Assembly (NCBI GenBank): GCA_030728985.1
Contig: JANQYI010000009.1
Location: forward strand, 124,001 to 188,000
From: Burkholderiaceae bacterium
GTDB lineage: Bacteria; Pseudomonadota; Gammaproteobacteria; Burkholderiales; Burkholderiaceae_B
Length of the DNA stretch: 64,000 nt
Reading direction: 5' to 3'
Position 1 is the first letter of the stretch; every line of letters starts with the position of its first letter. The position numbers and the translations under genes were made by a program. Positions 1 through 64,000 of this stretch are shown here, in pieces. The notes under the pieces were generated by a model. The model saw only the letters and a program-made list of their open reading frames with translations. It had not been told where the DNA came from and ran no database searches.

Positions 1-47
1 CGAACCTATCTTTCCCTCAGCTTGACATTCTCAATCAGGAGAAATAC

Positions 48-1031
48 ATGCAATCCATACTTAAAACACTCACCTGTGCTGCCTTGCTTGCAGCGACATT
101 CTCATCCCCAACTCTGGCTCAGACATGGCCTGAAACTGGAAAACCTATTCACATCGTCGTCCCAGCACCAGGAGGCGGTGGCACCGGCGACACCATTGCC
201 AGGATGTTGGCTGAACAATTAGCAACCAGACTTAAAACAAGTTTCATCATTGAAAATAAACCTGGTGCCAATGGCAATATCGGTGCATCCTTTGCTGCCA
301 AAAGCGCTCCAGACGGCTATCGATTTTTATTTTCATGGGCAGGCACTTTGGCTGTCAGCCCAAAGCTCTACAGCACACCAGGCTTTGACTCGCAAAAAGA
401 CTTCACGCCTATCGTTTTGATTTGTGATGTCCCGAATATCCTGGTTGTCAATAATGGGCAGCCAGTCAAAACACTCAAAGAGTTTGTTGAGTACGCTAAA
501 AATAATCCCGGTAAATTGAACTTTGGCTCAACGGGGATCGGAAGCTCTATGCATTTGGCCGGAGAGTTGTTTATGACTCAGACCAGCGCAAAAATGGTTC
601 ATATCCCCTACAACGCTCCCGGCACAGCCACAACCAACATGATTGCGAACGATATCCAGCTCATGTTCCAGCTCGTCCCCGGTATCGCGAGTCAGGTTAA
701 GGCGAATAAGGTCAGAGCTCTCGCGATTTTGTCTGATACTCGCTCACCAGCCTTACCCGATGTTCCCACCACGACCGAGCTAGGCTATCCAAAACTGCAG
801 TCTTCAACATGGTTCGCCATGCTAGCGCCAAAAGGTACTCCCAAACCCATTATTGACAAGATGAATACTGAGATCAATGCCGTTTTAAAGGATCCTAATT
901 TCCAAAAGAGGCTCGCTGCCATTGGTGCGACCACGCTGGGGGGATCTACAGAAAAGTTATCCTCGCATCTGAGTGCAGAGCTTGAAAAATGGGGCGCAAT
1001 CATTCAAGCCGCAGGTATTAAGGCACAGTAA
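48..1031 (+). CDS. Tripartite tricarboxylate transporter substrate-binding protein (Bug family)
   Basis: 327 aa ORF with signal peptide (MQSILKTLTCAALLAATFSSPTLAQ) and Bug-family pattern WPETGKPIHIVVPAPGGGGTGDTIAR / ENKPGANGNIGA / GYRFLF. Confidence 0.92.
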   Translation: MQSILKTLTCAALLAATFSSPTLAQTWPETGKPIHIVVPAPGGGGTGDTIARMLAEQLATRLKTSFIIENKPGANGNIGASFAAKSAPDGYRFLFSWAGTLAVSPKLYSTPGFDSQKDFTPIVLICDVPNILVVNNGQPVKTLKEFVEYAKNNPGKLNFGSTGIGSSMHLAGELFMTQTSAKMVHIPYNAPGTATTNMIANDIQLMFQLVPGIASQVKANKVRALAILSDTRSPALPDVPTTTELGYPKLQSSTWFAMLAPKGTPKPIIDKMNTEINAVLKDPNFQKRLAAIGATTLGGSTEKLSSHLSAELEKWGAIIQAAGIKAQ

Positions 1032-1163
1032 TTTTTACTTCGGAAACGAGCGATCTTTTAAAATGCGACACCTATCCATGACATCACTTTTAGTCGCTCG
1101 TGCCCCCCCTGCGTTTGAAGTCTTAGCTTACGCACATTGAAAATGTACAACTCGGTTTGGGTG

Positions 1164-1991
1164 TCATGGAGAGCCGCACGCTGAGTCGCCCAAGTCGGGA
1201 ATACAACTGGTTTTCGTCTGAATGTGTGACCGAAGGGGCACCATCACAAGATCACCCTGCTCATCTGTGAGGCATGACAAACCTACGTTGTACAAATGCT
1301 CCAAGGCGGGTTTTGCCTCCACACCACTTGTCACCGAAGCGAACTCACCGCTTGAATAGACCAGAATAAGTCGCTGGAAATATCTAAGCGCGTGATTGAG
1401 ATCATGCGTCACTGCAATCACAGCATGTCCGCGAATGCATGCAAAATTCATTAGGGTTTGCAACAATTGATCCTGTAGCCCTGGATCGACGGCTGCGATC
1501 GGTTCGTCCATCAAGATAAAGCCTTGCTCAACATCCCAGAGCTGTGCAACGACGCGGGCAAGGTGAACGCGTGCCAATTCGCCACCTGATAAGGTATCGA
1601 TTGATCGCTCTAAAAGACCACTTACCTCGAGAAGCGCAGCGGCCTGAGTCACGATCAGTTCATATTTAGGATCATACTTTCGCGAAATGCGTCCTAAACC
1701 AATCACGACGCCTGTTGGTAGGGCAAAAGAAATATCGTTGGATTGTGACAAAACAGCACGATGTCCGCTTAAAGCCTGAACACTCCATTCGCCAAGCGGT
1801 CGCTGATTGAAGACAATCCGACCGGCACAAGGTTGATGTGTTCCCGAAAGCAGTTTGAGTAGCGTTGATTTTCCAGCACCATTCGGACCTACTATAGCCA
1901 CCCTTTCTGAGTGATGGATGTGAAATGTATAAGGTCCAAAACTGCGCGAACCGAGTTTTTTAACCACGCCCTTGACCATGAGCATCGTCAC
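1164..1991 (-). CDS. hmuV: Heme ABC transporter ATP-binding protein
   Basis: Walker A GPNGAGKST, signature LSGGELARVHLARV, Walker B FILMDEP; last gene of hemP-hmuRSTUV order. Confidence 0.9.
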   Translation of the reverse strand: MTMLMVKGVVKKLGSRSFGPYTFHIHHSERVAIVGPNGAGKSTLLKLLSGTHQPCAGRIVFNQRPLGEWSVQALSGHRAVLSQSNDISFALPTGVVIGLGRISRKYDPKYELIVTQAAALLEVSGLLERSIDTLSGGELARVHLARVVAQLWDVEQGFILMDEPIAAVDPGLQDQLLQTLMNFACIRGHAVIAVTHDLNHALRYFQRLILVYSSGEFASVTSGVEAKPALEHLYNVGLSCLTDEQGDLVMVPLRSHIQTKTSCIPDLGDSACGSP

Positions 1992-3037
1992 GCCCGTCCC
2001 TGATATCGCGCCGCACGCAATAACAGCATCAAAAAAGGACCTCCCAGCAGCGCAGTAAAAATACCTACGGGGACCTCGGCGGGAAGGGCGATTGTCCGAG
2101 CAATAGTATCTGCCGTCAGCATTAAAAGCGCCCCCATCAACATTGAAAGAGGTATGAGCGTTCGCTGATCAGCGCCGACCATCGCTCGCGCGAGATGAGG
2201 AGCGATCAGACCAACAAAGCCGATCACTCCACAAAAGGCGACCGATAGTCCAGCCAATAATGCAACCATCACAGAAATAGACCAACGCAATCTACTCACA
2301 ACAATGCCGAGATGCGCTGCCGTATTTTCACCCAGACTCAAGGCGTTAAGCCGCCGTGCCAGACGAAGGGACCATACATAAACAAGCATAAGGGTCAGGC
2401 ACATCAAGAGGACAATGGACCAGTTCGCACCCGCTAGTGAGCCCAACGTCCAAAAGGATAGGCTGCGCAATTGCTCGTCTGTCGCAAGATACGTACATAA
2501 CCCGATGACCGCAACGCCAAGCGCATTTAATGCAATGCCCAACAAAAGCAAACCAGCCACTGAATTAGACGAAAGCCATCTTGAGCTTGAATTGAGGGTC
2601 AAACATGTCAGCAAGGCTCCCAAAAATGACGCGAAGGGTAAAACCCACATTTTTACCTCACCTGACATCATAAGGCCTTGCCCAGACCAAAAAACAATCG
2701 TGAGTGCCGCGGCAGATGCAGCACCCGTGGTAACCCCTAGCAAACTCGGATCTGCCAATGGATTGCGAAATAGCCCTTGGACCAAGCATCCCGCAAGGCC
2801 TAATGCGGCCCCGATCAATACGGCCAGTATCACGCGCGGTGTTCGTAAATACCAAAGAACATACATGTCGCCATGATGAGATGTTGTAAATAATGCACTG
2901 TCACCTGACCACAGCGAGAACCAAACTTCACGATCCAGACGAACCGCACCCGCTTGCATTGCAGCCAAGACGCTCAACACGAGCATCACGAGAGAAAGCG
3001 GAATCGCAAAGGACTTTAAATGAGTTGATGAACTCAT
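1988..3037 (-). CDS. hmuU: Heme/iron ABC transporter permease (FecCD/BtuC family)
   Basis: Multi-TM FecCD family; RTPRVILAVLIGAALGLAGCLVQGLFRNPLADPSLLG and GFVGLIAPHLAR motifs; overlaps hmuV. Confidence 0.92.
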   Translation of the reverse strand: MSSSTHLKSFAIPLSLVMLVLSVLAAMQAGAVRLDREVWFSLWSGDSALFTTSHHGDMYVLWYLRTPRVILAVLIGAALGLAGCLVQGLFRNPLADPSLLGVTTGAASAAALTIVFWSGQGLMMSGEVKMWVLPFASFLGALLTCLTLNSSSRWLSSNSVAGLLLLGIALNALGVAVIGLCTYLATDEQLRSLSFWTLGSLAGANWSIVLLMCLTLMLVYVWSLRLARRLNALSLGENTAAHLGIVVSRLRWSISVMVALLAGLSVAFCGVIGFVGLIAPHLARAMVGADQRTLIPLSMLMGALLMLTADTIARTIALPAEVPVGIFTALLGGPFLMLLLRAARYQGRA

Positions 3038-3954
3038 GAAATAAAAGAAGATCTGAATTGTTCAATCAGTCTTTGAACGGCCGTTGGCAATCTTGGTCCA
3101 AAACCGAGTAACAAACTTGTGTCCATCACGACAATACGTTGATCACGACCGGCAGGTGTTTTACTCACCCCCGGAAGCTTGAGTACCGATGAGTTATCCC
3201 CCAAAGCGCGAAAACCGTGTTCTGTTAAGAGGATGATGTCGGGTCGTGCCGCAATGAGGGACTCAGGCGTCAGAGGCTTGTAGCCCGAAAAATCTGCCGT
3301 CGCATTGATCGCGCCTGCATACTCGATCATGGTATGCGCACCTGTCTGCGTGCCACCCGCCATGAGGCGACTGACGCTGTGCGCGAAAAGAAAGAGTACG
3401 CGAGGTCGCACGGCACTAGACTCGAAAACTGGCACTCGGACCTCGCTCCACTCACGAATGAGACGCTCCATCAGTTCGTCGGCTCGAGACTCATACGCCA
3501 AGAGTCTTCCGATACGCGTAATACGTTGAAGGAGTCCTTCGAAGCGATACCCTGAGTCCATGACCTCGACGGGCACGCCCGCCGCTGAGATTTGACGAAG
3601 TACCCCTGCGGGTCCCGCCTCTTCAGTCACTAAAACGGCGGTCGGTGATAATGCCAGAATACCTTCTGCCGATAGGCTACGGGCATATCCTACTTGTGGG
3701 AGAAGCTGCGCATCGCTTGGAAATCCCGAAGTCGAGTCCACGCCGACGAGACAAGCCTGCGCATCTAAGGCATAAACTATTTCTGTTAAGGCACCACCAA
3801 CAGAGACGATGCGAGGATGTTGCACATCTAAACTCCTTGCATGTATCTTTCGACTCATTGCCAAAGCACCAAGGGTACCCAGCCGACTCAAGGCTCGACG
3901 ACGCATTAAAAAGGCCAATGTCTCAGGTAACCGGGCGGGGGTTATGCGGCGCAT
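3034..3954 (-). CDS. hmuT: Hemin ABC transporter periplasmic binding protein
   Basis: ABC-type periplasmic binding fold of the BtuF/HmuT type (PRIVSVGGALTEIVYALDAQACLVGVDSTSGFP); operon position. Confidence 0.88.
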   Translation of the reverse strand: MRRITPARLPETLAFLMRRRALSRLGTLGALAMSRKIHARSLDVQHPRIVSVGGALTEIVYALDAQACLVGVDSTSGFPSDAQLLPQVGYARSLSAEGILALSPTAVLVTEEAGPAGVLRQISAAGVPVEVMDSGYRFEGLLQRITRIGRLLAYESRADELMERLIREWSEVRVPVFESSAVRPRVLFLFAHSVSRLMAGGTQTGAHTMIEYAGAINATADFSGYKPLTPESLIAARPDIILLTEHGFRALGDNSSVLKLPGVSKTPAGRDQRIVVMDTSLLLGFGPRLPTAVQRLIEQFRSSFIS

Positions 3955-5024
3955 AAGCGACTCCCTGAATATAAGCCATCAAGTAACGCACGCCACTGTA
4001 TATTTTCAGGAACACCCGGTTTACGCTGACCAAAGATCATCGCGATCACCTCCCCAGAATGATCGAATAACTCCAAAGAGGTGACGACCCCATCTACAGT
4101 TGGTTTACGTACGACCCATGCACTGGCAATATGATCCTGACGCAGGTGTAGGTTGAAATCTGGATCAAGTACATTTAGCCATCCCTGTGTCACAGAAACA
4201 TGGCTGATGACTCCGGTGTGTATTTGAATCACACCAGGATTGCTAACAAACACCATGATCGGAATTTTTTTATCCGATGAAAGACCCATGATGCGACGAC
4301 AATCGCCTGGCCTGACCTGTTGCGCGTATGTTGTCCCGATCAGACGAAAAGCCTGAAGCCGTGAAACAGAGTGCTTGTTAAGGATCAAAAAGAAATCGTG
4401 CGTATCACGCATGGCATCCCAGTCCTGCTGCAGTCCCGGCACATCAATATCGACATCCTGTCTCTCAGGTTTTGCCACGGCTCGAGAAGCGATTGAAACA
4501 ACGGGTGATTGCTCAGCGGCAGCAAATCGATTTTTGATATCCTCGAAGGCACATACCTGACTTTCTGGACGCAAAAATATCTTGTGGACTGCGACACCAA
4601 AACGATCATAGAACTGTAGGCTCTGTTGCACGCCCCGAGCCGTTTTTTCAATGACGGAAAAACCTAAGTGCCAATGTTTATAAAACAGTCTCAAATCAAT
4701 GGCTTCGCTCATAACAAGTCCAATATCGCCGGTCTGACTCACGGGATGGTAAATTCCGACCTTTTCATGCACGCAAGAGGCATTTCTAGTCAAGGCCATT
4801 ACGGTTCCCAGCGATTCTAGACTCGATATCTGCTCTGCCCACTGTGTGTTTAAAAGTGTTGCTTGTAAAGTGAGGGCTTCTTCGGACAATGTGGGTCCAC
4901 AATGCGCTGCGATTAACTCAGCCTCTGAAATCAACAATATTTTGGCGATATCGCGATGTCTGCGAGGTCCATCTCGACGCATCGTGGCAAATGCTGAGCG
5001 AACCAACTGGTAGTCTTGGGACAT
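3942..5024 (-). CDS. hmuS: Hemin-degrading factor (HemS/HmuS/BhuS family)
   Basis: ORF track 3942..5153; likely start MSQDYQLVRSAF at 5024 behind an AGGAGAA-type RBS. Duplicated HemS-like repeats. Confidence 0.88.
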   Translation of the reverse strand: MSQDYQLVRSAFATMRRDGPRRHRDIAKILLISEAELIAAHCGPTLSEEALTLQATLLNTQWAEQISSLESLGTVMALTRNASCVHEKVGIYHPVSQTGDIGLVMSEAIDLRLFYKHWHLGFSVIEKTARGVQQSLQFYDRFGVAVHKIFLRPESQVCAFEDIKNRFAAAEQSPVVSIASRAVAKPERQDVDIDVPGLQQDWDAMRDTHDFFLILNKHSVSRLQAFRLIGTTYAQQVRPGDCRRIMGLSSDKKIPIMVFVSNPGVIQIHTGVISHVSVTQGWLNVLDPDFNLHLRQDHIASAWVVRKPTVDGVVTSLELFDHSGEVIAMIFGQRKPGVPENIQWRALLDGLYSGSRLCAA

Positions 5025-5067
5025 GAAGTTCTCCTTTAATGATGGTCGTACTCGATCATGTGTCAGA

Positions 5068-7338
5068 TCAAAAGTCGTAACGCAACGAGACTTGAAAGTT
5101 GCGACCTGGTGCGGTGTAGGCGTCTTTGATGGCGCTATTGGCAGCCAAGCCACTCACGTCGGACCAACGCCAATATTTGGTATCAAAAGCGTTATTGATG
5201 TTGGCATTGATCGTGATACTTGCGGAAGGCTTCCAATACAAACCAAGATCTAGCGTGCCGTATGAGGGTGTGGCGTACTGCTCTGGTGAGGATAGAGCGA
5301 TACGGGAGGAACTTTTTGCCGCGTTCCAAATCCAGTCTGCACGCCCACCCCAGGTTGCCTCGTCATAACGAAGCCCAAGCAAGACCTTGAGAGGCTGGAT
5401 CGAATCGAGAGGCTGCTTTCGCCCTCTGATCGTCGAGTCTCCTTTTAGATAAGCAAAACCTGTTTCGAGTCCCCAATTTTTGGCGAATCGCCAATCGCCT
5501 CTTGCGACAACACCTTGAATATGCGCGCGAGTCAGGTTGACATACTGATAGATCGTTGGATTGGAGGGTCTCCCAGCCCCTCCGACGATTTGCTGGCTGA
5601 TAAAATTTTTGTAGCGATTATCGAAGGCTGAAAGTGAATAGCTGATCGCGCGGTTAGAACCTCTCAGGCCAAGTTCAAGACTATCGGCATACTCAGGCTT
5701 GAGGTTGGGATTACCGATGCTGGTATAGCCTGAGGCCAAATTTCTAAATCCGTTGTTGACCTGATCAGGCGTTGGCGCACGAAATCCCTGTGCATATTGT
5801 GCATAGGGCGCAAACATGGGGTGCAAGGACCATACGATACCCAAACGTGGAGTGACTGCCTGGCCGGTTGAGGTGGTGGGTGGATGGAGCACTCCACCGC
5901 GATGTGCACCCTGCGTCAAACGACTCGAAGTAGGAGCAATACGGTAATAGTCGAAACGTACACCCGGGGTGATGCTGACATCTCCGAGCTCAATCTCGCT
6001 TTGTAAAAAAGCACCACTGAGCGTATAAAGCGTATCCGGAAAAGGCTTGTCGGGAAACACGCCGCCGTAAGGAGGAACCGTACCGTCGCGTTTGCCCCTG
6101 ATATCTGCCTGACTCCAGTCTAGGCCATACGTGAGCCGCTGATCTAGGACGGCCGTCAAGTTGCTTTCAAATTGCGTCGCCGCACCCAACACCGAAGTCT
6201 GGTATGTGTTGTCGCGCGTTCTGGTTCGGGTGCGGTAGCGGTCTTCGCTTGCAAACTGATTGATCTGGGCATCCTGCCAATAGACGCGTGTTTCGGCCTT
6301 TTGAATCCAAGGTGCACTGAGATCGCTGTAACGGTGCTCGACTGAGACCCGATCACGATTGATACGATCTAAGGTCGAGAAACTCAAGGTCCCAAATGGA
6401 CGAAGGGGTTGCGCTGCCCGAGCCGAATAGACTTCGGTGGCTTGTGTTCGACGTTGAGATTCGAGTGTGAGCCCAAGCTGCTGTTGTGGATTGATTGTCA
6501 GTATCGCCTTGGCCAGTAAATACCGATTGTTGTAATCCACTGGATTGGGGGCCGTACGTTCAATGTTTTGTGCTTGGCTCTTTCCTTGGTTGATCGTTTC
6601 ATGTCCTAGACGGAAGCTGCCAAGAATCATCCCTTGCCAAGGACCACGCGCTCCCGCAAGCCCCAAGGTACTTGACCAAGAACGGTCGATCGTGGTGTAT
6701 CCGGTGCGAGCAAAGCCTCCCTCATTTTTATTTTTTTTATATATGTCGGATGGATCGAGAGTGCGAAAACTGACCGCTCCCGCAAGGCCATCACTCCCAT
6801 ATTGTGTCGATGCAGGCCCTCTCAGGACCTCGACGGATTGGATTCCATCCACATCCAGATAGTCTGCACGCCCGGTCGTGAACGATCCAAACGAAAAACC
6901 ATTTGGCACTCGGATCCCGTCGATCAGCATCAACACCTGATTACCGCCTAGACCGCGGATATTGACGCCCGCATTGCCTGACCTCCCTGTTGAGGTACCG
7001 GCATTGCTAAAACGGGTCGGCCCCGAAGGCACTGTCACGTCAAGTTCATGACGAAATATTTCTTTTAAATCTCGTGCGCCCTCTCGCTCAATCGTCTCCG
7101 CAGTGATCACGGTCACCGAGGCCGGCACCTCATCGATACGACGCTCACCACGCGTGGCGCTGACGGTCATTTCTTTGAGTTGGGTGAGCGAGTGTTCTTG
7201 AGGTTGAGCTGCTGCTGTGACGGCATAGAGGCTTGCAGTCAGACTGTACGTCAGTCCGACAAGGAGGCCCGAGGTGAATCGACGCGGGCAGTGAACATGA
7301 TGAAAAGCAGGAGCTCGAGCAGAGAGGCAACGCAGCAT
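5068..7338 (-). CDS. hmuR: TonB-dependent heme/hemoglobin outer membrane receptor
   Basis: 756 aa; plug domain (EMTVSATRGERRIDEVPASVTVITAETIEREGARDLKEIFRHE), C-terminal aromatic NFQVSLRYDF; between hemP and hmuS. Confidence 0.92.
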   Translation of the reverse strand: MLRCLSARAPAFHHVHCPRRFTSGLLVGLTYSLTASLYAVTAAAQPQEHSLTQLKEMTVSATRGERRIDEVPASVTVITAETIEREGARDLKEIFRHELDVTVPSGPTRFSNAGTSTGRSGNAGVNIRGLGGNQVLMLIDGIRVPNGFSFGSFTTGRADYLDVDGIQSVEVLRGPASTQYGSDGLAGAVSFRTLDPSDIYKKNKNEGGFARTGYTTIDRSWSSTLGLAGARGPWQGMILGSFRLGHETINQGKSQAQNIERTAPNPVDYNNRYLLAKAILTINPQQQLGLTLESQRRTQATEVYSARAAQPLRPFGTLSFSTLDRINRDRVSVEHRYSDLSAPWIQKAETRVYWQDAQINQFASEDRYRTRTRTRDNTYQTSVLGAATQFESNLTAVLDQRLTYGLDWSQADIRGKRDGTVPPYGGVFPDKPFPDTLYTLSGAFLQSEIELGDVSITPGVRFDYYRIAPTSSRLTQGAHRGGVLHPPTTSTGQAVTPRLGIVWSLHPMFAPYAQYAQGFRAPTPDQVNNGFRNLASGYTSIGNPNLKPEYADSLELGLRGSNRAISYSLSAFDNRYKNFISQQIVGGAGRPSNPTIYQYVNLTRAHIQGVVARGDWRFAKNWGLETGFAYLKGDSTIRGRKQPLDSIQPLKVLLGLRYDEATWGGRADWIWNAAKSSSRIALSSPEQYATPSYGTLDLGLYWKPSASITINANINNAFDTKYWRWSDVSGLAANSAIKDAYTAPGRNFQVSLRYDF

Positions 7339-7401
7339 AAATGTGTCCTAAATGAATTTAGGCACTGGCTGGCGATGGCTGGCTCGTGCAACAAAAAGAA
7401 A

Positions 7402-7617
7402 TTATTTGGTCAGAATCAATTTACCTAAAGCGGTCTGACGCAACCGGTACTGAGCGCCTTGATGCATGATTTCAAGCTCATGGGCGCCAGCAAACAACTG
7501 CTGACTCGTCATACGCAACACGGTCTTTGTCCCCGTCGTGTCGCGACCAGAAAGCACAAGTAAAGCTTGCTGCTGTCGCTCAGCGGGGTCATACAGAGGA
7601 GAAGATCGTTTATCCAT
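7402..7617 (-). CDS. hemP: Hemin uptake protein HemP
   Basis: 71 aa; VLRMTSQQLFAGAHELEIMHQGAQYRLRQTALGKLILTK matches the HemP family pattern; directly upstream of hmuR. Confidence 0.88.
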   Translation of the reverse strand: MDKRSSPLYDPAERQQQALLVLSGRDTTGTKTVLRMTSQQLFAGAHELEIMHQGAQYRLRQTALGKLILTK

Positions 7618-7632
7618 TCGAAGATTCTAAAC

Positions 7633-7651
7633 GATAATGATTCTCATCTGC
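7633..7651 (-). promoter_or_regulatory. Putative Fur box in the hemP promoter
   Basis: GATAATGATTCTCATCTGC, 14/19 match to GATAATGATAATCATTATC by eye, 16 bp upstream of the hemP start. Confidence 0.7.
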
Positions 7652-7693
7652 ATGATTAAATTGTTACTAAATGCTAATACACCCTTTGCCTGC

Positions 7694-8629
7694 TCAAGGC
7701 TTGGCGGGCGCCGAAATACCTGACACGATGGTCGACACATTGAGCTCGAACATTTTCAAATACGTATCAGCCTGCGTGCCCGGCGCAGACAAGGCATCGG
7801 CATAGAGCGTGCCACCAATTTTGGCGCCCGTGTCCTTGGCTACGCGCTCCAACACACGTGGGTCAGAGATATTTTCAGCAAAAATCGCAGTGACTTTATT
7901 CTTTTTAATTTCATTGACGATGCGCACGACATCCGCTGCAGAGGGCTCACTCGCCGTAGATAAGCCTTGAAGTGGATAGAAAGTGAACTTGTACGCTCGC
8001 GCGAAATAGCCGAACGCATCATGAGAAGTAATCACGCGGCGACGCTCCATGGGCACCGCGGCAATGCGCGCTTGGGTACTTTTCTCCAAAGCATCAATCT
8101 GCTTGAGGTAGTCTGTCGCACGGGACTGAAAATCTGCGGAGTGCGCGGGCATGGCGGCACTCAAGGCGACTCGAATGTTTTCAACATACTGCCGCGCGTT
8201 GAGCAAACTTTGCCATGCGTGCGGATCGGGGGCTGCATGGGAATGACTATGGCCGTGACCATGATCACTTTCAGCCATCGGGATGGTCTTGACACCCTTG
8301 CTGGCGGTCAAGACGGGCCCTTTGTAGCCGGAGGACTTAACGAGACGATTCAGCCAGCCCTCAAAACCGAGTCCATTGACGACCACGAGCTTAGCGGCCG
8401 CCAAGCGTTTGGCATCAGCAGGCGTGGGATCAAAAACATGGGCATCTGAATTGGGACCAACCAGACTACTGACCTGCACGTGAGGTCCACCGACTTGCTT
8501 GACCATGTCCGCGAGAATAGAAAAGCTCGCAACGACAGGGAGTGGTTCGTTGGCCATGACGGGCACAGCGGCTCCCAGAAGAACCATCGTCGTCAGCAAT
8601 CGCACTTTATTGAGGAAAGTCTTGAGCAT
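7694..8629 (-). CDS. znuA: Zinc ABC transporter substrate-binding protein
   Basis: Signal peptide, VVASFSILADMVKQVGG, His-rich loop SDHGHGHSHSHAAPDPHAW, TSHDAFGYFARAY. Confidence 0.92.
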   Translation of the reverse strand: MLKTFLNKVRLLTTMVLLGAAVPVMANEPLPVVASFSILADMVKQVGGPHVQVSSLVGPNSDAHVFDPTPADAKRLAAAKLVVVNGLGFEGWLNRLVKSSGYKGPVLTASKGVKTIPMAESDHGHGHSHSHAAPDPHAWQSLLNARQYVENIRVALSAAMPAHSADFQSRATDYLKQIDALEKSTQARIAAVPMERRRVITSHDAFGYFARAYKFTFYPLQGLSTASEPSAADVVRIVNEIKKNKVTAIFAENISDPRVLERVAKDTGAKIGGTLYADALSAPGTQADTYLKMFELNVSTIVSGISAPAKP

Positions 8630-9522
8630 TATGATTCCTTGTGCTGAGGCGTGGGAAATAGGATTAATCGAAAGCTATCGCGCGTCCCGAAACAGAGCGA
8701 AAGCACATAAAAGACACCTGCGACTAAAACAATCGACGGCCCTGAAGGAAAGTTAGCGTGGTAGGACACCAACAACCCAAAGGCACCACTGAACCCACCG
8801 AAGCCGGCGGCGAGCAATGAACGGGCCACGACGCCATAGCACCAAAATCTTGCGGCAGTGGCTGGCAGCATGAGCAAACCGACGGCCATCAATGTGCCGA
8901 GCGCCTGAAAAGCAGATACTAAATTGAGGACCACCATCAGCATGAAAAGCTGATGGACGATGGCCCCACGCCCACCGACAGAGCGCAAAAATCCAGGATC
9001 AAAGCACTCCAACATGAGGGGACGCCAAATCACCGTCATCAACAATAGTGAAATCGTCGAAGCACCCGCAATCATCAGTAATGATTCCGCATCAACGGCC
9101 AGTACGCTACCAAACAAGAAGTGCAACAGATCCACTTTGCTGCCTGAGGTAGAAATCAGCAGCACCCCTAATGCGAGCGCAATTAAATAAAAGGATGCGA
9201 AACTGGCGTCTTCTTTTTGACTCGTCCAGCGCGTCACAAAATTGGCGATCAGCGCCATCAACGCCGCAGCGACAAAACTACCAATGGTCATCGCAGGCAA
9301 TGACAATCCAAAAAAGATGAATCCGACGGCCGCACCCGGCAATACCGCATGCGCAATCGCATCACCGGCCAGACTCATGCGTCGCAAGACAAGGATGGTG
9401 CCGATCGGACCGCAGGCTAGACCAATCGCTACGCAGGCGATCAGGGCGCGCTTCATAAAGCCATAGTCCGCAAAAGGCGTGATGATCCAGCTATAAAGCA
9501 ACGTTCCCCATTCGAGCATCAT
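8629..9522 (-). CDS. znuB: Zinc ABC transporter permease
   Basis: ABC-3 family permease (IGTILVLRRMSLAGDAIAHAVLPGAAVGF); overlaps znuA and abuts znuC. Confidence 0.92.
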   Translation of the reverse strand: MMLEWGTLLYSWIITPFADYGFMKRALIACVAIGLACGPIGTILVLRRMSLAGDAIAHAVLPGAAVGFIFFGLSLPAMTIGSFVAAALMALIANFVTRWTSQKEDASFASFYLIALALGVLLISTSGSKVDLLHFLFGSVLAVDAESLLMIAGASTISLLLMTVIWRPLMLECFDPGFLRSVGGRGAIVHQLFMLMVVLNLVSAFQALGTLMAVGLLMLPATAARFWCYGVVARSLLAAGFGGFSGAFGLLVSYHANFPSGPSIVLVAGVFYVLSLCFGTRDSFRLILFPTPQHKES

Positions 9523-10325
9523 CAGCCTCTACTCCCGCTCTCGGGGGGACGAACACACCAAGGCGCACGGTCATCCCAGTATTCGGCAGTTTGGCGCGCG
9601 CGATTTAAGTTTTCCGGTGTCAAGACCTCGGCGCTGGTGCCCCAGGCGATGACCTCGCGCGCAAGCAACAAGGTCTGTGGAAAATATGCACGCACCATGT
9701 CGATATCGTGCAGCACAGCGATCACCGTACGTGCTTGACGGTGCCAGTTGAGCACTACACCCAATAAGTCCTCGGCCGTGCGGGTGTCCAGTGCATTAAA
9801 AGGCTCGTCGAGCAAAATAATCTGGGCATCTTGCATGAGAAGTCTGGCAAACAAGACACGTTGCAGTTGACCGACAGAGAGCTCGCCGATGTAACGTCGC
9901 TCAAAACCGATTAAACCCACTGCCGCGAGTACCTCCGTAGCGCGCGCACGGATCTGAGCTGAGACGGAACGAAAACTCCCTAATTCGCGCCAAGCACCGA
10001 GCGCGACGACATCCAATACACGAACCGGAAACTCGCGATCAATGGCGGATTGCTGAGGTAAATAAGCGAGCTTGGAGGCACGACCTTGGGTGGTTTGAAT
10101 CGCAGGCGCAAAGTCGATGGTCCCGTCTGTACCGCCCTTTTGCCCGGATAAGGCGGCGAGCAAGGTGCTTTTACCTGCCCCGTTCGGTCCAACAATCGCT
10201 GTCAAGGATCCTGCATCGAAGGCGCCGCTCAGGTGATGCACCGCGGGGTGCCCTTGATAGGCGAGCGTTAGATTACGAATTTCAATCGCCTTGGTACTCG
10301 AATTCAATGCGTGAGCATCATTCAT
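9522..10325 (-). CDS. znuC: Zinc ABC transporter ATP-binding protein
   Basis: ORF track 9522..10355; likely start MNDAHALN at 10325. Walker A GPNGAGKST, LSVGQLQRVLFARLL, ILLDEPF. Confidence 0.9.
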   Translation of the reverse strand: MNDAHALNSSTKAIEIRNLTLAYQGHPAVHHLSGAFDAGSLTAIVGPNGAGKSTLLAALSGQKGGTDGTIDFAPAIQTTQGRASKLAYLPQQSAIDREFPVRVLDVVALGAWRELGSFRSVSAQIRARATEVLAAVGLIGFERRYIGELSVGQLQRVLFARLLMQDAQIILLDEPFNALDTRTAEDLLGVVLNWHRQARTVIAVLHDIDMVRAYFPQTLLLAREVIAWGTSAEVLTPENLNRARQTAEYWDDRAPWCVRPPESGSRG

Positions 10326-10561
10326 GTGGATAACGCCCAGTAAACAAACGACCATAAGCCCGCAAGTGCGACACCTGTCCAGAACAATCGCTGGAACACG
10401 CCAATCAAAAAGGGGCTTTTTAGGTCTGTCACCTGTTCAGAGGTCTGTCCACCCCCAACCTCATGAGAATGATCATGCCCATGCTCATGCGAGTGAGGGT
10501 GCGCGTGCGAGTGCGCATGGCTGTGCTGAGGCGACTGCGGCGAAGAGGAGTCGGAGGACAT
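10322..10561 (-). CDS. Small histidine-rich protein with one C-terminal TM helix (uncharacterised)
   Basis: ORF track 10322..10612; start MSSDSSSPQ at 10561 preferred because the longer form would run to the edge of the zur operator. 79 aa with an unbroken alternating His tract HSHAHSHAHPHSHEHGHDHSH then TM LFWTGVALAGLWSFVYWAL; ATGA overlap with znuC. Confidence 0.75.
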   Translation of the reverse strand: MSSDSSSPQSPQHSHAHSHAHPHSHEHGHDHSHEVGGGQTSEQVTDLKSPFLIGVFQRLFWTGVALAGLWSFVYWALST

Positions 10562-10615
10562 GCAAGGCTCGTAAACAGGTGTAAATTGAGGGTTGAGTTT
10601 AATCACTAGCATTGA

Positions 10616-10637
10616 TAATGATAATACACTATCATTA
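10616..10637. promoter_or_regulatory. Putative Zur operator between zur and the znu operon
   Basis: Perfect inverted repeat TAATGATA-ATACAC-TATCATTA in the divergent intergenic region, 7 bp upstream of the predicted zur ATG. Confidence 0.65.
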
Positions 10638-10643
10638 GGTAAA

Positions 10644-11009
10644 ATGGAACGCTCTACTCGTCAACGCTTAGCAATTAAAGAAGCCATGCAGAATGCAGGG
10701 CGGCCCCTGCTTGCGCAGGAGGTACTCGACGTGGCAGGGCAAACTGTGCCTGGGCTTGGTATCGCGACGGTTTATCGAAACCTCAAAGCCATGGTCGAGG
10801 ACGGCACACTGCGTCAAGTCGTGTTACCTGGTGAAAATCCGAGGTTCGAACTCGGCAATCACGGGCATCATCATCACTTTCAGTGCAATCAATGCCAAAA
10901 AGTATTTGACATTCACTCTTGTCCGTCTGATCTTGCGATGCTTGCGCCCAAGGGTTTCAGGGTCGAAGACCATGATCTGACGCTTTACGGGCGCTGCAAA
11001 GACTGCTGA
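10644..11009 (+). CDS. zur: Fur-family zinc uptake regulator
   Basis: ORF track 10593..11009; likely start MERSTRQRLAIKEAM. GIATVYRNLKAM helix, HGHHHHFQCNQCQ, C-terminal CKDC. Confidence 0.85.
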   Translation: MERSTRQRLAIKEAMQNAGRPLLAQEVLDVAGQTVPGLGIATVYRNLKAMVEDGTLRQVVLPGENPRFELGNHGHHHHFQCNQCQKVFDIHSCPSDLAMLAPKGFRVEDHDLTLYGRCKDC

Positions 11010-11021
11010 TCAATTACCAGT

Positions 11022-12044
11022 CTAATTGCCGGTCGTTCCCGTGCTAAGTGCTGCGCTGAGCAGTAACACCCCAAGTGCCAAGACTGCTACAGAAGCCAAG
11101 GCCTGCAGTATCAGCATGAGGGCCTTTTGCCAACGTCGCTGAGAGGCACTCTCAGACTGGACGGCCGCCTGACTGATCCAAAGAGATGAGCAGGCTAAGG
11201 CAGCGACGGTTAATCCCGTGCCTAATCCCATCGCGAGCGCAGCCGCAATCCCTGCAATGAAAAAGCCCTGCGCTAAAGAAAACACCAAAACAAAAATCGC
11301 TCCTGTGCAAGGCCGAAGTCCAACGGCCAAAATCGCTGAAGTCGCTTTGGACCAGTTCATTGGACCTGAAATCAAGGCAGGATCTGGCATATGCACATGG
11401 CCACAGTTTTCATCATGGACGTGCGCGTGTTGATGATGCGCATGGGCGTGCTGCGTATTGACCGCGTGTGCAGACCTGCGGTCCATGAATGAACTCAGCA
11501 CGGGCTGAAGGACATGTTTGAAAACGAGCCAAGCACCTAACGCCACCATCAGCATGTAAGACGCGAGTTCCAGCCACCACGTCGCGCGATTCATCGCAAC
11601 ACCCGAGACCTGCAAGACACCTGCGGCAACAGCCACCAAAGCAATCGCGACAAGCGCCTGAAGAAAGGCGGAAAGCATCGCGAGCAAGGCACCGTTGCGA
11701 ATGGTTTCCTTATTCGCCAAGACATACGCTGTCAAGACGGCTTTTCCGTGGCCGGGACCTAAAGCGTGAAAAACACCATAGCCAAACGAAAGCCAGAGCA
11801 AGAGCCAGGCCGCCCAACCATCTTGTTTCCATGCCCGCACAGCACCCGTCAGTTGGCGATAAAACTGTCCTTGCCATGCGGCCATCTGGCCTGTGAACTC
11901 CGCAAACCAACCCGAGGTCGGAACGCTTAAGCGCTGTTCTGGGGTGGCAAAGGGATGTGCCGACTGCGCAACGGCGAAGTCAGAAAATCCTAAGACGAAA
12001 ACCAGTGCGGCGAAAAAAAGAAAGCGCATGCGCATAGCAGTCAT
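11022..12044 (-). CDS. NicO/RcnA-like nickel/cobalt (or zinc) transporter
   Basis: ORF track 11022..12149; start MTAMRMRFLFF at 12044 likely. HALGPGHGKAVLTAYV motif, His-rich loop HAHAHHQHAHVHDENCGHVH, GLRPCTGAIFVLVF. Confidence 0.85.
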   Translation of the reverse strand: MTAMRMRFLFFAALVFVLGFSDFAVAQSAHPFATPEQRLSVPTSGWFAEFTGQMAAWQGQFYRQLTGAVRAWKQDGWAAWLLLWLSFGYGVFHALGPGHGKAVLTAYVLANKETIRNGALLAMLSAFLQALVAIALVAVAAGVLQVSGVAMNRATWWLELASYMLMVALGAWLVFKHVLQPVLSSFMDRRSAHAVNTQHAHAHHQHAHVHDENCGHVHMPDPALISGPMNWSKATSAILAVGLRPCTGAIFVLVFSLAQGFFIAGIAAALAMGLGTGLTVAALACSSLWISQAAVQSESASQRRWQKALMLILQALASVAVLALGVLLLSAALSTGTTGN

Positions 12045-12055
12045 TTTTTCGATAC

Positions 12056-12736
12056 TCAAGGACACTTCACCGTAAATTGATGGGAAAGTTGACGAACAGC
12101 TTCGCGCAAATTCTCTGGCAACTCTTTTTGAGTAGCAGGAATGGACCACAACAAGCGTTCGGTCTTGGGGTCAAGAGGCCTAGGTGGCATGTAACCAAAT
12201 TTGCATTGAGTGGGGGCGTCCATACCTTTGATAGCACGCACCCCGCCCTTATATTCAAACGCGACAAAATAACCGGGATCCTGGATGTCGACCTCGAGCC
12301 CTTTTGCGTCGATCTTGACAGGCGACTCAAGCGGTAACTCAAAAGACAGGACGAGCTGACTGGTTTTGGGATTCCAGGTCGAACGCGCATTGAGAGGCGC
12401 ACCAAAAGCAAGCGGCTTTCCGTCAAGCGTGATTTTTGTAAAGAAGTGCGACTCTGGATCCGCTAACGCGTTCATCCACTCCCCCGTGATCTTTTCAAGC
12501 TCTGCACTGGGCACTTGACCAGCCTTGTCGCGCGGCATGCCTTGCAGCGCGTAGGTCGAGAAAAGCTCGTCAAAAAGCCAGGATTGACGAACGGCGGATG
12601 CATTGCCCTGACTATTAAAGACAAGCTCAATCCCGCCCTCGATCCAGATGTGTGGATGCGCTTGCGCAGCAGGAATCATCAAGCATTGCGCAATCGCTAG
12701 CACCCATCCAGCACAGATTTTTTTAAATGTATTCAT
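12056..12736 (-). CDS. DUF1007 family protein
   Basis: ORF track 12056..12775; start MNTFKKICAG at 12736. Signal peptide then AHPHIWIEGGIELVFNSQGNASAVRQSWLFDELFS, typical DUF1007 N-terminus. Confidence 0.85.
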   Translation of the reverse strand: MNTFKKICAGWVLAIAQCLMIPAAQAHPHIWIEGGIELVFNSQGNASAVRQSWLFDELFSTYALQGMPRDKAGQVPSAELEKITGEWMNALADPESHFFTKITLDGKPLAFGAPLNARSTWNPKTSQLVLSFELPLESPVKIDAKGLEVDIQDPGYFVAFEYKGGVRAIKGMDAPTQCKFGYMPPRPLDPKTERLLWSIPATQKELPENLREAVRQLSHQFTVKCP

Positions 12737-12790
12737 ACTCACTATATTAAACCGGTTGATCGTTCGAATAGCCACTGATCGATTGACACA

Positions 12791-14197
12791 TCAAGCAGAA
12801 CGACGTGCAGCCGCCAATAAGCCAAAGAGTTCTGAGGTATCGTTAGATCTGTCCAACTGCTCGGTCAATGCAATCACTCGATCAATCTCTTGCGTCGACA
12901 AGCACGAGGCCACGACGTTGCGGAATTTGTACACTACTTCTTCATGCGAGAGGGGATTTTCAGGGCTACCGCGACGATTCAAAATTTCGTGTTTGAATTG
13001 TCGTCCATCGTAGGTCTTGATCATCACCCGAGCCGCATGTCGAAACGCGGGGCCCATCGCCTCGATGTCTGGATCGATACGCGCATGGATGCGTTTAATG
13101 AAATCCATGATCTTTGGATCGGCGAGTCTATCCTCAGCATATTGGGAGACAAAGGCCATGCCATCAAAGCCAATCACGGCAATGCCGTAAAACAAATTCA
13201 TCTGTGCCGCAGTCACGCCTTGCGCTTTGTATTCCCAAGCACAATGTGTGTAAGTCATCGGACTCATCCCGATATCGACCTCGGACACCTGATCGGGTGT
13301 CAAACCGTACTCGCGTAACAAATACGCAAACGCATCCAGTGCGGAATGGATGCTGGTCACGCAGGCATGGGGTTTATAGCCCACCTTAGCGGTCTCCCAA
13401 ACTTGACCCAGATCATCGGTGAGCCTCAAAGCGTTGGGGGTGTTGGAATAGGAGCTTAGGTAGCCGCCGTAACCAGCCTCCAGCACGTCTGTGATCCCTG
13501 TAAAGTCGCGTTTAGCAAGATAGGCAGAATAGACGCCGCTTTGCGCCGCACGACCCGAATGAAATCGCTTGACCATCGCGCCCTCTTGCGCGGCCATCAG
13601 CCCGCCGGCCTGCGAGCCGACAATACCAAGCGCGTGCTGCATGCGCTTGGCATCGAGCTCAAGCATTTTTCCGGCACTTGCGGCAGCGACAAAAACACCT
13701 GACGCGCCTTGCGGATGAAAACCGCGAAAAAACAACCCCATCGTCGCTGCGTTACCGACACGGGTGCCGATTTCATAGCCAGTTGTCATCGCGGTCAAGA
13801 GTTTTTGACCCGTCTTACAGCCCATCTGCTCAGCTAAGGCCACCACGACGGGTGTGGCAATCGAGCCTGCATGGACGATGGACTCTTTATGAATGTCATC
13901 GAGCTCAAAAGCATGACCTGCCGTCGCATTGACAAGGACTGCCCCCGCGACCGAGGTTTTGACACCCGTTCCGAATAGGGAGGCCACAGGCCGGGCGCCC
14001 TCCTCTTCAATCATCGCCTGGACACGCTGGGTCCAAGGCAATGTTGCACCGAACAAACAGCAACCCACGCTATCGAGAAAACTTGTTTTCATCCGCTGAA
14101 TCACCTCGACAGGAATATCGGCATATTCGATCGAGGTGGCGAACTCGGCCAAAGCCTGAGTCGCACCGGGCAATAAGGAGGCGGGGTGATTGTCCAT
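12791..14197 (-). CDS. MmgE/PrpD family protein
   Basis: MmgE/PrpD pattern: FLDSVGCCLFGA, NATAGHAFELDDIHKESIVHAGS, GSQAGGLMAAQEGAMVKRFHSGRAAQSGVYSA. Confidence 0.92.
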   Translation of the reverse strand: MDNHPASLLPGATQALAEFATSIEYADIPVEVIQRMKTSFLDSVGCCLFGATLPWTQRVQAMIEEEGARPVASLFGTGVKTSVAGAVLVNATAGHAFELDDIHKESIVHAGSIATPVVVALAEQMGCKTGQKLLTAMTTGYEIGTRVGNAATMGLFFRGFHPQGASGVFVAAASAGKMLELDAKRMQHALGIVGSQAGGLMAAQEGAMVKRFHSGRAAQSGVYSAYLAKRDFTGITDVLEAGYGGYLSSYSNTPNALRLTDDLGQVWETAKVGYKPHACVTSIHSALDAFAYLLREYGLTPDQVSEVDIGMSPMTYTHCAWEYKAQGVTAAQMNLFYGIAVIGFDGMAFVSQYAEDRLADPKIMDFIKRIHARIDPDIEAMGPAFRHAARVMIKTYDGRQFKHEILNRRGSPENPLSHEEVVYKFRNVVASCLSTQEIDRVIALTEQLDRSNDTSELFGLLAAARRSA

Positions 14198-14315
14198 AAG
14201 ATTGACTGTTCATTACTCTAAGTAGAAGTACCGATGCTACCGACTGAAGTTTCTCGGGTCAATTCGCTAGAATAAATAACTATTACTGAATTTGATTCAT
14301 GAGTAAACTCCCGCC

Positions 14316-15236
14316 ATGCGAAATCTCAATGCTTTACTCGTTTTTGTCAAAGTTGCTGAAACACGCAGCTTTACGCTTGCGGCGCAACGGCTGGGCCTGA
14401 CTTCGTCGGCTGTCAGCAAATCCATTGCCCGTCTTGAGCAAGAGCTTGGCGTCAAACTACTCACCCGTTCCACGCGACTGGTGAGCTTAACGGGAGAAGG
14501 GGCAAGTTTTTTTGAGCGTTGCAGACAGATACTGACTGAAATCGAAGATGCAGAGACTGCTGTGACCGCGACCACGGCGACACCCAAAGGCCGCTTGAGG
14601 CTACAGATGCCTGTTGGATTCGGACGCCGTGTGATCGTACCAAAAATGTGGGAATTCACCCAACGCTTCCCAGAGCTCCGTGTTGACATCGAATTGAGTG
14701 ATCGGCTGGTTGATTTGACTTACGAGGCGGTCGATGCCGTTGTCCATATCGGTCCTGTGACTGACGATCGGGTGGTCTCGCACAGGCTTTGTAATCTTAG
14801 TTTTGCTGCCTATGCTTCACCAGAATATTTAGCCAAACACGGCACACCTCAATCGCCAGACGAACTCGATCAGCATCAGTGTTTGGCGTATCTTTTACCG
14901 CTAACCGGCGATCATCGAGAGTGGCAATTTACTAAAAATGGTCAAGACTACTCTAGAGTCGTCTCGGGTGCGCTCAACATCAACAATGCGGAATCGCTGA
15001 TCGAGGCCGCCATTGCCGGCGCAGGTATTGTGATGGTGAGCGACTTTATCGCGGGAAATGCGATGCGTTCAGGAAAAATCAAACGCATCCTGTCCGACTA
15101 CGTTGTCGCAGGACCTGAAGTATCCGTTCTTCATCTACCGCGCAGTACGTTGGCGGCAAAAGTGAGCGTGTTAGTCGCATATATGAAAAGTATCATCGAA
15201 GATATTGACCCCCAAGCCCTCAGCAAAACAGAGTAA
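14316..15236 (+). CDS. LysR family transcriptional regulator
   Basis: N-terminal HTH MRNLNALLVFVKVAETRSFTLAAQRLGLTSSAVSKSIARLEQELGVKLLTRSTR. Confidence 0.95.
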   Translation: MRNLNALLVFVKVAETRSFTLAAQRLGLTSSAVSKSIARLEQELGVKLLTRSTRLVSLTGEGASFFERCRQILTEIEDAETAVTATTATPKGRLRLQMPVGFGRRVIVPKMWEFTQRFPELRVDIELSDRLVDLTYEAVDAVVHIGPVTDDRVVSHRLCNLSFAAYASPEYLAKHGTPQSPDELDQHQCLAYLLPLTGDHREWQFTKNGQDYSRVVSGALNINNAESLIEAAIAGAGIVMVSDFIAGNAMRSGKIKRILSDYVVAGPEVSVLHLPRSTLAAKVSVLVAYMKSIIEDIDPQALSKTE

Positions 15237-15303
15237 TAAACCAAATCCATAAAACTCGATACGAACAGCGATAAGATTCCTCCATAAAAGAGACACTGCA
15301 CCC

Positions 15304-16026
15304 ATGAAAAATTCCCCGTCTACGTCACAATCGAAGTCTGTGCCCTGCCTCAACATTCTGTCGACCATGGCATTGCGTAACGCCTTAAAAGAACTCCTTC
15401 CTGCTTTTACTGCGGCCTCCGGGATCCAGATCAACATTGAGTATGGTGCAACGGCACATCTTGGCGAACGTATCCGCGCTGGGGCCCGTGGGGACCTTCT
15501 GCTTGCTGTCGCAGGCTCGATTGACGACTTGACGCGCGAAGGCATCCTCAACGCAGACAGTCGAGTCGATCTGGTGAGCTCCGAAGTTGCGATGGCCGTT
15601 GGACTGTCCGCTCCCGTACCCGATATTTCCACACAAGAAGCCTTTATCGCAACGCTTAAAGCAGCGCGCTCCATCACCTTTTCCAAGCAAGGTGCGAGCG
15701 GCATATATTTCGCCAGCCTGATCAAGCGTCTTGGACTCGATGAAGAGGTCCGTGCTAAAGCGGTCGTGCTGGCCGAAGGCCTCACGGGCGAGCTTGTGGC
15801 AAGAGGTGAGGTCGAGCTCGCCGTGCAGCAGATGAGCGAACTCATGCAAGTAACAGGCATCAATATTTTTGCAAAACTCCCGCCAGCCGTGCAGCAATCC
15901 ACCGTATTGTCCGCAGGTATTTTCAAAGAAAGTGCGCAGACCGCCGCCATACAGTCTTTGGTGGCGTTTCTACAAACCAGCGACGCCAAGCGCGCGTTTA
16001 AGCAACAAGGACTGGATCCCGTATGA
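15304..16026 (+). CDS. ModA-like substrate-binding protein without a recognisable signal peptide
   Basis: 240 aa; ALRNALKELLPAFTAASGIQINIEYGATAHLGERI, TFSKQGASGIYFASLIKRLG; no hydrophobic N-terminal segment; overlaps the amidase gene. Confidence 0.8.
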   Translation: MKNSPSTSQSKSVPCLNILSTMALRNALKELLPAFTAASGIQINIEYGATAHLGERIRAGARGDLLLAVAGSIDDLTREGILNADSRVDLVSSEVAMAVGLSAPVPDISTQEAFIATLKAARSITFSKQGASGIYFASLIKRLGLDEEVRAKAVVLAEGLTGELVARGEVELAVQQMSELMQVTGINIFAKLPPAVQQSTVLSAGIFKESAQTAAIQSLVAFLQTSDAKRAFKQQGLDPV

Positions 16027-17654
16027 AAACTGATTTGCATTTCCTCACAATTGCCGAGGCAGGACAACAGATCAAAGCTAAAAAGCTTTCTCCTGTCGAG
16101 TATGTCGATCATCTGAGCGCGCGGGTCGAGTCACTCGATGACCAACTGAGTGCCTTTATCACTCTAACCTTCGGGCTGGCGCGTCTGCAAGCCAAGGCTG
16201 CGGAAAGTGAAATCACGGCTGGACGTTATCTGGGTCCCATGCATGGCATTCCTTTTGGCGCCAAGGACATCTACGAAACGGCGGGCATTTTGACGACGGG
16301 TGGTTCACGGATCGGTCAACAGCACGTACCGACCAATGACTGCGCGGTCGTGGCAAAGCTTTATGAAGCGGGCGCAGTCTTGCTCGGAAAGCTCAACACG
16401 CACGAATTCGCCCACGGCGGGCCCTCGCTTGATCTGCCCTGGCCGCCTGTGCGTAACCCTTGGGACCTCTCGCGCTTTAGTGGCGGCTCTTCCAGTGGTT
16501 CGGGCGCAGCTGTGGCTGCGGGTTTGGTGGGCGCAGCACTCGGCACCGATACGGGAGGGTCGATCAGAGGACCGGCTTCGCTGTGTGGCATCGCAGGGTT
16601 TATGCCAAGCTCAGGTTTAGTGAGTCGCGTCGGCGTGATGCCGAACTCTTTTACGCTCGATCACTGCGGTCCTATGGCTTGGACGGTCGAGGACTGCGCC
16701 CTCATGTTGCAAGCGATCGCTGGACATGATCCCGCCGATGGCAATAGTTTTGAGCAACCTATTCCAAATTATGCAGAGAGTCTGGGTCAAGATCTCAAAG
16801 GCTTGCGCGTAGGTGTGTTGCGCTACGTGTGGGAAGAGGACCTTGTCGCTAATGAGGAGCACCGTCAGGCACTCGAGCAGGCGGTGGAGACGTTCAAGAA
16901 ACTCGGCGCCTCTGTGCAAGACTGTCGCCTGCGTCCGATGCAAGACTATATGGACGTCAAGGTCGTCTTGGCCGAAACAGAAATCTTTGGCGTGCAACAG
17001 CAGGGCTTGGCCGAACGTCCGCATGACTATGGGCGTGATTTTTTGACGCGCATTTTGCCCGCAGTGATGTTCCAGTCTCTCGACTATCTCGCAGCCACGC
17101 GTGAGCACAAACGCATGCTCGAGGAAATGAAACCGATTTATGAAAAGTTTGATCTGCTCTTGATGCCAGGCTTTGGTCCTGCCCAACCGATCACGGCGCA
17201 TCGGCCGATGACATTTTGGCGCAAGCCCAATGCGCAAGTGCTTGCCAATATAACGGGCGGCCCAGCCGTTTCTGTCAATTGCGGCTTTAACTCGGCGGGC
17301 TTGCCGATGGGCTTGCAGCTTGTCGGCGCACCTTTAGCCGATGCGCTGGTGTTAAAAGCGGGACATGCCTTTGAGCAAGCGATTGGTTTGCGTCATCAAC
17401 GGCCAGAGCTCAAGCCAGGTCAAGCCGCACCGGCGCTCGTCGCACCTGATTTGACCCCTGACACTTCGCATTGCGATGCCCAAACACGTGCGTTTGCCGC
17501 GCGTATGGCGACCAACGCAGGGCTCAAGCTCGACGAGGCGCTGATGGAGGTGCTATGCGAAGCCGCGCCTCACGCGCTGGAGATGACAAGTCGTTTGCGC
17601 AAGAACCGAAACTGGTTTGATGAGCCCGCCAATGTCTTTCGTTCGGGCCAATAA
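16023..17654 (+). CDS. Amidase (amidase signature family)
   Basis: GIPFGAKDIYETAG, FSGGSSSGSGAAVAAGLVGAALGTDTGGSIRGPASLCGIAG. Confidence 0.95.
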   Translation: MKTDLHFLTIAEAGQQIKAKKLSPVEYVDHLSARVESLDDQLSAFITLTFGLARLQAKAAESEITAGRYLGPMHGIPFGAKDIYETAGILTTGGSRIGQQHVPTNDCAVVAKLYEAGAVLLGKLNTHEFAHGGPSLDLPWPPVRNPWDLSRFSGGSSSGSGAAVAAGLVGAALGTDTGGSIRGPASLCGIAGFMPSSGLVSRVGVMPNSFTLDHCGPMAWTVEDCALMLQAIAGHDPADGNSFEQPIPNYAESLGQDLKGLRVGVLRYVWEEDLVANEEHRQALEQAVETFKKLGASVQDCRLRPMQDYMDVKVVLAETEIFGVQQQGLAERPHDYGRDFLTRILPAVMFQSLDYLAATREHKRMLEEMKPIYEKFDLLLMPGFGPAQPITAHRPMTFWRKPNAQVLANITGGPAVSVNCGFNSAGLPMGLQLVGAPLADALVLKAGHAFEQAIGLRHQRPELKPGQAAPALVAPDLTPDTSHCDAQTRAFAARMATNAGLKLDEALMEVLCEAAPHALEMTSRLRKNRNWFDEPANVFRSGQ

Positions 17655-17671
17655 AGCATCATAGGAAAATC

Positions 17672-18547
17672 ATGACGCATTCTATAAAAGTCAGACTAGC
17701 TCGCCCGGACATCTTGCTCGCACCAGGTGTCTATGACGCCCTTTCGGCCGCGCTCGCCGAAGAGGCGGGTTTTGAAGCCCTCTACCTTTCCGGTGCGTCG
17801 ATTGCCTACACTGCACTTGGGCGCTCGGACATTGGCTTGACCACGTTCACAGAAGTCAACGAACGTATCGCGCAACTGAGGGATCGCGTTCAAGTGCCTC
17901 TCATCGTCGACGCCGATACGGGTTTTGGCAACGCGCTGAACACGGAACGTACGGTCCGAGGCTTTGAACGCAGCGGTGCCAATATCATTCAACTTGAAGA
18001 TCAGTCCTTTCCAAAGCGTTGCGGTCATCTCGAAGGTAAGTCTCTGGTTTCGACAGCGGAGATGGTCGGCAAAATCTGTGCGGCGACGGCGTCACGTCAC
18101 TCAGCAGATACGCTGATCATGGCGCGTACGGATGCTGTCGCAGTCGAAGGATTCGAAGCGGCTCTGGAGCGCGCGGAACACTATCTTGAGGCGGGCGCCG
18201 ATATCTTGTTTATCGAGGCCGTCCGCAGTGATGAGCAGATGCAAATCGTGAACACACGTTTTGCAGGACGTGTCCCCTTGCTCGCTAATATGGTCGAGGG
18301 TGGTAAGACACCCGTTAAATCCGCCGAGGAGCTACAAGCACTTGGGTATTCGATCGCAATTTTTCCGGGCGGTACCGTACGTGCAGTCGCTCACCTGCTA
18401 CAACGTTATTACGCCAGCCTCAAGACAACCGGCAGCACACGCGCCTTTCAAGGTGCCATGCTTGATTTTGACGGCTTGAATGCGGTCATCGGCACACCCG
18501 AATTGCTCGCACGTGGCAAACGCTATGAAAACGGTCAAAAACCCTGA
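17672..18547 (+). CDS. Isocitrate lyase/PEP mutase family protein
   Basis: APGVYDALSAALAEEAGFEALYLSGASIAYTALGRSDIGLTT, DADTGFGN, QLEDQSFPKRCGHLEGK. Confidence 0.9.
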   Translation: MTHSIKVRLARPDILLAPGVYDALSAALAEEAGFEALYLSGASIAYTALGRSDIGLTTFTEVNERIAQLRDRVQVPLIVDADTGFGNALNTERTVRGFERSGANIIQLEDQSFPKRCGHLEGKSLVSTAEMVGKICAATASRHSADTLIMARTDAVAVEGFEAALERAEHYLEAGADILFIEAVRSDEQMQIVNTRFAGRVPLLANMVEGGKTPVKSAEELQALGYSIAIFPGGTVRAVAHLLQRYYASLKTTGSTRAFQGAMLDFDGLNAVIGTPELLARGKRYENGQKP

Positions 18548-18595
18548 TTGCCAAAGAACATTTCATTCAAATAAAACAAAACATAGGACATCGCC

Positions 18596-19660
18596 ATGAA
18601 GACTTATCGTATCGCCGCAATTCCAGGGGATGGCATTGGCAAAGAAGTGATCCCCGAGGGTCAAAAAGTGCTTCAAGCTATCGCTGCAAAAGAGCAATCA
18701 CTCAAATTTGAGTTTGAGAGTTTTGACTGGGGGGGTGACTACTATCGTCTACATGGCGTGATGATGCCTGAGGATGGCCTGGATGCGCTGCGCGATAAAG
18801 ACGCGATTTTGTTTGGCTCGGCGGGTGACCCGCATATCCCGGATCACATCACGCTCTGGGGCTTACGTCTGAAAATTTGTCAGGGTTTCGACCAATACGC
18901 AAACGTGCGTCCAACACGCATCCTGCCCGGTATCGATGCCCCGCTCAAGCGCTGCACGCCCGCCCAACTCGACTGGGTGATTGTGCGCGAAAACTCAGAA
19001 GGCGAATACTCCGGCGTAGGCGGTCGCGCCCACCAAGGTCACCCCATTGAGGTCGCCACCGATGTGAGCATGATGACCCGTGCGGGCGTCGAGCGCATCA
19101 TGCGCTATGCCTTCAAGCTCGCGCAAGCGCGGCCACGTAAGCTGTTGACGGTTGTGACAAAATCTAACGCGCAGCGTCACGCCATGGTGATGTGGGATGA
19201 AATCGCGGTTCAAATCAGCAAAGAATTCCCGGATGTAAAGTGGGATAAAGAGTTGGTCGATGCGGCGACCGCTCGCATGGTCAACCGCCCTGCTACACTC
19301 GATACGATTGTCGCGACGAACCTGCACGCTGATATTTTGAGTGACTTAGCTGCGGCGTTGGCTGGCAGTCTTGGCATCGCCCCGACCGGCAACATCGATC
19401 CCGAGCGCCGCTATCCCTCGATGTTTGAACCGATCCATGGCTCAGCGTTCGACATCATGGGCAAAGGCTTGGCCAACCCGATCGGTACGTTCTGGTCTGT
19501 CGTGATGATGCTGGAGCACTTGGGCGAACAAGCGGCTGCGGACCGCTTGATGAAAGCCATTGAAGCCGTCACCGCCAACCCTCGCCTGCACACGCGTGAT
19601 CTGGGTGGTTTAGCCACCACAGCGCAAGTGACTGCTGCAATTTGCGATCAATTGAGTTGA
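18596..19660 (+). CDS. Tartrate dehydrogenase/isopropylmalate dehydrogenase-like (TtuC-type)
   Basis: IAAIPGDGIGKEVIPEG, VIVRENSEGEYSGVGGRAH, FEPIHGSAFDIMGKGLANPIGTFWS. Confidence 0.88.
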   Translation: MKTYRIAAIPGDGIGKEVIPEGQKVLQAIAAKEQSLKFEFESFDWGGDYYRLHGVMMPEDGLDALRDKDAILFGSAGDPHIPDHITLWGLRLKICQGFDQYANVRPTRILPGIDAPLKRCTPAQLDWVIVRENSEGEYSGVGGRAHQGHPIEVATDVSMMTRAGVERIMRYAFKLAQARPRKLLTVVTKSNAQRHAMVMWDEIAVQISKEFPDVKWDKELVDAATARMVNRPATLDTIVATNLHADILSDLAAALAGSLGIAPTGNIDPERRYPSMFEPIHGSAFDIMGKGLANPIGTFWSVVMMLEHLGEQAAADRLMKAIEAVTANPRLHTRDLGGLATTAQVTAAICDQLS

Positions 19661-19667
19661 TTGAGCT

Positions 19668-20834
19668 ATGACTGAGTCTACGCAGCAAGAAAATCCCCGA
19701 ACCGGCCCCTTCGCCGGTCTCGTGGTGATCGAATTAGGTAATAGCGTTGCCGCACCGTTCGCCGGTCAAATTCTCGGTGAACTCGGTGCCCGGGTCATCA
19801 AAATTGAAAAAGCTGATGGCGACGATGCCCGTCGCTGGGGACCTCCTTTCTGGGAAGGGTCTTCTCCTTTTTTTCAGGCACTGAATCGCAACAAAAAATC
19901 AGTAGTGTGTGATCTACGTGATCCGCAGCAAATCCAAGAGCTCAAACAATACATCTGCGATCATGCAGATATTGTGATCCAAAATTTGCGGCCTGGGCAC
20001 GTAGAAAAACTAGGCCTCGATGCCGACAGTCTTTTGGCTCAACAACCTCGGCTTATCTATTGCAATCTAGGCGCATTTGGCAAAGTAGGTCCGCTCAAGG
20101 ATCGCCCTGGCTACGACCCGCTGATGCAGGCGTTCGGTGGGATTATGAGCACGACAGGTGAGCCTGGTCGCCCTTCGGTTCGCGTGGGCGCCTCGATTGT
20201 TGACATGGGCACGGGCATGTGGGGCATCATCGGCATCCTGACTGCACTACTCGAGCGTCAACAATCAGGGGTCGGTAAAGTCATCGACGTCTCGCTCTAT
20301 GAAACCGCCACAACCTGGGTGTCCCTGCTCGCCGCGCAATATCTCTCAAACGGCGAGGTCGCGGCCAAACAAGGCTCTGGGGCCTCAGGTATTGTTCCCT
20401 ACAAAGGCTATATGACAAGCGATGGCGAGTTGGTCATCGCCGCGGGCAGCGATGCACTTTTCAAAGCGCTCTCCACAACCGTCGGCAAGCCCGAGTGGGC
20501 GGCCGACCCGCGCTTTATTGACAATCCCCGTCGCGTTGAAAATCAGGTGGAGCTCTACGCTATGATCGATGCTCTCATTGTCACCCAACCTACCGACTAT
20601 TGGGTCGAGCAACTCGAAGCCGCAGGCGTGCCCTGCGCACCCGTGAATAACCTTGCACAAATGGTCGCGCACCCACAAACCCAGGCACTCGGTTTGATGC
20701 AAGACGTCCCAGGGACTGGGATGCGCTTTATCGGTCTGCCGATTAGCTTTGACGGCGTCAGACCAAAACCTTACGCCGCACCGCCCAAACTCGGTGAACA
20801 CTCTGCATTGATCTCCAAAAGGAACGCAACATGA
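19668..20834 (+). CDS. CaiB/BaiF family CoA transferase
   Basis: FAGLVVIELGNSVAAPFAGQILGELGARVIKIEKADGDDARRWGPP, FFQALNRNKKSVVCDLRD. Confidence 0.95.
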   Translation: MTESTQQENPRTGPFAGLVVIELGNSVAAPFAGQILGELGARVIKIEKADGDDARRWGPPFWEGSSPFFQALNRNKKSVVCDLRDPQQIQELKQYICDHADIVIQNLRPGHVEKLGLDADSLLAQQPRLIYCNLGAFGKVGPLKDRPGYDPLMQAFGGIMSTTGEPGRPSVRVGASIVDMGTGMWGIIGILTALLERQQSGVGKVIDVSLYETATTWVSLLAAQYLSNGEVAAKQGSGASGIVPYKGYMTSDGELVIAAGSDALFKALSTTVGKPEWAADPRFIDNPRRVENQVELYAMIDALIVTQPTDYWVEQLEAAGVPCAPVNNLAQMVAHPQTQALGLMQDVPGTGMRFIGLPISFDGVRPKPYAAPPKLGEHSALISKRNAT

Positions 20835-21631
20835 GTACTTTTCCCACTTACGAAACCATTGCCACAGAGATGGTGAGCACCCATGTGCTCAAGGTCACCC
20901 TCAACCGCCCACAAGTCGGCAACGCAATCAACACCCAAACCGGTCACGATTTGCTGGATCTCTGGAATCGGCTGACAGCCGATGCCGGCGAAGTGCGTTG
21001 CATCGTGCTGACGGGTGCGGGCGAAAAGATTTTCTGTGCCGGTGGCGATCTTAAAGAGCGCAATGGCATGACCAAGCGTCAATGGACACTGCAGCACGAG
21101 CTATTTGAGCGCATGTACTGGACGCTTGTGGATCTGCCTGTCCCCGTCATTGCGGCGGTCAACGGTCATGCGTATGCAGGCGGCCTAGAAATGGCACTTT
21201 CCTGTGACTTTATTTATGCCAGCCATGCCGCACGCTTTGCCTTGACCGAGGTCACGCTCGGCATCATGCCAGGCGCTGGTGGCACACAAAACTTGCCACG
21301 CGCGATTGGCGAGCGTCGCGCCAAAGAAATTTTAATGACGGGCAAGCCCTTTAGCGCGCAACAAGCGAGTGACTATGGTTTGATCAATGCCATCCTAGAA
21401 CCCAGTGAAGTCTTGGCCAAGGCGATCGAAACAGCCGAGGTGATTGCGGCTAATGCCCCACTTTCTGTCCGCCAAATCAAGAAATCTGTGCGTTATGGCG
21501 GTCAAATGGAGTTACGTACTGCTTTTCGCTTTGAAATCGAGGCGTATAACCATCTCATCGACACCGAAGACCGCATGGAAGGTGTCGCGGCATTTAACGA
21601 AAAGCGTAAAGCGAATTTCAAAGGCTGTTAA
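20831..21631 (+). CDS. Enoyl-CoA hydratase/isomerase family protein
   Basis: VTLNRPQVGNAIN, GAGEKIFCAGGDLKER, AAVNGHAYAGGLEMALSCDFIYAS; overlaps the CoA transferase gene. Confidence 0.93.
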   Translation: MSTFPTYETIATEMVSTHVLKVTLNRPQVGNAINTQTGHDLLDLWNRLTADAGEVRCIVLTGAGEKIFCAGGDLKERNGMTKRQWTLQHELFERMYWTLVDLPVPVIAAVNGHAYAGGLEMALSCDFIYASHAARFALTEVTLGIMPGAGGTQNLPRAIGERRAKEILMTGKPFSAQQASDYGLINAILEPSEVLAKAIETAEVIAANAPLSVRQIKKSVRYGGQMELRTAFRFEIEAYNHLIDTEDRMEGVAAFNEKRKANFKGC

Positions 21632-21643
21632 GCGGAGCATCAC

Positions 21644-22828
21644 ATGGCAAATCCAAAACAAAATATCACCATCGAAACAGGTGAGGACTATCCTGAAATC
21701 CGCGAAGGCGTCAAACGTGTCTGTGCGGACTTTCCCGGCTCATATTGGCGTGGCCTTGAGGAAAACTTAGACTACCCGACGGAATTCGTGCAGGCCTTGA
21801 CGGCCTCAGGCTATCTGGGTGCGCTGATCCCCGAAGAGTATGGCGGCAGCGGTATGCCCCTGCGCGCAGCAGCGGTCATCCTCGAAACGATTCATTCATC
21901 GGGCTGCAACGCAGGTGCCTGCCATGCGCAGATGTACACCATGGGTACGGTCTTGCGACACGGCAGCGACGCGCAAAAGAAGAAATATCTCCCCGACATC
22001 GCCTCCGGCAAGGTGCGTCTGCAAGCATTTGGCGTGACCGAGCCCACCTCGGGCACGGACACCACCAAGCTCAAAACACGCGCCGAGCGCCAAGGAGACC
22101 ATTACGTCATTAACGGTCAAAAAGTCTGGACCTCGCGTGCTTTGCATTCTGATTTGATGTTGTTGCTGGCACGCACAACGCCGATTGATCAGTGCAAGAA
22201 AAAGAGCGAAGGCTTGTCCGTGTTTTTACTCGATATCCGCGATGGTCTGGGCAAAGGGCTTGACATTCGCCCACTCAAAGCCATGGTCAATCACCATGCG
22301 ACTGAAGTATTTTTTGACAATCTGAAAATTCCTGCAGACAACTTGATCGGCGAGGAAGGCAAAGGCTTTAAGTACATTCTTGACGGCTTGAACGCTGAAC
22401 GTATTTTGGTGTCAGCCGAAGCGATTGGCGATGCACGCTGGTTTGCGAAAACGGCAGTCGCCTATGTGAGCGAGCGTCGCGTCTTTGACCGCCCGATCGG
22501 TCAAAACCAGGCCGTTCAGTTTCCGATCGCGCGTGCACACGCGGAGACAGAAGCCGCTGACTTGGTGTTGCGCCGCGCTGCTGCGCTATTTGATGCGGGT
22601 CTACCTTGCGGGGATGAGGCCAATATGGGTAAGTTGCTGGCCTCTGATGCCACTTGGCACGCGGCCGAAGCTTGTCTGCAAAGCCATGGCGGTTTTGGCT
22701 ATGCCAAGGAATACGATGTTGAGCGCAAGTGGCGAGAAACCCGCTTGTTCCAGATCGCGCCGATTTCAACCAATCTGGTGTTGTCCTACATTGGCGAACA
22801 CATGATGGGCATGCCACGCTCGTTTTAA
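21644..22828 (+). CDS. Acyl-CoA dehydrogenase family protein
   Basis: AFGVTEPTSGTDTTKLKTRAER, VINGQKVWTSRA, QSHGGFGYAKEYDVERKWRETRLFQIAPISTNL. Confidence 0.93.
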   Translation: MANPKQNITIETGEDYPEIREGVKRVCADFPGSYWRGLEENLDYPTEFVQALTASGYLGALIPEEYGGSGMPLRAAAVILETIHSSGCNAGACHAQMYTMGTVLRHGSDAQKKKYLPDIASGKVRLQAFGVTEPTSGTDTTKLKTRAERQGDHYVINGQKVWTSRALHSDLMLLLARTTPIDQCKKKSEGLSVFLLDIRDGLGKGLDIRPLKAMVNHHATEVFFDNLKIPADNLIGEEGKGFKYILDGLNAERILVSAEAIGDARWFAKTAVAYVSERRVFDRPIGQNQAVQFPIARAHAETEAADLVLRRAAALFDAGLPCGDEANMGKLLASDATWHAAEACLQSHGGFGYAKEYDVERKWRETRLFQIAPISTNLVLSYIGEHMMGMPRSF

Positions 22829-22862
22829 ACACTCAAAATAAAATTGTGCGGGAGACAAAAAT

Positions 22863-24236
22863 ATGACTATAGGATTAACCCAAGCACTTGCTGAGTTTGT
22901 GGCAAAGCCGACCTTCGGCGGCCAAGAACAAGCGGCCTATGCCGTTGCTAAAACTGGTTTTATCGACACGATTGCCACCATGATGGCCGGCCATCGCGAG
23001 CCCGTGGTTGACGTTGTACGACAGTTTTTCGCCCAAACCACGACGCCGGCCGAGTCACCCGTACCGTTTTTAGGTACGCTGCATCCCGCGGCGCAAGCGG
23101 CCTTTATCAATGCGGTCGCAGGACACGCCTTGGACTATGACGATGTCGCGATTTCTGGGCATCCCAGCACTGTGCTAGTCCCTGCTATTTTGGCCGAAGG
23201 TCACAAGCTCAACCGCTCTGGCCTGGACGCTGTACGCGCCTACATCGTGGGCTACGAAGTCTGGGCCGAGCTTGTGAGCCGCGAACCTGAGCAGTATCAC
23301 CTCAAAGGTTGGCATCCGACTGGTGTGTTTGGTGCCGTAGGTGCAGCTGCTGCTGTGGCTTACCTCAACAAGCTATCTGTAGATGAAGCGCGTCAAGCGC
23401 TGGCCATCTCCGCGAGTCTTGCGAGCGGTTTGGTCGCGAACTTTGGCACCATGACCAAACCCTTTCACGCAGGTCGTGCGGCCTCGCACGGTATTGATGC
23501 GGTGCGCTTGTCTCAACTAGGCATGACCTCGGCACCCGATGTGTTTGAACATCCTGCTGGCTATTTGTTTGCGCTTTCTTTGTCCGGCCGCGCGGACCTC
23601 AAGCGTCCCGCTGATACTTTGGGCAAGACTTTGCGGATTTTGGATAGTGGCTTGTCAATCAAACGTTATCCGGTCTGCTACTCCAGTCACCGCAGCATCG
23701 ATGGCGTATTGGCAATTGTGGAACGTGAAAACCTCAAGGCCGAGGACATTAGTAAGGTCCATTTGACGATGGGTCCCGCGCAAGCCTCAATGTTGCGTAA
23801 CAAACATCCCGTGACAGGGCTTGAGGCCAAGTTTAGTGCCCAGTTTGCAGTGGCCTCCGCCGTGGTGGCACGCCAGGTCGGTTTATCCCAATTGACAGAC
23901 GCGTTTGCCACACGCCCCGATGTTTCAGAGCTATACGGCAAGGTGAGTGTGACGACGGTAAACACGGTGTGTCCGTTAGAGCCTGCCTTTGCATTGACAG
24001 ACCGCGTTGTCATCGAAACAAAGAATGGAAAAACGTTTGACTCAGGTGAAATTCGTTTCCCTCTGGGTAATGCAAAAAACCCCATTGATGCCGCCGGTTT
24101 AAAGGCAAAATTTATGGATTGCGTCGCGACGGGCAAAGCCGAAAATCCGGCGATGCATGGCGCAGATGCCGGCCTCTATGACCGCATCGCGGGCCTAGAG
24201 AATCTCCCTAGCGTGCAAAGTCTATTTGGCAAATAG
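22863..24236 (+). CDS. MmgE/PrpD family protein (second copy)
   Basis: GHALDYDDVAISGHPSTVLVPAILAEG, GLVANFGTMTKPFHAGRAASHGIDAVRL. Confidence 0.92.
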   Translation: MTIGLTQALAEFVAKPTFGGQEQAAYAVAKTGFIDTIATMMAGHREPVVDVVRQFFAQTTTPAESPVPFLGTLHPAAQAAFINAVAGHALDYDDVAISGHPSTVLVPAILAEGHKLNRSGLDAVRAYIVGYEVWAELVSREPEQYHLKGWHPTGVFGAVGAAAAVAYLNKLSVDEARQALAISASLASGLVANFGTMTKPFHAGRAASHGIDAVRLSQLGMTSAPDVFEHPAGYLFALSLSGRADLKRPADTLGKTLRILDSGLSIKRYPVCYSSHRSIDGVLAIVERENLKAEDISKVHLTMGPAQASMLRNKHPVTGLEAKFSAQFAVASAVVARQVGLSQLTDAFATRPDVSELYGKVSVTTVNTVCPLEPAFALTDRVVIETKNGKTFDSGEIRFPLGNAKNPIDAAGLKAKFMDCVATGKAENPAMHGADAGLYDRIAGLENLPSVQSLFGK

Positions 24237-24272
24237 TCCTGCAGGCGCCGATGCTGTAGTCCACGGAGCGAA

Positions 24273-25841
24273 ATGAGTCAAAGCGTCGTGTGGTTTAAAA
24301 AGGACTTGCGCGTCCATGATCACGCTGCATTGACTGCCGCTGTCAAACGGGGGCGTGTCTGTTGTCTTTACATCATCGAGCCGAGTCTCTGGCGCAGTCC
24401 CGATGCCTCGACGCAGCACTACGAATTTACGCTTGAAAGTCTTCGCGATCTCTATGTCGCGATTAAAAAACTCGGTGGACAATTACACGTTGTCACCGGC
24501 GAGGCCCTTGACGCCTTGCAGCGTCTGCATGCACTGATGCCGTTTGATGCGCTGTTTTCACATCAAGAAACAGGAAATGCGCTCAGTTATACGCGGGATA
24601 TTGCCGTCGGCAAATGGTGCCGTCAACAAGGCATTAGCTGGCATGAACCGATCCAGTTTGGCGTAGTGCGACGACTACACAACCGCAATCTCTGGCAAGC
24701 CTCCTGGGAAGAGCACATGCAGCGAGACTGCCTCCCTGCCCCCACACAGATTGATGCGCTACCCTTGCCTTGGACTGAGCCACGCCCACCCAGTGCAGCG
24801 GAGCTGGGTATTGACCCACTGAATCCCCCTCGTCGACAAAAAGGGGGTCGCAAGCTTGGTCTAGACGTTCTCAATGATTTTCTGGAAATCCGAAGTGAGC
24901 AGTATCGGGGGGGTATTTCATCGCCGTTGTCGGCGCCGACAGCATGCTCCCGGATCTCACCCTATTTTACCTATGGGTGCCTGAGCATGCGCGAAGTCGT
25001 GCATGCCATGGTTGAAGTCATGGACCGCGAAAGCTCAAGAGAGAGCCGTAAATCGAAAGGGTTACGCGCGCTCATGAGCCGGCTCTACTGGCACTGTCAC
25101 TTTATTCAGAAACTCGAGTCTGAACCAGAGCTTGAATATCAAAACGTCCACCGTGGCTACGATGGTCTGCGTGAAGAGGACTGGAACGAGGCCCATTTTG
25201 CCGCGCTGAGCGAGGAACGCACAGGCTGGCCTCTGGTGGACGCCTGCGTGCTGATGCTCAAAGACACGGGTTGGATTAATTTTCGGATGAGGGCGATGAT
25301 TGTCTCGACCGCGGCTTACCCACTCTGGCTGCACTGGCGCGGAGTCGGTCAATGGCTGGCCAGACATTTTCTCGACTACGAGCCTGGTATCCACTGGAGT
25401 CAGATGCAGATGCAAGCGGGCACAACCGGCATCAATATTCCGCGCATCTACAATCCCATCAAACAGGCGCGCGACCATGATCCAAAGGGCGTCTTTGTCA
25501 GGCGTTGGATTCCAGCACTCAGGCAGGTCCCTGACACCTGGTTATTCGAGCCCTGGCACTTGACGCCCGAGATGCAACAACAGTTTGGTATCCAAGCGGA
25601 TCACAGACTTCCGATGCCTGTCGTGGATCTTGAGGCTGCCACACGCGAGTCTAAGCGCCGCCTGTACGATAGACGCAGTGACGCGGACGTCAAAGCGGGA
25701 AAAAAAGCGATTATTGAAAAACACGCCTCGCGCAAACGTTCGGATCGTGTCCAGACCGTAAGCCGACGCCGCAGCAACATCCAAGCACACACACAAACTC
25801 AAGCGCCACCACCCACGCAGCATGCTTTGGATTTTTCATGA
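24273..25841 (+). CDS. Cryptochrome/deoxyribodipyrimidine photolyase family protein with basic C-terminal tail
   Basis: [17 protein letters not shown]-terminus; FAD-binding core [29 protein letters not shown] and [22 protein letters not shown]-terminal tail rich in Arg/Lys/Gln/Thr. Confidence 0.85.
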
Positions 25842-26020
25842 CAACACCCTCGCCCATGCGTGGACGTAAAAAGGCAGACCTTCCGAGCAAAGTCTGTCAG
25901 CGTTGCATGCGTCCATTTACTTGGAGAAAAAAATGGGAGCGCGACTGGGAGAATGTGAAATTTTGCTCTGATCGCTGCAGGACATCCTCAGGATCTACCC
26001 ATTCTGGAGCCTCCAAGTGA
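25838..26020 (+). CDS. DUF2256 domain-containing protein
   Basis: 60 aa; [37 protein letters not shown] four-Cys DUF2256 pattern; overlaps both neighbours. Confidence 0.88.
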
Positions 26021-27321
26021 GCACCTTGATTTATTGGTTTCGAAATGATCTTAGACTGCAAGACTCGCCTGCGCTGAGTAAAGCCTGTCGCGAGGCGACA
26101 CAGCTGATCCCCGTCTATGTTCTCGCGCCAGAGGAGACCTCAACACGCTGGGGTTTTGCGCGCGAAAGTCACCAGCGCAAACGGCATTTAACCGAGTCAC
26201 TTATCGCACTCGATACACAATGTCGAGAATTAGGGAGTCGTCTGCTTGTGTTGCAAGGCGATGCCTCAACGACACTCTCTGCACTGGTTCAGTTCACCCA
26301 AGCGCAAGGCATTATTTGTGAGCAAATCGCGGCTCCTGAAGAGCAAGCCGAAGTCGAGCGACTGAGAGCGCAAGGTATCAAGGTCCAGTGCGTGTGGCAG
26401 TCCACCATGCTCGAACTTACGACACTGCCCTTTACGCCACAGCACATGCCGGACGTGTTTACGCAGTTTAGGCAAAAGCTTGAAGCCAAAGGGCTGCGTG
26501 CCCGGCAGACTGTATCGAAACCTGCACAACTACCTGGTCTGGCTTCGAATCTAGAGATTGAAAGCGTCAGCTTGAGGCAGCGGCTTGAGCATCTGGGTTC
26601 GAGTTCAGAGGCAAACGGCCAGTCGCGCGCAGGGACAGCCCAAGGCCTTCAACACTTGGATCATTACTTCGCAGACGAACTCCCCCACACCTATAAGCAA
26701 ACCCGCAATCAGCTCTCTGGCGCAGACTACTCGACACGCTTTTCAACATGGCTGGCGACCGGCGCACTCTCGGCACCCATGATTGTTGAGCGACTCACGC
26801 AGTACGAAGCCAGCCGGGGTGCCAACGAGGGTACCTACTGGATCTGGTTTGAACTGGTTTGGCGGGATTATTTCCGTTTCTTGCATCTGAAATACGGTCG
26901 TGCGCTTTACTTTCGCGAAGGACTACGCAAGCCCGATCCAGGCAGTGAAGTACCAAGTCTTGCCGAGCCCACCAGTGGCATCGCGCTCAAACTCTTTGAG
27001 CAATGGACGCAAGGCAGAACAAAAAATGCGCTCGTCAATGCGGGAATGAACGAACTCGCTGCAACAGGAAAAATGTCCAATCGCATGCGTCAGATTGTCG
27101 CAAGCTATTTGATTTACGACTTAAGAATCGACTGGAGAGCCGGGGCGGCTTGGTTTGAGTCACAACTCTTGGATTACGACGTCTACAGCAATCAGGGCAA
27201 CTGGCTGTATATCGCAGGCTTGGGGACGGATCCGAGAGGCGGTCGACGCATGAATTTGGACAAACAAGCGCTGGAACATGACCCCCAGGGGCTTTATCGC
27301 AAACAATGGGCACAGACATGA
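26017..27321 (+). CDS. DASH-family cryptochrome
   Basis: [72 protein letters not shown] (cry-DASH signature). Confidence 0.9.
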
Positions 27322-28847
27322 CAACACTTCGCTTAGTCCTAGGTGATCAACTCAATCCCACACACAGCTGGTTTTCCAAAGTCGATCCCAATGTCGTCTA
27401 TACCTTGATGGAAATGCGTCAAGAAACAGACTATGTGGTGCATCATGCCCAAAAGGTCCTAGCGATTTTCGCGGGGATGCGTGACCTATCGGCACTGCTT
27501 GAGTCTCAAGGGCATCGCGTCCACTACCTCGCCATCGATGACGCTAAAAATACGCAGTCTCTGACACTCAACCTTGAAAAATTATTCAAGCAATATAAAT
27601 GTACGCGCTTTGAATATCAACAACCGGACGAGTGGCGCTTGGACGCGCAACTTGAAACCTTTAGTCAACGCTTAAAGATCACGGTGCAGATGTGCGACAG
27701 CGAACATTTTTTCACTACCCGTCACGAGGCCGGAGAGATCTTTAAAGGTCAAAAAAGCTGGCTGATGGAACGGTTTTATCGCCAGATGCGGACCAAACAC
27801 AAGGTCCTTATGCTCGATGCTAAGAAACCCGTCGAAGGGCAATGGAACTTTGATCACGAAAATCGCAAGCGGTGGACCGGCACCCCTCCAGAGCCAAAAG
27901 ACCACAGGACCCAACACGATCACTCTGCCTTATGGCAGATCATTGAAACAGCGGGTATCCAAACAATGGGGGTACCACACGCCGCTGATTTTGCCTGGCC
28001 CTTGAACCGCCAGGAGGCCCTCGCCGATCTGGAGCGTTTTATCGAACATATTTTGCCAAACTTCGGTGACTTTCAAGATGCGATGAGCACAGGTCACTGG
28101 CGGATGTTTCACTCCCTGCTATCGTTTTCACTCAACACCAAGATGCTTAAACCGCAAGAAGTGGTGAGCCGCGCCGAACAGGCGTGGCAAGCAGGCCACA
28201 TATCGATCGCGACGGCTGAGGGTTTTATCCGGCAAATACTCGGCTGGCGCGAATACATCCGAGGCATGTACTGGCATCACATGCCAGGTTACGCGCAGCA
28301 CAATACCTTTAACCACACGACGCCCCTACCAGACTGGTTTTGGACTGGCAAGACCAAGATGCAGTGTCTCTCAGACTCGATTGGCCAGTCTTTGGAGCAT
28401 GCGTATGGGCACCACATCCAACGTCTCATGGTCATTGGGAATTTTTCTCTGCTCGCAGGACTCGACCCCGCTTCCTTGCATCGCTGGTACCTGGGGATTT
28501 ATATCGATGCGTTTGAGTGGGTAGAGTTGCCCAATGTGATTGGCATGAGTCAGTTCGCCGATGACGGGCTGCTGGCCACCAAACCTTATGTGTCAAGTGC
28601 GGCCTACGTCGATCGGATGAGCGACTATTGCAAAGGCTGCCATTACGACAAAAAACAACGCGAAGGTGAGCGTGCATGCCCTTACAACGCCCTGTACTGG
28701 GACTTTTTTATCCGGAACGAAGAGAAACTCTCAAAGAACTTCCGTCTCGGCATGGTGTACAGAAATATTGAAAAAATGAGTGAGGCCGCGATCGAGGGCA
28801 TCAAAGAAAAAGCTCAGGAGATTAAAGCCTCACTCAATACGTACTGA
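27318..28847 (+). CDS. phrB: FeS-type cryptochrome/photolyase (PhrB-like, (6-4) photolyase class)
   Basis: ORF track 27306..28847; start [19 protein letters not shown]. Cys-rich [27 protein letters not shown] and [18 protein letters not shown] are typical of FeS-BCP photolyases. Confidence 0.88.
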
Positions 28848-29133
28848 GCTTGTCAATCGCGCAGGCCATCATGATGTCTCGCGTCGATAAGCCGTCCGCA
28901 TCATGTGTGGTCAATACAATAGAGACTTTACTGTAGACGTTGGACCACTCGGGGTGGTGGTCCAATTTTTCTGCCAGGATCGCGACACGCGTCATAAAAG
29001 CAAAGGCTTCGCTAAAGTCTTTGAAATGCCAACTGCGGGACAACCGCCCACCTGCTGTGGCATCGTAATGCCAGGCCGGACAGGTCGCGCAGGCAGCCTC
29101 GAGTTCACTTGACTGCAATCGGGCAATACTCAT
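28834..29133 (-). CDS. phhB: 4a-hydroxytetrahydrobiopterin (pterin-4a-carbinolamine) dehydratase
   Basis: ORF track 28834..29139; [54 protein letters not shown] is the PCD/DCoH pattern. Confidence 0.92.
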
Positions 29134-29146
29134 GATCATTCCCCTT

Positions 29147-30361
29147 TTAGGAAATCTGTGTATTAGAAGGATCTGGCTCGCGTGGGAGCAACATCACAAT
29201 CAACGCTGTACACGCGGCAAAGCCAGCCATCACTAACAGCATGAAATCAAATCCAAAACTTTTGACCGAGGGACCAATGGCCCAGACCGCGATCGAACTC
29301 AGCCCCAAGGATATCGCCAGCCGGATACCCGCTACTCGTGAACGCATCCTGTCATCCACATAGCGCACAACCATCACGTCCACAAAAGGCACCGCGCCAA
29401 AGATGAAGACCATCACGCCCAACAAGGCGGCGAACAACCACCATCCTTGCGCATGCGATGCGAGTAAAAACAAAGGGATCTGAAGCAAAACAATCCCAAG
29501 AAAGATTGGACGGATGGCGAAACGGTCGAGCAATTTGCCAACAATGACTTGCATGAGTGAAGCCACCACGTAAATCACGGCCAACATGACGCCCAGGGTC
29601 GCGGGGTCTTCGATAATTCCTTTAAAACGTTCAAGCAACAGTTGACCATTGCCATTGGTCGTAAAATTAAACAATACACTCCCCGTCGCCGCGCTCACCG
29701 TCATCACTGCCAGCACCCGCGCGATCAGCGCCGGAGGAAACTTGACCTTGGCGGACGCTCTGCGTTTGGCGGGCGCTTCGGTTTCTGATGGGCACACATA
29801 GGCAAACCAGATTCCACAAGCGATAGAAAACACGGCTGGGATGGCAAAGGCAGCGCGCCATCCCAGCCACTTGATCAAAAAACCACTGACCACTGCGGCG
29901 AGTGCCACGCCCATGTTGCCGGCGAGCCCATTGATGCCAATCACATAGCCCGGATTGGCGGACTGTTGCACCAGGAAAGGAATACCCACGGGATGATAAA
30001 TCGAGGCAAAGGCGCCGACCAGTGTGAGCGCCGCACCCATTTGCCAGGCGTTTTGGCTCAATGCGGCAAGCAACGTGGAGGCGCCGATGCCAACAAAAAA
30101 CACCACCATCATGCGTCGACGGCCCCAAAGGTCACCGAGACGCCCCGAGGGAATCGAGCCCAAACCAAATAGGACGAAAGCACCCACACCATAAGGCATC
30201 AGATCTTCCCAGCTGTCAAAGCCGAAATCGATTGCGATCACGCCCACCGAAGCCGCAAAAATCAGCAAGAACATGTGGTCTAAGCCATGGCCCACGTTGA
30301 GAAGCAAGCGCACAGCCAGCGAATGGTCTTGTACTTGCATAGAAGAATCAGTGGCGCTCAT
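29147..30361 (-). CDS. MFS transporter
   Basis: 404 aa, about 12 hydrophobic segments; [23 protein letters not shown] loop motif. Confidence 0.9.
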
Positions 30362-30385
30362 CTTGGTTTAGCTTCTTTTGTGATT

Positions 30386-30811
30386 TTAGGCGCGACCAAT
30401 AATGGACGCGGTCAACATAAGCTCCTCGAGGAGCGCGAGCGACACCACGCCAGAAACCGAGTAGGGATCGAGCTCAGGCTGCTCTGAATACTTGAGTACG
30501 ATTGAAGTATTGAGCTTGGAGAGATTGACCTTGCCCATCGTCCAGCCGCCAAAACGCCTTTCCGTGATTTCCTCATAGTGCAGCAACACGACGTCTTTGT
30601 GCCGCGTGTCGCGAATGATGTGGGCATACAACTCGTTGACTTGCTTACGTCCACCTTCGATGGCCTGAAGATAAATTCCACCGCCATAGCAAAGAATACC
30701 CGTGATGCCATTGGTAATATTGTGTTGGCGCGAAGAATCCAGAATCGAATCCGTTTCCTCGTTCACGTTGGGATCAAGTGCGCGACTGACATACAACAAA
30801 CGTACCAACAT
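30386..30811 (-). CDS. BLUF domain-containing blue-light sensor
   Basis: LVRLLYVSRALDPN...ILDSSRQHNITNGITGILCYGGGIYLQAIEGGRKQVNELYAHIIRDTRHKDVVLLHYEEITERRFGGWTMG, a canonical short BLUF (Tyr, Asn, Gln retained). Confidence 0.92.
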   Translation of the reverse strand: MLVRLLYVSRALDPNVNEETDSILDSSRQHNITNGITGILCYGGGIYLQAIEGGRKQVNELYAHIIRDTRHKDVVLLHYEEITERRFGGWTMGKVNLSKLNTSIVLKYSEQPELDPYSVSGVVSLALLEELMLTASIIGRA

Positions 30812-30813
30812 GA

Positions 30814-31521
30814 CTATACCTCTCGAGGAATCAGGGACAAGAACTCACGACGCAAATTGGGATCTTTTAAAAAAGCCCCGCGCATCACAGAGTTGATCAT
30901 ACGGCTATCCATATCCTTGACACCACGCCAAGACATACAAAAGTGAGTCGCGCTCATGACGACCGCCAAACCATCGGGTTGAGTTTTTTCTTGAATCAAA
31001 TCAGCAAGCTGCACAACCGCTTCTTCTTGGATCTGGGGACGACTCATGATCCACTCCGCCAGGCGGACATATTTGGAAAGACCAATCACGTTGGTGTGTT
31101 CGTTGGGCATGATGCCGATCCAAACCTTACCGATGACAGGGCAAAAATGATGACTACATGCGCTGCGCACGGTCATCGGCCCAACAATCATCAATTCGCT
31201 GAGATGCTCTACGTTGGGAAACTCAGTAATAGGCGGCTGCGGGCGATAACGACCGCCAAAAACTTCTTGGAGATACATTTTAGCGACACGTCGCGCGGTG
31301 TCATTGGTGTTGTGATCGGAAACGGTGTCAATCACCAGACTCTCCAACACGCCTTTCATTTTCCCCTCAACTTCATCTAAAAGAAGAGCCAGCTCGCCGG
31401 GTTCGATAAAATCGGCGATATTGTCATTCGCGTGAAAACGCTTGCGGGCTGTTTTCAGGCGATTGCGGATGGATACCGAGATAGGTATGCCTTGATCTAG
31501 GTCTTGTTCAGGTGCATTCAT
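30814..31521 (-). CDS. folE: GTP cyclohydrolase I
   Basis: RRVAKMYLQEVFGGRYRPQPPITEFPN, CSHHFCPVIGKVWIGIMPNEHTNVIGLSKYVRL (zinc-site Cys/His). Confidence 0.93.
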   Translation of the reverse strand: MNAPEQDLDQGIPISVSIRNRLKTARKRFHANDNIADFIEPGELALLLDEVEGKMKGVLESLVIDTVSDHNTNDTARRVAKMYLQEVFGGRYRPQPPITEFPNVEHLSELMIVGPMTVRSACSHHFCPVIGKVWIGIMPNEHTNVIGLSKYVRLAEWIMSRPQIQEEAVVQLADLIQEKTQPDGLAVVMSATHFCMSWRGVKDMDSRMINSVMRGAFLKDPNLRREFLSLIPREV

Positions 31522-31591
31522 AAGCTTGAGTTTAATCGTGGAACATCTGCAAAATAAAGGAGATCGACATTAAGCACTCCTTGGCAAAGCG

Positions 31592-31981
31592 CTACTTGAT
31601 CCGACGCTGTATAGCTGGGCGTATCCTAAGAAACCCAACATAACACTTTTCTAAAAACCATATACCGGGCGGATGCGCAAACAACCGCCCGAACCAGCGC
31701 CAATATTTCAGGCTCAACCAGAGCTCGACGAAAGCCGCAGCGCCGCTTTTGAGGCTGCCATCGGCACCTCGCACGTGAAAACGCGCCATCGCTTGCTGGC
31801 AACTCAAATCACCGGCCACCTGCCCGTCTAAAATACGACTGATATCCTCCCAGCAAATCTGATCTGCGCCTACGCTGTTTTTATAAAAGCCGATTTCTCG
31901 CCGACAAAGGGGACACGAACCATCAAAATACACAGTCACTTGATTATTTGCTTTCACAAAGGCTTTGTCCATAAAGACCAC
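31592..31981 (-). CDS. Thiol-disulfide oxidoreductase DCC (DUF393) family protein
   Basis: VTVYFDGSCPLCRREIGFYKN motif, HPPGIWFLEKCYVGFLRIRP. Confidence 0.88.
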   Translation of the reverse strand: MVFMDKAFVKANNQVTVYFDGSCPLCRREIGFYKNSVGADQICWEDISRILDGQVAGDLSCQQAMARFHVRGADGSLKSGAAAFVELWLSLKYWRWFGRLFAHPPGIWFLEKCYVGFLRIRPAIQRRIK

Positions 31982-31985
31982 ACAC

Positions 31986-32474
31986 CTACAGCCACTTCTG
32001 CATAAAAAGCGCTTGTCCCGTCAACGCGCTCAAGGAATATTGCTCAAAACCAAAACGCTCATAAGAGCGCTGCGCTTGGGTATTGCCGCTCAGTACCTCA
32101 AGCGTAACCTTGCAGCATCCTAAAGCACGCGCATGCCCCTCCATTGCAGTCAGAAGTGCTTGACCGATACCTTGGCCGCGATAGGCAGGGTCCACGGCAA
32201 TATCGTGCACATTGATCAGAGGCCGTGCCTTAAAGGTCGAATAGCCAGGCAGGGCATTTAACAAGCCTACAGGCTTGCCGTCCTTGAACGCAAGCCAACT
32301 GATCGCGCCCGTCACCCTTGACAGGTCGTCGCACAGGCGAAGGCGGGTGTCGGCTGTCAAGGGCTCACCGCCCCCCATCGGATCTCGGGCGTACATATCC
32401 AGCATATCGATTAAAGCCTGACGATCAGAGGGGTCAAGATAGTCCACGACTTTGACAGCTATGTTGCACTGCAT
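31986..32474 (-). CDS. GNAT family N-acetyltransferase
   Basis: NVHDIAVDPAYRGQGIGQALLTAMEGHARALGCCKVTLEVLSGNTQAQRSYERFGFEQYSL. Confidence 0.92.
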   Translation of the reverse strand: MQCNIAVKVVDYLDPSDRQALIDMLDMYARDPMGGGEPLTADTRLRLCDDLSRVTGAISWLAFKDGKPVGLLNALPGYSTFKARPLINVHDIAVDPAYRGQGIGQALLTAMEGHARALGCCKVTLEVLSGNTQAQRSYERFGFEQYSLSALTGQALFMQKWL

Positions 32475-32572
32475 GAAAAACCGCTCCTAAAGGCTCGCGC
32501 AGGCCGACAAGCCTGCCACCGCATATCCGATGGTATAACAACTCGTTTGCAGACCCAAATTGAAGGTGCACG

Positions 32573-33778
32573 ATGTCTGATTCCCTCCCGCTCGACGGCA
32601 TTCGCGTTGTTGAATTTACACACATGGTCATGGGCCCCACCTGTGGCATGATCCTCGGAGATCTAGGCGCCGAGGTGATCAAAGTCGAACCGCTCGCGGG
32701 TGACAACACACGCAAACTACTGGGCTCGGGCTCAGGATTTTTTCCAATGTTTAACCGCAACAAGAAAAGTATCGCGATCGACGTCAAACACCCGGCAGGC
32801 AAGGAAATCGTTCTAAAGCTGCTTGGTTCTTCCGACGTCTTTAGCGAAAACTTCAAGAGCGGCACGATGGATAAACTCGGCTTCGGTTACGAGGCGCTTT
32901 CCAAGCTTAATCCCGCCCTGATCTATGTCTCGCACAAGGGCTTTTTACCCGGTCCCTACGAGCACCGCACGGCACTCGACGAAGTGGTGCAGATGATGGG
33001 TGGACTGGCATACATGACGGGACCGGTCGGACAACCCTTACGCGCAGGGTCCAGTGTCAATGACATCATGGGTGGAATGTTTGGTGCCATCGGTGTGTTG
33101 GCATCCCTCCAAAAACGACATCGCACGGGCAAGGGGCAAGAAGTTGCCAGCGCATTGTTTGAGAACAACGTGTTTTTAGTCGCCCAACACATGATGCAAT
33201 TCGCCGTGACAGGCGTTCCCGCCAACCCCATGCCCAACCGACTCAGTGCCTGGGCGGTTTACGATGTATTCACCGTCAAGGATGGGGAGCAAATATTTTT
33301 ATCGGCTGTCAGCGATACGCAGTGGGCGATCTTATGCAAAGAGTTCGGCTTTGAAGACCTCAAAGCTGACGACAGGCTCAACAGCAACAACGACCGTGTC
33401 AAGGCGCGCGGTTGGCTCATCCCAATCTTGCGAGAGCGTTTCGGAACGTTAAGTGCCAAAGAGCTGAGCAACCGTTTTGAGCAATGCGGCCTTCCCTACG
33501 CGCCCATTACACGCCCTCACGACTTGTTCGACGATCCGCACTTGCTGGCAACAGGCGGCCTGGCACCCGTGACGATCCCGGCTGACAACACAGGCGCTGG
33601 GCGAGAGATCGAAACCCGCGTCGCCCTCCTACCCATCGCGTTGGAGGGTGAGCGACTGCAAGTCCGCAATGCACCCCCTAAAATAGGTGCCGATACGATC
33701 GCGCTTTTACAAAGCATCGGCTACACCAAAGAAGAAATCTCAGCCCTCAAAGACAATGGAGTCGTAACATGGAATTAA
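32573..33778 (+). CDS. CaiB/BaiF family CoA transferase (second)
   Basis: LDGIRVVEFTHMVMGPTCGMILGDLGAEVIKVEPLAGDNTRKL, FFPMFNRNKKSIAIDVKHP. Confidence 0.95.
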   Translation: MSDSLPLDGIRVVEFTHMVMGPTCGMILGDLGAEVIKVEPLAGDNTRKLLGSGSGFFPMFNRNKKSIAIDVKHPAGKEIVLKLLGSSDVFSENFKSGTMDKLGFGYEALSKLNPALIYVSHKGFLPGPYEHRTALDEVVQMMGGLAYMTGPVGQPLRAGSSVNDIMGGMFGAIGVLASLQKRHRTGKGQEVASALFENNVFLVAQHMMQFAVTGVPANPMPNRLSAWAVYDVFTVKDGEQIFLSAVSDTQWAILCKEFGFEDLKADDRLNSNNDRVKARGWLIPILRERFGTLSAKELSNRFEQCGLPYAPITRPHDLFDDPHLLATGGLAPVTIPADNTGAGREIETRVALLPIALEGERLQVRNAPPKIGADTIALLQSIGYTKEEISALKDNGVVTWN

Positions 33779-34569
33779 ATCTCACCCACAAGCATGTGTT
33801 GATCACAGGTGGCAGCCGAGGCATCGGTCTGGCTTGCGCTAAGGTGTTTCTCGAAGAAGGCTGCAAAGTCAGCCTAGTCTCGCGTGATCCCAACAATCTT
33901 GAAAAAGCAAAAACTCTGCTCTCGTCTCAAGTGGCAGGCTGTCAGGACCGCATCGCTTTGTTTTCCGCAGAGCTACAAAAAGCCGACTCGGCCGAGCGCG
34001 CGCTCAACGAAGCAGAAAAAACTTTTGGCGCCATCGATGTATTGGTCAACTCTGCTGGCGCTGCGAAACGCACACCGGCGGAAAGCCTCTCGCCCGCTTT
34101 TTTCCGCGAAGCCATGGATGCGAAATTTTTTACTTATATCAATATGATTGACCCCGTGATCAAGCGTATGGGTGCGCGCGGGGAAGGCGTGATCGTGAAC
34201 GTGGTTGGCGCAGGTGGCAAGATTCCCTCGACCGTGCATATCGCGGGTGGTAGCGCCAATGCAGCACTCATGCTCACCACCGCGGGACTCGCCGTCGCCT
34301 ATGGACCTAAAGGTGTGCGTATCAATGCGGTCAACCCCGCAGGCACACTGACCGACCGTCTGATCGAAGGACTCAAAGTCAATGCCGATCACGAAAACAT
34401 CAGCCCCGAGGAAGTCCTCGAGCGCATGACATCGAAAATTCCGATGGGCAGGCTCGCAAACCCTGAGGAAGTGGCCGACACGGTGGCGTACCTCGCCTCG
34501 AATCGTGCCAGCTATGTAACGGGTACTGTTATCACGATGGACGGTGCGGCGCATCCCGTAGTGGTCTAA
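33769..34569 (+). CDS. SDR family oxidoreductase
   Basis: HVLITGGSRGIGLACAKVF, DVLVNSAGA; overlaps the CoA transferase gene by 10 bp. Confidence 0.9.
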   Translation: MELNLTHKHVLITGGSRGIGLACAKVFLEEGCKVSLVSRDPNNLEKAKTLLSSQVAGCQDRIALFSAELQKADSAERALNEAEKTFGAIDVLVNSAGAAKRTPAESLSPAFFREAMDAKFFTYINMIDPVIKRMGARGEGVIVNVVGAGGKIPSTVHIAGGSANAALMLTTAGLAVAYGPKGVRINAVNPAGTLTDRLIEGLKVNADHENISPEEVLERMTSKIPMGRLANPEEVADTVAYLASNRASYVTGTVITMDGAAHPVVV

Positions 34570-34580
34570 AAGCCAATGTT

Positions 34581-35573
34581 TTAGGCACGCGTCATATCAA
34601 GGTATTGTCGAATGATGTCTTGAAATGACGCGTCAGCTTTCAGGCCCAGTCGATGGGTGCGTTGACAATCAAAACGTGCGGGCCAACCACCCACGATACG
34701 CGCGATCTGAGCGTCGGGTTCCACACAGACCAACCCGGCCGCTTGCTCACCAGCCACTTCGCGTAAAGCCTGCAACATCTCTCCGACGGTCACCGTTAAC
34801 GCAGGAAGATTGATGGCTGTACGTCCACCAAAGTCCTCGCGCGTCGCCTCGACAACAGCGAGCACGCCTGCGATCGACGTCATCGGTGACGACAATGCCA
34901 CGGAGGTCTCCAAACTCACCGGACAGCGGGTCGCCACACCGGAAAGCGGCTCTCGGATAATGCCCGACAGAAAACTAGAGGCCGCGCCATTGGGTCGACC
35001 GGGACGCACCGAGACAGTCATGAGTCGCGCGACGCGCCCATCGATATAGCCTTTGCGCGTGTAGTCGGCAATCAACTGTTCGCAGATAAATTTGTGGATG
35101 CCGTAACTGGATTGTGGCGTCGGCAAGGTCGTATCAGTCACCACGGCAGGCAACGGAATCGCGAGGTCTGAACCAAATACTGCCACCGAACTGGCGAAAA
35201 ACAACAAAGGCGCCTGGTCTGTGCGCGAGTGCTGCGCACGCAGACCTTCGAGCAAAACGCGCGTTGCCTCCAGATTGGAGCGCAAGCCCAACTCGAAATC
35301 CGCTTCGCACTCACCCGATACCGCCGAAGACAAATGAAACACCGCGTCATAGTCAGCGCGGAGCAGCTCCGGCAAACGAAGCAGCAAATCTCCTGTGTCC
35401 ATTCGTACTTTGGGATGATGAACGATATCCTGCCAAGACGATGGGAAGAGATCAGTCAGCGTCAAGGAAGATAGCGTCTGACCGCGCAAACCATCACGCA
35501 TTAATAGCTTGCGCGCGAGCAAGGTTCCCAAAAAGCCTGCTCCACCCGTGATCAAAATATTCATCTTTACCAA
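34581..35573 (-). CDS. denD: D-erythronate dehydrogenase-like NAD-dependent epimerase/dehydratase
   Basis: MNILITGGAGFLGTLLARKLL, SSYGIHKFICEQLI; adjacent to otnC/otnK. Confidence 0.82.
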   Translation of the reverse strand: MVKMNILITGGAGFLGTLLARKLLMRDGLRGQTLSSLTLTDLFPSSWQDIVHHPKVRMDTGDLLLRLPELLRADYDAVFHLSSAVSGECEADFELGLRSNLEATRVLLEGLRAQHSRTDQAPLLFFASSVAVFGSDLAIPLPAVVTDTTLPTPQSSYGIHKFICEQLIADYTRKGYIDGRVARLMTVSVRPGRPNGAASSFLSGIIREPLSGVATRCPVSLETSVALSSPMTSIAGVLAVVEATREDFGGRTAINLPALTVTVGEMLQALREVAGEQAAGLVCVEPDAQIARIVGGWPARFDCQRTHRLGLKADASFQDIIRQYLDMTRA

Positions 35574-36259
35574 GACGCCTTAAAGTGTTGTCGTAATTCC
35601 TCAATCGCCACCTCTGAAAGCGGCTGCAACGGTTGCCCACTGCGTAAACTACGTAGCCATAGACGGGCCGTCTCTTCTAGTTCCTCGAGCACTGCCATGG
35701 TCGCGATCAGATTCGGCCCCCAGACTTGGGGTCCAAGCCTCTCGCACATGACCGCGCGCAAGGCCAGCCCGCGCGAACGGTATGCTTCGATCAAGTGCGC
35801 CACCTGTTCGGCAACCTGCAACGCACCAGGCCTGAAATAAGGCACTAGCGGAACATGCCCGACTTTCATCACATAATAAGGGGTCAAAGGCGGAACGATA
35901 TCATCCTTGTGCCAGACTCCTCGGAGTGTTAGCTCCACCAGATAGGAAGAGTGTGTATGGATCACACAATGCGCTTCGGGAGCGTGCTGATAAATCTGCC
36001 GATGCAATGACAGGGTTTTACTGGCGCGCTCTCCTGAGCGCTGCTCGCCCTGCTCATCCACCCAAGCGAGTTTTTCGGGTTCGAGAAAGCCAAGACAAGC
36101 ATCCGTAGGAGTGATTAGAAAACCGCTTCCATGCCCCAGCCTGACGCTGATGTTGCCCGTGGTCCCATGCACATAGCCACGCTCAAACAAACTGCGACCT
36201 ACTCGGCACAGATCCTCACGTATCCTGGCCGTATCAACAGGCTCTGGCAAAACACTCAT
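35567..36259 (-). CDS. otnC: 3-oxo-tetronate 4-phosphate decarboxylase (class II aldolase/adducin)
   Basis: ERGYVHGTTGNISVRLGHGSGFLITPTDACLGFL, CVIHTHSSYLVELT; between denD and otnK. Confidence 0.85.
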   Translation of the reverse strand: MSVLPEPVDTARIREDLCRVGRSLFERGYVHGTTGNISVRLGHGSGFLITPTDACLGFLEPEKLAWVDEQGEQRSGERASKTLSLHRQIYQHAPEAHCVIHTHSSYLVELTLRGVWHKDDIVPPLTPYYVMKVGHVPLVPYFRPGALQVAEQVAHLIEAYRSRGLALRAVMCERLGPQVWGPNLIATMAVLEELEETARLWLRSLRSGQPLQPLSEVAIEELRQHFKASW

Positions 36260-37542
36260 GTCGAACGTCCTTGCTCAAAAGCTGTGGTAAAAAATTCGGT
36301 GCGTCCAAAATTACCAGACTTCAACGCCACATGAATCTGTCTGCCTGAAGAGCGGACGTAGCCCGCACACCACGGCACACCAGGGTCAATCTGAGCACCA
36401 ATGTGTAATTGCGTCATCCCGAGCGCCTGTACGACCGCGCCTGAAGTTTCACCCCCGGCGACGATGAGCTGGCCAACCCCTTCTTGGACGAGACCCAGCG
36501 CAATCTTTGCGAGGGTGGCTTCGATGAGCGCGCCCGCCTGCTCAACGCCCAAGCGGCTCTGTGCTGCCTGCAAGGCCTCGGGTGCGACGGTTGAGTAGAT
36601 CAAAAGTGGCTGCTCCCCAAGCCTGGAGCCCGCCCAAGCAAGTGCTTGTTGGGCAAGCAGCTCCACAGCGTCGACACCCTTGACTAAACTCAATGGATCG
36701 ATCACAAAATGGGCGCCTCCTTTTGACACAAAATCCGCGACCTGCGCATTGGTGGCCCGCGAACAACTGCCAGACAAAATCGCTCTCTTACCTGAGGCAG
36801 GGACCAGCGCGGCCGCACGGGGATTAGGCTGTATCGAAAAGTTGCTAGGTAAACCTAGCGCCAAACCCGACCCCGCTGTCACCAAGGGCATATCAGCGAG
36901 CGCCGGCGCCAGTCTAAAGAGGTCCTCATTGCTAATAGCATCGACTATCGCGATGCCGATGCCCTGCTGTCGCAACTCGGCGATACGCGCTCGAATGGCG
37001 TCTGCTCCTCGCGACACCACCGCGTAATCAATCAAACCAACGCGTTGCTGAGTTTGCGGGGTCAGTACACGCAATAGATTGGGATCCCTCATCGGGGTCA
37101 AAGGATGATTTTGCATACCACTCTCATCGAGCAACACATCCCCCACAAATAAATGCCCCTTGAAGACTGTTCGACCCACGTCGGGAAATGCGGGGGTGGC
37201 GATCGTAAAGTCCGTCTTTAACGCCTCCATCAGCGCATCGATCACCGGGCCTATATTGCCCTGTTCTGTCGAGTCGAAGGTCGAGCAGTATTTGAAATAA
37301 ATTTGTCCTGCCCCTTGTGCCCGGAGCCAGGCACATGCATTGAGAGACTGCGCAACAGCCTCGGCGGGCGGGATCGTACGGCTTTTGAGCGACACCACGA
37401 CGGCATCGACCTCCGCGTCTAAAGGCTTCTCGGGCACTCCGATCGTCTGCAAAACACGCATGCCTGCTCGAACGAGGTTATTCGCCAAATCGGTGGCGCC
37501 GGTAAAGTCATCTGCAATACAACCCAACAACACCTGCTTCAT
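36256..37542 (-). CDS. otnK: 3-oxo-tetronate kinase (DUF1537 family)
   Basis: ORF track 36256..37614; start MKQVLLGCIADDFTGATDLANNLVRAGM at 37542; IVAGGETSGAVVQAL C-terminal motif. Confidence 0.88.
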   Translation of the reverse strand: MKQVLLGCIADDFTGATDLANNLVRAGMRVLQTIGVPEKPLDAEVDAVVVSLKSRTIPPAEAVAQSLNACAWLRAQGAGQIYFKYCSTFDSTEQGNIGPVIDALMEALKTDFTIATPAFPDVGRTVFKGHLFVGDVLLDESGMQNHPLTPMRDPNLLRVLTPQTQQRVGLIDYAVVSRGADAIRARIAELRQQGIGIAIVDAISNEDLFRLAPALADMPLVTAGSGLALGLPSNFSIQPNPRAAALVPASGKRAILSGSCSRATNAQVADFVSKGGAHFVIDPLSLVKGVDAVELLAQQALAWAGSRLGEQPLLIYSTVAPEALQAAQSRLGVEQAGALIEATLAKIALGLVQEGVGQLIVAGGETSGAVVQALGMTQLHIGAQIDPGVPWCAGYVRSSGRQIHVALKSGNFGRTEFFTTAFEQGRST

Positions 37543-37757
37543 TGATTGTCCACCTGAAAGAAACCCAATAAGAATAGAAGGATAAGATCTATTCTGATAA
37601 TTGAAACAAACCAAGGGATTTTACCTAGCCTCAAACACACTATTTTCCTCTAGGATCAGGATTCATTACAACAATAACGTCGCAGCGAACAACAAAATAA
37701 AATTTTATGGTTCGCGGCGTCAAATAGACGCCCAATCATCCAGATTTGGAGACATCT

Positions 37758-38738
37758 ATGAAGCTTTTACGAAACGCAACCCTCGTCCTGGCAGGCGCAA
37801 TGACGATGGGCTTAGCTGCTACTGCTTTCTCACAAACTGTCATGCGCAATAGTATCTCGGTCGCGCAAAATTCACATCAGGGTGTTGGCATTGATGTATT
37901 GGCCAGAGAAGTAGAGAAAGGCACCAACGGTCGAATCATTATTAAAAACTTTTATTCAGGTAGCCTAGGTGGAGAAAGAGAAAGTATCGAGTCGGTTCAA
38001 CTCGGTACACAGGAACTCACGGGCACTAGCACTGGACCCGTGCCAAATTTTGTGCCTGCTGTTCGTATTTTAGATATTCCTTTCTTATTTCGTGACAAAG
38101 CGCATGCACGTGCCGTGCTAGACGGTCCGATTGGTCAAGCCATGCTCAAGGAGTTTGACAGTAAAGGTTTCAAGGCACTAGCTTGGTCTGAGAATGGTGT
38201 GCGACACATGACCAACAGCAAGAGACCCGTCAATGGACCCGATGATTTGAAAGGTCTCAAAATGCGTACCATGGAAAATCCCATCCATGTCGCGGCTTAC
38301 AAGGGCTTTGGAATTATCACCACACCAATGGCATTCCCTGAGGTTTTTACTGCCTTGCAACAAGGTGTTGTGGATGGTCAAGAAAACCCTCTTTCAGTCA
38401 TTATGGCTGCAAAGTTTGACCAAGTACAAAAGCACATGACTTTGACAGGTCACGTCTACAGTCCCGCCATTTTTCTGATGAACAAAGCCGCTTTTGACAA
38501 GTTGTCGCCCGCCGATCAAAAGGTGTTCTTAGAGGCGGCCAAGGTTGCCTCTCAGGCTCAACGCGCCCGCGTTGATCAAGACGATGCGAATGGTGTGGCT
38601 GAGTTACGCAAGAAAGGCATGCTGGTGGTAGAAAATGTCGACAAAGCTGCCTTTATCGCAAGACTAAAACCCGTCAATGCACAATTCGAAAAAGAGTTTG
38701 GTAAGAACAAGATCGACGCTATCCGCAACTACAAGTAA
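37758..38738 (+). CDS. TRAP transporter substrate-binding protein (DctP family)
   Basis: ORF track 37746..38738; signal peptide; VDGQENPLSVIMAAKFDQVQKHMTLTGHVYSPAIFLMNKAAF. Confidence 0.92.
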   Translation: MKLLRNATLVLAGAMTMGLAATAFSQTVMRNSISVAQNSHQGVGIDVLAREVEKGTNGRIIIKNFYSGSLGGERESIESVQLGTQELTGTSTGPVPNFVPAVRILDIPFLFRDKAHARAVLDGPIGQAMLKEFDSKGFKALAWSENGVRHMTNSKRPVNGPDDLKGLKMRTMENPIHVAAYKGFGIITTPMAFPEVFTALQQGVVDGQENPLSVIMAAKFDQVQKHMTLTGHVYSPAIFLMNKAAFDKLSPADQKVFLEAAKVASQAQRARVDQDDANGVAELRKKGMLVVENVDKAAFIARLKPVNAQFEKEFGKNKIDAIRNYK

Positions 38739-38754
38739 TCTATCGTGACCTGTC

Positions 38755-38784
38755 ATGGGCGTAGCGCGTAAGTGCTACGCCCAT
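38755..38784 (+). terminator. Strong hairpin between dctP and dctQ (attenuator/mRNA stabiliser candidate)
   Basis: ATGGGCGTAGC-GCGTAAGT-GCTACGCCCAT, perfect 11 bp stem followed by a short T-rich run TTCTTCT. Confidence 0.65.
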
Positions 38785-38800
38785 TTCTTCTGGATTCAGA

Positions 38801-39295
38801 ATGAAACAGTTTTTGCTTTCCATAGAAAACCTGACTACCCGTATCTCATTGGTGGTTGCCTGCTTGATGATGGCGCTCGCCGTGACACTCGGACTCTTTC
38901 AGGTCATCATGCGGTTTGTGCTTGAAATTCCCGCTGAATGGACAGAGGTTCTTATTCGCTTCAGTCTGATCTGGATGGTATTTATGGGGATCCCCTATGC
39001 TTTTAGAGTGGGCGCAATGGTGAGCGTTGATGTACTTTCACGCTTGGTTGGTCCGGTTGCCAAACGCTTTTTATCATTTTGCACCTGCATCGCAGCACTG
39101 ACTTTAATGATATGCATTATCTGGTGGGGCTGGGACTATGCCACCCGAGGCCGCATGCAAAGTGTGATAGGCCTTGAGGGCGTCACAATGTTTTGGGCTT
39201 ACCTCGCTTTACCCGTTGGGGGACTTTTCAGCATACCTGCGATTGTGGCGCAGTTTTTTGATTCCAGAAATAGTGAATTGGAGACTGCACAATGA
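38801..39295 (+). CDS. TRAP transporter small permease (DctQ)
   Basis: 164 aa, four TM helices, FQVIMRFVLEIPAEWTEVLIRFSLIWMVFMGIPYAFRVGAMVSVDVL. Confidence 0.9.
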   Translation: MKQFLLSIENLTTRISLVVACLMMALAVTLGLFQVIMRFVLEIPAEWTEVLIRFSLIWMVFMGIPYAFRVGAMVSVDVLSRLVGPVAKRFLSFCTCIAALTLMICIIWWGWDYATRGRMQSVIGLEGVTMFWAYLALPVGGLFSIPAIVAQFFDSRNSELETAQ

Positions 39296-40566
39296 GCCTG
39301 ACCATGCTGATTACGATGATGCTTTGCTTTACGCTGACGATTTCTGTCGCAGTATCGATCGGACTGGCTGCTGTATTGGGTATTCAGGTCGCCAACATCA
39401 ATATGTTAATAGCAGTCAAAGAGATGTTTAACTCTCTTAACAAATTTCCTTTGGCAGCGATTCCCTTTTTTATTCTCGCTGGCAATCTCATGGAAACGGG
39501 CGGTATTTCGCGACGGCTGGTGGAGTTCGCTAAAAGTATTGTGGGTGGAGTGCAAGGCGGACTGCCAATGACTTGTGTGCTGACCTGCATGATTTTTGCG
39601 GCAGTATCGGGTTCGAGCGTAGCGACAACCTTTGCCATTGGAGCCATCTTAATTCCAGCCCTGATCAAGCACGGCTACCCCACGAACTACGCGGCTGCCC
39701 TTCAAGCGACAAGCGCGGAATTGGGCGTCGTGATACCTCCGTCTATTCCTCTCATTTTATATGGTGTAGCGGCAGAGGTATCGATCGGAGAATTATTTGT
39801 CGCAGGGTTTGGTCCAGGTATTTTTATCGGTTTATCTCTGATGCTGTTTGTCCACCTTTACTGCCGATGGAAAGGCTGGGGCAAGAACGACGGCGACGGC
39901 AGATTGAGTGTTGGACATGCCACCATTCAAGCAGCTTGGGCCTTATTGATGCCCGTCATCATCTTAGGTGGTATTTATGGCGGAATATTCACGCCAACCG
40001 AAGCCGCGGCTGTTGCCGTTTTTTACGCCCTCTTCGTCGGCATGGTGGTGTATCGCGAAATTAAGCCGCAGAATTTATTTTCAGTTCTCAAAAAATCTGT
40101 CGTGTCTAGCGCGGTCATCATGTTCATCATCGCTAACGCTGGATTATTTGCATTTTTATTAACGCGAGCAGGCGTCCCTGGTGATATCGGACGTTGGCTT
40201 AGTGTGGTGCTAGATTCTCCTGTCATGTTTTTACTAGGTGTCAATATCGCCCTGTTTGTGATTGGCATGTTTATTGAAACCAGCGCGGCAATCCTTGTCT
40301 TGGCTCCCATCCTGGTGCCGGTTGCGATGCATTTTGGTGTCGATCCCGTCCACTTCGGACTGATTATGGTGATTAACCTTGCCATGGGGATGATCACGCC
40401 TCCTTTCGGCGTGAACTTGTTCGCCGCTTGTACAATCGCGCGAATCTCTATCGATCAAATCATTGGGCGACTCGTTCCTTTTATTGTGGTGATATTTTGT
40501 TGCCTGATGATGGTCACTTACTTTCCTTCCATCTCACTGACCTTGAGGGATTTAGTTTACAAGTGA
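39292..40566 (+). CDS. TRAP transporter large permease (DctM)
   Basis: 424 aa; FPLAAIPFFILAGNLMETGGISRRLVEFAKSIVG, AAVSGSSVATTFAIGAILIPALI; overlaps dctQ by 4 bp. Confidence 0.93.
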   Translation: MSLTMLITMMLCFTLTISVAVSIGLAAVLGIQVANINMLIAVKEMFNSLNKFPLAAIPFFILAGNLMETGGISRRLVEFAKSIVGGVQGGLPMTCVLTCMIFAAVSGSSVATTFAIGAILIPALIKHGYPTNYAAALQATSAELGVVIPPSIPLILYGVAAEVSIGELFVAGFGPGIFIGLSLMLFVHLYCRWKGWGKNDGDGRLSVGHATIQAAWALLMPVIILGGIYGGIFTPTEAAAVAVFYALFVGMVVYREIKPQNLFSVLKKSVVSSAVIMFIIANAGLFAFLLTRAGVPGDIGRWLSVVLDSPVMFLLGVNIALFVIGMFIETSAAILVLAPILVPVAMHFGVDPVHFGLIMVINLAMGMITPPFGVNLFAACTIARISIDQIIGRLVPFIVVIFCCLMMVTYFPSISLTLRDLVYK

Positions 40567-40610
40567 GTGCAGCATCATTGATTTGCTGCGCACTGCAGAG
40601 GTCGATCACC

Positions 40611-41147
40611 ATGAAGACGCCTACGACCATTTATTACGGACACGCTCCGACCCCCTTTGGCACCGGACTGATCGGCTGGACTGAGCAGGGTCTTTTGCTG
40701 CTGCACCTACAGCAAACAAGAAATACGCAGCTTCATGAAACGCTGTCTTCGGCCTACCCGGATAGCATCCTGATCCATTCCGGCCGCGAAGCCATCGAAA
40801 GACTTGATCAAGCTTTCCAGTATGGTCGACCTGGTCATGCTTTACACAAGCCCGCACTCATGCTGCAGGGCACTGCGTTTCAGCTCAAAGTCTGGCAAGC
40901 CCTAAGAGGTATACCCTTCGGAGAGGTCCGAACGTATGGAGCCCTCGCTGAATCGCTCGGACACCCGGGAGCTGCACGCGCGGTCGGCACCGCCATCGCG
41001 GCCAATCAACTCGCCTATGTCATCCCTTGTCACCGCGTCATACGCGCCTCTGGCGATAGCGGTCAATACCGCTGGGGAGCCGAACGAAAGGCTCAAATGC
41101 TTGCTTGGGAAACCCGCCAACTTGCGGACTCGCACGCCGCCCGTTAG
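40611..41147 (+). CDS. ogt: Methylated-DNA--[protein]-cysteine S-methyltransferase
   Basis: ORF track 40428..41147; start MKTPTTIYYGHAPTP. FGEVRTYGALAESLGHPGAARAVGTAIAANQLAYVIPCHRVI active site PCHR. Confidence 0.92.
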   Translation: MKTPTTIYYGHAPTPFGTGLIGWTEQGLLLLHLQQTRNTQLHETLSSAYPDSILIHSGREAIERLDQAFQYGRPGHALHKPALMLQGTAFQLKVWQALRGIPFGEVRTYGALAESLGHPGAARAVGTAIAANQLAYVIPCHRVIRASGDSGQYRWGAERKAQMLAWETRQLADSHAAR

Positions 41148-41186
41148 CATTTGACGACAATTTCACCAAAACAAGGACACAGACAC

Positions 41187-42299
41187 ATGAGTCAGCTGTT
41201 TACGCCTATCAATATCGGCCCGCTTACACTCCCGAATCGCATCGTCATTGCACCGATGTGCCAGTACTCGGCAGAACATGGCAAAACGACTGACTGGCAT
41301 ACGATACACCTTGGCCATATGGCGCTCTCAGGCGCAGGTTTGCTTATTATCGAGGCGACAGCCGTTGAGGATATCGGACGGATTACGCATGGCTGCGTGG
41401 GTCTCTACTCCGATGAGACCGAGGCAGCGCTCAAAAAGACCATTGACATCGTGCGGCAATACGCGTCCATGCCCATCATGATTCAGCTGGCGCACGCAGG
41501 TCGCAAGGGTTCAAGCGCCCGCCCCTGGGAAGGTGGACAACTGATTTCGCTCAAGGACGGAGGCTGGCAATCGGTCGGCCCCTCCGCCATCCCACAACTG
41601 CCAACGGAAACACCCCCGCTAGCCCTCGACAAGGCGGGCCTGGCCCGTATTCGCGAGGCCTTTGTGGACTCTGCCAAGCGCGCTCTACGTATCGGTTTTG
41701 ACGGGATCGAATTGCACGGCGCGCACGGTTATCTATTGCACCAGTTTTTATCTCCGATCGCCAACCAGCGTACGGACGAGTACGGTGGCTCGCTGGCTAA
41801 CCGCATGCGCTTTCCACTCGAGGTCTTCGACGCAGTGCGTGCCATCACGCCAAAGACAACGAGTCTGGGAATCCGCATCTCAGCGACGGATTGGGCCGAA
41901 GGTGGCTGGACACCAGAGCAAAGCGTTGAGTTTTGCAATATGTTGAAAGCCCGTGGCTGCGACTTTATCGATGTGTCGAGCGGCGGAGTTTCACACCAGC
42001 AAAAAATCCCTTTAGGTCCAAAATATCAGGTGCCGCTGGCCACGACGATCAAAAAAGGCACGGGACTGCCCACCATGGCAGTAGGACTCATTACCGAGGC
42101 CAAAGAGGCCGAGGAAATCATCGCCACCGGCGAAGCCGATATGGTAGCGCTTGCGCGTGGCATGCTGTATGACCCGCGCTGGCCTTGGCACGCTGCGGCT
42201 GAGTTGGGTGCCTCCATTCAGGCACCCAAACAATACTGGCGTTCACAGCCGCGCGGTTTGACCACCCTGTTTGGTGATGCCAAAACAGGCGGACGTTAA
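41187..42299 (+). CDS. NADH:flavin oxidoreductase/NADH oxidase (OYE family, YqjM-like)
   Basis: ORF track 41151..42299; start MSQLFTPINIGPLTLPNRIVIAPMCQYSAEHGKTTDWH; GFDGIELHGAHGYLLHQFLSPIANQRTDEYGGS. Confidence 0.93.
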   Translation: MSQLFTPINIGPLTLPNRIVIAPMCQYSAEHGKTTDWHTIHLGHMALSGAGLLIIEATAVEDIGRITHGCVGLYSDETEAALKKTIDIVRQYASMPIMIQLAHAGRKGSSARPWEGGQLISLKDGGWQSVGPSAIPQLPTETPPLALDKAGLARIREAFVDSAKRALRIGFDGIELHGAHGYLLHQFLSPIANQRTDEYGGSLANRMRFPLEVFDAVRAITPKTTSLGIRISATDWAEGGWTPEQSVEFCNMLKARGCDFIDVSSGGVSHQQKIPLGPKYQVPLATTIKKGTGLPTMAVGLITEAKEAEEIIATGEADMVALARGMLYDPRWPWHAAAELGASIQAPKQYWRSQPRGLTTLFGDAKTGGR

Positions 42300-42778
42300 T
42301 CCCGGAAATTATTGAACTGAAGCGGCAGTGGCACATCCACTTTTTTTAGCAACGCGATCGCCTCTTGGAGGTCGTCGCGTTTTTTACCCGTCACGCGTAA
42401 TTTTTCACCCGTGATTTGTGACTCGACCTTGAGTTTGGCCTCTTTCATGGCCGCAATCAGTTTTTTAGAGATCGGCTGCTCGATACCTTGTTTGATCGTA
42501 ATTTTTTGACGGGCGCCTCCCAAGTTTTCCAAGGGGTCCGCGATATCCATGGAGCGAACATCGATCCCACGCGCACTCAAGCGACTGCGCAAAATATCCA
42601 GCATCTGTTTGAGTTGAAAAGCGCTCGAGGCGGCCTGGGTCACGACAAATCCCTCAAGCTCGAATTTGGCGTCGGTGCCCTTAAAGTCAAAACGGGTCGA
42701 TAGCTCGCGATTGGCTTGATCGACGGCGTTGGTCAACTCGTGTTTATCGACCTCAGAAACCACATCAAAAGAAGGCAT
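42296..42778 (-). CDS. YajQ family nucleotide/cyclic-di-GMP-binding protein
   Basis: MPSFDVVSEVDKHELTNAVDQANRELSTRFDFKGTDAKFEL, GKKRDDLQEAIALLKKVDVPLPLQFNNFRD. Confidence 0.95.
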   Translation of the reverse strand: MPSFDVVSEVDKHELTNAVDQANRELSTRFDFKGTDAKFELEGFVVTQAASSAFQLKQMLDILRSRLSARGIDVRSMDIADPLENLGGARQKITIKQGIEQPISKKLIAAMKEAKLKVESQITGEKLRVTGKKRDDLQEAIALLKKVDVPLPLQFNNFRD

Positions 42779-42848
42779 AACGAAATCCTGACAAAAGTAA
42801 GAAGTTCATTTTAGAATACAACGACCATAGATACGTAGGAAGACCAGC

Positions 42849-43709
42849 ATGGCAGACTGTACTGGCGTCATCAGCCAGATGTATATATATCCAGTGAAGT
42901 CTTGTGCGGGCATCGAAGTCTCGGAGTCCCTCCTTCACAAAACGGGGCTTTCCTATGACCGTGAGTGGATGATTGTCGACCAGGACGGTCAGTTTGTGAC
43001 GCAGCGTCAGATTCCGCACATGGTGTGGATCACCCCCAGACTGACCGCAGACGCCTTATATCTGAGCGCCCCCGACCACCCTGAGGTCAGGGTCGCACTC
43101 AATACTGGTGGTACCCCCAGACAAGTGACAGTCTGGCGCGACACCCTGATCGGCGACGATATGGGGGACGACGCCGCGGCCTGGCTCGATGTTTTTTTGT
43201 CTGTGCCGGGCAAGCAGTATCGCTTGATTCGGTTCTCACCCCAGTCCACCCGAATCTCCGCCAGAGAGTGGACCGGTGAACTCGTGGCGCACAACATGTT
43301 TAGCGATGGCTTTGCGCTACTCGTTGTGACGCAACGCGCCTTGGAGGTGTTCAATGAGCGTCTCATAGAGCACGGGCATGACCCGGTCGATATGTTGCGC
43401 TTTCGGCCCAATCTCGTACTCGAGGGTCTAGACGCGCACGCCGAGGACGAGCTTGCCAATATGATGCTCCATACTGCGAGCGGACTGATCGACCTCAAAT
43501 TGGTCAAACCCTGTGGCCGTTGCCCCATCCCAAATATCGACCCTTATACCGCCACAAGCGCACCCGAAGTCATGGAAACTCTGGCCACCTACCGTCGCTT
43601 GAATCAGATGCAAGATGCGATCTGTTTTGGTATGAATGGCATCGTATTGACGGGCGCAGGGCAAATGATCCGCGTCGGTCAACCCTTTGAGGCTGAACTG
43701 GCTGTTTGA
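42849..43709 (+). CDS. MOSC domain-containing protein
   Basis: ISQMYIYPVKSCAGIEVSES N-terminal beta-barrel; LVKPCGRCPIPNIDP Cys-containing MOSC core. Confidence 0.92.
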   Translation: MADCTGVISQMYIYPVKSCAGIEVSESLLHKTGLSYDREWMIVDQDGQFVTQRQIPHMVWITPRLTADALYLSAPDHPEVRVALNTGGTPRQVTVWRDTLIGDDMGDDAAAWLDVFLSVPGKQYRLIRFSPQSTRISAREWTGELVAHNMFSDGFALLVVTQRALEVFNERLIEHGHDPVDMLRFRPNLVLEGLDAHAEDELANMMLHTASGLIDLKLVKPCGRCPIPNIDPYTATSAPEVMETLATYRRLNQMQDAICFGMNGIVLTGAGQMIRVGQPFEAELAV

Positions 43710-43814
43710 CCCGCCTGAGCTAAGAAGTCTTGCAAGGAGCCGCACAATGTTAAGCTTGAGTCGACTATTTCTTCCAAAGGCTTTGACGCAAATCCGCACA
43801 AGGATGCCACTCTC

Positions 43815-43973
43815 ATGATCATGATGCTGCCTTTTTTAACCGCTCTGGTCACCATAGTCTTGGCGATACGTGGCGCCAGAATGCCCGCGATCATCGGCTG
43901 GGGCGTGACTTTTATTATCTTTGTGGTGTGGCTGCAGTACCACATGACAGACAAACTCAATCTTTCTTTCTGA
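43815..43973 (+). CDS. DUF5993-like small membrane protein
   Basis: 52 aa ORF below the track cutoff: MIMMLPFLTALVTIVLAIRGARMPAIIGWGVTFIIFVVWLQYHMTDKLNLSF; two hydrophobic segments, directly upstream of dsbB. Confidence 0.72.
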   Translation: MIMMLPFLTALVTIVLAIRGARMPAIIGWGVTFIIFVVWLQYHMTDKLNLSF

Positions 43974-43981
43974 GGTCGGTC

Positions 43982-44578
43982 ATGGATTATTCAAGTCGCA
44001 CGCACAGCGCAACGGGTCAAGGTTTATCATTTTGGTTTAACGCCCTAGCCCTGGCGGGTGTCTGCGGCTCGCTACTGATGGCACTGTATTGGCAAGTCGT
44101 ATTTAACGAACTGCCCTGCCCGCTCTGTCAGCTGCAGCATGTCGCACTCACGCTGGCCGGGATCGGCATGATGCTCAATGTTCGCTTTGGTCCCTCCGCC
44201 GTGCACTACGCCATCATCCTGGCCTCTGCACTTGGAGGGGCTGTAGCCTCAGCGCGTCAAGTCTTGTTGCATATCGCGCCCGGTGACACTGGCTATGGCT
44301 CGACGCTTTTTGGACTGCACTTTTATACCTGGGGCTTTATTTCTTTTGTCCTGATGCTGGTGTTTTGCACTGTGATGCTGTGCATCGATCGCAATCAGCT
44401 CTCAGCGCCACGTGTGCAACTCTCGAACCGTCCTCAAGCGAATACGCGCATCGCCTTTCTCTTGATGGGTCTCTTTGTGCTGATCACCATCGCTAACCTC
44501 ATCAGCGCGCTCATGGTCTGTCAATTTGGTTCCTGCCCGGACAATCCGACCGAGTATCTCTGGAAATTTGGCTTTTGA
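43982..44578 (+). CDS. dsbB: Disulfide bond formation protein B
   Basis: ORF track 43928..44578; start MDYSSRT. ELPCPLCQLQHVAL motif (CPLC), four TM segments, second Cys pair region ending VCQFGSCPD. Confidence 0.85.
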   Translation: MDYSSRTHSATGQGLSFWFNALALAGVCGSLLMALYWQVVFNELPCPLCQLQHVALTLAGIGMMLNVRFGPSAVHYAIILASALGGAVASARQVLLHIAPGDTGYGSTLFGLHFYTWGFISFVLMLVFCTVMLCIDRNQLSAPRVQLSNRPQANTRIAFLLMGLFVLITIANLISALMVCQFGSCPDNPTEYLWKFGF

Positions 44579-45471
44579 ATCTCTCCGACATCTTGAAATA
44601 TCGCGCGCTGGGTTTTTTTTTAGCGTTCATCGCGCTTGTAACACTGATCTTGACCACGTCCGCGCATGCGGCACCATATTCATCAGCGCAACTCCAGAGT
44701 CTGCATCACCCTGTTCCGGGCGGTGTCGCGGTGATCGAAATTACCGGAATCCCTAAGGGTAAGCATCCGGCACCGAGTGCTCGCTACCTAAACAAACCCG
44801 TGCTGGTCACACCAACCGATGCGGGTCAATGGGTCGCGATTGTAGGTATTCCGCTCTCCGTCCCGCTTGCACCGCAATCACTCGAGATCACGCTGGGCGG
44901 AAAAAAAACGACCCAAATATTTGCGATCCGCGACAAAAAATATCGTGAGCAGCGCATCAAACTTAAAACAAACAAGCACGTCGACCTGAGCCCGCAAGAC
45001 CTCGCGCGCTTTGAACGGGAGAAAAAACTGCAAGACGACGCCTATCAGCAATTCAGCGCGCAATTACCAAGCAATCTGCTTCTGGATCGTCCTGTTAAAG
45101 GACCTCTGTCGAGCCCCTTTGGTCTGAAGCGATTCTTTAATGATCAGCCCCGAGCGCCCCACTCAGGACTCGACTTTGCCGTCCCGACGGGCACGCCTGT
45201 TCAGGCTCCGGCCGCGGGCCGCGTTATTTTGGTCGGAGATTATTTTTTTAATGGCAAAACCGTTTTTGTCGATCACGGTCAAGGCATGATCAGTATGTTC
45301 TGTCACTTATCTGTCATCGATGTCAAGCCCGGTCAGTCCATCGCACGCGGTCAAGTCCTAGGGCAGGTCGGTGCGACAGGGCGCGTCACGGGCGCACATC
45401 TACACTGGAATGTGAGTTTGAACGATGCACGGGTCGATCCGGCTATTTTCATCGGCATGTTTACGCCTTAA
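44575..45471 (+). CDS. M23 family metallopeptidase (LytM domain, secreted)
   Basis: TTG start overlapping the dsbB stop; signal peptide; HSGLDFAVPTGTPVQAPAAGRVILVGDYFFNGKTVFVDHGQGMISMFCHL...TGAHLHWNV. Confidence 0.9.
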   Translation: MNLSDILKYRALGFFLAFIALVTLILTTSAHAAPYSSAQLQSLHHPVPGGVAVIEITGIPKGKHPAPSARYLNKPVLVTPTDAGQWVAIVGIPLSVPLAPQSLEITLGGKKTTQIFAIRDKKYREQRIKLKTNKHVDLSPQDLARFEREKKLQDDAYQQFSAQLPSNLLLDRPVKGPLSSPFGLKRFFNDQPRAPHSGLDFAVPTGTPVQAPAAGRVILVGDYFFNGKTVFVDHGQGMISMFCHLSVIDVKPGQSIARGQVLGQVGATGRVTGAHLHWNVSLNDARVDPAIFIGMFTP

Positions 45472-45501
45472 ACAACTTCAGAGCGGCTCAAGGGAAACAC
45501 C

Positions 45502-46116
45502 ATGTCAATCATCTTCATCCGCCACGGCGAAACCTTGTTGAATGCGGCACGCACGATTCAGCCTGCGGATACGCCGCTCGCCCCCCGAGGCCATGCACAA
45601 GCCGAGCGCGTCGCTGAACGCGTTCGCGCACTCAAACCCGCGGCACTTCTCGCCAGCGACATGCCACGGGCCTGGCAAACCGCACAAGCGATTGGAGTCA
45701 GTACCGGACTCACCCCAATCAAGACCCCGCTACTTTGGGAGCGCAACTTCGGAGACTTACGAGGACGGCCCTACGACACCTTGAGTTTCAACGCCATGGA
45801 AATGGTTGAGGCGCCCCCGAATGGCGAGTCAATGGAAACCTTTCATCAACGTGTCGCCGAGGCGCTCGCTTATGCTGCGACACTCAGAGCGTCTCTGGAT
45901 GGTCCGCTGATTGTCGTCAGTCATGGCTTGGTGATTCGAGCATTGCTGGAAAACAATATCGAACTTGGTGAACATACGGTGCCTGAGCGCATCGGCAATA
46001 CCGCTATCACCGCGATTAGCACTCAAACACCTCACCGCGCCGAGCTGGTGAACTGCACCGTCCACTTGCTTGGCACCGGACTCGAGGAGGATGGCCACAG
46101 CCTCTCCGGTGGCTAA
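45502..46116 (+). CDS. Histidine phosphatase family protein
   Basis: IIFIRHGETLLNAARTIQPADTPLAPRGHAQAERVAE RHGE motif; VVSHGLVIRALL. Confidence 0.92.
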   Translation: MSIIFIRHGETLLNAARTIQPADTPLAPRGHAQAERVAERVRALKPAALLASDMPRAWQTAQAIGVSTGLTPIKTPLLWERNFGDLRGRPYDTLSFNAMEMVEAPPNGESMETFHQRVAEALAYAATLRASLDGPLIVVSHGLVIRALLENNIELGEHTVPERIGNTAITAISTQTPHRAELVNCTVHLLGTGLEEDGHSLSGG

Positions 46117-46148
46117 ACCCGCGCCTCTAAGGTCTCACGCCAGGCGTC

Positions 46149-46910
46149 TCAAGCGGCATACCGCGCGCGCCACATCAGAAAAAGCTCTAGCTGTGTCAGT
46201 TCTTTGGAACCCAGGGCATAAGGCTCTGCACGCACACCTGTCATGCAGTTGCGCAGACGGCGTTGCAGTGAACCCACTGTTTGCCATTCGAGTCGGTAAA
46301 TCGGGTATCCCGTGGGATGCGCTTCGGGAATAAAATTTCCTCCAAGCTTGAGTCCTGCGCGCTCCGTGTGACATTGTGCACAGGACAAATTGAGCTGCCC
46401 TATTCGTTGCTCATAGAGTCGTTGCCCGGCGTCGAGGTCTTGCGCGTTGAGCGGCGAACGCGACACCGTAATGGGCATGCCTTTGGAGGCGTGACCGATG
46501 AATGTCGCCAAAGACAATAACGGTTTGCTCTCCATCGCGAGTGGCGCAGCCTGCTGCTTGGCCTCGCGGCACATATTGATCTGACCTTCGAGACTCAATA
46601 ACTGGTGATGCACAACTTTAGGAAAGCTCGCTGCCACCCCTTTCATCGAGGAAGAAGCCTCTCCATGACATTGCGCACACGAAACATTTTTTTGCCCTGA
46701 CGGGGTATTCCACAGTGCCTGCCCATCCAGCACCCAGAAGGTCGCAGGGTTGAGCGTCTCGTCATCCTGCATTTCACGCGTGGACGGCGACATCAATGCG
46801 TAACTCGACTGTCGCTGAGCTAGAGGCGCCTCTGACGCTGTCGATGTTTGTGGCCAAACGATTTGCGCGACAAACAAAAAGAAAAGCGTACAAACAGAAA
46901 ACACGCTCAC
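46149..46910 (-). CDS. soxA: Sulfur oxidation c-type cytochrome SoxA (diheme)
   Basis: GTG start; two CXXCH motifs (CAQCHGE, CAQCHTE), C-terminal LRNCMTGVRAEPYALGSKELTQLELFLMWRA typical of SoxA. Confidence 0.88.
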   Translation of the reverse strand: MSVFSVCTLFFLFVAQIVWPQTSTASEAPLAQRQSSYALMSPSTREMQDDETLNPATFWVLDGQALWNTPSGQKNVSCAQCHGEASSSMKGVAASFPKVVHHQLLSLEGQINMCREAKQQAAPLAMESKPLLSLATFIGHASKGMPITVSRSPLNAQDLDAGQRLYEQRIGQLNLSCAQCHTERAGLKLGGNFIPEAHPTGYPIYRLEWQTVGSLQRRLRNCMTGVRAEPYALGSKELTQLELFLMWRARYAA

Positions 46911-46914
46911 GAGA

Positions 46915-47244
46915 TCATGTCACCGTAAGCGTACTGGTCATATTGGAGGCATAGCCGTTATCACCCGTCCATTTGAATTCGAGCTTGCCGGTTTGGGTCG
47001 CTACCGTAAAAAAACTAAAGGTAGGATTCGCGCCCATCGCGGGATGCAACTCAGCGCGAAAGACCTCCACACCATCATAGATGCATACAAAATCGCGAAT
47101 GATGTCACGCGCCACGCGTACACCGCGATCGGTGTGCCTGAAACCTGATTCCATATCATGCTGAACAATCACGCGAATCGGAACAATTTCGCCCTTTGTC
47201 GCAGTCTTGGGCATGGAAACGACGGTGCGGGAGGTTTTGCTCAT
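46915..47244 (-). CDS. soxZ: Thiosulfate oxidation carrier complex protein SoxZ
   Basis: MPKTATKGEIVPIRVIVQHDMESGFRHTD, VFRAELHPAMGANPTFSFFTVATQTGKLEFKWTGDNG. Confidence 0.9.
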   Translation of the reverse strand: MSKTSRTVVSMPKTATKGEIVPIRVIVQHDMESGFRHTDRGVRVARDIIRDFVCIYDGVEVFRAELHPAMGANPTFSFFTVATQTGKLEFKWTGDNGYASNMTSTLTVT

Positions 47245-47693
47245 ATCAGCACATCCTCAGTACAGGCCGCAAGGGTGACCACCGTATCCGCATGACCCTG
47301 CCAGAACGACCCATCATTCATTTCAGCGATCGCCCAAAGGCGTTGCGATGTCAACAAGCGGATCCGCGTACTGACTTGCGCACGGCCGGCGCGGGCACCC
47401 AAATTAAAACTGACAATATTGGGCAACGGATTTTTCTCAGAAATAATATGAATGGCTTTTACGAAGTCCGTCGATGTCATCGGACTTTCCACCGAGACGG
47501 TCATGGGCACCAGATTGCCGTTTTCGACTAGCGGTGCGATATCGAGCGTGACTCGACCCACGCGAGGGTCAGCTTGACCGACGATCTTTTTGATTGTCTC
47601 GACGGCTTCGCTCGTCGTCGCTTGGGCATTTAACCAAGGTACGACGCTCACAGATCCGAGTGCCACAATGAAGCTTCTACGACTTGTGCTCAT
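47241..47693 (-). CDS. soxY: SoxY-family carrier protein with non-canonical C-terminus
   Basis: SoxY core DPRVGRVTLDIAPLVENGNLVPMTVSVESPMTSTDFVKAIHIISEKNPLPNIVSFNLGARAGRAQVSTRIRLLTSQRLWAIAEMNDGSFW; C-terminus VTLAACTEDVLI instead of VTIGGCGG. Confidence 0.88.
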   Translation of the reverse strand: MSTSRRSFIVALGSVSVVPWLNAQATTSEAVETIKKIVGQADPRVGRVTLDIAPLVENGNLVPMTVSVESPMTSTDFVKAIHIISEKNPLPNIVSFNLGARAGRAQVSTRIRLLTSQRLWAIAEMNDGSFWQGHADTVVTLAACTEDVLI

Positions 47694-48145
47694 GGTTTTA
47701 AGCTCACTAAAAATGCCACGACGTCCTCGATTTCCTGTGCAGTCAGAATGGTTTTATCGGCGAACTGAGAACCAATCCGAGAACCGTGGTTCTTTTTGAA
47801 ATACGGTGGCATGATCGTGTTTGGATTAAAGCGGCTCGCGTCGACAATACGCGCCCGCAGCTGCTCGGGTGAAAGTCTCGCCGCGCTTATCGCCAGATCA
47901 GGCGCCAGATTTCCCTGAAAACGTTCTTCGGGGAAAGGTCCACTATGACACAAGATACACAAACCGCTCTGGCGACTCAAGATAATCAATCGCCCCCGCG
48001 CAGGATCACCAGGGGCGCCAGAAAGGGAGTCCGCAATGACCTCCCCTTCAGTGACTTTTACATCGACCTGCTGAGCCAGAGTGATCGCTGGTGCCGCCAA
48101 CACAAAACATGCTGTCAACAACCAATTTATCACTCCATGCGTCAT
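47690..48145 (-). CDS. soxX: Sulfur oxidation c-type cytochrome SoxX (monoheme)
   Basis: GDPARGRLIILSRQSGLCILCHSGPFPEERFQGNLAPDLAISAARLSPEQLRARIVDASRFNPNTIMPPYFK; one CXXCH. Confidence 0.9.
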   Translation of the reverse strand: MTHGVINWLLTACFVLAAPAITLAQQVDVKVTEGEVIADSLSGAPGDPARGRLIILSRQSGLCILCHSGPFPEERFQGNLAPDLAISAARLSPEQLRARIVDASRFNPNTIMPPYFKKNHGSRIGSQFADKTILTAQEIEDVVAFLVSLKP

Positions 48146-50331
48146 ACCAAAGTAAAGCCACTATTCTTTAAAGGCACATCACGCAAACGCTTACCCGTGG
48201 CACGATAAATCGCGTTCAACACGGCAGGCGCAGCAACCGCGATCGTTGGTTCGCCGATACCACCCCAAGTCTTACCGCCCCCTTGGATAATGATGGTTTC
48301 AACTTTGGGCATCTGTCCCAGTCGGATCGAACCAAACGTATCGAAGTTCTTTTGCTCGACGCGTCCATCCTTGATCGTGCACTCCTCCTCGAAGAGTGCG
48401 GATAATCCGTAAACGAACGAACCAGAAACTTGGCGTTGAATCTGCGCGGGATTGACCGCGTATCCGCAGTCGGTCGAGGCCACAATACGATGAATCTTGA
48501 CCTTGTTGCCATCGGTTACCGACAACTCGCATGCCGCGGCCACATAGCTGCCAAACGACATCATCTGCGCAATGCCACGATGAACGCCCTTGGGGGCGGG
48601 CTTGGTCCAACCAATCCCATCCGCCACGGCGTTGAGTGCGGCCAGATTGCGTGGATATTTCGCCATATACTTTCTACGGAACTCGACGGGATCCATGCCT
48701 GCGTACTCGGCGAGTTCATCCATGAAACATTCAATAAAAATCGCGTTTTGATTGATGTTCACACCACGCCAGAAGCCTGGTGGCACATGGGTATTGCGCA
48801 TGGCGTGATCCATCAGCTGATTAGGGAACTCGTAGCTGATCGCATGTTCTCCGGCTTGCATCACGCCTTGAAACACCAAAAGGTCACGACCCTTATCCTT
48901 GGCGACGATCGCGGGACGCACGGCGGACAAGATGGACTGACCCGATAAACGCATATGCACGCCTGTCAAGTTTTTGTTGGCGTCAAAGGCGCCTGTCAAC
49001 TTACACATCATGACGGGATGGTAACGGCCTTGCGTCATATCCTCTTCGCGCGTCCAAATCAGTTTGATCGGTACGCCGGGCATTTGCTTGGCGATATTGA
49101 CCGCTTGAGTGGTGTAGTCCTGGAACGCGCCACGACGTCCAAAACCACCGCCCAAATTGATCTTGTAAACCTCACATTTATCTGCAGCCAATCCCGAGGC
49201 TGCAATGACCGCAGCCAAAGAAGCCTCGCCGTCCTGAGTCGGCACCCACGCCTCGCAGCGCTCCGGTGTCCACTTGGCGGTCGCATTCATGACTTCCATG
49301 GGTGCATGGTTCAAGAACGGGTAGAAATACGTTGACTCGATTTTTTTGGCCGCGCCAGCCATAGCGGCCTTGGTGTCGCCACGTTGATTCCCCACAAAGG
49401 CCTGTTCAGCGTTCAGACCTTCTTTGAGCATCGCAGCAATCGAGGCGCTCGAGACCTTTGCATTTGGACCTTCGTCCCAGACGATGGGCAGAGCATCCAT
49501 GGCCGTCTTGGCGACCCAGAACGTATCGGCCACGACCGCGACAGAGCTGTCACTGACCTGTACGACTTTTTTTACGCCCTTCATACCCATGACTTTGCTG
49601 GCATCAAAGCTTTTGATCTTGCCACCAAAAACCGGGGATTGCTTGATCGTCGCGACCAACATACCGGGCAATTTCAAATCCATACCGTAGATCTGCTTAC
49701 CGGTTACCTTGTCTTCGAAGGTGTCGATCCGTGGCACGGACTTGCCGATGATTTTCCAGTTTTTCGGATCTTTCAGCGGAATATCTTTAGGCACGGCAAG
49801 TTTGGACGCGGCATCCGCGACTTTGCCATACGTGATCGTACGACTTGTCGGCTTGTGCGTAATCACACCTTCAGAAACCACGCACTCTGCGACGGGCACT
49901 TTCCAACCGTCGGCAGCGGCCTGGACCAGCATCATGCGCGCCGCTGCACCACCTTGGCGGACATATTGTTCAGAGGTGCGAATCCCGCGGCTTCCGCCCG
50001 TCGAGAATGAACCCCAGGGATTTTTACGCTTGAGACTTTCGCCGGGAGTCGGATACTCGATGGTGACATTTTTCCAGTTGCACTCGAGTTCTTCGGCCAC
50101 CATTTGTGCCAGACCAGTGATAGTGCCTTGGCCCATCTCGGAGCGCACCACACGCACGATGACTTTCTCATCGGGCTTGATCACCACCCAAACACCAATT
50201 TCAGGTGCGGCGCCAGCGGATTGCGCAAGACTACTAAAGGGAAATTGTAGACCCAGAGCCAGACCGGTACTGACGGCAGTTGTGCCGACGATAAAGTGTC
50301 TGCGGGAAGGATTCGGGACGCGTGCATTCAT
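48142..50331 (-). CDS. Xanthine dehydrogenase-family molybdopterin-binding subunit, Tat-exported (IorB/aldehyde oxidase-like)
   Basis: 729 aa; Tat-like SRRHFIVG leader; RVVRSEMGQGTITGLAQMVAEELECNW, NLGGGFGRRGAFQDYTTQAVNIAKQ, GGKTWGGIGEPTIAVAAPAVLNAIYRATGKRLRDVPL. Confidence 0.9.
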   Translation of the reverse strand: MNARVPNPSRRHFIVGTTAVSTGLALGLQFPFSSLAQSAGAAPEIGVWVVIKPDEKVIVRVVRSEMGQGTITGLAQMVAEELECNWKNVTIEYPTPGESLKRKNPWGSFSTGGSRGIRTSEQYVRQGGAAARMMLVQAAADGWKVPVAECVVSEGVITHKPTSRTITYGKVADAASKLAVPKDIPLKDPKNWKIIGKSVPRIDTFEDKVTGKQIYGMDLKLPGMLVATIKQSPVFGGKIKSFDASKVMGMKGVKKVVQVSDSSVAVVADTFWVAKTAMDALPIVWDEGPNAKVSSASIAAMLKEGLNAEQAFVGNQRGDTKAAMAGAAKKIESTYFYPFLNHAPMEVMNATAKWTPERCEAWVPTQDGEASLAAVIAASGLAADKCEVYKINLGGGFGRRGAFQDYTTQAVNIAKQMPGVPIKLIWTREEDMTQGRYHPVMMCKLTGAFDANKNLTGVHMRLSGQSILSAVRPAIVAKDKGRDLLVFQGVMQAGEHAISYEFPNQLMDHAMRNTHVPPGFWRGVNINQNAIFIECFMDELAEYAGMDPVEFRRKYMAKYPRNLAALNAVADGIGWTKPAPKGVHRGIAQMMSFGSYVAAACELSVTDGNKVKIHRIVASTDCGYAVNPAQIQRQVSGSFVYGLSALFEEECTIKDGRVEQKNFDTFGSIRLGQMPKVETIIIQGGGKTWGGIGEPTIAVAAPAVLNAIYRATGKRLRDVPLKNSGFTLV

Positions 50332-50342
50332 GTGAGGACCCC

Positions 50343-50795
50343 TTAAGCTTTAGCAACTGAGTGAATCGCGGCGCGAACTTCCTGGAAACTTCCGCAACGA
50401 CAAATATTCGTAATCGCCGCATCGATGTCAGCATCGGTGGGCTTTGGCTTTTTAGCCAGCAAATCGGTCGCAGCCATCAACATGCCTGATTGACAGAAAC
50501 CACACTGGGGGACTTGATGATCGATCCAAGCCTGTTGCAACTTGGTCAGCTTGCCATCCTTGGCTAGACCCTCGATCGTCGTGACACTTTTACCCGCAGC
50601 GGCACTCACTGGAATGACGCAAGAGCGAATCGCTTGGCCCTCGAGCATCACCGTACAGGAACCACACTGCGCCACACCACAACCATACTTGGTGCCGGTC
50701 AGTCCAACCTGTTCGCGGATCGCCCACAATAAGGGTGTATTTGGATCCACATCAATGCTTTGCGGCGTGCCATTAACAGTGAGTTTTATAGCCAT
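50343..50795 (-). CDS. (2Fe-2S)-binding subunit of molybdenum hydroxylase (IorA-like)
   Basis: [22 protein letters not shown] and [17 protein letters not shown]...[18 protein letters not shown], two [2Fe-2S] domains. Confidence 0.93.
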
Positions 50796-50935
50796 TTGGG
50801 TGCTCCCAGTACGGTGTTTAATTATCTCGAAACGAGTTGCGACGAATTGATCATTCTCAAGGTATAAAGTTATTACTCCATGGGCATGAATAATGCCTAG
50901 TGCATACCCTATATCTCACGGAACATATCGCTTCT

Positions 50936-51928
50936 ATGCTTAACCACCAAGTCGTTCTCGTTAGTCGACCCGAGGGCTGGGTGACGCCTGCCAACTTCCG
51001 CTTTCAGGAAGCAGCCATCCCCTCCCCTGGACCAGGACAAGTACTCATTCAGAACCAATGGCTGTCCCTTGACCCCTACATGCGAGGCAGGATTTCCGAG
51101 GCGAAGTCTTATGCTCGAAGCGTCAATATTGGTGATGTCATGGTCGGAGGTGCCGTCGGCGAAGTCATCGCCTCCAACGCCCCTAAATTCAGTGTCGGGG
51201 ATACCGTACTCGCAGCGTCGGGCTGGCAATTGTTCGCCGCCATGGATGCCAGCGCAGTCACCCCCATCAGGACCGACAAGGTGAGCCCTTCAGCCTACCT
51301 TGGCGTTCTAGGCATGCCAGGGATCACAGCATGGACTGGGCTCATCGATATTTGCCAGCCTCGGGAAGGCGAAACCGTCGTCGTGGATGCCGCTTCGGGT
51401 GCGGTTGGAAGCGTCGTGGGTCAGCTCGCCAAACTTCAAGGCTGTCGAGTGGTGGGTATTGCGGGCGGGACAGAAAAGTGCCGTTATGTCGCGCAAGAAC
51501 TCGGATTTGATGCGTGCATCGATCATCGCTCCGCACACTTTGCTTCTGAATTGGCAGCCGCACTGCCCTCAGGCATTGACTGCCTATTTGAAAACGTGGG
51601 AGGTGAAATCTTTGAGAGGCTCCTGTCACACATGAATGTAAGTTCGCGTATCGCATTATGCGGCATGGTCTCTGAGTTCAATCGCGAGCCGTATGCTAAC
51701 CGCACACTGCGCTCCATTTTGATCAATCGCATTCGCATCCAGGGGTTCATCGTTTCGGACAAGCTCGAAACCTGGCCAAGCATCAGGGACAATCTTTATG
51801 ATCTCGTTGTTCAGGAGAAACTGAAATTTCGGGAGTCCGTCACCGTTGGCCTTGAGAATGCCCCGGCCGCCTTCATCGGTTTGCTCAAAGGCGAAAATTT
51901 TGGCAAACAACTCATTAAGCTCAGGTGA
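50936..51928 (+). CDS. NADP-dependent MDR-family oxidoreductase (CurA/leukotriene B4 dehydrogenase-like)
   Basis: ORF track 50900..51928; start MLNHQVVLVSRPEGWVTPANF; WLSLDPYMRGRISEAKSYA, DAASGAVGSVVGQLAKLQGCRVVGIAGG. Confidence 0.93.
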   Translation: MLNHQVVLVSRPEGWVTPANFRFQEAAIPSPGPGQVLIQNQWLSLDPYMRGRISEAKSYARSVNIGDVMVGGAVGEVIASNAPKFSVGDTVLAASGWQLFAAMDASAVTPIRTDKVSPSAYLGVLGMPGITAWTGLIDICQPREGETVVVDAASGAVGSVVGQLAKLQGCRVVGIAGGTEKCRYVAQELGFDACIDHRSAHFASELAAALPSGIDCLFENVGGEIFERLLSHMNVSSRIALCGMVSEFNREPYANRTLRSILINRIRIQGFIVSDKLETWPSIRDNLYDLVVQEKLKFRESVTVGLENAPAAFIGLLKGENFGKQLIKLR

Positions 51929-51948
51929 ATGAAACGAGAGACGTGCGT

Positions 51949-52413
51949 CTAAAGAAAGCGATCCAAAATACGACGGCTGTGTTTATCGAGCTGCTGCATA
52001 TCGGGCACATAAAAACGCAGGCCATGGCTATCTGTGATGATGAGAGTGCCTCCGCCAAGGCGTCGAATATCTTCCTCGGTTTTGAGCACAAACTTCGTCG
52101 CGCCACGATCCGTATTGACTTCCCAAACACTGGGCGTGGAATAGGTGGAAACTTTGGATAACTGCTGAATCACAGGCATCACATCTCGCGCGGCAATCTC
52201 CTCGTTGATCAGCATGCGTACATCCTCCGGCACCTCAGCCAGACGATCAATCCACAGCACCTCTTTACCCTCCGTGCTCATCAATGCCACGAACTCCTCG
52301 GGTGACTGAACAGGAAAAGCTCTGACGGGAGTCACACCTTCATACATCATGCCATTGGCTAGACGCAACACTAAGCGGCCAGCGAGATTACGCGTCAGCA
52401 GAAAATCATCCAT
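51949..52413 (-). CDS. DUF1854 family protein associated with cyanophycin metabolism
   Basis: ORF track 51949..52560; start MDDFLLTRNLAGRLVLRLANGMMYEGVTPVRAFPVQSPEEFVALMSTEGKEVLWIDRLAEVPEDVRMLINEEIAARDVMPVIQQLSKVS; overlaps the ABC gene. Confidence 0.85.
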   Translation of the reverse strand: MDDFLLTRNLAGRLVLRLANGMMYEGVTPVRAFPVQSPEEFVALMSTEGKEVLWIDRLAEVPEDVRMLINEEIAARDVMPVIQQLSKVSTYSTPSVWEVNTDRGATKFVLKTEEDIRRLGGGTLIITDSHGLRFYVPDMQQLDKHSRRILDRFL

Positions 52414-54694
52414 TGTTAGCCTCGCTCGGACTTTGCAGCGGAGCCTCGGCATCCACTTGACGGGTCTGCGCCTCATACAGCGCATGATATGCCCCGCCCC
52501 GCGCCAACAAATCTTCGTGATTGCCGATTTCCACCACCTGGCCGCGATCCAACACGACAAGACGGTTCGCTTTGCGCAGCGTGCTCAGTCTGTGCGCAAT
52601 CGCGATCGTCGTACGACCCTGGATCAAATTATCCAGAGCTTCCTGAATTTCCATTTCCGTTGTAGTGTCGACCGATGAGGTCGCCTCATCGAGAATGAGA
52701 ATCCGCGGATCGATCAGCAACGCGCGGGCGATCGAAATGCGCTGACGCTCTCCTCCTGATAAGGCCTGACCACGCTCACCCACCAACGAGTCATAGCCTT
52801 GCGGAAGTCGCAAGATGAATTCATGGGCTCGCGCCGCGCGAGCCGCAGAAATCACCTCCTCGCGCGATGCACCCGGTTTGCCGTAAGCAATATTTTCGGC
52901 GATCGTACCGAAAAACAAGAACGGCTCTTGTAAAACCAGACCGATATTGCTGCGGAACGCATTGAGGGAATAGGAACGGATGTCGACACCATCGACGCGG
53001 ATGCCGCCTTCAGTGACATCGTAAAAACGACAAATCAAATTGACCAAAGAAGACTTGCCAGAGCCGCTATGGCCCACAAGGCCAATCATTTCGCCGGCTC
53101 CGATACTCAAACTCACGTCTCGTAACACCGTACGGCTACCGTAGCGAAAGCCGACGTTGCGAAGCTCGATCCGACCCTCCATGCGCTCAAGAGGGACCGG
53201 TCGCTGAGCATCCGGCACGCTTGAGACATGATCCAAAATATCAAAAATACGCTTGGCGCCTGCCGCTGCTTGTTGTGTGTACGTGACAATACGACTCATT
53301 GAGTCAAGGCGCGTGTAAAACCGACCGATGTAGGCTAGGAAGGCGGCAAGTACGCCTACACTGATCGCGCTAGAGGCGACCTGGGTGATACCAAAAATCC
53401 AAACGACCAGCAAACCAATTTCAGTCAAAAAAGTAACCGTGGGTGCGAACAACGCCCAAATTTTATTAATACGGTCGTTGACGCCAAGATAACGATCGTT
53501 GGCTTCCCTGAAACGCACCACCTCTCGCTTTTCCTGTGCAAAGGCTTTCACGACACGAATACCGGGAATCGTATCGGCCAGGACATTGGTCAATTCACTC
53601 CATGAGCGATCAACTTTTTCAAAACCAAAACGCAAACGATCTCGCACCAGATGAATCATCCAGATGATGATGGGCAATGGGACCAATGTCGTCACCGCAA
53701 GCCAAGGATCAATGCTGAGCAAGATCACAGCCGTCATCAAAATCATCAACATATCGTTAACGAAATCAAGAAAATGCAGAGACAAGAAGAGATTGATGCG
53801 ATCTGTTTCACTCCCGAGCCTGGCCATCAGATCACCCGTGCGCTTGCCGCCAAAAAACTGCAAAGATAAAGTTTGCAAATGATTAAACGTAGTTGTGCGT
53901 AAATCCGCGCCGATTCTCTCGCTCACCCAGGCCAACAGATAAGTGCGAGCCCAACCAAGCAACCAAGCCAGCAAGGCGGATACAACCAGACCGGTCAAAT
54001 AAAGTGTGACAAGGTCGTAATCAATGGGCTTACCATTCTGAAAAGGAATCAGAACGTCGTCCATGAGTGGCATGGTCAGATAAGGCGGCACCAGAGAAGC
54101 TGCCGTTGAAAGCAAGGTCAACAACAAACCAACCACAAGCGGAAAACGGTAAGGACGGGCAAAACGCGCCAAACGCAGCAATGCCCAGGTGTCGCTCGGG
54201 CCGGCCGGATCCGCGTCGCAAACCGCGCACTCATCCTGGTCAGGCGCGAAAGGCGTTCCACACGCGGGGCATGCGGCCGCATCGACCAGAATTTCTGCGT
54301 CGGGATCGCGCAACTTCCTCTGCAAATTACCGAAGAGTTCGACCATGCGTGCCACTGCGGGAGTCATACCTAACGTGTGACGCCAAATGCCCAGTCGAGT
54401 GGTGCTATCAAATAACTCAATCGCACCCACACCCGCGTGATCGCGGTGTTGCAGAGACTGAGAAATCGAAATGTTCCAAACAAGCCAATCCGAAGCCCCC
54501 GGCGCCTTGGAGAATAAGCGATGCGAAGACAGCACCAGGGCGCCAGAGGAAAAGAACAAATGCTCATCGAGATCGGGTTCTAGCCAGGCGAGAACGTGCT
54601 CACCGGGCTCCAGTAACGCCTGCAGGGCCTCTGACCAGTTGCCGGGCATTGTTGGGCTGATGTGCGTCACCCCGGAAGTTGAGAGAGTTGTCAT
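52406..54694 (-). CDS. Cyanophycin metabolism-associated ABC transporter (fused TM-ATPase)
   Basis: 762 aa; six-TM exporter domain plus GHSGSGKSSLVNLI, LSGGERQRISIARALLIDPRILILDEATSSVD; N-terminal Cys-motif CPACGTPFAPDQDECAVCD; next to DUF1854 and cphA. Confidence 0.87.
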   Translation of the reverse strand: MTTLSTSGVTHISPTMPGNWSEALQALLEPGEHVLAWLEPDLDEHLFFSSGALVLSSHRLFSKAPGASDWLVWNISISQSLQHRDHAGVGAIELFDSTTRLGIWRHTLGMTPAVARMVELFGNLQRKLRDPDAEILVDAAACPACGTPFAPDQDECAVCDADPAGPSDTWALLRLARFARPYRFPLVVGLLLTLLSTAASLVPPYLTMPLMDDVLIPFQNGKPIDYDLVTLYLTGLVVSALLAWLLGWARTYLLAWVSERIGADLRTTTFNHLQTLSLQFFGGKRTGDLMARLGSETDRINLFLSLHFLDFVNDMLMILMTAVILLSIDPWLAVTTLVPLPIIIWMIHLVRDRLRFGFEKVDRSWSELTNVLADTIPGIRVVKAFAQEKREVVRFREANDRYLGVNDRINKIWALFAPTVTFLTEIGLLVVWIFGITQVASSAISVGVLAAFLAYIGRFYTRLDSMSRIVTYTQQAAAGAKRIFDILDHVSSVPDAQRPVPLERMEGRIELRNVGFRYGSRTVLRDVSLSIGAGEMIGLVGHSGSGKSSLVNLICRFYDVTEGGIRVDGVDIRSYSLNAFRSNIGLVLQEPFLFFGTIAENIAYGKPGASREEVISAARAARAHEFILRLPQGYDSLVGERGQALSGGERQRISIARALLIDPRILILDEATSSVDTTTEMEIQEALDNLIQGRTTIAIAHRLSTLRKANRLVVLDRGQVVEIGNHEDLLARGGAYHALYEAQTRQVDAEAPLQSPSEANNG

Positions 54695-54947
54695 TGCTGC
54701 GGCAGAGGGGGCTCGTCAGTCTGAAAAGCCGACTGCAACAGAAAGCTGTTCATTGGGAAAATTTGGCTAACTCGATATACTGTTCAGAATGCAAGTATAA
54801 CGACCATATGACTCAGATATCTGCCCTGTTTAGGCGGGTCGCTGTCAAACCCCTTTTTTGCTGCGATAATGATACATCCCTGTCATTGTGCGGTGCAGCA
54901 TTCACAGTGCGGCAAAGATCTTTTTACAGCAGCCTATTCTGTTCCCT

Positions 54948-57104
54948 ATGAGCAAATGCGACATCTCGACACTGCGCAGCATTTATTTGCGCGGGCCGAA
55001 CATTTGGACCTATCGCCCCGTCATCGAGGCATGGATCCAGTTTGATGGACTGCAAACACTCCCCTCTGCCGTTCTAAACGAGGCCTACGCGCGCCTTGCT
55101 CTGTCTGCTCCCGCACTGGTGCATCCCGGTCCCGGTATCGAAGCCTCCAAAGGCATGCACGCCTCAATTTCCGAGGGCGTCTGGTCCCCGCATCTTCTTG
55201 AACATCTCACGCTCGTATTGCAACAACAGGCTGGCATGCCTGGCGGCTTTGGGCAGACCCGAGCCACCTCCAAGCCCGGTCTCTACAAAGTCGTGGTACG
55301 CGCCTGGCACGAGATCGTCACACGACAAGCGCTCAGCTTTGCCAGGAGCTTGATACTCAGCGCCATCGATGGTCAGACCGCCGATACGGGCGAAATGATT
55401 CGGACGCTCCATGATTTGCGTCAACGTCATTGTCTCGGACCCAGCACTGCATGCATTGTCGATGCAGCGGACGATCGGGATATCCCCGCCATTCGGCTCA
55501 GCGCTGGCAATTTGCTACAACTTGGCTACGGCGTGAATCAACGCCGCATTTGGACTGCGGAAACCGACAATACCGGCGCCATCGCTGAGACGATTTCTCG
55601 CGACAAAGATCTCACCAAAAGTTTGCTTCAAGCCTGCGGTGTGCCTGTTCCGATTGGGCGCGAGGTACTTAGCCCAGAAGATGCTTGGGAAGCTGCGCAA
55701 GATCTTGGTTTGCCTGTTGTTATCAAGCCCAGTGACGGCAATCATGGACGGGGGGTTTTTACCAACTTAAGCACCCAAGACGAAGTCAACCAAGCATACT
55801 CTGTCGCGATTGAGGAAGGCTCAAGCGTCATTGTCGAACGATTCATCCGCGGGCATGAACATCGTCTGCTCGTGGTAGGCGGAAAACTCGTTGCCGCGGC
55901 AAAGGGAGAACATGCCGTCATTACCGGCGACGGACAGCACAGCATCCGTACGCTGATCGATTCTCAACTCAATGCCGATCCTCGCCGCGGGCACGAGCAA
56001 GACCAGCCCCTAAATTACGTGCGATTGGACTCCGCTGTTGTTTTAGAGATCGCCAGGCAAGGTTTACGACCCGATGATATCCCTGAACTAGGCCGGAGAG
56101 TCACAATCCAACGCAACGGGAATGTGGCCTTCGACTGCACTGAAGAGGTTCATCCAGATGTCGCCGCCATTGCCTGTACCGCAGCACGCATTGTTGGCTT
56201 GGATATCGCAGGGATCGATCTCGTTACCCAAGATATTTCCGCCCCTCTTGCCGCACAACAAGGCGCCATTGTCGAAGTCAATGCGGGTCCTGGTTTACTG
56301 ATGCATCTAAAGCCAGCGCTCGGCAAGGCCCGACAGGTAGGCAAAGATATCGTCGGCTATACCTTCCCTCCTGGCGATATGGCCAGAGTTCCTGTGGTGG
56401 GCATCACCGGCACAAGCGGTAAAACACTGACGGGCAAGCTTCTTTTCCGGCTGCTGTCGCTGCATGGCTGGAACGCCGGTCTTGCCTGCAGTGAAGGTCT
56501 GTTTGTCCACCACCGCCAACTTCGAGCGGGCAACTGCGCGGATCATGCGAACGGCAGACGTGTATTAGTGAATCGCGAAGTTCAAGCCGTCATTATCGAA
56601 AATGGTTGTAAACAAATTTTGACTGAGGGCTTAGCCTACGAGCGCTGCGAAGTCGGTATCATCACGAACGTCGACTGGACACAGGATCTAGACGCCTACG
56701 AAATCCGCGACGAGACGGATCTTGTCAATATTTATCGAACACAAATGGACGTCGTCTTGCCGCATGGGATGGCTGTTCTTAACGCAGAAGATGCCAGAGT
56801 CATGAAACTATCGCAGTTCTGCGATGGCGCCGTCACCCTGTTTAGCACTCAAGCCAACCTCGTCGTTCTGGCGACACATGTCTCTGACGGCCAACGCGCA
56901 GTGTTTATCGATCACGGACAACTCATCTTGGCCCAAGGGTCCTTACGCATCAACCTCTGCACGATCGCCTCAATCCCAACCGCACACAATGACAGCCATC
57001 CAGCTCGCCTCACCAGCATCTTGGCTGCGGCCGCTACAGCGTGGGCCCTAGGCATCTCACCGGCGCTTATCGAGGCCGGTCTAATCGCCTTTGAATCGTC
57101 TTAA
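54948..57104 (+). CDS. cphA': Truncated cyanophycin synthetase-like protein (CphA'/CphA2-type)
   Basis: ORF track 54888..57104; start MSKCDISTLRSIYLRGPNIW. ATP-grasp domain intact-looking (LPVVIKPSDGNHGRGVF, IVEVNAGPG); Mur-ligase region ends before the C-terminal lobe. Confidence 0.85.
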   Translation: MSKCDISTLRSIYLRGPNIWTYRPVIEAWIQFDGLQTLPSAVLNEAYARLALSAPALVHPGPGIEASKGMHASISEGVWSPHLLEHLTLVLQQQAGMPGGFGQTRATSKPGLYKVVVRAWHEIVTRQALSFARSLILSAIDGQTADTGEMIRTLHDLRQRHCLGPSTACIVDAADDRDIPAIRLSAGNLLQLGYGVNQRRIWTAETDNTGAIAETISRDKDLTKSLLQACGVPVPIGREVLSPEDAWEAAQDLGLPVVIKPSDGNHGRGVFTNLSTQDEVNQAYSVAIEEGSSVIVERFIRGHEHRLLVVGGKLVAAAKGEHAVITGDGQHSIRTLIDSQLNADPRRGHEQDQPLNYVRLDSAVVLEIARQGLRPDDIPELGRRVTIQRNGNVAFDCTEEVHPDVAAIACTAARIVGLDIAGIDLVTQDISAPLAAQQGAIVEVNAGPGLLMHLKPALGKARQVGKDIVGYTFPPGDMARVPVVGITGTSGKTLTGKLLFRLLSLHGWNAGLACSEGLFVHHRQLRAGNCADHANGRRVLVNREVQAVIIENGCKQILTEGLAYERCEVGIITNVDWTQDLDAYEIRDETDLVNIYRTQMDVVLPHGMAVLNAEDARVMKLSQFCDGAVTLFSTQANLVVLATHVSDGQRAVFIDHGQLILAQGSLRINLCTIASIPTAHNDSHPARLTSILAAAATAWALGISPALIEAGLIAFESS

Positions 57105-57156
57105 TTTAGATTGAACTGAACTCAACCACCCATCCCCTTGCCTCCCAGGAATCCAA

Positions 57157-59727
57157 ATGGAAGTCTCTAGAATTCGTGCGTTACGCGGCCCTAACTTGTG
57201 GAGCCGTCTCACCGCCATCGAGGCCGTTGTGACGTGCGCAGGGCACGAAGCAGATCTCGATCAGATGCCTAGTTTTGTCACACGATTACGCGCGCGCTTT
57301 CCCGAGATGAAACCCTTGCGACCCCTGGGGCATAAAGATCCCATTACTGTGGCGCACGCACTAGAGGCGATTGCGCTGGGACTTCAAGCTGCCGCAGGTT
57401 GTCCGGTCTCGTTTGGGCAGACAACCGCGACACCCGAACACAATGTATTTCAGATCGTATTTCAGTACAGCGAAGAGCCCGTCGGTCGTCGCGCGCTTGA
57501 GCTCGCTGAAAGTCTCTGTCAAGCCGCACTGGACGATCAGGCGTTTGATATCAAGCAAGCCCTCGCGGAGCTGCGTGACCTCGACGAAGACGTTCGTCTC
57601 GGCCCCAGCACGGGTTCGATCGTTGATGCGGCCGTCGCGCGAGGCATTCCTTATCGTCGCCTGACCGAGGGGAGTTTGGTGCAGTTTGGTTGGGGCAGCA
57701 AACAAAAACGGATTCAAGCGGCTGAAACAAGCGGGACCAGCGCTATCGCCGAAGCCATCGCGCAAGATAAAGATCTCACCAAAATGTTGTTACAGGCCGC
57801 CGGCGTTCCAGTACCGGAAGGGCACGTCGTGCGCGACGCAGACGAAGCCTGGGAAATTGCGCTGCAGATCGGCCTCCCCGTGGTGATCAAGCCCCGCGAT
57901 GGCAACCAGGGAAAAGGCGTCGCCGTCAACATCGAAACACGCGAACAACTGAATCAGGCTTTTGACGTCGCGAGCACCATCAGCCGTGATGTCATCGTTG
58001 AGCAGTACATTCCAGGGCATGATTTCCGCATGCTGGTGATTGGTAATCAACTGATCGCCGCTGCCAGACGCGATCCACCGAGCGTCATTGGCGATGGCCA
58101 GCACACGATTGCGCAGTTGGTGGAAACCGTCAATCTCGATCCCCTGCGCGGTGATGGGCATGCCACGGCCCTGACCAAAATCCGGCTGGATGAAATCGCG
58201 CTGGCAACACTGTCAAACCAGGGGCTGACTGCGCAATCCGTTCCTGAACATGGGCAGCGCATCTTGTTGCGCAATAACGCCAACCTCAGCACGGGCGGCA
58301 GCGCCACCGACGTCACCGATGAGGTTCACCCTGAGCTGGCAGCGCGCATAGTCACTGCTGCACAAATGGTCGGACTTGATATCGCCGGCGTCGATTTAGT
58401 CGCCGAGAGTGTCATTAAACCCATGGAAGAGCAGCGCGCTGGCATTGTTGAAATCAATGCAGCCCCGGGCCTGCGTATGCATCTGAGTCCCTCTTTCGGT
58501 AAAGCGCGTCCCGTCGGTGAAGCCATCATCTCGACGATGTTCGCAGAAGGCGACAATGCGAGAATACCGGTGGTTGCCGTGACAGGCACTAATGGTAAAA
58601 CAACTACAGTCCGGCTGACCGCACATTTATTGAAAACAAGCGGCAAACGCGTCGGCATGACCAACTCGGATGGTGTTTACATTGAGCAGCGTTGCATCGA
58701 TACCGGCGACTGCAGCGGCCCCCGGAGCGCGCGTAATGTCCTCATGCATCCGGATGTGGATGCCGCGGTATTTGAAACGGCTCGGGGTGGGATTTTGCGA
58801 GAAGGTCTTGGCTTCGACAAATGTGATGTCGCCGTTGTCACCAACTTGGGCGTGGGAGATCATCTGGGAATGAACTTCATCACGACCATTGACCATTTGG
58901 CCCTGGTCAAGCGAGTCATTGTTCAAAACGTGGCGCCCAATGGCACGGCAGTGCTCAATGCTTCAGACCCGATGGTGCTGAAAATGGTCGAAGCATGCCC
59001 AGGCTCAGTCACGCTCTTTTCGAGCGACCGTCAAAACCCAGCGCTCAATACACACCGTGCGCAAGGCAAACGTGTTGTCTATGTCGATGGCGATCACGTC
59101 GTGGGCGCCGAAGGGACAACCGAACAACGCATTGCGCTCAAGTCGATCCCCATCACCCGCAATGGCAGCATCACCTTCCAAAATGAAAATGCGATGGCCT
59201 CGATCGCCGCGGCCTGGGCCTTGGGCCTTGATTGGCAAACGATCACGACTGGCGTTTCCACCTTTGTCAACGACGCTCAAAACGCGCCAGGACGCTTTAA
59301 CGTGTTCGATTACAGAGGCGCCACCGTGGTAGCCGATTATGGACATAATCCGGATGCGATTCAGGCGTTAATCCAAGCCGTTGAGACAATCCCCGCCAAG
59401 CAGCGCATGGTCGTCATTAGCGGTGCGGGTGATCGTCGAGACGAGGACATCATCCGTCAGACCGAGATCCTTGGCGAGGTCTTTGACCAGGCAATTTTGT
59501 ACCAAGACCAGTGCCAGCGAGGCCGTGAGGATGGCGAAGTACTTGCTCTTTTACAACAGGGATTACGAAACGTATCTCGCACAAAAGAAATCATGGAAAT
59601 CAGGGGAGAGTTTCTGGCAATTGATACCGCACTCGCCAAACTGCGGCCCGGCGATCTATGCTTGATTTTGATCGATCAGGTGCAGGAGGCGTTGGATCAT
59701 ATTACCCTGCGTGTCGGGCAGGGCTGA
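57157..59727 (+). CDS. cphA: Cyanophycin synthetase
   Basis: 856 aa; LPVVIKPRDGNQGKGV ATP-grasp, GTNGKTTTVRL Mur-ligase P-loop, FETARGGILREGLGFD, NAPGRFNVFDYRGATVVADYGHNPDAI. Confidence 0.95.
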   Translation: MEVSRIRALRGPNLWSRLTAIEAVVTCAGHEADLDQMPSFVTRLRARFPEMKPLRPLGHKDPITVAHALEAIALGLQAAAGCPVSFGQTTATPEHNVFQIVFQYSEEPVGRRALELAESLCQAALDDQAFDIKQALAELRDLDEDVRLGPSTGSIVDAAVARGIPYRRLTEGSLVQFGWGSKQKRIQAAETSGTSAIAEAIAQDKDLTKMLLQAAGVPVPEGHVVRDADEAWEIALQIGLPVVIKPRDGNQGKGVAVNIETREQLNQAFDVASTISRDVIVEQYIPGHDFRMLVIGNQLIAAARRDPPSVIGDGQHTIAQLVETVNLDPLRGDGHATALTKIRLDEIALATLSNQGLTAQSVPEHGQRILLRNNANLSTGGSATDVTDEVHPELAARIVTAAQMVGLDIAGVDLVAESVIKPMEEQRAGIVEINAAPGLRMHLSPSFGKARPVGEAIISTMFAEGDNARIPVVAVTGTNGKTTTVRLTAHLLKTSGKRVGMTNSDGVYIEQRCIDTGDCSGPRSARNVLMHPDVDAAVFETARGGILREGLGFDKCDVAVVTNLGVGDHLGMNFITTIDHLALVKRVIVQNVAPNGTAVLNASDPMVLKMVEACPGSVTLFSSDRQNPALNTHRAQGKRVVYVDGDHVVGAEGTTEQRIALKSIPITRNGSITFQNENAMASIAAAWALGLDWQTITTGVSTFVNDAQNAPGRFNVFDYRGATVVADYGHNPDAIQALIQAVETIPAKQRMVVISGAGDRRDEDIIRQTEILGEVFDQAILYQDQCQRGREDGEVLALLQQGLRNVSRTKEIMEIRGEFLAIDTALAKLRPGDLCLILIDQVQEALDHITLRVGQG

Positions 59728-59747
59728 TGCTGCGGGGATGTTGATTT

Positions 59748-60317
59748 TTAGCTTTTACCTTTATCGCCTGGCGACGTTGGCGGGAAAGGGAAAGTCGAAA
59801 ACATCCCACGCGTTTGTTCTTGCATCTTGTCCTGCATTTGAGAAAACAAACTTTTGCTTTGCTCGACATAACTGTTCATCATGTTTTGCACCATCGGCGT
59901 CTGAGCCGACATAAATTGAGACCAAGCCTCAGGTGCGAACTGATTAGTCCCATATAGTCCCTTTGACTGATCCGCCATCCGTTCCTGAATCTCCATAAAC
60001 CCCTGGATATTTTTTTCAAGATACGAGCCCATCATGCCCTGCATCGCATGGCCATAAAAACGGATCACCTGGGCCAGCATCGTCGAGGAAAACATCGGCA
60101 TACCGCCGCTTTCTTCTTCGAGAATGATTTGCAAAAGAATACTGCGCGTCAAATCCTCGGAAGACTTGGCATCCACCACTTTGAATAATTCATTTTCCAG
60201 CACCAATTGCTTGACATCCGCGAGAGTGATGTAGGTGCTAGTCTGCGTGTCGTACAAGCGACGGTTAGGATATTTTTTAATCAGGCGTACGGTTGCGCCC
60301 GGTGCTGCTTCAGTCAT
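59748..60317 (-). CDS. phaR: Polyhydroxyalkanoate synthesis repressor PhaR
   Basis: RLIKKYPNRRLYDTQTSTYITLADVKQLVLENELFKVVDAKSSEDLTRSILLQIILEEE. Confidence 0.95.
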   Translation of the reverse strand: MTEAAPGATVRLIKKYPNRRLYDTQTSTYITLADVKQLVLENELFKVVDAKSSEDLTRSILLQIILEEESGGMPMFSSTMLAQVIRFYGHAMQGMMGSYLEKNIQGFMEIQERMADQSKGLYGTNQFAPEAWSQFMSAQTPMVQNMMNSYVEQSKSLFSQMQDKMQEQTRGMFSTFPFPPTSPGDKGKS

Positions 60318-60382
60318 GACTGTCCCCAGATCTAATGTCTATTTAACCACTTAAATACTCTTCGTTCAGGTCATCCGCAGGA

Positions 60383-61120
60383 TCACCCCATATGCAGACC
60401 GCCATTCAAGGAAAAGTCTGCGCCAGTCGAAAATCCCGACTCCTCAGAGGCAATCCAAGCGATGATCGAGGCAATTTCCTCCGGCCGTCCGAGACGTTTG
60501 ACAGGAATGGTCGCGATAATTTTCTCAAGCACATCGGGACGAATTGCACGCACCATATCGGTTCCGATATAGCCCGGCGAAACGGTGTTCACCGTCACCC
60601 CCTTGCTTGCGACCTCGAGTGCCAGCGACATCGTGAAACCATGAATCGCGGCTTTCGCAGTTGCGTAGTTACACTGACCAAACTGACCTTTCTGACCGTT
60701 GACGGAACTGATGTTAATAATACGCCCAAAACCACGATCAGCCATTCCGTCGATCACTTGTTTGGTCACGTTAAACAAACTATTGAGGTTGGTATCCATC
60801 ACGGCGCGCCAGTCATCGGACGTCATTTTACGAAATACGCCATCGCGGGTGATGCCTGCATTATTGACCAGCACATCGATAGGGCCATGCTCTGCCACAA
60901 CTTTTTTAAATGCAGCTTCACAAGAGTTCCAGTCAGACACATTTCCAACCGATGCATAAAAAGTGTAGCCCAAGGCGGCCTGTTCATCGATCCATTGCTG
61001 ATGGTCGCGACTCGGACCACATCCAGCGATCACTGTCATCCCATCCTTGGACAGACGCTGACAAATCGCAGTGCCGATGCCGCCCATACCACCCGTGACG
61101 TACGCAATTTGTGCACTCAT
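60383..61120 (-). CDS. phaB: Acetoacetyl-CoA reductase (SDR)
   Basis: ORF track 60383..61144; start MSAQIAYVTGGMGGIGTAICQRL; NISSVNGQKGQFGQCNYATAKAAIHGFTMSLA typical of PhaB. Confidence 0.93.
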   Translation of the reverse strand: MSAQIAYVTGGMGGIGTAICQRLSKDGMTVIAGCGPSRDHQQWIDEQAALGYTFYASVGNVSDWNSCEAAFKKVVAEHGPIDVLVNNAGITRDGVFRKMTSDDWRAVMDTNLNSLFNVTKQVIDGMADRGFGRIINISSVNGQKGQFGQCNYATAKAAIHGFTMSLALEVASKGVTVNTVSPGYIGTDMVRAIRPDVLEKIIATIPVKRLGRPEEIASIIAWIASEESGFSTGADFSLNGGLHMG

Positions 61121-61161
61121 GTTTATCTCCTGGTTGTCCTGCATCTAGGTTGAACTAAAAC

Positions 61162-62844
61162 TTAAACCGCCCTGACTTTCACATATGAGCCTGGCGCATC
61201 CTCAAGCACCTTGAAGCGCGGATTTCCCAGCGACTTTGGCGCCTTGAGACGCTTGCCGCTGTGCTGGCTCAGCCACTCGAGCCACGTTGGCCACCAGCTC
61301 CCGGGCTTTTCGATGGCCTGCCGCTCCCATTTTTCAGGGTCTTGAAGATTCGCGTCGGCACCACTCGTCCAAAAGTTGCGTTTATTTTTTGCGGGAGGAT
61401 TGATCACCCCGGCGATGTGTCCCGACGCTCCGAGGACAAACGTGTTGTCGCCACCAAACAAGGAAAGGGTTGAAAACGCAGAGCGCCAAGGCACGATGTG
61501 ATCGTCGCGTGAAGCATAAACAAACGCGGGGATCTTGACGTTGCGCATATCGATCGGCACACCACAGCAAGTCAGCGCATTGGGTTGACACAGCTTATTT
61601 TCGAGGTAGGTATAACGAAAATACCAAATGAAAAACGGACCAGGTAAATTTGTGCCGTCGCTGTTCCAGAAAAGCAAATCAAAAGCAACCGGTGTTTGAC
61701 CTTTTAAATAGTTGGAAACAACATAGTTCCAGACGAGCTCATTCGGACGCAGGAACGAAAATGTAGAACCGAGTTCCCTCGCCGACATGAAACCGCCTTG
61801 ACCGATCTGCTGTTCGCGCAGACGCGCATGTTGCTCATCGACAAACACTCCCATCATCCCGGTATCATGAAAATCAATCATGGTCGTGAGCATCGTGACC
61901 GCGGCAACCGGCTCTTCCCCGCGCGCGGCGGCGACCGCAAGGGCGGTCGCGAGCATTGTCCCGCCCACGCAGAAGCCAAGGGCGTTGATTTGCTTTTGTT
62001 TGGAGATCGCTTGAGTGACCTCGATCGCCTTTAGGACCCCCTGCTCCAGATAATCATCCCAAGTCGCTTTATCCATCCCGTCGTTCTCTTCGGCCAAAGG
62101 ATTGCGCCACGAAACCAAAAATACCGTCAGGCCTTGCTCAATAAGGTAACGAACCAAAGAGTTCTCTGGCTGAAGATCAAGAATGTAAAATTTATTGATA
62201 CACGGCGGCACCAAGAGAATCGGCTTTTGAAAAACCGTTGGCGTGCTCGGCGCGTATTGAATTAATTGAAAATAAGGATTTTCAAATACGACAGCGCCTG
62301 GGGTCGTCGCAACGTTTTCACCAATCGTGAATTTCGTCTCGTCCGTTTGAGTAATCCGCCCTTTTTGCAAATCAGACAATAAGTTTTGCATCCCCGCCAT
62401 CAAGGTCTCGCCCCCCGACTCTACGAGCGCAGCCTGCGCCTCGGGGTTGGTCACAAAAAAATTAGCGGGAGACAACGCATCAAGCCATTGACTGATTGAG
62501 AACTCTAACCGGTTTTTAACCTCTGGAGCAGAGGTGGAGGCACTCACCATGCGACTCATGACGTCGGCTGACAATAAGTACAAATGCGCCAAGAGCAGAT
62601 GCGGTTGGCTGCTCTCCCAAGCCGGCGCCGCAAAACGTCGATCCTTGAGAGGTGTCAAATGTCCATCGGCAGCATCGATGGAAATACGTTGCCAGCCCTC
62701 TAAAAAATCATGCTGAATCTTGGCGAGGTCTTCGGAGGAGATACCGGGTGGAGGTGCCCAACCATCTGGAAAAGGGAAATTCAAATCATGACCTTTATAA
62801 GCACGCAGCGGTTCAATCCTGCGCTGCAATGCCAATATTGTCAA
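61162..62844 (-). CDS. phaC: Class I poly(R)-hydroxyalkanoic acid synthase
   Basis: 560 aa; lipase-like box ALGFCVGGTML, ARDDHIVPWRSAF, LGASGHIAGVINPPAKNKRNFWT. Confidence 0.94.
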   Translation of the reverse strand: MTILALQRRIEPLRAYKGHDLNFPFPDGWAPPPGISSEDLAKIQHDFLEGWQRISIDAADGHLTPLKDRRFAAPAWESSQPHLLLAHLYLLSADVMSRMVSASTSAPEVKNRLEFSISQWLDALSPANFFVTNPEAQAALVESGGETLMAGMQNLLSDLQKGRITQTDETKFTIGENVATTPGAVVFENPYFQLIQYAPSTPTVFQKPILLVPPCINKFYILDLQPENSLVRYLIEQGLTVFLVSWRNPLAEENDGMDKATWDDYLEQGVLKAIEVTQAISKQKQINALGFCVGGTMLATALAVAAARGEEPVAAVTMLTTMIDFHDTGMMGVFVDEQHARLREQQIGQGGFMSARELGSTFSFLRPNELVWNYVVSNYLKGQTPVAFDLLFWNSDGTNLPGPFFIWYFRYTYLENKLCQPNALTCCGVPIDMRNVKIPAFVYASRDDHIVPWRSAFSTLSLFGGDNTFVLGASGHIAGVINPPAKNKRNFWTSGADANLQDPEKWERQAIEKPGSWWPTWLEWLSQHSGKRLKAPKSLGNPRFKVLEDAPGSYVKVRAV

Positions 62845-63636
62845 TCAGGGGAAACGGACGCAAGACAGCCAGGCCAAGGTCGCCATCCTTCCCGTTTGAC
62901 GATCTCTGCGATAAGAAAAGAATTGCTTAGGATTTGTGACGGTGCAATACTGACTCTGTTCGACCGCCATCACCCCCATCTTTGCAAGGCGATATTGTGC
63001 AAGTCTGGCCAAATCAAGCCGCCATCGCTCTGGCACGGCAGGATCAGGCAAGCATAGCTGCGGTTGAGCCGCAAGCTCAGTCGCAAACGCTTCACATACA
63101 TCTGACCCAACTTGAAATGATGCCGCACCGATGCCTGGACCAATCCAGGCGCGCCAACCTGTCGCCGAGGGTTGCTTGTGACGCATCCGCATCAGGGTTT
63201 GCTCGAGCACACCCGCGGCCAGTCCTTTCCAACCCGCATGCGCAACGCCCAAAACCGTCGCTTGATCATCGGCCAACACCACAGACAAACAATCGGCCGT
63301 CAATACAGTCAACACCCGATCAGGATGTGTCGTCACCGAGGCATCTGCTTCGGGAGGCAATCGCCCATCCTCAAATATCATTGGATCATCGGCGTCAACA
63401 ACCCGCACGCCATGCACCTGTTTGAGCCAAGCGGGCTCAGAAGGAACGAGATTATTCAATAAATTACGATTTGCCAGCACAGCCTGCGGCGCATCGCCTG
63501 CGCCCAGACCGAGGTTGAGCGTGTCATAAGGCGCCACCCCTACCCCCCCGATCCGAGTGGTGCAAAACGCTTGCACCCCGGGCCAAGCTTGTTTTGGCCG
63601 CACAACTGGGAGGGGAAAATCGTCGTTTACTTCCAT
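62845..63636 (-). CDS. pgeF: Peptidoglycan editing factor / polyphenol oxidase (YfiH, laccase domain)
   Basis: VTTHPDRVLTVLTADCLSVVLADDQATVLGVAHAGWKGLAAGVLEQTLMRM, GPGIGAASFQVGSDVCEAF. Confidence 0.92.
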   Translation of the reverse strand: MEVNDDFPLPVVRPKQAWPGVQAFCTTRIGGVGVAPYDTLNLGLGAGDAPQAVLANRNLLNNLVPSEPAWLKQVHGVRVVDADDPMIFEDGRLPPEADASVTTHPDRVLTVLTADCLSVVLADDQATVLGVAHAGWKGLAAGVLEQTLMRMRHKQPSATGWRAWIGPGIGAASFQVGSDVCEAFATELAAQPQLCLPDPAVPERWRLDLARLAQYRLAKMGVMAVEQSQYCTVTNPKQFFSYRRDRQTGRMATLAWLSCVRFP

Positions 63637-64000
63637 ATGATATGTTCTTGAACGCGTAAAAGGTCGCGCGCAGGGGGGGCGGTAAAGCTCACCTCTTTGC
63701 CCTCTTGACCTGGATCTTCAAACCGAATCTGGTAAGCATGTAGCATTTGACGCTTGGCATCCCCTAAAATACGGCCACCATATTGGGTATCGCCCAGCAA
63801 GGGGTGACCCAGGCTGGCTAAATGGACACGAATCTGATGCGTGCGCCCTGTTTCCAGCCGACAACGCACCTGAGAAATATTTGAGCCGTGATACTCGCCC
63901 ACACGCATCAACTCGTAATGGGTCACCGCGGCTTTGGGGGCGCTCGGGCGTTCTACCGCCATTTTGACCGGCACCCTAGGATCACGTCCAATCGGACGAT
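63627..64000 (-). CDS. rluD: Pseudouridine synthase (RluD family), truncated by window edge
   Basis: IGRDPRVPVKMAV...SQVRCRLETGRTHQIRVHLASLGHPLLGDTQYGG; frame stays open through position 64000, beyond the track start at 63974. Confidence 0.88.
   Translation of the reverse strand, partial: RPIGRDPRVPVKMAVERPSAPKAAVTHYELMRVGEYHGSNISQVRCRLETGRTHQIRVHLASLGHPLLGDTQYGGRILGDAKRQMLHAYQIRFEDPGQEGKEVSFTAPPARDLLRVQEHIIWK

Follow-up and report, generated by a model that had tools for sequence, protein, structure and literature searches.

A SoxY-related protein with an AAC-x-E arm encoded beside SoxXA and a xanthine oxidase family molybdenum hydroxylase

Which partners does a SoxY protein serve when its C-terminal arm is AACTEDVLI and not the expected GGCGG? 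The question is raised by a soxY-like gene in a 64,000-nucleotide stretch of contig JANQYI010000009.1 from a Burkholderiaceae bacterium (the window, meaning the whole stretch analysed). An earlier note on this DNA had read the arm as adapted to other partners and had linked it to an absence of soxB and soxCD. The features of the locus are listed in Table 1.

Table 1. Predicted features of the soxY locus in the window, with the matches and motifs that identify them.
Feature	Position	Strand	Evidence
[2Fe-2S] small subunit, xanthine oxidase family Mo hydroxylase	50343..50795	(-)	Pfam Fer2 and Fer2_2 over cut-off; 5' to the Mo subunit gene in most relatives
Mo-binding large subunit, xanthine oxidase family	48142..50331	(-)	Pfam MoCoBD_1/2 over cut-off; Tat-like RRxF; G-x-GEP catalytic Glu motif
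SoxX-type cytochrome c (CxxCH), SoxA partner	47690..48145	(-)	TIGR04485 77.8 bits, cut-off 61; PDB 2c1d_B, 1h31_B
SoxY-related AACIE-arm sulfur carrier (predicted)	47241..47693	(-)	TIGR04487 195.7 bits, cut-off 172; TIGR04488 (true SoxY) 86.8 bits, cut-off 125; Tat-like signal RRSFIV
C-terminal arm AACTEDVLI where GGCGG is expected	47244..47270	(-)	Cys144 codon 47262-47264
SoxZ-like SoxY partner	46915..47244	(-)	Pfam SoxZ 73.9 bits, cut-off 25; TIGR04490 62.3 bits, under cut-off 76
SoxA-type dihaem cytochrome c	46149..46910	(-)	TIGR04484 199.4 bits, cut-off 110; haem-ligand Cys motif CMTGVRAEPY

The soxY frame translated to 150 aa with the C-terminal end ...DTVVTLAACTEDVLI (LAACTEDVLI), and matched Pfam PF13501 (SoxY) with 94.2 bits (cut-off 28.4). 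The best PDB matches of its AlphaFold model (pLDDT 86) were Paracoccus SoxYZ chains (E about 1e-10; target-normalised TM-score about 0.9). The arm was the low-confidence end of an otherwise confident predicted fold, and presumably represents a mobile arm. With canonical SoxY (TIGR04488; Paracoccus SoxYZ, 2ox5/2oxg/2oxh) the protein shared the Ig-like fold (fold match 2ox5/2oxg), a Tat-type signal, the invariant Cys near the C terminus and an adjacent soxZ as partner, but it scored below the TIGR04488 cut-off, had AACTEDVLI in place of the GGCGG arm, and was encoded in an operon without SoxB or SoxCD. The profile match to TIGR04487 exceeded the curated cut-off, spanned residues 5-146 and included, at residues 142-146 (AACTE), the AAC-x-E arm that this family has near the C terminus. 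This score places the protein clearly in TIGR04487, "SoxY-related AACIE arm protein" (SoxY_para_1), from which it showed no difference along its whole length. The AAC-x-E tail is already catalogued as the hallmark of TIGR04487, whose name states the arm and no function; the phrase "SoxY-related AACIE arm" was not found in any of the open-access papers searched, and the present survey adds partners and arm sub-types to the family. For divergent swinging-arm SoxYs of sulfur-oxidising symbionts and Campylobacterota, a change of the arm has likewise been proposed to alter the substrate; that survey dropped sequences without GGC, hence AAC arms were left out (PMC11237559).

A scan of species genomes with a pattern near SoxY residues 53-62, outside the tail, confirmed by tblastn with the whole protein, found 381 relatives, the best 80 of which were fetched. 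These came from Zwartia, Sheuella, Jezberella, Polynucleobacter and other Burkholderiales, and from alphaproteobacteria such as Bradyrhizobium, Telmatospirillum and Reyranella. The tail [AS]AC-x-E was present in 80/80 of the best 80 of 381, with Cys and the Glu at +2 invariant and the length variable (AACTEV and SACTEMV were common). Because all 80 best relatives had this tail, a sequencing error was ruled out as its source, and the tail is real, neither an error nor a one-off. The Cys, the arm motif, the haem motifs and the catalytic Glu motif were conserved across two proteobacterial classes. Of the best-80 loci that contig ends left intact, nearly all had genes for FeS, Mo, SoxX, SoxZ and SoxA around soxY, and homologues of SoxB, SoxC or SoxD were not found in these loci. 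In one metagenome-assembled genome (L087:8532-10531), soxXYZA with the tail SACTESV had no FeS-Mo pair in the usual place.

The earlier note had placed the gene, the tail and the Cys codon correctly, the Cys being residue 144 of the translation, and its assignment of the rest of the protein to SoxY agreed with the Pfam score and the Paracoccus SoxYZ fold match. The four extra residues that it saw after the arm are present here and are not fixed, as relatives often end AACTEV or SACTEMV. Its description of the tail as unusual holds against canonical SoxY; the tail is not new, as it defines TIGR04487. An error hiding GGCGG, which the note had named as a possible refutation, is excluded by the 80 conserved tails.

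Six genes on the minus strand, from 50795 to 46149 and with overlaps or short gaps, encoded in this order the [2Fe-2S] subunit, the Mo subunit, SoxX, SoxY, SoxZ and SoxA; the soxZ start overlapped the soxY stop (ATGA). The earlier note had missed that SoxX and SoxA are also part of the operon. By gene content, the window operon had no soxB, soxC or soxD. No signal peptide was seen in the [2Fe-2S] subunit or in SoxZ. Window SoxA aligned with PDB 1h31_A/2c1d_A, including the active-site haem-ligand Cys, and kept both CxxCH motifs (two CxxCH in 110/110 relatives); motifs and alignments thus predict a SoxA with a Cys-ligated haem and a monohaem SoxX. As in the Kelly-Friedrich Sox pathway (SoxXA, SoxYZ, SoxB, SoxCD), SoxXA and SoxYZ homologues occurred in one operon and SoxA had the active-site Cys motif, but SoxB and the sulfite-oxidase-family SoxCD of that pathway were replaced here by a xanthine-oxidase-family Mo hydroxylase and a [2Fe-2S] subunit. 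In the open-access literature searched, we found no account of this operon or of what it does; most subscription papers lay outside that search and earlier notice is possible. As far as that literature shows, neither the pattern of partners across the operon nor the module without SoxB, both set out below, has been described; the family itself is known. Elsewhere in the window, 54888-57104 (+) encoded a large ATP-grasp and Mur-ligase-like protein that resembled cyanophycin synthetase.

The Mo subunit had the MoCo-binding domains, the catalytic Glu motif and the fold of the xanthine oxidase family (Pfam, motif and fold), and G-x-GE was kept in 122/124 relatives. Its best PDB match was the Gluconobacter membrane aldehyde dehydrogenase (8gy3_C; 9.2e-69 by sequence, 1e-58 by fold), which is similar in sequence and fold and only 28% identical; the window operon differs from it in also encoding the SoxXYZA cytochromes and carrier. 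The window operon had no separate FAD subunit. Such a subunit is found in many, not all, members of the xanthine oxidase family; since FAD-less cytochrome-linked members exist, its absence does not bar membership. Residues of the Mo subunit that differed by class (loci with Mo and SoxXYZA versus loci with Mo and SoxYZ) showed no clear arm-binding site. Several relatives (L030, L032, L035, L036, L048, L052) had a second FeS-Mo pair directly upstream of the operon, with a Mo subunit 52-54% identical to that of the window.

Arm type tracked partner genes in a wider set, which added relatives at order and phylum level, weakly scoring ones included, together with about 20 (20-21) SoxB loci as controls. 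SoxYs adjoining SoxB ended GGC[GA]G (GGCGG or GGCAG) in 25/25 loci, and GGCGG only in the SoxB control loci alone. Arms adjoining both a Mo hydroxylase and SoxXA were of the AAC type in 100/100 loci, 97 of them with Asp or Glu at Cys+2 and the remaining three (L189-L191) with AAC-[LV]-I-G and no acid. With a Mo hydroxylase and SoxYZ and no SoxXA found (n = 16), ten arms had a short CG end, one was AACAG and five were AC-x-[DE] (some on truncated contigs). With SoxXA and no Mo gene nearby, AC-x-[DE] was found in 9/9 loci (some truncated at a contig end), and L125, L130 and L132 show this combination; a Mo enzyme next door is not strictly required for this arm. SoxYs with Fcc-type neighbours only had a CG end (6/6). 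A distinct SoxYZ type with the tail [GS][GA]CGM adjoined fccB-type flavoproteins in L040, L041, L142, L144, L146 and L148.

Trees of SoxY and SoxZ built without the tail clustered the Mo-associated SoxYs, and the arm changed few times on them; the correlation therefore rests on few independent events. A comparison of tail with SoxXA on independent tree pairs had no power, with only 2-3 pairs. The split between GGCGG and AAC appears sharp, but reflects few evolutionary events, tail types being, by these trees, largely inherited by clade. One locus with fccB-soxXYZA-soxB and a GGCGG arm (L193) sat next to the Mo-associated group, and its placement suggests that SoxB may have been swapped for the Mo enzyme as the arm changed. 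Nested in the AAC-x-E group, L136:3564-7120 had FeS-Mo-SoxYZ, no SoxXA and a fast-evolving SoxY ending AACAG, apparently a natural joint loss of partner and acidic residue. Two strict rules were weakened: that the acid at Cys+2 marks the Mo enzyme, by loci of Mo and SoxYZ with a CG end and by SoxXA-only loci with the acid; and that it marks SoxXA, by L193, L189-L191, L134 and L138.

The arm was not tied to absence of SoxB from the cell. In the window's own genome, another contig (C13) carried soxC, soxD, soxY (GGCGG), soxZ, soxA, soxX and soxB, with SoxB and SoxC over curated cut-offs, which rules out an organism without soxB and soxCD. This canonical cluster (L003; contig C13, 34000-53000) was complete and was preceded by genes for a small cytochrome c and an FccB-like protein; its SoxA had a single CxxCH, versus the dihaem SoxA of the window operon. 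In the genus, TIGR04487 was over cut-off in 25/32 genomes searched, four of which (G008, G014, G023, G028) had it without true SoxB. In the order sample, 19/300 genomes were over the TIGR04487 cut-off, and 17/19 also had SoxB (a manual count from two tables). In family f104, genomes with a listed completeness of 100% (two consist of a single contig) had no SoxY locus other than FeS-Mo-FccB-SoxXYZA and neither SoxB nor SoxC; the module can therefore stand alone. The loci L189, L190 and L191, with FeS-Mo-fccB-soxXYZA operons and AAC-[LV]-I-G arms, belong to these f104 genomes without SoxB or SoxC. Since cells with SoxB and cells lacking it had the same arm type, the arm follows the operon and not the absence of SoxB. 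The adaptation to other partners proposed in the earlier note was thus supported by the partner genes (25/25 and 100/100), and its link to a lack of soxB and soxCD was wrong for this genome. The co-occurrence for which that note had asked was found with the adjacent Mo hydroxylase plus SoxXA (100/100) and not with absence of SoxB from the cell. The other refutation that it had named, this tail being common in SoxB-linked SoxYs, was looked for in 21 SoxB loci, which had GGCGG only.

Neighbouring genes gave clues to the substrate. The sulfide dehydrogenase flavoprotein gene fccB (Pfam FCSD domains) stood between Mo and soxX in alphaproteobacteria. In many betaproteobacteria it followed soxA, in one case accompanied by a small cytochrome c. 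Its presence in the operon supports a sulfur substrate. In sampled Bradyrhizobium-like genomes the AACTE operon supplied an extra SoxY. Thiosulfate oxidation by Bradyrhizobium diazoefficiens needs only soxY1 of the canonical locus, soxY2 being dispensable (PMC5748708), and we infer that soxY2 probably encodes the AACTE protein. Together, fccB and the B. diazoefficiens soxY data speak for a sulfur carrier cycle other than SoxB- and SoxCD-dependent thiosulfate oxidation.

In the model that we prefer, with a probability of about 0.5, SoxXA loads sulfur on Cys144 and the Mo hydroxylase oxidises it in place of SoxB and SoxCD. The six-gene operon would encode a Sox side-system located in the periplasm. 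SoxXA, to judge from the retained SoxA motifs, may form a disulfide between Cys144, on the flexible SoxYZ arm, and a reduced sulfur species. The loaded arm would dock into the operon's Mo hydroxylase and not into SoxB or SoxCD, and this enzyme, as operon linkage suggests, would oxidise the bound group, probably sulfur, with water-derived oxygen. Electrons may then pass from the Mo hydroxylase through the [2Fe-2S] subunit to a c-type cytochrome. The AAC-x-E arm would be a version of the swinging arm fitted to the Mo and SoxXA partner set, and the AAC-type system would operate alongside the distinct canonical cluster, with its GGCGG SoxY, that the same cell carries. Against the model, the closest structure to the Mo subunit belongs to an aldehyde dehydrogenase, and the enzyme family would suit a carbon substrate just as well. 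The loci that keep AC-x-[DE] and SoxXA with no Mo gene nearby, and the small number of arm changes on the trees, also weigh against it; in addition, SoxB's usual release step is left unaccounted for, with no obvious hydrolase for product release. We know of no Mo hydroxylase of the xanthine oxidase family that oxidises protein-bound sulfur.

The closeness of the Mo enzyme to an aldehyde dehydrogenase, by sequence and by fold, makes a carbon substrate the main alternative: the Mo hydroxylase would oxidise a thiol-bound aldehyde or organosulfur group on Cys144, and SoxXA would make or break the thiol linkage. The SoxYZ-like carriers of TIGR04557, which go with quinoprotein alcohol dehydrogenases (PMC12997753), offer a parallel in serving a non-Sox dehydrogenase, but are fused YZ proteins with PQQ enzymes, and window SoxY scored only 53.5 bits against their cut-off of 140. 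Some relatives also have preA-hyuA-hyuB just downstream. In some Zwartia relatives (L049, L053, L058 and neighbours), marR, preA-like, hyuA and hyuB genes were co-directional after soxA (and fccB); preA/hyuAB was rejected as a substrate clue, its distribution being too narrow. The inorganic-sulfur genes fccB and soxXA accompany the operon across alpha- and betaproteobacteria, preA/hyu being less widespread, which makes an organic group unlikely. A somewhat less likely account has the acid of AC-x-[DE] dock the arm to this dihaem SoxXA subtype, with the Mo enzyme acting elsewhere. It would explain why the acid is kept in all nine SoxYs with SoxXA and no Mo gene nearby, why loci with Mo and no SoxXA had ten CG ends and one AACAG among 16, and why L136, nested and without SoxXA, ends AACAG; yet L193 has the same SoxXA type and fccB with GGCGG beside SoxB, three loci with Mo and SoxXA end AAC-[LV]-I-G and lack the acid, and L134 and L138 retain it with no SoxXA nearby.

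SoxYZ could alternatively maintain the sulfido ligand of the Mo centre after export, supplying sulfur and not substrate. That SoxYZ is a sulfur carrier fits this role, as does the equatorial sulfur ligand on Mo, which is established chemistry of the xanthine oxidase family (PMC2997495). A full SoxXA would be excessive for the task. The Mo cofactor is normally sulfurated before Tat export, and aldehyde dehydrogenases, among other exported relatives, need no SoxYZ to function, so that we regard this role as very improbable. The canonical cluster in the same genome would also allow the operon to be a relic, a surplus Sox cluster in decay with a non-functional arm; that is hardly credible, given that Cys, arm, haem and catalytic Glu motifs are conserved across two proteobacterial classes and that some closed genomes retain only the AAC-type system.

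With sulfur on the arm kept as the preferred reading, the module suggests a side-branch in the oxidation of sulfur by bacteria. We put forward only tentatively the wider proposal of a Sox pathway independent of SoxB and SoxCD, in which the Mo hydroxylase would process the group on the SoxXA-loaded AAC-x-E arm and common freshwater and soil bacteria would have a second sulfur-oxidation cycle beside, or replacing, the classical one. The operon's hosts, Polynucleobacter, Zwartia and relatives, and Bradyrhizobium, are organisms of fresh water and soil. If true, the action of a Mo hydroxylase on sulfur carried by a protein would add a new reaction to the chemistry of that enzyme family. Sox genes are often taken as a sign of thiosulfate oxidation, which would be overcounted if such SoxXYZA copies serve another reaction, and the partner-dependent arm, GGCGG versus AAC-x-E, gives a simple marker.
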